Shown: positions 1-23,530 of the stretch, in pieces
Position numbering within the stretch: position 1 is the stretch's first letter
Layout: every line of letters starts with the position of its first letter
The notes under the pieces: generated by a model
What the model was told of the DNA's origin: nothing
What the model saw: only the letters and a program-made list of their open reading frames with translations
Databases searched by the model: none
NCBI RefSeq assembly: GCF_000278725.1
Contig: NZ_ALCA01000070.1
Location: forward strand, 1-23,530
Direction of reading: 5' to 3'
DNA length: 23,530 nucleotides
Source of the DNA: Actinomyces sp. ICM47
GTDB taxonomy: Bacteria > Actinomycetota > Actinomycetes > Actinomycetales > Actinomycetaceae
Made by a program: the position numbers and the translations under genes

Positions 1-1
1 G

Positions 2-904
2 CTGGCGATTGCGGGCCTGGGCCTGGATGTTCTCGCGGTTGATATCGACCCGGAGGCGGCGGGGGCCGTGGCCGCGAATCTGCGCGATTTCGAGGGAGCG
101 CAGGTTCGCCTGGGCGACGTCATGGACCTGGATATCGCGGAGTTGGCTTCCGAGGGCGTGGACGCGATCTTCGCCGACCCCGCCCGGCGTACGGGGGCCT
201 CGCGCGGGTCGGCGCGCATCACAAACCCGGAGGATTGGTCCCCGCCCCTGTCCGCGGTCCTCGGCTGGGCGCATGCGATTGAGCGTGTCGGCGTCAAGGT
301 GGCGCCCGGTATCGCGCATGACGTCATTCCGGCGGATTGGCATGCGCAGTGGGTGAGCGTGAGCGGCGATCTCGTCGAAGCTTCCCTCTGGTCTCCCGCA
401 CTGGCACCGGAGGGCCGGGGACGGTCCTGCCTCCTCCTGGACGAGGCCGGGGCAGCCCATGCCCTCTCCTCCCCCGAGGGGATGGCTGCGAATACGCCCG
501 CCGAGCGCGTGGAGGTTACCCCCCTCGGGGCTTTCATCGCGGAAGCCGATCCGGCGGTGATTCGCTCGGGTCTGCTCGGGCGTCTCGCTGACAAGACCGG
601 GGCGGGTATCGTGTCCGACAAAATCGCCTATCTGACAGGCGACGATTTACCTGATAACCCCTTCTATGACCGCTTCGAAGTGCTCGAGGTGACAAACCTT
701 CGCGCCAAGGCAATCTCTGCAGCGCTCACATCGCGAGACGCGGGCAGTGTTGAGATCAAGAAACGCGGCGCGGACATCAATCCCGACGAGCTGCGCAAAT
801 CTCTCAAGCTGGGCGGCGGTAGCGCCCAGTTGACAGTCATTGCGACGCGCCTGGCCGGGCGTCACCGCGCGATCATCTGCAAGAGGTTGCCCAAAAACCT
901 GTAA
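2..904 (+). CDS. Class I SAM-dependent methyltransferase with C-terminal THUMP-like domain (5' truncated)
   Basis: The reading frame is already open at base 2, so the gene begins before the window; 300 residues remain. The fragment opens with Rossmann-fold sequence LAIAGLGLDVLAVDIDP, whose acidic residue after strand 2 normally contacts the SAM ribose. Motif IV follows as FADPARRTG (fragment residues 58-65), the DPARR signature of the THUMP-like methyltransferase family common in Actinobacteria. The C-terminal half (about residues 205-300, ending in VIATRLAGRHRAIICKRL) fits the THUMP-like domain. The glycine-rich SAM motif I must lie upstream. The substrate is not known for this family; RNA is a guess from the THUMP resemblance. 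It ends 66 bases before the ligase gene. The internal GTG at base 68 is not the true start, because homologous sequence continues upstream of it. Confidence 0.8.
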   Translation: MAIAGLGLDVLAVDIDPEAAGAVAANLRDFEGAQVRLGDVMDLDIAELASEGVDAIFADPARRTGASRGSARITNPEDWSPPLSAVLGWAHAIERVGVKVAPGIAHDVIPADWHAQWVSVSGDLVEASLWSPALAPEGRGRSCLLLDEAGAAHALSSPEGMAANTPAERVEVTPLGAFIAEADPAVIRSGLLGRLADKTGAGIVSDKIAYLTGDDLPDNPFYDRFEVLEVTNLRAKAISAALTSRDAGSVEIKKRGADINPDELRKSLKLGGGSAQLTVIATRLAGRHRAIICKRLPKNL

Positions 905-970
905 GGAAGCTCTCCACCGGCACACAGCGAGGCCCTGACACAATGGAGGAAATCAGCGAAAGGATCGATC

Positions 971-2140
971 ATGACCTTGCCATTCGGTTCCTCCCAGCGT
1001 TCTACACTCGGTGTCGAGTGGGAGCTCCAGCTCGTCGACCGTGACTCGCACGATCTGCGTCAAAGCGCAGACGCCATCATCGACCGCGCCACGACCGACG
1101 GCAAGCTCTATCCCGGCATCCATCGCGAGATGCTCCTCAACACGATCGAGGTCGTTTCCAAGCCGCGCTCGACCGTCGCCGAGTGCGTCGCTGACCTGAC
1201 CGACTGCATCGACTACCTGACCCCCCTGGCCTCGGACCTGCGCATTGACCTGGCCACCGCCGGCACACACCCCTTCGCGCGCCCGGGCCGCCAGCGCGTC
1301 ACCGACTCACGCCGCTACGCCCAGCTCGTCGAGCGCACCGCCTACTGGGGCCACCAGATGCTCCTGTACGGCGTCCACGTACACGTCGGCGTCGAAGACC
1401 GCGCGAAGATCCTGCCGATCCAGGCTGCACTCACAGCCTACCTGGGCCACCTGCAGGCGATCTCCGCGTCTTCACCGTTCTGGGCAGGCGAGGACACCGG
1501 CTACGCCTCCAACCGCGCAATGGTCTTCCAGCAGCTGCCCACCGCCGGTATCCCGCGTCAGTTCGACACGTGGGAGGACCTGGAGGCCTACACGGACGAC
1601 ATGATCCGTACGGGCGTCATTGAGGGCTTCGACGAGGTCCGCTGGGATATCCGCCCCTCGCCGACTTTCGGCACGATCGAGAACCGCATGTACGACGCGG
1701 CGACGAACGCCACTGAGGTCGGCATCTTCGCGGCCCTCACCCACGTCCTCGTCGAGCACTTCTCGCGCCTATACGACGCCGGTGAGCCACTGCCCGTCCT
1801 ACCGGACTGGTTCGTCGCGGAAAACAAGTGGCGCTCGGCCCGCTACGGCTTGGACGCAGACCTCATCGTCTCGCGCGACGGCACGACCGAAAGCGCCCGC
1901 GACGGCATCGCACGCCTGAAGGAAGAGCTGGCTCCCGTGGCCGCTGATCTTGGCTGCGCGCGCGAGTTCGCCGACCTGGACACGATCCTGTCAATCGGAG
2001 CCGCCTACGAGCGCCAGCGCGCCGTCGCCGCGGCCGCACGCCCCGGCCAGGGCCTCGACGCCGTCGTGGACCTCATGCGCGCCGAGATGGCTGCGGGTCG
2101 TCCCCTGGCACTCGCCGAGTTCGCAGCCCTGAGCGCCTGA
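971..2140 (+). CDS. Carboxylate-amine ligase, glutamate-cysteine ligase type 2 (YbdK family)
   Basis: 389 residues, normal for the GCS2/YbdK family, which joins glutamate and cysteine (or a related amine) using ATP in the cytoplasm. Family marks are GVEWELQLVD near the N-terminus (Glu16 and Glu18, likely metal/ATP ligands), MLLNTIEVVSKPR (Glu60), the YGVHVHVGVED stretch, and DIRPSPTFGTIENRMYDA in the C-terminal half. The ATG is preceded by AAAGGA at 959-964, a reasonable ribosome-binding site. No glutathione synthetase lies nearby and many Actinobacteria use mycothiol, so true glutathione synthesis is not established; family members often show weak ligase activity. It is followed by a terminator-like hairpin, so it appears to end its own transcription unit. 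Confidence 0.88.
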   Translation: MTLPFGSSQRSTLGVEWELQLVDRDSHDLRQSADAIIDRATTDGKLYPGIHREMLLNTIEVVSKPRSTVAECVADLTDCIDYLTPLASDLRIDLATAGTHPFARPGRQRVTDSRRYAQLVERTAYWGHQMLLYGVHVHVGVEDRAKILPIQAALTAYLGHLQAISASSPFWAGEDTGYASNRAMVFQQLPTAGIPRQFDTWEDLEAYTDDMIRTGVIEGFDEVRWDIRPSPTFGTIENRMYDAATNATEVGIFAALTHVLVEHFSRLYDAGEPLPVLPDWFVAENKWRSARYGLDADLIVSRDGTTESARDGIARLKEELAPVAADLGCAREFADLDTILSIGAAYERQRAVAAAARPGQGLDAVVDLMRAEMAAGRPLALAEFAALSA

Positions 2141-2148
2141 CCCCACGT

Positions 2149-2178
2149 CCCCGGCGCGGCAGCGAGGCGCGTCCGGGG
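2149..2178 (+). terminator. Probable terminator after the ligase gene
   Basis: CCCCGGCGCG (2149-2158) pairs with CGCGTCCGGGG (2168-2178) with a single bulged T, just 9 bases after the stop codon. There is no T tract, as often in GC-rich Actinobacteria. Confidence 0.5.
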
Positions 2179-2233
2179 CGGGGCCACAGCCTCGTGACTG
2201 AGCAGACACCTTCCCAGCGCACTATTAGTCCAC

Positions 2234-2287
2234 TTCCAGGCTATCGGAGTATCCTATCCTCCGGAAAAACGAAATGGCTTGAGAGGA
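2234..2287 (+). promoter_or_regulatory. Possible promoter and RBS for the aminoacyl-lipid operon
   Basis: The 154-base gap after the ligase is locally AT-richer than the genes. TATCCT at 2255-2260 could be a -10 box, with a weak TTCCAG at 2234-2239 only 15 bases upstream. AGAGGA at 2282-2287 is a good ribosome-binding site 7 bases before the GTG at 2295. The RBS is the stronger part of this call. Confidence 0.3.
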
Positions 2288-2294
2288 TATCACC

Positions 2295-4973
2295 GTGTCG
2301 CAAGAAGAGACGGACTCGCCCGAGCCCCGCCGCACCACTTTTCGCAGGATCGGTGCGCCACTGAGCGCAACAGCACGCACCCTCTGGCTTCTGCTCTCAT
2401 CGCTGGCGCGCCTGACGGTCCGATGGCTGTCCCACGCCCCTGCCACAACCGTCGTGACGGTTGCCCTGACCCTGATGTCCGCCACCTACTGGGTGTGGCG
2501 CGACCAATTCAGTGTCCTTGAGGCTAGCCCCTCAGCCTCCCACTGGTGGTCGATCTTTTCCTCCGTCGGAGCTGTCCCCGGGCACTTCCTGGCCACCGCC
2601 GTCCTCGGCATCGCAACGATGATCGTCGCGGGTGGCGCAGCCGAACGCCACCTGGGCACCCGCGTGTGGATCGCTGCCGCGCTCGCCGGACAGGTCGTCG
2701 GCGTCACCGCGACGTGGGCGACCCTGCCCCTGCTCAAGCGCGCAATCACCGAGTGGGGCCAGGCCATCGGCGAAGGAACCCTGTGGGGGACGAGCCTCAT
2801 GCTCATCGCCCTGGCTGGTGCCGCCGTGCAGTCGCTAGGGGCACGCTGGCGGTGGAGGGCGCGTTTCCTCCTCATCGGCATCCTCGCTCTCTCCTCCGCG
2901 ATCCTCGGCTCGGCGATCTCCTACGCGCGCGTGTGGGCGCTCCTGGCCGGCATGATCGCTGCTCGTCTGCTGGGTGTACGGGGTTCCAACTCCGAAACCA
3001 CCGACGAGGTCACGCTCGGCCGCCAATTCGCCTCGATCGCTGCCCTGTGCTGGGCGTGCGCCGCAGCCCTCACGGTTGTCTCCTCCGCGCCCGAAGGCCC
3101 CCTCGCGCAAATGCGCTGGTCGCTGGGGCCGGCCTGGTGGCTCGAGGGCCGTACGGGAGTCATCACAACCCTTCTGTGCCTGGCACCCGTCACCCTGCAA
3201 CTGATCTTCGCCTACGGACTGCGTAGGGGAAGGCGGGCCGCCTACGTTGGCACCCTCATTCTCCAGGGCATCCTCGGCGTTTCGACGCTGACGTCAACCA
3301 CCGTCGAACTCCTTGCATGGAACGGGCCGGATGACCCCCTGCGTCCCGAGGTGACGACGGCTGCTTCCCTGCTGCTCATGCCTATCCTCCTCAATGTCGC
3401 GCTGTGCGCCATCACCTGGTGGATGCGCCGATCCTTCACGATCCACGCCGCGCCATCCACGACCTCGACGCTGGCACGCCGCTGGCTCATCCTCATGGCT
3501 GTGTGCGCGGCGGCAGTCCTCGTGCTCGGACTCCTCACGAGCGACTCATTCATTCCCTTCTCCTCGTTGGCTTCGGGTGCCAACATCTCGGACGCGCCCA
3601 ACGCAACGCCCCTGCAGGTTTTCCACGACTACGCCCTCGCACTCCTGCCCACGGCGACCGCATCGATCTTCGAGCCCTCGCTCGTGCCCATGACTCTCCT
3701 GGCTGAGGCTCCCGTCCTGTGGATGCCCCTCGTTGCATGGGCGGGAACCCTCGCCCTCGTGCTGCGCGCCCTCCTCGCGCTGCCTCGTATCCCCGCGTCC
3801 TCACCTCTCGACGACCTCACGTCGCTCGTGCGCGCACACGGGGGCGGAACGCTCGGCTGGATGAACATGTGGGAAGGCAACCAGGTGTGGGTGTCCCCCT
3901 TCGACGAGGCCGGGGTTGCCTACCGGGGAGCCGGAGGCGTCGCGCTCACAGTCACCGACTTGGCCTACGAGGAAGGCAAGGCCTCCCAGGCAATCGCTGA
4001 GTTTTCTTCCTTCGCCGCCACTGCGGGCCTCACACCGGCGCTCTATTCCGTCCACGAGGACCTGGCCTACGCCGCCCGCGACGAGGGCTGGACGATCATG
4101 CAGGTCGCCGAAGAGTCACTCCTCGACCTGCCTGACCTGGCATTCAAGGGCAAGGCCTACCAGGACGTACGCACCGCCATGAACCATGCCACCCGTGAAG
4201 GCGTCGAGGCCCGCTGGACCACCTGGGACGAATGCCCCCAGGGATGGAAAGACCAGATCACCGTGATCTCGCAGGCGTGGAGTTCCGACAAGGCACTACC
4301 CGAAATGGGCTTCACACTCGGAGGCGTGCGCGAACTCGCGATCCCTGAGACGCGCATCCTCGTTGCCATCGACGCCGACTCCACGATCCACGCCGTCACC
4401 TCGTGGCTGCCCGTTTATCGCGGCGGCCAGGTCGTCGGCCTGACCCTCGACGTCATGCGTCGCCGCGCAACGGGCTGGCGTCCCGCCATCGAATTCCTCA
4501 TCGGCAAGGCCGCTCTGGCTGCCCAGGAAGAAGGCCTGGAGTTCTTGTCCCTCTCCGGCGCTCCCCTGAGGCGCTCCGCCGACGACACGTCCGCCTTCGG
4601 ACCTCTGACCGACGCCCTCGCCGCCATCATGGAGCCTCTTTACGGCTTCACCTCGCTGCACGCCTTCAAACGCAAGTTCAAGCCACGCACGCAGCCCCTG
4701 TACCTGGCTGTCCCCGAACCCGCCTCACTGGCCACCGTCGGACTTGCCATTTCGCACGCCTACGTGCCCTCGCTCTCCCCCGCCCAGACCCTCACACTGC
4801 TGGCTTCCGTCACCGGTGGCCTCGCCAAGCTCGCCGCGAAGGGCGTCGGCGACCTGCGCTCTGCCCGCGCCACACAGCGCACCTCCGCGTCGTCCCCCTC
4901 CTCGGCCACGCCCACAACCACCGATCAGCGCGGCGCTGCCACGGCCTCGTCAACCCCCTCCACGAAGGAGTGA
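2295..4973 (+). CDS. MprF-like aminoacyl-phosphatidylglycerol synthase (DUF2156) with rhomboid-like N-terminal membrane domain
   Basis: 892 residues. The C-terminal domain (about 510-800) is the DUF2156 / MprF synthase fold, with WMNMWEGNQVWVSPF, DVRTAMNHATREG, SWLPVYRGG and YGFTSLHAFKRKFKP as landmarks. Known relatives transfer an amino acid from aminoacyl-tRNA to phosphatidylglycerol or diacylglycerol, altering envelope charge and resistance to cationic peptides. The N-terminal ~480 residues hold many hydrophobic helices. Residues 84-230 resemble a rhomboid core (AERHLGTRVWIAAALAG) but lack a normal GxSG and the catalytic His, so proteolysis is unlikely. The tail after about 850 is Ser/Thr/Ala-rich and probably disordered. 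The GTG start follows AGAGGA. The stop lies 2 bases before the esterase ATG, so the two are co-transcribed. Which amino acid and lipid are used cannot be read from sequence. Confidence 0.8.
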   Translation: MSQEETDSPEPRRTTFRRIGAPLSATARTLWLLLSSLARLTVRWLSHAPATTVVTVALTLMSATYWVWRDQFSVLEASPSASHWWSIFSSVGAVPGHFLATAVLGIATMIVAGGAAERHLGTRVWIAAALAGQVVGVTATWATLPLLKRAITEWGQAIGEGTLWGTSLMLIALAGAAVQSLGARWRWRARFLLIGILALSSAILGSAISYARVWALLAGMIAARLLGVRGSNSETTDEVTLGRQFASIAALCWACAAALTVVSSAPEGPLAQMRWSLGPAWWLEGRTGVITTLLCLAPVTLQLIFAYGLRRGRRAAYVGTLILQGILGVSTLTSTTVELLAWNGPDDPLRPEVTTAASLLLMPILLNVALCAITWWMRRSFTIHAAPSTTSTLARRWLILMAVCAAAVLVLGLLTSDSFIPFSSLASGANISDAPNATPLQVFHDYALALLPTATASIFEPSLVPMTLLAEAPVLWMPLVAWAGTLALVLRALLALPRIPASSPLDDLTSLVRAHGGGTLGWMNMWEGNQVWVSPFDEAGVAYRGAGGVALTVTDLAYEEGKASQAIAEFSSFAATAGLTPALYSVHEDLAYAARDEGWTIMQVAEESLLDLPDLAFKGKAYQDVRTAMNHATREGVEARWTTWDECPQGWKDQITVISQAWSSDKALPEMGFTLGGVRELAIPETRILVAIDADSTIHAVTSWLPVYRGGQVVGLTLDVMRRRATGWRPAIEFLIGKAALAAQEEGLEFLSLSGAPLRRSADDTSAFGPLTDALAAIMEPLYGFTSLHAFKRKFKPRTQPLYLAVPEPASLATVGLAISHAYVPSLSPAQTLTLLASVTGGLAKLAAKGVGDLRSARATQRTSASSPSSATPTTTDQRGAATASSTPSTKE

Positions 4974-4975
4974 CC

Positions 4976-6541
4976 ATGTCCCTTCTCGGATCCATTTCCC
5001 TGACCTCGGGACGCACCCTCGCGGTCGTCGCCGTGCTCGCGGTCCTGTCCCTCCTCGCGGGGGCGTTCCTCCTGCCGCGCTGGACACCCAGGCATTTCCC
5101 CCGGCGCACGAGGCATTGGCTGGGCCGCGCGGTCCTCATCCTCGTGCCGATCCTTCTCGTGACGGCCACGGGGGCCCTGATCCTCAACCGCTCTCTCGGC
5201 CTCGTCAAGACCAGCGGTGACCTGGCTGCGCTCATCGCTTCCAACGTCGACGAACCGGTGGCCGAGTCTGGCGGCGAGGTTACAATCGGCGACCAGCCGA
5301 TTGCTTCCTCCAGCCTCGACGCGACCTTCACGAGGACCGAGGACGGCATGCTCACCACCACGTGGACGGGGCCGATCAGCGGCATCACGCTGCCCGTCTT
5401 CGTCATCGCACCACGCGACTACTCCCCCACCGACGGCAAGACCTACGCGGTCATCGAGCTGCTGCACGGGTACCCGGGCGAGGCCGACGGCACCACGCAG
5501 GGTGCCCACGTCCAGGAGGCCCTCGACAACGCCATCGACGCCGGGATCATCCCACCCACCATCATCGTCGTCCCGTCCCTGAGCGTCGACGAGGAGGCGC
5601 ACGACTGCGCGGATATCGAGGATCGACCCGCCGTCTACACGTGGTCCGCGCACGAAATCCCCGCGTTCGTCCGCCACAATTTCCCCAATACCTCCGACAA
5701 GCGCGACGCGTGGATGCTCGGCGGTTTCTCCGCGGGTGCCTACTGCGCGGTGTGGACGGCGATGCGCACGCCCCAGACCTTCGGTGCAGCCGCCTCCCTC
5801 TCCGGCTATGACACGCAGATCGAGGGGCAGATGACGAATCTCGGCGACCAGTACCTGGCGGATAACACCCTCTCCACGATGCTGGCCAAGAGGGTCCCCG
5901 ACGGGCTGCGCATCTACGCGATGGCCGCCGCAGACGACGGGGCCGGCGGCGCCCCCGCCGCCGTCAAGATGGCAAAGGCCGTCAAGTCTCCCGACACCGT
6001 GACAACCGATATTCCGCCCACCGGCGGGCACGCAGGCCCCCTGTGGAGGGAGCACATCCCGACGATGCTGGCATGGTGGGGTTCCTCCGACAAGGTCGCA
6101 AACGCTCTGGGATCATCTCCGACTGCGGCGACAGCGCGGGCATCCGAAGCCTACGCCTCCATCGTGCCGGCCACGAACGTCACGCACACGGTGCGGCCCA
6201 CCGCACCCAACGGCCTCGTGAGCCTTGCTGTGCTGGCTCTGTTATCCGCTGCGTTCGTGACCCTCACCTGGCGTTCCGCGGGCACGTGGAGTGCCGCCCT
6301 AGCTGGGGACGCAGACCTGCCCTCAACTCGCTCGCGCTTCTTCCGCCTGCCGATGCCGCGCATCATCGCGACGCTGCCACGCCCGGCGGCCTCATGCGTC
6401 ACCTACGCGGCGCGACTGGCGTGCCTGAGCGCGGCTGCACTCGCCTGCGCCGCCTTCATCGGCGTGTGCGCCAACATGGCAGGCGGCTTCTACACCTCGT
6501 GGTCTTCCGTCGCCGAGTCCTTCATGGAGGGACTGCGCTGA
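4976..6541 (+). CDS. Membrane-anchored alpha/beta-hydrolase esterase, partner of the MprF-like gene
   Basis: 521 residues. The ATG at 4976 follows GAAGGAG (4964-4970), which ends at the upstream stop codon, giving tight coupling. Two hydrophobic helices lie near residues 12-33 and 50-70. They are followed by an extracytoplasmic esterase domain of the antigen 85/esterase D type: ELLHGYPGEADG (oxyanion region), nucleophile elbow GGFSAG with Ser about 252, and His about 352 in TGGHAGPLW. Two more helices lie in the C-terminal 130 residues. Aminoacyl-phosphatidylglycerol hydrolases are known partners of aminoacyl-lipid synthases (for example Pseudomonas PA0919). By position, this enzyme may remove or redirect the amino acid added by the upstream protein. 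The substrate is inferred from context only; a mycolyl- or acyltransferase-like activity is the alternative. Confidence 0.8.
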   Translation: MSLLGSISLTSGRTLAVVAVLAVLSLLAGAFLLPRWTPRHFPRRTRHWLGRAVLILVPILLVTATGALILNRSLGLVKTSGDLAALIASNVDEPVAESGGEVTIGDQPIASSSLDATFTRTEDGMLTTTWTGPISGITLPVFVIAPRDYSPTDGKTYAVIELLHGYPGEADGTTQGAHVQEALDNAIDAGIIPPTIIVVPSLSVDEEAHDCADIEDRPAVYTWSAHEIPAFVRHNFPNTSDKRDAWMLGGFSAGAYCAVWTAMRTPQTFGAAASLSGYDTQIEGQMTNLGDQYLADNTLSTMLAKRVPDGLRIYAMAAADDGAGGAPAAVKMAKAVKSPDTVTTDIPPTGGHAGPLWREHIPTMLAWWGSSDKVANALGSSPTAATARASEAYASIVPATNVTHTVRPTAPNGLVSLAVLALLSAAFVTLTWRSAGTWSAALAGDADLPSTRSRFFRLPMPRIIATLPRPAASCVTYAARLACLSAAALACAAFIGVCANMAGGFYTSWSSVAESFMEGLR

Positions 6542-6548
6542 GGCCCCT

Positions 6549-6578
6549 CCCCGCGCGCCGCTGCTCAGGCGCGCGGGG
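6549..6578. terminator. Bidirectional terminator shared by the esterase and tsaD
   Basis: A perfect 11-bp stem, CCCCGCGCGCC (6549-6559) with GGCGCGCGGGG (6568-6578), encloses an 8-base loop. The tsaD stop codon (6565-6567) is in the loop, and the last tsaD codons form one arm. It sits between convergent genes. Confidence 0.65.
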
Positions 6579-7620
6579 GCACGTAGGTCGTCGTCAGCTC
6601 CATGCCCGAATCCGGCGAAAAGTCCCAGTCCGACGGCGGCAGGCCAGCTGCCACCAGCTCCGAGCCGATCGCTGCGATCTGAGCACCGTTATCCGTGCAG
6701 AATCGCAGCGGAGGCATGCGCACGGTCACGCCCGCGGCCTCGGCTCGCTCCGTCAGGAGGGCACGCAGCCGCGAGTTGGCGGAGAAGCCGCCGCCCACGA
6801 CAATCGTGTCACAGCCGGTGTCCAGCGCCGCGCGCACGGCCTTAGCGGTCAGCGAATCGTTGACGGCCTCGGAGAAGGCGGCGCACACGTTTTCCTTGCT
6901 GACGGTTTCGCCGCGCGCGGTCGTCCCCTCAATGTAGCGAGCCACGGCCGTCTTGAGGCCTGAGAACGAAAAGTCGTACTTGTGGCGTTCCTTGTCCTTA
7001 CCGGCGGCCAGGCCGCGCGGGAAACGGATCGCCTCGCGGTCGCCCTGCTGCGACAGGCGATCCACGTGGGGGCCGCCCGGGTAGGGCAGGCCGAGGAGAC
7101 GCCCGACCTTATCGAAAGCCTCGCCTGCGGCATCGTCCAGGGTACCGCCCAGCTCCACGACGTCGGTCGCGATATTGCGGATCTCCAGGATGTTCGAGTG
7201 CCCGCCTGAGACCACCAGTCCGATGAAATGCTCGGGAAGAGGCCCCTCGGCCAGCTTGTCGACGGCCAGGTGACCAATCACGTGGTTCACGCCGTACAGC
7301 GGCTTGCCCAGGGACGAGGCCAGGGCCTTGGCCGCGCAGATACCCACCGTCAGCGAACCGACCAGACCAGGACCCGCAGCGACCGCGATTGCATCCACGT
7401 CTGCCAGGGTCACCCCGGCCTCGTCGAGGGCAGCGTCGAGCGTCGGCAGGAACGACTCCAGGTGCGCGCGCGACGCAATCTCCGGGATGATACCGCCGTA
7501 GCGGGCATACTCGTCCATCGACGTAGCCGTGCGATCAACCAGCAGCTGCGTGCCACGCACCAGGCCGACGCCCGTCTCGTCGCACGTTGACTCAATACCA
7601 AGGACCAGGGGGTTATTCAC
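6565..7620 (-). CDS. tsaD: tRNA N6-adenosine threonylcarbamoyltransferase TsaD
   Basis: 351 residues from the GTG at 7620, the usual TsaD length. This cytoplasmic enzyme transfers the threonylcarbamoyl group to A37 of ANN-reading tRNAs, working with TsaB and TsaE. Visible marks are GIESTCDET at the N-terminus, NHVIGH with metal ligands His113 and His117, VVSGGHS, DDAAGEAFDK, GGGFSANSRL, and CTDNGAQIA with metal ligand Asp about 310. The frame stays open 20 codons upstream, but that stretch is Arg-rich and unlike TsaD. The GTG sits 7 bases behind a TAGACT box, consistent with a leaderless message. Its partners tsaE and tsaB lie about 5 kb away, beyond the sdh operon. Confidence 0.95.
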   Translation of the reverse strand: MNNPLVLGIESTCDETGVGLVRGTQLLVDRTATSMDEYARYGGIIPEIASRAHLESFLPTLDAALDEAGVTLADVDAIAVAAGPGLVGSLTVGICAAKALASSLGKPLYGVNHVIGHLAVDKLAEGPLPEHFIGLVVSGGHSNILEIRNIATDVVELGGTLDDAAGEAFDKVGRLLGLPYPGGPHVDRLSQQGDREAIRFPRGLAAGKDKERHKYDFSFSGLKTAVARYIEGTTARGETVSKENVCAAFSEAVNDSLTAKAVRAALDTGCDTIVVGGGFSANSRLRALLTERAEAAGVTVRMPPLRFCTDNGAQIAAIGSELVAAGLPPSDWDFSPDSGMELTTTYVPPRA

Positions 7621-7633
7621 GCCCTCTAGTCTA
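7621..7633 (-). promoter_or_regulatory. Putative leaderless promoter of tsaD
   Basis: Read on the minus strand, TAGACT (7633-7628) is followed by seven bases and then the GTG start. AGAGGG lies only one base from the GTG, too close to act as a normal ribosome-binding site. No convincing -35 box is visible. Confidence 0.35.
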
Positions 7634-7654
7634 AGTCTGCGCGCACGGTGACGC

Positions 7655-7672
7655 CGCCCGCAGGGGCGGGCG
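7655..7672 (-). terminator. Hairpin between the small membrane protein gene and tsaD
   Basis: CGCCCGC (7655-7661) pairs with GCGGGCG (7666-7672) around a 4-base loop, in the 79-base gap downstream of the stop at 7700. The stem is short and has no T run. Confidence 0.4.
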
Positions 7673-7699
7673 TGCGTCATGTCGTGAACCGTCGAAGTC

Positions 7700-7939
7700 T
7701 CAATCCTGTCCGGACCGCTTGTTGGCGACGATCATCGCGACGCCAGCGATGGCAAACACCAGCAGGGACCACGGGACAAGCGAATCGGCGACGAGCTTGA
7801 CTGCTGGGGAGCCGAAAACAACCCCCAGGAGCAGAAGGATCGACAGGATCGCAAAAACAACCATTGCGCCAATTGCAACCGTTGCACTGACCCAGTAACG
7901 GCGCGTGTGCGTGTTCGGTCCGGTCTCGTCAAATTGCAT
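7700..7939 (-). CDS. Small two-helix membrane protein of unknown function
   Basis: 79 residues from the ATG at 7939, preceded by GAGAGGAGC, a good ribosome-binding site 7 bases away. The frame is open further upstream, but those residues are not preceded by an RBS. A short polar N-terminus with two adjacent Arg (residues 13-14) is followed by a hydrophobic helix at about 17-42. A second helix spans about 55-73, and the protein ends in a charged tail (NKRSGQD). I do not recognise the family. It lies downstream of sdhB on the same strand, separated from it by a strong terminator (8041-8074), so it probably has its own promoter in 7940-8040. That gap is otherwise unremarkable. Confidence 0.7.
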   Translation of the reverse strand: MQFDETGPNTHTRRYWVSATVAIGAMVVFAILSILLLLGVVFGSPAVKLVADSLVPWSLLVFAIAGVAMIVANKRSGQD

Positions 7940-8040
7940 GGCAAGCTCCTCTCTGAGCCCCGATGACGTCTCCATGATACGCCTCAGATCACAACACCCG
8001 CGAGCACTCACACAAGGGACCCGTCGGAGGTGGAGGACGC

Positions 8041-8074
8041 AAAAGGGCCCGGCGCACGTTGGTGCGCCGGGCCC
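8041..8074 (-). terminator. Intrinsic terminator of the sdhCAB operon
   Basis: A perfect 13-bp stem, GGGCCCGGCGCAC (8045-8057) with GTGCGCCGGGCCC (8062-8074), encloses a 4-base loop. On the minus strand it is followed by TTTT. It begins 17 bases after the sdhB stop. Confidence 0.85.
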
Positions 8075-8091
8075 AAGGCCACTCAGGCGGA

Positions 8092-8835
8092 TCAGACGCC
8101 CTTGAAGGCTGCCTTTCCGAGCTGGCGGTTCAGGTTTGCGATCACGTCAAGCGGGATCTGCTTGGGGCAGACCGCCGCGCACTCACCGATGTTCGAGCAG
8201 GAGCCGAAGCCCTCCTCGTCCATCTGGTTGAGCATGTTCACGACACGCTTGTAGTTCTCGGGCTTGCCCTGCGGGAGCAGGCCGAGGTGCGTGACCTTCG
8301 CGGAGGTGAAGAGCATCGCGGAGGCGTTCGGGCAAGCAGCCACGCACGCACCACAGCCGATGCAGGCCGCAGCTTCGAACGCGCGATCCGCGTCCTGCTT
8401 CGGAACGGGGGTCGCGTGCGCGTCGGGCGCTGCCCCCGTGTTCACGGAGATGTAGCCGCCGGCCTGGATAATGCGATCCAGGGCGGAGCGGTTCACCACC
8501 AGGTCCTTGATGATCGGGAAGCCCGACGCACGCCACGGCTCGATCGTGATGACGTCGCCATCGTTGAAGGAACGCATGTGCAGCTGGCAGGTCGTGGTGA
8601 CCTCCGGGCCGTGAGCGATACCGTTGATGACGATGCCACACTGACCGCAGATGCCCTCGCGGCAGTCGGAGTCGAAGGCGATGGGTTCCTCGCCGCGTGC
8701 GAAGAGCTCTTCGTTCAGGACGTCGAGCATCTCCAGGAACGAGGACTCTTCCGAGATTCCCTTCACCTGGTATTCATGAATTGCGCCCTTGTCTTCGGGA
8801 CCGTTTTGGCGCCAGATCCTCAGTGTCAGGTTCAC
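8092..8835 (-). CDS. sdhB: Succinate dehydrogenase iron-sulfur subunit
   Basis: 247 residues. It carries electrons from the FAD of SdhA to the membrane subunit through three Fe-S clusters. The N-terminal ferredoxin domain has Cys58, Cys63, Cys66 and Cys83 (CREGICGQC...C) for the [2Fe-2S] cluster. The C-terminal domain has [12 protein letters not shown] (158-169) and [16 protein letters not shown] (213 onward) for the other two. The GTG start overlaps the sdhA stop by 4 bases (GTGA), indicating translational coupling. It is the last gene of sdhCAB before a strong terminator. Confidence 0.96.
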
Positions 8836-10811
8836 TTGTAGCTCCGCTGCTTCAGCTCGATGTCGTTGTAAATCAGGTCTTCCTTGTGGAGGATCGGGGG
8901 TTCGCCGTCACCGGCAAACTCCCAGGCCGCCACGTACAGGAACTTGTCGTCGTGGCGCAGGGCCTCGCCCTCGGGAGTCTGAGACTCCGCGCGGAAGTGG
9001 CCGCCGCACGACTCTTCGCGGTGCAGCGCGTCGATGCACATGAGTTCGCCCAGTTCCATGAAGTCAGCCACGCGACCGGCCTTCTCGAGGGACTGGTTGA
9101 GTTCGCCGATCGACTTGCCGGGAACACGAACGTTTTTCCAGTAGTCGGCGCGCAGCTTGCGGATCATACCGATGGCCTTCTTCAGGCCGGCCTCGGTGCG
9201 CTCCATGCCGCAGTACTCCCACATGATCTTGCCCAGCTCCTTGTGGAACGAATCCACGGAGCGGGTTCCATTGATCGACATGAGGGTGTCGATGCGTCCC
9301 TGAGCCGACTCAAGGGCTTCCTTGACGGAAGGCGAGTTCTCGTCCAGCTTGGGCAGGTGGAAGCAGTGCGCCAGGTAGTCGTTGATCGTGTTGGGCAGGA
9401 CGAAGTAGCCGTCTGACAGACCCTGCATGAGCGCCGAGGCACCCAGGCGGTTTGCGCCGTGGTCGGAGAAGTTCGCCTCGCCGGCCACGTACAGACCGGG
9501 CAGGTTCGACTCGAGGTCGTAGTCAACCCACAGGCCACCCATGGTGTAGTGGACGGCCGGGTAAATGCGCATCGGCACCTCGTAGGGGTTGTCGCCCGTG
9601 ATGCGCTCGTACATGTCGAAGAGGTTGCCGTACTTCGCGGAGACGGCCGCCTTGCCCATACGGGAGATGGCCTCGGAGAAGTCGAGGTAGACGCCGCGGG
9701 CGACGCCGTCAATCTTCGGGCCGACGCCACGGCCCTCGTCGCACATGTTCTTGGCCTGACGCGATGCGATATCGCGGGGCACGAGGTTACCGAAGGACGG
9801 GTAGATGCGCTCCAGGTAGTAGTCGCGATCCTCTTCGGGGATCTGACGCGGGTCCTTCTCGCAGTCCTCGGCGCGCTTGGGAACCCAGATGCGACCGTCG
9901 TTACGCAGCGACTCCGACATGAGGGTCAGCTTCGACTGCTGGTCGCCGTGCTGGGGGATGCACGTGGGGTGGATCTGCGTGAAGCAGGGGTTGCCGAAGT
10001 AGGCACCCTTGCGGTACGCGCGCCAGATGGCAGTACCGTTGCAGCCCATCGCGTTGGTGGACAGGAAGAACACGTTGCCGTAGCCGCCGGTCGCCAGGAC
10101 GACCGCGTCAGCGATGAAGGTCTCGAGCTTGCCGGTGGACATGTCGCGGGCGATGATGCCGCGCGCCTTGCCCTCATCGACGATCAGCTCGACCATCTCG
10201 TGACGCGAGTGCTCGGTGACGGTACCCGCGGCGACCTGACGCTCCAGCGCCTGGTAGGCCCCGATCAGGAGCTGCTGGCCGGTCTGGCCACGCGCGTAGA
10301 ACGTACGGGACACCTGGACACCACCGAAGGAGCGGTTATCGAGGAGACCACCGTACTCGCGGGCGAAGGGGACGCCCTGCGCGACGCACTGATCGATGAT
10401 GTTGGCGCTGACCTCGGCGAGGCGATAGACGTTGTCCTCGCGGGCGCGGTAGTCGCCGCCCTTGACCGTGTCGTAGAAGAGACGGTAGACGGAGTCGTTG
10501 TCGTTGCGGTAGTTCTTCGCGGCGTTGATACCACCCTGTGCGGCAATGGAGTGCGCGCGGCGGGCGGAGTCCTGGTAGAAGAAGCAGTCGACGTTGTAGC
10601 CCATTTCGCCGAGCGAGGCGGCAGCAGCGCCACCCGCGAGGCCGGAACCGACGATGATGACGCGCAGCTTACGGCGGTTCGCCGGGTTCACGAGGGCTGC
10701 CTCGAACTGACGGCGTGCCCAGCGCTCGGAGATCGGGACGTCGTGGGGAGCCTTCGTGTCGGCGATCTTCTCGCCTTCACGGTAGAGGCCGTGGATAAGT
10801 TTATCGGTCAT
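8832..10811 (-). CDS. sdhA: Succinate dehydrogenase flavoprotein subunit
   Basis: 659 residues, a full-length flavoprotein of the type found in actinobacterial succinate dehydrogenases. It oxidises succinate to fumarate on the cytoplasmic face of the membrane. Visible marks are the dinucleotide motif [10 protein letters not shown] (52-61), [12 protein letters not shown] with His87 as the expected covalent FAD attachment, [35 protein letters not shown], and [27 protein letters not shown] near the C-terminus of the FAD domain. The ATG at 10811 follows GGAAGGG and is 16 bases after the sdhC stop. It overlaps sdhB by 4 bases. Confidence 0.97.
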
Positions 10812-10827
10812 GATTGCGTGCCCTTCC

Positions 10828-11541
10828 TCAGTGGATCAAGCCGGTGACGATGGCGACGGGCGGGGCCATGAACATCACGAAGATGACCAGACCGACCAGG
10901 CCCGAGAGGAGAACCAGAGGCTTGCGGGTGGCGGGACGCACCCAGCCGAGCGACTGGAACATGGACCAGAAGCCGTGAGAGACGTGGATGCACGCGCAGC
11001 CGACGAACACGGCGTAGAGGATCACGAGGACCGGCGACTGGAAGGACGCGATCATGCGGTCGTAAGGCGTGGCGACGTCAGCGCCGAAATTGGCGACCTT
11101 CGCGGGCAGGCTCACGGTGGTGAAGTGAGCGATGTGGAAGATCAGGATCAGCAGGATAAGGACACCGCTCATACGCATGGTGCGGGCCGCGTAGGAGTCC
11201 GTGACGGACTTCTTCACGACGTAGCGGGTGGAGCGAGCGCGACGCGAACGCTTCCAGGTGTAGGCAGCGGCCCACAGGTGGATGATGAGCATTAGCGCCA
11301 TGGCGGCGCGGAAAACCCAGATGAATCCGCCGTGCGGGAAGATCGGCACGAAAGCCTCTTCATGCAGCCAGTGCGCGTAGTCGTTGTAAACCTGCGCGCC
11401 CAGGAACATCTTGAGGTTGCCGTAAGAGTGGAACAGCAAGAAGAAAACGAAAACGAAGCCCGAGACGGCCATCAGCTGCTTAATAAAGACGCTGGTGGTC
11501 CACGCGCGGCGCTTCTTCGTTGCGACATTTTGAGTGGCCAT
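10828..11541 (-). CDS. sdhC: Succinate dehydrogenase cytochrome b subunit (single-subunit b558 type)
   Basis: 237 residues from the ATG at 11541. Five hydrophobic helices carry paired histidines expected for heme b: His38, His88, His136/His139 and His186/His189. This single-subunit anchor replaces the SdhC+SdhD pair of proteobacteria and hands electrons to quinone. The frame is open 65 codons further upstream, but that stretch (Cys/Arg-rich) does not look like SdhC, and MATQNV is a natural start. The ATG lies 6 bases behind a TATGCT box, so it may be leaderless. It is the first gene of sdhCAB. Confidence 0.93.
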
Positions 11542-11772
11542 GGATTGAGCATATCGACGCTTTTCGTCCGCCTCGTAGGACGTTGGCACGAGGCGATGCG
11601 CCGCTCTTGTCGACACGGTGTCATTTTCGGCTATTTTCCGCGGTTCTTCCACGCTCCTTGACCCGCAATCGCAATGAAAACACCTAGGACTATCGGCCTC
11701 ATAAACAGGGGTCTGAAAGCACGAATTTTGATACACCGACCGTACCTATTTGGCGGTGGTCGTCGCATCTCC
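11542..11772 (-). promoter_or_regulatory. Promoter region of sdhCAB (231-base intergenic gap)
   Basis: On the minus strand TATGCT (11553-11548) is followed by CAATCC and the sdhC ATG, fitting a leaderless start without an obvious -35. Further upstream the gap is AT-richer. It includes two overlapping palindromes, TGTCGACA (11608-11615) and GACACGGTGTC (11612-11622), that could be a regulator site. There is no clear terminator after rimI. Confidence 0.4.
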
Positions 11773-12222
11773 TCAGATCAGGGGTGCCCTCATCTCGACT
11801 GCCTCTTCGACGGGGTTGCGGAAATAGCGTGGCCTGCGCCCGATCTCGACGAATCCACGCGACTTGTAAAGCGCGATGGCACCCTCGTTGGAGGGGCGCA
11901 CGTCGAGGAAGATCTCACGCGCCCCGGCCTCGTGGGACCAGGCCATAAGCGCGTCAAGGATGGTGGCCCCGACGCCGGCACCCCGCGCGTGGGCGCGCAC
12001 GCCGATCGTCATGACGTCAGCTTGGTCACCGCCGACCTTGGCTCCGCCGTAGCCGATGACGTCGCCGGAGCCGTCCATCGCGATCCAGTAGCGCGAAGCC
12101 GGGGAGGAGAGTTCCTCAGCGATCATGAAGGACGTCCACGGGTCTTCTGAAAAAACCTCGGCCTCGAGGGCAGCGACAAGGTCGAGGTCGCCGGGACCCG
12201 CGACGCGCAGCTGGGGACTCAT
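11773..12222 (-). CDS. rimI: Ribosomal-protein-alanine N-acetyltransferase RimI (GNAT)
   Basis: 149 residues, one GNAT domain. The acetyl-CoA loop is RGAGVGATI (80-88), preceded by the beta-strand DVMTIGVRAHAR. The C-terminal EIFLDVRPSNEGAIALYKSRGFVEIGRRPRYF is the classic RimI ending (N-terminal acetylation of ribosomal protein S18 and other proteins). The ATG overlaps the tsaB stop by 4 bases (ATGA). The tsaB-rimI pair is conserved in many bacteria, and in Actinobacteria tsaD usually comes next; here sdhCAB follows instead. Confidence 0.9.
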   Translation of the reverse strand: MSPQLRVAGPGDLDLVAALEAEVFSEDPWTSFMIAEELSSPASRYWIAMDGSGDVIGYGGAKVGGDQADVMTIGVRAHARGAGVGATILDALMAWSHEAGAREIFLDVRPSNEGAIALYKSRGFVEIGRRPRYFRNPVEEAVEMRAPLI

Positions 12223-12914
12223 AGGCGCGCGGTGGGCTGACCGTGAATGTCGGGGCGGCGCAGATAGAGGGGGTCGGTGCGCAGTCGCTCATCCTCGCCG
12301 CGGGCCAGTCGCGTGGCGACGATGCGGCTCATGACGGCGGGGTCCAGATCGACCTGGGGGCCGAGGTCGGCGCGCGCGAGAGCGGACGCGGAGTGCGCGG
12401 GGACGGAAGCTCCGGCGACGACGAGGCCGGGGTCGTGTCGCATAGCGCCAAGCAGGGAGGAGACGTCCCCAACTTCGAGGCGTCCTTCAAGGGCGACGTC
12501 GTCGGGTCCGGCAGCCACAAAGGCCCCCCAGTAGAGTTCGCGGCGACGCGCGTCGGCGATCGCGTAGACGCGGGTGTCGGGGGCGAGCAGGTCGAGGCCC
12601 TGGCGGGCGATGACGTCAAGGGCGGAAACACCGTAGGCGGGCACGCCTGCGACCCGGGCGAGGACGCGCGCGGAGACAAGGCCGGAGCGCAGCCCGGTGA
12701 AGGGGGCGGGCCCAGTGCCCACGAGCACGCGATCAATCCCCGCATCGGCCAGGGTGGAGGGCAGGCCGGCATCACCGAGGGCCTCGCGGACGAGCGGCGT
12801 GATGGATTCGGCGTGGTGTCGCCCGGAGTCGTTGTGGGCGCGGCCAATGACCCGACCGTCTTCAATGATCGCGACGGCAGTGGCTGCTTGGGTGTCCAGG
12901 GCTATCTCTCGCAC
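12219..12914 (-). CDS. tsaB: tRNA threonylcarbamoyladenosine biosynthesis protein TsaB
   Basis: 231 residues. TsaB is an inactive TsaD paralogue that dimerises with TsaD and supports t6A formation. Marks are the N-terminal IALDTQAATAVAIIEDG, HHAESITPLVREAL, and VGTGPAPFTGLRSGLVSARVLA, the most conserved TsaB stretch. DARRRELYWGAF is also typical. The GTG start is 9 bases after the tsaE stop. It overlaps rimI by 4 bases. Confidence 0.92.
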   Translation of the reverse strand: MREIALDTQAATAVAIIEDGRVIGRAHNDSGRHHAESITPLVREALGDAGLPSTLADAGIDRVLVGTGPAPFTGLRSGLVSARVLARVAGVPAYGVSALDVIARQGLDLLAPDTRVYAIADARRRELYWGAFVAAGPDDVALEGRLEVGDVSSLLGAMRHDPGLVVAGASVPAHSASALARADLGPQVDLDPAVMSRIVATRLARGEDERLRTDPLYLRRPDIHGQPTARL

Positions 12915-12923
12915 GGTGTGATC

Positions 12924-13517
12924 CTACTCGTCGGTCGCGGACTCGTCGCCTTCAGGGGCGTCCTGGTCGATGCGCGTTCCCCCGTGGGCGGCGACGATGT
13001 CCTCGAGGATGCCGTCCCAGCGGTGCCCGTGGGCGCGCAGGACGATGCGGCGGCGGCCGTCGTCCATGTGTTCCAGGTCGATGACGTCCCCGTCGCGCTG
13101 CGCCTGTCCTCCCGAGGCGCGCCGCACCTCGATGGCGAGGCGCTCCTCACTCATGGCTTCGGTCTTGCCGTCGCCCCATTCGACGACGGTGACGGCCTCG
13201 TCGAGGGAGGAATCCAGGTCGAGGGTCTCCAGGTCGTTCAGGTCGGTGATGCGGTAGGCGTCCGCATGGATGAGGTCGGGGCCACCGCCGAGGTTCGGGT
13301 GGACGCGGGCGACGATGAATGTCGGGGAGGCGACGCGGCCACGTACGCCCATGCCCACGCCGATGCCCTGCGTGAGGGTAGTCTTGCCGGCACCGAGTCC
13401 GCCGGACAGCATGACGAGGTCGCCGGCGGCCAGGACGCGACCGAGGTCCTCACCCAGCGCGCGGGTCTGGTCAGCGTCGTTGGTTTCGACGGCGTAGGAG
13501 GCGATGGGCTGGCTCAT
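12924..13517 (-). CDS. tsaE: tRNA threonylcarbamoyladenosine biosynthesis ATPase TsaE
   Basis: 197 residues. The Walker A motif is GGLGAGKTT (39-47), followed by TQGIG and the family stretch SPTFIVARVHP. HADAYRITDLNDLETLDLD and VTVVEWGDG (Walker B side) complete the TsaE signature. It hydrolyses ATP while bound to TsaB-TsaD. The C-terminal 50 residues, ending in an acidic tail (DQDAPEGDESATDE), extend beyond the usual ~150-residue family length. The ATG overlaps the alr stop by 4 bases. Confidence 0.92.
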   Translation of the reverse strand: MSQPIASYAVETNDADQTRALGEDLGRVLAAGDLVMLSGGLGAGKTTLTQGIGVGMGVRGRVASPTFIVARVHPNLGGGPDLIHADAYRITDLNDLETLDLDSSLDEAVTVVEWGDGKTEAMSEERLAIEVRRASGGQAQRDGDVIDLEHMDDGRRRIVLRAHGHRWDGILEDIVAAHGGTRIDQDAPEGDESATDE

Positions 13518-14776
13518 GAGGGGGTCCCGTCAGTCGCGTCGGCATCACCGATGTAGGCGCGCGGGATGTGTGCGCCCAGGTTGGTGACGATTTCGTAGTT
13601 GATGGTGTTCGCGGCGCGCGCCCAGTCGTCGGCCATAGGGGATGGGTCAGCGCCGAAGAGCACGGCGAGGTCACCGACTGCTGCGGGTGCCTGTCCGCTG
13701 CGCGCGGTCGGGGTGTCCGCCTCGCCGTCGGCAGGTCCCAGATCGATCATGAATTGGTCCATGCACACGCGCCCGATCTGGGGCGCGTCGAGAGGACCGG
13801 AAGCGGTGTGGACGGTGACACGGGCGCGGTTGGAGGCGGCGCGCAGAATGCCGTCGCCGTAGCCGAGGGGGACCAGACCGATCCACCGGCGCGTGGGTGC
13901 AATCCACGTTCCTCCGTACGAGGCCGGGGTCCCCTCCTCGATCACCTTGACCGAGGTGAGGGGCGCGGTCAGCGTCAGGGCGGGAACCAGGCCGAGTTCG
14001 GACGAGGACGCGACGGCGGGGTCGGGACTCAGACCATACAGGCCGATGCCCGCGCGGACCATATCGTAGTGCGTCTCGGGGTGCCACAGGATCCCGGAGG
14101 TGGCGGCCAGGTGACGGATGCGCGGCGTAATGCCCGCGTCGGCCAGGATTGCCAGCCCCTCCTCGAAGATGCGCACGTGGTTCGCGGTCGAGGCATTGCC
14201 CGCCTCGGTGGGGTCGTCGGCGCGCGACATGTGGCTCCACGCGCCCACGACGTCGACGAGTCCCTCGTCGGCCGCCATGCGCAGGGCCGAGGCCAGGGCG
14301 GGCAGGTCCGCCAGGGTCGAACCCGCGCGGGACATGCCGGTATCAATCTTCACGTGAACGCGCGCGGGGCGCCCCACCTGCCGGGCGGCGGCGCAGATGT
14401 CGGCAAGCACCCACGTCCAGGACACGGAGACGTCAATATCGGACTCGATGGCCGCAGCAAAATCGGAGGAGGAGGTGGAAATCCACGCGAGGAGAGGGGC
14501 GTCGGCGCGCGCAACCCCGGCCTCGTCGAGGCCTTTGCGCAGCGTGAACGCTTCGGCCAGCTGCGCGACCCCCAGCCAGTCGGCACCGCCCTCCAGGGCC
14601 GCGAGCGCGACGGGAACCAGGCCATGACCGTAGGCGTTGGCCTTGACGGTCGCGAGTTGGAGCGCGTCAGGGGCGGCGGCGCGCAGGACGCCCAGGTTAT
14701 GACGGATAGCGGCCAGGTCGACGACCGCGCGTGACGGGTAATCCCGTCCTTGACCGTGTTCGTTCGTGAAAGTCAC
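13514..14776 (-). CDS. alr: Alanine racemase
   Basis: 420 residues. A PLP enzyme making D-alanine for peptidoglycan. The PLP-binding lysine is Lys45 in TVKANAYGHG, and the second catalytic residue is Tyr about 287 in TPASYGGTW. KIDTGMSRAG and RVCMDQFMIDLG are further family marks. The length is slightly above the usual 370-390, partly from a short Asp/Ala-rich insertion near residue 345. The GTG start follows an extended -10 box (TGAGATAAT) by 6 bases. alr starts the alr-tsaE-tsaB-rimI operon, with 4-base overlap into tsaE. Confidence 0.95.
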   Translation of the reverse strand: MTFTNEHGQGRDYPSRAVVDLAAIRHNLGVLRAAAPDALQLATVKANAYGHGLVPVALAALEGGADWLGVAQLAEAFTLRKGLDEAGVARADAPLLAWISTSSSDFAAAIESDIDVSVSWTWVLADICAAARQVGRPARVHVKIDTGMSRAGSTLADLPALASALRMAADEGLVDVVGAWSHMSRADDPTEAGNASTANHVRIFEEGLAILADAGITPRIRHLAATSGILWHPETHYDMVRAGIGLYGLSPDPAVASSSELGLVPALTLTAPLTSVKVIEEGTPASYGGTWIAPTRRWIGLVPLGYGDGILRAASNRARVTVHTASGPLDAPQIGRVCMDQFMIDLGPADGEADTPTARSGQAPAAVGDLAVLFGADPSPMADDWARAANTINYEIVTNLGAHIPRAYIGDADATDGTPS

Positions 14777-14791
14777 TCCCCTATTATCTCA
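14777..14791 (-). promoter_or_regulatory. Leaderless-type extended -10 promoter of the alr operon
   Basis: On the minus strand TGA-GATAAT (14791-14783) is followed by AGGGGA and then the GTG start. The TG dinucleotide makes it an extended -10 box. AGGGGA directly abuts the GTG, which is no spacing for a ribosome-binding site. Confidence 0.5.
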
Positions 14792-14836
14792 CGCAGGCCC
14801 GAGCGCGCCGTGCGGCTGCGCCTGCACTCTTCCATA

Positions 14837-16582
14837 TCAGAAACCGAAGGCGGCGAGGACCTCCGGGATTGCGTCAGCAATATCGCGCGCCTGGATGGGG
14901 GCGTGACCGTTGTACCGATCGGTGGCCAACGTCGCCGCGCGACCGTGGAGCCACACGGCCGACACCAGTCGTTCGGGCGTCACGGCCTGCGGTTTTCCGT
15001 CGGGTCCCGGCAGCGCGTGCTCGTCCCTGACGGGGCGGGCGAGGATACCGGCGATCAGGCCGGCCAGGACGTCGCCGCTGCCCGCTGTGCCTGCCCACGA
15101 CGTGGTGGTCGGCGCAACCAGCGTGGAGTCGCAGCGGCTGCTTGTCTGCTCCATCGTGTCCAGGTCGGGGAAGCCCAACTCCGGGTTGATGAAGCTGGCG
15201 AGCAGCGCCTGATCACGGAGCTTGTCCGCGTATTCGAAGGACCGCACAACGGTGACGGGGCCCTTGAGGACGACGTGGCAGCCCGTGGCATCGTGGAGGA
15301 GATTCGCGTTGCGCAGGGGGGCCGCGGCTACCTCATCCCGCTTCGTCGGCGTGCCAAGCCTCGTCAGCAGGCGCGCGGCCTCCCCGTGGTGCGGGGTGAG
15401 GACGGTGGTCTCGGGGTTGATGGTGTCCGCCAGCTCGGGAATCAGGTCGAGGGCCCAGGCGTCGATGACGAGCGGCACACCGGACTGGCCGCAGAATTGC
15501 GCGAGTTCGAGCGCATCCTCGCGGCGCTCCTCGTCCAGGCCTGGCCCGATGAGGGCTGCCTGAATGCGCCCGCCCACCATGACGACACCCGGTTCGGCAG
15601 CCAGGACCAAGTCCTGGACACGGCGGGTCGAGTTAAGGCGGACCATGCCGACGCCCGATGCCAAAGCCCCGCGCGTGGCGAGCAGGCCAGCACCCGGGTA
15701 AGTGTCGGATCCCGCGACGAGGCCGACGACACCGCGCGCGTACTTGTCGTCGTCGAAGGCCGGGACTTGGACGAACCGACTGCCGCCGGTTCCCTTGTAA
15801 AAGTACACCGGGACCTCGCCGCTCGTTTCCTCCGTGTCAGCGGGCGTCTGGCCAACGAGTCCGGTCCACTTCATCTCGATGAGTTCCAAGGCACCACAGT
15901 ACTGCGCGGCGGGCGGCAGGATTTGGGCGCGTTTGAAGCTGCCCACGGCCATCGTGTGCGTGGCACGCATGACGGCACCCGTCACGCTCCCCTCGTCGTC
16001 GGTCAGGCCCGAGGGCACATCAATCGAGACGATGGCGGGGCGCATCAGGATCGAGTATTCATTGAGCCGCTCAACGGCCTCCGCGAGGTTCCCTCTGAGG
16101 GCCCCCTTGCCGCCGATGCCAACGATGCCGTCGATCCACACTTTCGCGAATACCACCAGGGAGAGCTGCGGGGAGTCAAGAACTGTGCTGATTGAGTCTC
16201 CCTTGAGGTCCACGATGGTGACCCCGGATGCTGTGGCGGCGCGCAGCGCGCGGGAGTGGCGCTTGCACTTGAGCAGGATCGCCGCCACGCTGACGCCCAT
16301 GTCAGCGAGGGTCGCGCATGCGTAGAGGGCATCGCCACCGTTGTCGCCGCCTCCGACGAAGGCGACGACATCCGCCCGAGGGCCGGGGACAACGGGTTCG
16401 TGAGGTTCGGTCAACAGAGGGGCCGTGTCACCGACGAGTCGGGCAACGCGCTGCGCGACCGCGTCGCCGACCTGGCGCATGTACAGGTCCGGGTCATCGA
16501 TCTCCGCAGCCTCGCGGACAAAGCGCTCTTCGATTGAGCGCGCCTGCGGGAACGTCAGGGCGGGGCCGTCACATGTCAACAT
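14837..16582 (-). CDS. nnr: Bifunctional NAD(P)H-hydrate epimerase / ADP-dependent NAD(P)H-hydrate dehydratase
   Basis: 581 residues from the ATG at 16582. It repairs damaged NAD(P)H hydrates. The N-terminal YjeF_N epimerase domain (about 1-230) has VAFVGGGDNGGDAL (residues 73-86) and SIDVPSGL. The C-terminal ribokinase-like dehydratase domain (about 265-581) has VVLTPHHGEAARL and WAGTAGSGDVLAGLIAG with catalytic Asp about 504. The frame is open 57 codons upstream of this start, but that stretch is Arg/Pro-rich and outside the fold. The start lies 6 bases behind a TGG-GACAAT box. The gene ends 60 bases before alr, a frequent neighbour in Actinobacteria. Confidence 0.93.
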   Translation of the reverse strand: MLTCDGPALTFPQARSIEERFVREAAEIDDPDLYMRQVGDAVAQRVARLVGDTAPLLTEPHEPVVPGPRADVVAFVGGGDNGGDALYACATLADMGVSVAAILLKCKRHSRALRAATASGVTIVDLKGDSISTVLDSPQLSLVVFAKVWIDGIVGIGGKGALRGNLAEAVERLNEYSILMRPAIVSIDVPSGLTDDEGSVTGAVMRATHTMAVGSFKRAQILPPAAQYCGALELIEMKWTGLVGQTPADTEETSGEVPVYFYKGTGGSRFVQVPAFDDDKYARGVVGLVAGSDTYPGAGLLATRGALASGVGMVRLNSTRRVQDLVLAAEPGVVMVGGRIQAALIGPGLDEERREDALELAQFCGQSGVPLVIDAWALDLIPELADTINPETTVLTPHHGEAARLLTRLGTPTKRDEVAAAPLRNANLLHDATGCHVVLKGPVTVVRSFEYADKLRDQALLASFINPELGFPDLDTMEQTSSRCDSTLVAPTTTSWAGTAGSGDVLAGLIAGILARPVRDEHALPGPDGKPQAVTPERLVSAVWLHGRAATLATDRYNGHAPIQARDIADAIPEVLAAFGF

Positions 16583-16597
16583 GTCTTCATTGTCCCA
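16583..16597 (-). promoter_or_regulatory. Leaderless-type promoter of nnr
   Basis: On the minus strand TGG-GACAAT (16597-16589) then GAAGAC then ATG. It has the same geometry as the alr promoter, including the TG of an extended -10. There is no ribosome-binding site upstream of the ATG. Confidence 0.4.
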
Positions 16598-16875
16598 TGT
16601 CTTCGCGCGCCTCCGCGCGCTTCCCGACGGCGCTCGCGGGCACGAGGCCCTGCGCCGAGGCCTGGGAGGGACTGCGGTCCTGAGATCCTCCGGCTTCACG
16701 GCAGTCGCGCGCGCCCTCTGGGAACCGATGCGACAGTCGCGCGCTACCTTCACGATGAGGTCGAGCCACGGGCTGCTCGAGGCAACGACGAGCGCACCAA
16801 AAACGCGCGCGCCGGGGCCAGCCCCCGATGGAACCTGTTCGACAGACGGTCCTGTGGGGCCAGCCCGTCCAGCTC
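16598..16875. other. Non-coding gap between nnr and the sugar transporter
   Basis: I see no gene here. Open frames exist on both strands but read as Arg/Pro/Ser-rich shadow sequence. An 11-base direct repeat, GGGGCCAGCCC, occurs at about 16814-16824 and 16857-16867. No tRNA-like fold was found despite a TTCGA near 16837. The segment may be decayed sequence. Confidence 0.4.
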
Positions 16876-16903
16876 TTCACTCCCCCGACTCCGGGGGAGT
16901 GAA
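16876..16903 (-). terminator. Terminator of the sugar transporter gene
   Basis: A perfect 11-bp stem, TTCACTCCCCC (16876-16886) with GGGGGAGTGAA (16893-16903), encloses a 6-base loop. It starts 8 bases after the transporter stop codon. There is no T tract. Confidence 0.65.
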
Positions 16904-16911
16904 CGCGCCGG

Positions 16912-17811
16912 TTAGGCGACGTCGAGGGTCTTGGCGACGCCCGCCAGGACCGCGCCCACGATGACCAGGGCAACGCCGATGATGGTCCAGCGCAGCTCCT
17001 TGCGCGTGCGGGTTTCGTGGAGCCAGAGGATACCCAGCGGGGTGGAGATCAGAATTCCGAGCTGGGAGAGCGTGAAGCCGGTGCCGGCGCCCAGGTTGTT
17101 GGAGTTGAGCTGGAGCAGCAGGATGGCGGTGCCCCACAGGACGCCGTTGAAGGTCGAGGGGAGCATGCGGCGGTGGCGCAGCGAGTCCTCGGGGGCTACT
17201 CCTCCGCGGCCCTGGATCGCGAAGAACACGCCGCAGTACACGGTGTAGCCGATCGCCTGGGGCAGGAGGAATTCGGCGGGCTGGATGCCGAACCACTTGA
17301 TGATGAGCGGGAAAGCGACGAGGCCCAGCGTGGAGGTCGTCAGCAGGAACGCGCCGCGCTTCCAGTCGAGGGAGGCCGCGTCGGAGCCGGACTCGGAGCG
17401 GGAGAGGAACCAGATGCCGACGATGAGGACGGCGATGGCGGCGAGGCCGTAGGGCAGTGCGCCGCCGTGGAGCCACTCGCCGAAGATCGCGATGCCGGCC
17501 AGGGACATGAGGACCAGCTGGCCGCCGGTGGACAGGGGCATCGTGCGGCTCATGCCGAGCACCGAGTAGGAGCGCAGCTGATCGCACACGCCGACGCCGA
17601 GGAGCAGGCCGGTCAGGAAGGAGACGCCCAGGTTCAGGGGTGTCCACGCGGGGTGCAGGAACGGGGTGGCGACGGCAGCCATAAGCAGGCCGCCGAGGAC
17701 GGCGCCCATGACTCGCTGGCGGTCTGAGCCACCGGTCTTTCCCATCAGCGTCGTAGCGACGCCGAAGAAGACTGAGGGCAGGATGCCGATGAGGATCGTG
17801 GACAGAGTCAT
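16912..17811 (-). CDS. GRP-family sugar uptake protein (10-helix DMT superfamily)
   Basis: 299 residues, about ten hydrophobic helices in two five-helix halves. Family marks are the SRTMPLSTGGQLVLMSLAGIAIFGEW segment (the STG-QL motif of glucose/ribose porters) and, in the second half, FTLSQLGILISTPLGILWLHETRTRKE. Relatives (GlcU, RbsU, RhaT-like) import monosaccharides by proton symport; the substrate here is unknown. The ATG at 17811 follows AGGAGG with 7-base spacing, the strongest ribosome-binding site in the window. It is monocistronic between the terminator at 16876 and the operator-like repeats at 17958. Confidence 0.85.
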   Translation of the reverse strand: MTLSTILIGILPSVFFGVATTLMGKTGGSDRQRVMGAVLGGLLMAAVATPFLHPAWTPLNLGVSFLTGLLLGVGVCDQLRSYSVLGMSRTMPLSTGGQLVLMSLAGIAIFGEWLHGGALPYGLAAIAVLIVGIWFLSRSESGSDAASLDWKRGAFLLTTSTLGLVAFPLIIKWFGIQPAEFLLPQAIGYTVYCGVFFAIQGRGGVAPEDSLRHRRMLPSTFNGVLWGTAILLLQLNSNNLGAGTGFTLSQLGILISTPLGILWLHETRTRKELRWTIIGVALVIVGAVLAGVAKTLDVA

Positions 17812-17957
17812 GTGCGCACCTCCTGGGGTGGTCGCGGCCCCGTTTCACGAGGCCGGGGCTTGCTTGCGTTGGATGGTGCGGCGGGCGCGCCGCCACCTCT
17901 TCAACGCTAGTCGCCCCCTCCCCCTCGCCTGCAATCTCCATCGCGGTTTTGGCTGCT
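17812..17957 (-). promoter_or_regulatory. Leader and probable promoter of the sugar transporter
   Basis: AGGAGG precedes the start. A 6-bp stem, GCCCCG (17837-17842) with CGGGGC (17854-17859), would hold a GTTTCAC copy (17842-17848) in its loop. On the minus strand TTGCAG followed about 16-19 bases later by GACTAG/TAGCGT could be the promoter; the match is weak. Confidence 0.3.
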
Positions 17958-17980
17958 GTTTCACACGCACATCGTGAAAC
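17958..17980. promoter_or_regulatory. Inverted GTTTCAC repeat, candidate operator
   Basis: GTTTCAC (17958-17964) and GTGAAAC (17974-17980) form a perfect 7-bp inverted repeat with a 9-base spacer. A partial TTTCAC follows at 17982-17987, and another full GTTTCAC lies in the transporter leader (17842-17848). This suggests a dimeric repressor or activator upstream of the sugar transporter. The regulator is not in the window. Confidence 0.4.
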
Positions 17981-18032
17981 CTTTCACCAGATCAGACCCA
18001 TTCGATGACGCGGCGCACGCCCCAGATCCGTA

Positions 18033-18108
18033 AAACTGACACCGGTCCGTAAAAGCGGCCCGGGCCTCGTCCCAGATGAGGAACGAGGCCCGGGAACGTT
18101 CACGGGGC
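18033..18108. repeat. 76-bp direct repeat, copy 1 (TAC-operon side)
   Basis: Identical base for base to 19722-19797, offset 1689. The left edge is set by A (18032) versus G (19721), the right edge by T (18109) versus A (19798). It contains a terminator hairpin plus 26 bases to its left and 14 bases to its right. Just left of it, TCCGTAAAA (18027-18035) repeats the TCCGTAAAA inside the unit (18046-18054). Confidence 0.95.
18059..18094. terminator. Terminator hairpin in repeat copy 1, end of the TAC operon
   Basis: A 12-bp perfect stem, CCCGGGCCTCGT (18059-18070) with ACGAGGCCCGGG (18083-18094). It lies downstream of the SecB-like gene, which stops at 18186. The stretch 18109-18185 between them is AT-richer and holds no gene. 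Confidence 0.75.
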
Positions 18109-18185
18109 TGCAGCCTGGTGTCGGACTATAGGGCGAACAAAATACGGAAGAGACGCGCACAGCCCTTGTAAGAAAACCGCCTAGA

Positions 18186-18641
18186 CTACTTATTGGGAGC
18201 GAAAGTGATTTGGCCGGGGCGAATGAGAGGCAGGAGAACTGCCGTGCCGGTAACCCGCGTGGTCAAATCACTGAGGGCTTCACGAACGTAAGGAAACGCC
18301 GCCATGAGCGCAACTTTCGATGCAAAGTCAGCAGGCGCTTCGGGGGAGAGAACAAACTCCTGACACCCCTCATAGTAGGCAATGACTGCGATAACAGCCT
18401 GCCACTGTGGAGCCGTGATCCGGAACTCAAACCGTGTTCCGAAACGTTTGCCTTCCTGCCGAGTTCCGAGCATGCAGTTGATCTCGATCGGCGTAGGCTC
18501 ACTACCGTCAAGATCGGAACCAGCCTGGGGAGCATCATCCACAAGATCAATCGACAGGCGATCAAAGCGAATGTCCACAAGTTGGAGTTTCGCAGTTGCA
18601 AGCATCTCTTCGACGCTTACCAAGAGGGGCACATCAGACAT
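18186..18641 (-). CDS. SecB-like chaperone of a toxin-antitoxin-chaperone module
   Basis: 151 residues from the ATG at 18641, preceded by AGGAG with 8-base spacing. The C-terminal stretch AAFPYVREALSDLTTRVTGTAVLLPLIRPGQITF matches the SecB core, which in E. coli reads LFPYARECITSMVSRG followed by a hydrophobic LAPVNFDALF segment. The N-terminal LQLVDIRFDRLSIDL fits SecB strand 1. Actinobacteria have no export SecB, and their SecB-like proteins typically belong to TAC modules, where they bind and stabilise the antitoxin. The ATG overlaps the antitoxin stop by 8 bases (18634-18641), indicating coupled translation. It is the last gene of the operon, followed by the hairpin in repeat copy 1. Base composition is lower in GC than the neighbours. 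Confidence 0.75.
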   Translation of the reverse strand: MSDVPLLVSVEEMLATAKLQLVDIRFDRLSIDLVDDAPQAGSDLDGSEPTPIEINCMLGTRQEGKRFGTRFEFRITAPQWQAVIAVIAYYEGCQEFVLSPEAPADFASKVALMAAFPYVREALSDLTTRVTGTAVLLPLIRPGQITFAPNK

Positions 18642-19023
18642 GAGCTGGCTCCTGCGTAATACTCCAGTCGTCGGCGACCGCCTGCGTCTTACGCGAGGGC
18701 GTAGGCACACGAACAGTTGCCTGGGCGGCTCCGGTCATCTGCCACGTAGCGGGCACGCCCTCACCACAGTCATCGACAACCTTGATGTCGAGGAGCGCAT
18801 TGACGGCCATCGCGTACCGGATGATGGATGACACAGTCGGGTTAGCGTCATAGCGCTCAAACGCAGCGACCGTAGGCTGACTGACGCCCATACGCTCGGC
18901 TACAGTCTGCTGGCTGAGCTTATGCTCCTTGCGGAGCCTTACCAAACCCTCGAGAAGACGATCCCTCGCATCGACCAGCAGATCTGCGCGGCGCTCAAGG
19001 CTCTCATCACTCACTGAAGTCAT
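18634..19023 (-). CDS. HTH-type antitoxin (HigA-like) with chaperone-addiction-like C-terminal extension
   Basis: 129 residues. A Cro/C1-type HTH spans about 29-80 (LRKEHKLSQQTVAERMGVSQPTVAAFERY, then PTVSSIIRYAMAVNALLDI). It probably neutralises the toxin and represses the operon. A 50-residue tail follows, with GVPATWQMTG (89-98, Trp94) and ADDWSITQ (118-124, Trp120). TAC antitoxins carry such an extra C-terminal segment (ChAD) that makes them depend on the SecB-like chaperone. In M. tuberculosis HigA1 the ChAD contains a VPTW motif, which VPATW resembles. The ATG at 19023 lies 7 bases behind a TATAGT box with no ribosome-binding site, suggesting a leaderless internal transcript. The gap to the toxin gene is 40 bases. 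Confidence 0.72.
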   Translation of the reverse strand: MTSVSDESLERRADLLVDARDRLLEGLVRLRKEHKLSQQTVAERMGVSQPTVAAFERYDANPTVSSIIRYAMAVNALLDIKVVDDCGEGVPATWQMTGAAQATVRVPTPSRKTQAVADDWSITQEPAHV

Positions 19024-19060
19024 AGATTAAACTATATAAGTGTGAGATGGTGTTATGCAA
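19024..19060 (-). promoter_or_regulatory. Internal promoter driving antitoxin and chaperone
   Basis: On the minus strand TTGCAT (19060-19055), an 18-base spacer, TATAGT (19036-19031), then seven bases to the antitoxin ATG. The start of transcription would fall at or next to the ATG. It is the best -35/-10 pair in the module and sits in the toxin-antitoxin gap. Confidence 0.45.
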
Positions 19061-19063
19061 ACT

Positions 19064-19624
19064 TCAGTCATGTTGTGTGCGCCGCTCGACACCCCAGTTT
19101 GTGGAATATCCAGAGATGAGGCGACGTTCAGCAATGTTGATCTCAGTGTCTTGCGCGGCCTTGGTCGCAGCCGGGTTGCCCTTGATGATCACCTTCTCAT
19201 GAGCGTGAAGGCCTAGTATGCACAGGCCTAGCTGATCGAATGGTTGAGCGTGAATGAGACGGACCTCAACCTGAGCATAGGAGTCAATCCCTGAGGAATT
19301 AACTTCGCGAACATCAATGTCCCGCCAGCGAATTTCGAAGAGAGCAACACCACCGCGCAGAGATTTCAGTTCTTCCGGTGGTCGAAGTTTGCCTTGTGCG
19401 GCTTTTTCCAGGCGCTTTCTAAAACTCGCGCGGATCATCGCCTCTTGGTACGGATTCCAGCGACGGTTCGTTGGCTCCTTGATGGCCGCCATAAGAGCAT
19501 TTACAGCTAAGCTGATGTGCTCTTGAGCCGTTCCATTACCGCCGCCATACCAATAGAAGTCCGCAGGCAGGTCGAGACACGCATTCGACCTGGAGGAATT
19601 ATCTGCGACACTCATGAATTCCAT
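19064..19624 (-). CDS. Candidate RelE/HigB-like toxin of the TAC module
   Basis: 186 residues if started at the ATG at 19624; ATG 19615 (MSVADN) is an alternative with GGAATT just before it. Residues about 78-173 follow the RelE/HigB plan: GKLRPPEELKSLRGGVALFEIRW (matching the L..GLWELR of HigB toxins), AQVEVRLIHA, LCILGLHAHEK, then TEINIAERRLISGY (matching the closing EI..A.rR..Y). Members are usually mRNA-cleaving, ribosome-dependent toxins of about 100-125 residues, so the 75-residue N-terminal part is unusual. The frame stays open into repeat copy 2 (to 19792), but those residues overlap a terminator hairpin. It is first in the operon, upstream of antitoxin and chaperone. The family call rests on pattern and context, so treat it as provisional. 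Confidence 0.58.
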   Translation of the reverse strand: MEFMSVADNSSRSNACLDLPADFYWYGGGNGTAQEHISLAVNALMAAIKEPTNRRWNPYQEAMIRASFRKRLEKAAQGKLRPPEELKSLRGGVALFEIRWRDIDVREVNSSGIDSYAQVEVRLIHAQPFDQLGLCILGLHAHEKVIIKGNPAATKAAQDTEINIAERRLISGYSTNWGVERRTQHD

Positions 19625-19721
19625 GGTAGCCGGGTGGTATTGAATTGTGAGCGCACATGCCGTCGACGGCTTGCCTCGTACAACATGCAAGGGGAACTCA
19701 CAGTCGCCCACGAGCATGAGG

Positions 19722-19797
19722 AAACTGACACCGGTCCGTAAAAGCGGCCCGGGCCTCGTCCCAGATGAGGAACGAGGCCCGGGAACGTTCACGGGGC
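19722..19797. repeat. 76-bp direct repeat, copy 2 (glmS side)
   Basis: Identical to 18033-18108. It begins 20 bases downstream of the glmS stop codon (19818-19820) on the minus strand and contains the glmS terminator hairpin. Together the two copies flank the TAC module. A single recombination between them would remove 1689 bp and leave glmS with one intact terminator. Confidence 0.95.
19748..19783. terminator. glmS terminator hairpin in repeat copy 2
   Basis: A 12-bp stem CCCGGGCCTCGT (19748-19759) with ACGAGGCCCGGG (19772-19783). Read-through would carry glmS transcription into the toxin gene, which has the same orientation. Confidence 0.8.
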
Positions 19798-19817
19798 ATG
19801 CGCCCCGCGCGGGTGGA

Positions 19818-21731
19818 TTACTCCACCGTCACGGACTTGGCCAGGTTGCGCGGCTGGTCGACGTCCAGCCCCTTGACGGTGGCGAGTTCGCAGGCGAAGA
19901 TCTGCAGCGGCACGACGGTCAGGAGCGGTGCATACAGGGTCGGCACGGGGGGCACGCGGAAGACGACCTCGGCGAACTCGTCGACGGAGGTGTCCCCTTC
20001 CTCTGCGACGACGATCGTGCGGGCACCGCGGGCGCGGACCTCGGCGATGTTGGCCAGGACCTTGCCGTGCAGCTCGGGGCGGCGCGGGGTCGGCACGATG
20101 ACGATGACCGGCTGTCCCTCGTCCACCAGGGCGATGGGGCCGTGCTTGAGCTCGCCGGCGGCGAAGCCCTCGGCGTGGATGTAGCAGATTTCCTTGAGCT
20201 TGAGCGCGCCTTCGAGGGCGACGGGGAAGCCGACGTGACGCCCCAGGTAGATGACCGAGGTCGCGTCCTGCATGGTGCGGGCGAACTGGCGGACCGTCTC
20301 GCCGTTCTCGAGGACGCGGGCGATGGCCTCGGGGACGCGCGCGAGCTTCTCCATGTAGTCGGCGATCTCGTCGGCGTACTTGTTGCCGCGCACCTGCGCC
20401 AGGTACAGGCCCAGGATGTAGCAGGCGGCGACCTGCGCGGTGAAGGCCTTCGTGGAGGCGACCGCGATCTCGGGGCCGGCGTGGGTGAGGATCACGGCGT
20501 CGGACTCGCGCGAGATGGTCGAGCCGGGCGTATTCACGATGGCAACGACCTTCGCGCCCTGCTCGCGCGCGTGGCGGATCGCCTGGATCGTGTCCATGGT
20601 TTCGCCGCTCTGGGAGATGGCGACGACCAGGGTCTTCTCACCGACGACGGGGTCGCGGTAGCGGAACTCGCTGGAAAGCTCGACCTCGACGGGAATGCGG
20701 CACCAGTGCTCGATGGCGTAGCGGGCGACCTGGCCAGCGTAGGAGGCGGTGCCGCAGCCGATCATGATGACCTTGTCGACGGAGCGCAGGACGGACTCGG
20801 GGATGCGCACCTCGTCCAGGGCCAGGTGACCGAAGGAGTCGATGCGGTCGGCGAGGGTCGCACCCACGGCGTCGGGCTGCTCGTGGATTTCCTTCTCCAT
20901 GAAGGTCGGCCAGCCGTTCTTGGTGGCGCGGTCGGAGGAGAAGTCGACCTCGTACTCCTTGAGAGCCACGGGCATGCCGTCGGGGTCGATGACGGTCACG
21001 TCGCTCGCCGAGACGACGACGACCTGGTCCTGATCGATTTCGACGGCACGGTTCGTGTGCTCGACGAAGGCCAGCACGTCCGACCCCAGGAAGTTCTCGC
21101 CCTCGCCTAGGCCAATGACCAGCGGGGAGGAGCGGCGGGCCGCGACGATGACGTTCGGGGACTGGTTGGAGACAACCAGGAGAGTGAAGGTGCCGTGGAG
21201 CTGAGCGGTGACGGCGCGCATGGCGACGACCAGTCGGCGCGCGACCTCCTCGTCGGTCCCGGTCAGCCCGGCGACCGCTCCCGTGTACGAGGCCGGGGTG
21301 GCCTGGTCGTAGGCACGCGCCAGCAGGTGGACGACCACCTCGGTGTCCGTCTCGGAAGCGAAGGTCTCGCCGTCGGCGACGAGGGCGGCGCGCAGGGTGT
21401 CCGCGTTTTCGATGATGCCGTTGTGCACGAGCGAGAAACGACCGTCGGGGCTCGTGTGGGGGTGGGCGTTCGCGACCGTGGGGCGCCCGTGGGTCGCCCA
21501 GCGGGTGTGCCCGATGCCGGCGACAGCGTCGGCGGGACTATCCGCGTCGACTTCTTCCACGAGGTTCACGAGCTTGCCGACCGCGCGGCACACGTAGAGG
21601 CCATCCGCGCCGGTCAGGGCGATGCCCGCCGAGTCGTAGCCGCGGTACTCCAGGCGCGCCAGACCGCCGAGGATTACCTCGCGGCTGCGCTGGGAAGCCT
21701 TACATCCAATATGTCCAACAATTCCGCACAT
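19818..21731 (-). CDS. glmS: Glutamine-fructose-6-phosphate aminotransferase (isomerizing)
   Basis: 637 residues from the ATG at 21731. It makes glucosamine-6-phosphate from fructose-6-phosphate and glutamine, the entry to UDP-GlcNAc and peptidoglycan. The N-terminal glutamine amidotransferase domain starts MCGIVGHIG (Cys2 nucleophile after Met removal) and contains RLEYRGYDSAG, GHTRWATHG and VHNGIIEN. Two SIS domains follow, with MIGCGTASYAG, SQSGETMDT and AEGFAAGELKHGPIAL. It ends in the conserved NLAKSVTVE. The frame is open 293 codons upstream of this ATG, but that sequence is antisense to coaA. No glmS ribozyme-like leader is evident; the divergent gap to coaA is only about 99 bases. Confidence 0.97.
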   Translation of the reverse strand: MCGIVGHIGCKASQRSREVILGGLARLEYRGYDSAGIALTGADGLYVCRAVGKLVNLVEEVDADSPADAVAGIGHTRWATHGRPTVANAHPHTSPDGRFSLVHNGIIENADTLRAALVADGETFASETDTEVVVHLLARAYDQATPASYTGAVAGLTGTDEEVARRLVVAMRAVTAQLHGTFTLLVVSNQSPNVIVAARRSSPLVIGLGEGENFLGSDVLAFVEHTNRAVEIDQDQVVVVSASDVTVIDPDGMPVALKEYEVDFSSDRATKNGWPTFMEKEIHEQPDAVGATLADRIDSFGHLALDEVRIPESVLRSVDKVIMIGCGTASYAGQVARYAIEHWCRIPVEVELSSEFRYRDPVVGEKTLVVAISQSGETMDTIQAIRHAREQGAKVVAIVNTPGSTISRESDAVILTHAGPEIAVASTKAFTAQVAACYILGLYLAQVRGNKYADEIADYMEKLARVPEAIARVLENGETVRQFARTMQDATSVIYLGRHVGFPVALEGALKLKEICYIHAEGFAAGELKHGPIALVDEGQPVIVIVPTPRRPELHGKVLANIAEVRARGARTIVVAEEGDTSVDEFAEVVFRVPPVPTLYAPLLTVVPLQIFACELATVKGLDVDQPRNLAKSVTVE

Positions 21732-21830
21732 GCCCCTAATTCCAACACATCGGTCCCGTCCCGGCACACTGAACGCGTGTCGCTTCGAGTGGAGTACGTC
21801 AGGTGAACACGGGGCGCAAGAGGATCCTAT
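21732..21830. promoter_or_regulatory. Divergent promoter region of glmS and coaA
   Basis: The 99-base gap separates divergent starts. AAGAGGA just upstream of 21831 is a ribosome-binding site for coaA. On the glmS side AGGGGC abuts the ATG, and TGTTGGAAT lies 7 bases before it, weakly resembling the leaderless promoters of alr and nnr. Confidence 0.35.
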
Positions 21831-22859
21831 GTGAGGGACAATAACCCCGTGAGCACCACTGACGCTTCCTCGCCCACCCCATCCACGGCCTCGTCGGGAA
21901 CGACCCCGAACGTGGGATGGCGGGCCAACCCCAGCCCCTATGCGCGCTTCGACCGCCACGAGTGGGATGCCCTGACCGACCGCACTCCCCTGCCGCTCAC
22001 TCAGGAGGACATCGACCAGATCGCGTCGCTGGGCGACCCCATCGACATGACCGAGGTCGACACGATTTATCGGCCCCTGTCGGCCCTCCTCCAGCTCTAC
22101 ATCGACGGGCGTCGGCGCATCTCCGCTGAGCGCCACGCATTCCTGGGTGAATCCGACGCTCACTCGACGCCCTTCGTCATCGGCATCGCCGGGTCGGTCG
22201 CCGTCGGCAAGTCCACCGTCGCCCGCCTCCTCCAGCTCCTGCTCTCGCGCTGGGACTCCACGCCCCGCGTGGACCTGGTGACCACGGACGGCTTCCTCTA
22301 CCCGAACCGCATCCTGCAGGAGCGCTCCCTCATCGCCCGTAAAGGATTCCCCGAATCCTACGACCGCACGGCCCTCATCTCCTTCCTCGCGTCCGTCAAA
22401 GCCGGCAACCCCCACGCGAAGGCCCCCGTCTACTCCCACGTCACCTACGACATCGTTCCAGACACCTACATCGACGTGGACCGCCCCGACATCCTCATCG
22501 TCGAGGGCCTCAACGTCCTCCAGCCCCCACGCTCCGCGCCCGGCTCCATTTCCGTCGCCGTCTCCGATTACTTCGACTTCTCCATCTACGTCGACGCCGA
22601 TGAGAAACATATTGAGCAGTGGTACGTCGAGCGTTTCCTCAAACTGCGAGCGACAGCGTTCACCCGCGAGGACTCATTCTTCAAGACCTACGCATCCTTG
22701 ACCGACACCGAAGCCGTCTCCACCGCACACATGGTGTGGAATGCGATCAACCTGCCGAACCTACGCGAAAACATCCAGCCCACCCGCGAGCGCGCCACCC
22801 TCATCTTCACCAAGGGTGCCGATCACCGCGTCGAGTCCCTGGCGATTCGCAAGGACTGA
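21831..22859 (+). CDS. coaA: Type I pantothenate kinase
   Basis: 342 residues from the GTG at 21831. It performs the first step of coenzyme A synthesis, ATP-dependent phosphorylation of pantothenate. Marks are the P-loop GSVAVGKST (121-129), [31 protein letters not shown] and [30 protein letters not shown] and FTREDSFF follow. The first ~28 residues are Ser/Thr/Pro-rich and outside the fold. GTG 21831 has a well-spaced AGAGGA; an in-frame GTG at 21849 (VSTTD) is an alternative lying 6 bases after GACAAT. Divergent from glmS. Confidence 0.95.
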
Positions 22860-22875
22860 CCCTCCCCCACGCGGG

Positions 22876-22910
22876 CGAGGCCGCAGCCGGAATACCCGGC
22901 CACGGCCTCG
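22876..22910. terminator. Bidirectional terminator between coaA and the wall-binding protein gene
   Basis: The outer stem is CGAGGCCG (22876-22883) with CGGCCTCG (22903-22910). The inner stem is GCCGG (22886-22890) with CCGGC (22896-22900), with a 5-base loop AATAC. It lies between convergent stop codons. Confidence 0.7.
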
Positions 22911-22930
22911 TCATTCACGTGGCAACTCGG

Positions 22931-23530
22931 TTAGCCGATCCACGCGCCCGAGGGCGCGAAGTGGTACCAGGTCCAGCCGATCAGCTCCCAGCCGGTGGCC
23001 ATGGCGCCGCTGCCTCGTAGGTAGAACCAGGTCGGGCCCTCCTGATACCAGCCGGTCGTCATCGCACCGCTGGTGCCGAAGTGGTACCAGGAGCCGCCGA
23101 TCTGCGTCCAGCCGGTGGTCATCGAGCCGGAGGGCGACAGGTAGTACCAAGTGCCGTCGTCCTTCACCCAGCCGGTACGCATCGCGCCGGAGGAGGACAT
23201 GTAGAACCAGGACCCACCGATCTGCGTCCAGCCGGTCGTCATCGCTCCCGTCGCGGGGTCGAAGTAGTACCAGGAGCCGCGATCCTTCACCCAGCCGACC
23301 TGCTGGGCTCCGGAGCTACCGTGGTAATACCAGTGTCCGGCCTCGTGGACCCAGCCCATCTTCAGGTAGCCGCTCGCATCGAAGCGGTACGTGAGTCCAT
23401 CGATGACCAGGGTCTCATTCTCGGCGTAGGTGCCGTCAGAGTAGGCGTACCACCAGCCGAAATAGCCGGACTTCCACTGGCCTGTGCGAGGCTGGGGCGC
23501 GGGATCCGGGGTGGGGGCGGGTACCGGGGT
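22931..23530 (-). CDS. C-terminal part of a cell-wall-binding repeat protein (choline-binding-like)
   Basis: The minus-strand frame runs from the window edge to a TAA at 22931, giving 199 C-terminal residues; the 5' end lies beyond the window. It begins in a Pro/Thr linker (TPVPAPTPDPAPQP). A divergent repeat region follows (GYFGWWYAYSDGTY...LVIDGLTYRFDASGYL), then seven tandem repeats of 20-21 residues with the pattern GW.....(G)W(Y/F)Y....GAM.T, and a closing WYHFAPSGAWIG. Such repeats bind choline or other wall decorations. The linker suggests a catalytic or adhesive N-terminal domain upstream, typically a glycosidase or peptidoglycan hydrolase, which cannot be identified here. The internal ATG at 23359 is not the start. 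Confidence 0.88.
   Translation of the reverse strand, partial: TPVPAPTPDPAPQPRTGQWKSGYFGWWYAYSDGTYAENETLVIDGLTYRFDASGYLKMGWVHEAGHWYYHGSSGAQQVGWVKDRGSWYYFDPATGAMTTGWTQIGGSWFYMSSSGAMRTGWVKDDGTWYYLSPSGSMTTGWTQIGGSWYHFGTSGAMTTGWYQEGPTWFYLRGSGAMATGWELIGWTWYHFAPSGAWIG
22934..23356 (-). repeat. Seven tandem wall-binding repeats
   Basis: Seven units of about 60-63 bases within the coding sequence. Units 2-3 and 4-5 are most alike as pairs (GWVKD... then GWTQIGGSW...), pointing to duplication of a two-unit block. Confidence 0.8.

Follow-up and report, generated by a model that had tools for sequence, protein, structure and literature searches.

A probable HigBA-type toxin-antitoxin-chaperone module inserted at the glmS terminator of Actinomyces sp. 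ICM47

Next to glmS, the stretch of Actinomyces sp. ICM47 DNA analysed here (23,530 nucleotides of contig NZ_ALCA01000070.1, below called the window) harbors three short genes on the minus strand. Do they operate together as a toxin-antitoxin-chaperone (TAC) module? Most probably they do: we put the probability at about 0.88 that this is a HigBA-type TAC with a HigB-like toxin, an HTH antitoxin and, on the antitoxin, an extension which needs the SecB-like chaperone. This reading is built on the computed gene order, folds, invariant active-site candidates, operator-like repeat and insertion at a terminator. The features of the locus are as follows (L001 is a near-identical locus discussed below).

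19064–19624, minus strand: toxin gene (HigB/RelE-like, 186 residues); an alternative start ATG at 19615 gives 183 residues
18634–19023, minus strand: antitoxin gene (HTH_3 domain and C-terminal extension, 129 residues), PF01381 match; lies between toxin and chaperone in relatives
18186–18641, minus strand: SecB-like chaperone gene (151 residues), SecB fold by structure search
18637–18768, minus strand: candidate ChAD-like extension, antitoxin residues 86–129 with W94 and W120; starts where divergence from L001 jumps
19022–19037, minus strand: operator-like inverted repeat ATATAGTTTAATCTAT, overlaps the antitoxin ATG and departs from the family pattern at one position
19722–19797, no strand: 76-bp direct repeat, glmS-side copy, with terminator-like hairpin; single copy in empty sites
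18033–18108, no strand: other copy of the 76-bp direct repeat, downstream of the chaperone gene and identical to the glmS-side copy

The open reading frames of the three genes follow each other on the minus strand in the order toxin, antitoxin, chaperone, and the last two overlap by 8 bases (18634–18641), both as given in the preliminary description of this DNA. The in-frame second ATG of the toxin gene at 19615 is a better fit to the conserved "MS..." start of the toxins. The island carrying the module (18109–19721, ~1.6 kb) is flanked by glmS and a PF06800 sugar-transport gene. The same description called the segment richer in AT than its flanks, and indeed its GC content of 0.551, compared with 0.66 in the window and 0.68 in each flank, equals that of the lowest same-size sliding stretch of the window. 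Of ten window proteins scanned with Pfam, nine matched families of housekeeping type and one had no match. The nearest database proteins are mostly unnamed; the named ones belong to Schaalia and Actinomyces (for example the antitoxin of Actinomyces bouchesdurhonensis, 97%), a more remote named relative of the toxin comes from Xylanimonas, and the named relatives of the module proteins are annotated as hypothetical proteins.

The gene order is not a product of chance. Scanning of genome contigs with the toxin alignment gave 75 stretches matching a pattern and nine confirmed loci, and in all nine (9/9) the toxin, the HTH antitoxin and the chaperone stand in this order on the same strand. The toxin family is present in 7 of the 213 genomes of the family (whole-genome search) and in at least 13 of the 396 genomes of the order, part of the candidates having been scored. 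Besides the window, 22 distinct loci were counted, namely L001–L009, L019 and L050–L061; L010–L018, L048 and L049 are repeats of some of them, and one genome contributes both L050 and L061. Adjacent toxin, antitoxin and SecB-like chaperone genes on one strand are found in the window and in 17 of these 22 loci, where the third gene is matched by the chaperone profile (E ≤ 0.01). The profiles were built with L001–L009 or close kin; outside this set the chaperone was found in 8 of 13 loci. L050 runs into its contig end with no chaperone match there, the downstream frame of L056 and L057 falls under the profile threshold and is SecB-like by eye only, and no third gene was found with this profile downstream of the pair in L053 and L054. 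The overlap between antitoxin and chaperone genes amounts to 8 bases in L001, L002 and L004–L006, as in the window, and to 4 bases in L007–L009.

Several relatives show peculiar arrangements. In Actinomyces ruminis (L003, 8556–9425) the antitoxin and the chaperone share one open frame of 289 residues, counted from a mechanical TTG start, and this may be a natural fusion. A plasmid of Dermacoccus nishinomiyaensis typed as mobilizable carries a toxin-antitoxin-chaperone unit (L062, 785–2284) whose products appear in the annotation as hypothetical and HTH proteins; a recombinase gene lies two genes off. In Gordonia phage BeeGee (L064, genes 45–47) an HTH gene matches the antitoxin profile with E 2.7e-23; the gene after it looks like a SecB-like chaperone by eye (profile E of only 1.3), the short RelE-looking frame before it has no match to the toxin profile, and a tyrosine integrase gene is close by. 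Judged by its sequence, this is possibly a phage-borne TAC. Scans of viral contigs with both alignments gave pattern matches and zero confirmed relatives.

The toxin is poorly visible to sequence searches. Profiles of Pfam, NCBIfam, PADLOC and PHROGs gave no convincing match to either the toxin or the chaperone (the scores of DUF5086 and AcetylCoA_hydro among the toxin family are weak), a single-sequence search of the PDB gave no matches, and the profile of the toxin alignment found no toxin by sequence among solved structures. That the 186-residue protein is RelE/HigB-like, as proposed earlier, is borne out by structural alignment of its predicted structure, which reveals a HigB/RelE-like fold with twelve toxin-antitoxin rows ranked first, though Foldseek gave no significant match to the same model (best E 0.015). 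The best Foldseek rows, CaMKII hub/NTF2-like chains (E ≥ 0.015, TM-scores ~0.2), were judged unspecific because the structural aligner put those twelve rows ahead.

Residues E97, R99, R122 and K144 are invariant in 50 of 50 aligned toxins (window included). They are candidates for the active site, matching E66, R68, R77 and K95 of the M. tuberculosis TAC toxin by motif order; the mapping follows the order along the strands, by motif rather than by superposed coordinates, and leaves out K58, N73, Q98 and K99 of that toxin. According to excerpts of PMC9098466, K95A abolished the toxicity of the M. tuberculosis protein, R68A and R77A inhibited it and E66A did so partially. The distance between R99 and R122 is 23 residues instead of the 9 between R68 and R77 because the intervening β-hairpin is longer; in the remote relative L059 the corresponding spacing is 9. 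Both the HigB/RelE fold and the candidate catalytic residues of a HigBA-type TAC toxin are thus present, and most likely the protein is a ribosome-dependent mRNA-cutting HigB-like enzyme.

The SecB fold that had been proposed for the 151-residue protein is clearly recognizable. A structure search with its model (computed as a monomer) yielded 18 PDB chains at E ≤ 0.001, the top four being chains of the TAC chaperone Rv1957 and the others belonging to SecB or to streptococcal proteins without a known function. The best match is Rv1957 with bound ChAD peptide, and the profile of the chaperone alignment finds the same chain by sequence (E 3.5e-4), with 18–20% identity between window protein and Rv1957 over the aligned part. 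The third protein of the module has therefore the SecB fold of a HigBA-type TAC. In Pfam the window chaperone has no family at E ≤ 10 and does not reach the curated cut-off for SecB (PF02556), a model that matches 8 of the 38 chaperone-family sequences at E ≤ 1 (best 0.0038). It weakly matches the PADLOC profile PD-T4-9_C (E 0.0045); we take PD-T4-9 of PADLOC to be CmdTAC. According to one survey (PMC4257090, in part), 44 of the 70 SecB sequences from outside the alpha-, beta- and gamma-proteobacteria were associated with toxin-antitoxin genes, in keeping with a dedicated function rather than one in export.

The antitoxin connects the two. It is an HTH protein with a C-terminal extension, as supposed before: the N-terminal part is HTH_3 (PF01381, E 4.2e-10), after which come 44 residues that include W94 and W120. 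This extension (residues 86–129) is a candidate for a ChAD-like chaperone-addiction extension. In HigA1 of M. tuberculosis the chaperone dependence was lost upon removal of the last 42 residues or change of W108 and W137 (excerpts of PMC5105189), and a HigA1 peptide starting with EVPTWHR was co-crystallised with the chaperone (PMC6377645, in part). The window antitoxin contains GVPATWQ near the equivalent place; the likeness is only suggestive because ChADs share little sequence. The end of the HTH was located by motif in 17 of 23 loci (window included; L053–L057 and L059, six loci, were left out of the scoring and L058 was scored); L050 is incomplete, and among the other 16 extensions that of L008 alone has no tryptophan. 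In the best 120 of 353 antitoxins, a set biased to close relatives, the entropy is 0.01–0.08 for the HTH core (residues 31–70) versus 0.37–0.44 for the last 30 residues. The chaperones (41 of the 54, a set chosen differently) are even more variable than the extension.

An inverted repeat, ATA(A/G)-N8-(C/T)TAT, is situated at the antitoxin start and is exact in 17 of the 22 relatives, the last two bases of each exact repeat being the AT of the in-frame antitoxin ATG. The repeat of the window and L001 is ATAT-N8-CTAT, with one mismatch to this pattern. The pattern is absent at the antitoxin start of L053, L054, L059 and L060. Near the antitoxin start of L059 and L060 a different palindrome (AACAACCTGCAGGTTGTT-like) takes the place of ATAG-N8-CTAT, and its sequence suggests a switched operator. 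Along one strand of the window and L001–L009 (146,350 bases) the pattern occurs 9 times; eight occurrences are the antitoxin starts of L002–L009 and the remaining one lies elsewhere in L002. Among 16 distinct repeats the three outer pairs are fixed, while the fourth pair is complementary in 13, the fifth in 14 and the sixth in only 5. These 32 of 48 complementary cells were reached in 15 of 20,000 column shuffles, a figure uncorrected for relatedness. HigA1 is reported to bind ATATAGG(N)6CCTATAT and to repress Rv1954A–Rv1957 (excerpts of PMC8669151); the core of its motif is ATAG-N8-CTAT and so fits the family pattern. The predicted operator is located inside the operon, behind the toxin and over the antitoxin ATG. 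We infer that the antitoxin and the chaperone have a promoter of their own, autorepressed and leaderless. A scan for the sigma-70 consensus found nothing. TAnnAT stands 6–7 bases before the toxin start in the window, L001–L003, L005 and L006 and is absent in L007–L009 (L004 was left out), a weak hint at a leaderless promoter.

Taken together, the module would most likely work as follows. The HTH antitoxin would bind and neutralise the toxin and would repress its own promoter through the inverted repeat that covers its start codon. Owing to the C-terminal extension it could not stay folded unless bound by the SecB-like chaperone, which is translated directly behind it. If misfolded or phage structural proteins drew the chaperone off, the antitoxin would be degraded and the toxin would halt translation. 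With its operator placed between the toxin and antitoxin genes, the module could replenish antitoxin and chaperone separately from the toxin. Toxicity, chaperone dependence, the trigger and the separate antitoxin promoter are the parts of this scheme which we infer.

How the module came to its place can be seen from the flanks. The island is bordered on either side by a 76-bp copy of the glmS terminator region, the two being identical; L001 has the same segment in the same place, and its two copies are alike at 59 of 76 positions. A search of the genus with the transporter as query matched 28 of 35 genomes, and the best 10 of the 28 loci were compared. Among these ten, five (L021–L025) have one terminator copy and no segment, two (L026 and L027) have a short spacer without a recognisable copy, one is L001's own genome, and L028 and L029 are too diverged to read. 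The single copy in the empty sites means that the segment is an insertion accompanied by a second terminator copy, and the site is polymorphic. Composition, empty sites and flanking repeat all support insertion, in line with the horizontal acquisition suggested earlier. The island interior contains no transposase, integrase or other recombinase gene. Tn7-type insertion at glmS was considered but finds no support, given the 76-bp repeat on both sides and the lack of transposase and integrase genes inside; the route might have been recombination via the terminator copies.

The record of L001, with its glmS region and module near-identical to those of the window, is titled Sanguibacter keddieii 250_SKED. 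This name may be wrong, because the named relatives of the window are Schaalia and Actinomyces. Comparison of the two loci reveals a mosaic. Over the toxin and HTH (window 18766–19721) 29 of 956 aligned bases differ (3%), whereas over the extension and chaperone (18186–18765) 113 of 580 differ (~19%; window 18186–18768 set against L001 8602–9436). Silent divergence is 0.046 in the toxin, 0.067 in the HTH, 0.444 in the extension and 0.572 in the chaperone, with 0.26–0.31 in the flanking genes. The step falls at about residue 86 of the antitoxin, which is the end of the HTH, and a smaller dip to 91% lies inside the toxin (19101–19220). The result comes from one strain pair with a breakpoint picked after inspection. 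As silent sites are affected too, selection on the proteins is insufficient to account for it, and the simplest reading of the sequences is that the extension-chaperone unit was exchanged between strains. A bolder and rather tentative proposal is that extension and chaperone are swapped together as a cassette, crossovers falling at the HTH/extension border, the HTH serving as recombination anchor and the toxin and DNA-binding half being kept, while the internal operator refills antitoxin and chaperone without more toxin. If so, the sensing half of a TAC is replaced naturally while the toxin and the DNA-binding half stay.

What such a module is retained for can be read in more than one way. It might serve chiefly in anti-phage defence, the chaperone being a sensor which leaves the antitoxin on meeting a phage structural protein, with extension and chaperone exchanged to alter the sensing. 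Two known TACs react to phage proteins, so that this is a live option, and we give it close to even odds: CmdTAC senses the T4 capsid via its SecB-like chaperone (PMC11618068), and for higBAC of E. coli C496 the trigger is the major tail protein of phage lambda (PMC11980606; both in part). Presence or absence at one chromosomal site, the divergence jump at the HTH/extension junction and an HTH core far less variable than the extension (best 120 of 353 antitoxins) agree with it, as does the weak PD-T4-9_C match of the chaperone in PADLOC (E 0.0045). However, the mosaicism comes from one strain pair, the ten Pfam-scanned window proteins are nine of housekeeping type and one without match, and the scans of viral contigs confirmed zero relatives.

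Addiction or stress response without a defence role, the module being retained because its loss is punished, seems possible but somewhat doubtful. Recombination between the identical flanking repeats could delete the module, and an addiction module would penalise such a loss; a relative resides on a mobilizable plasmid, and stress induces the TAC of M. tuberculosis (PMC8669151, in part). On the other hand, the distribution is patchy, the toxin family having been found in 7 of the 213 genomes, and the site is empty in five close relatives, so the module is readily absent. Much less credible still, and in our opinion very improbable, is an ordinary two-gene HigBA pair standing beside an unrelated SecB-like gene. 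L053 and L054, with no detectable third gene, would suit it, but a third gene was recognised at 17 of the 22 loci and, where read, overlaps the antitoxin gene or shares its frame; moreover, the antitoxin carries an extension, and the chaperone of a proven TAC heads the structural matches.

We therefore return to the HigBA-type TAC, and regard it as well supported that the module is a new branch of a known TAC kind. The preliminary description knew of no described TAC in this lineage; likewise, no description of one in Actinomyces or Schaalia was found in the literature searched, which was mostly covered in part, and the 2013 survey of Sala and colleagues may have listed it earlier. Excerpts of PMC6504116 name Actinomyces once, for a different toxin-antitoxin pair. 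The branch is missed by standard SecB and toxin profiles and represents an actinobacterial TAC beyond Mycobacterium, with relatives sharing the HigA1 operator core. The window and L001 form a natural allele pair differing mainly in extension and chaperone, useful for studying chaperone-addiction specificity, and the one-frame antitoxin and chaperone of Actinomyces ruminis lend themselves to its direct test.

Among known systems, the Gp49-like HigBA modules (S. pneumoniae HigBA, 6AF3/6AF4) have two genes and were deposited as a toxin-antitoxin module, with no chaperone named there. With CmdTAC of E. coli the module shares the logic of toxin, antitoxin and SecB-like chaperone (PMC11618068, in part), and its chaperone weakly matches PD-T4-9_C. 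The CmdTAC toxin is an mRNA ADP-ribosyltransferase; among the structures compared, the window toxin model aligns best with RelE-type toxins. The CmdTAC antitoxin is predicted to have two helices and a long unstructured domain (same excerpts), unlike the HTH_3 protein of the window, which is not of that type. The TAC of M. tuberculosis, HigB1-HigA1-SecB(TA) (Rv1955–Rv1957), differs in several respects: the chaperones are just 18–20% identical, the window toxin has a longer hairpin between ExR and the second Arg and a His versus F93, and HigA1 exerts control at P2, the promoter of the whole Rv1954A–Rv1957 locus (PMC8669151, in part), whereas the predicted operator of the window lies between toxin and antitoxin. 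The two are nevertheless alike in gene order, in a HigB-like toxin fold with a long C-terminal helix, in an HTH antitoxin whose C-terminal extension contains tryptophan (W108 and W137 in HigA1, W94 and W120 in the window), in a SecB-like chaperone, that of M. tuberculosis being the best structural match in the PDB, and in the core operator ATAG-N8-CTAT, which is found in the relatives of the window.
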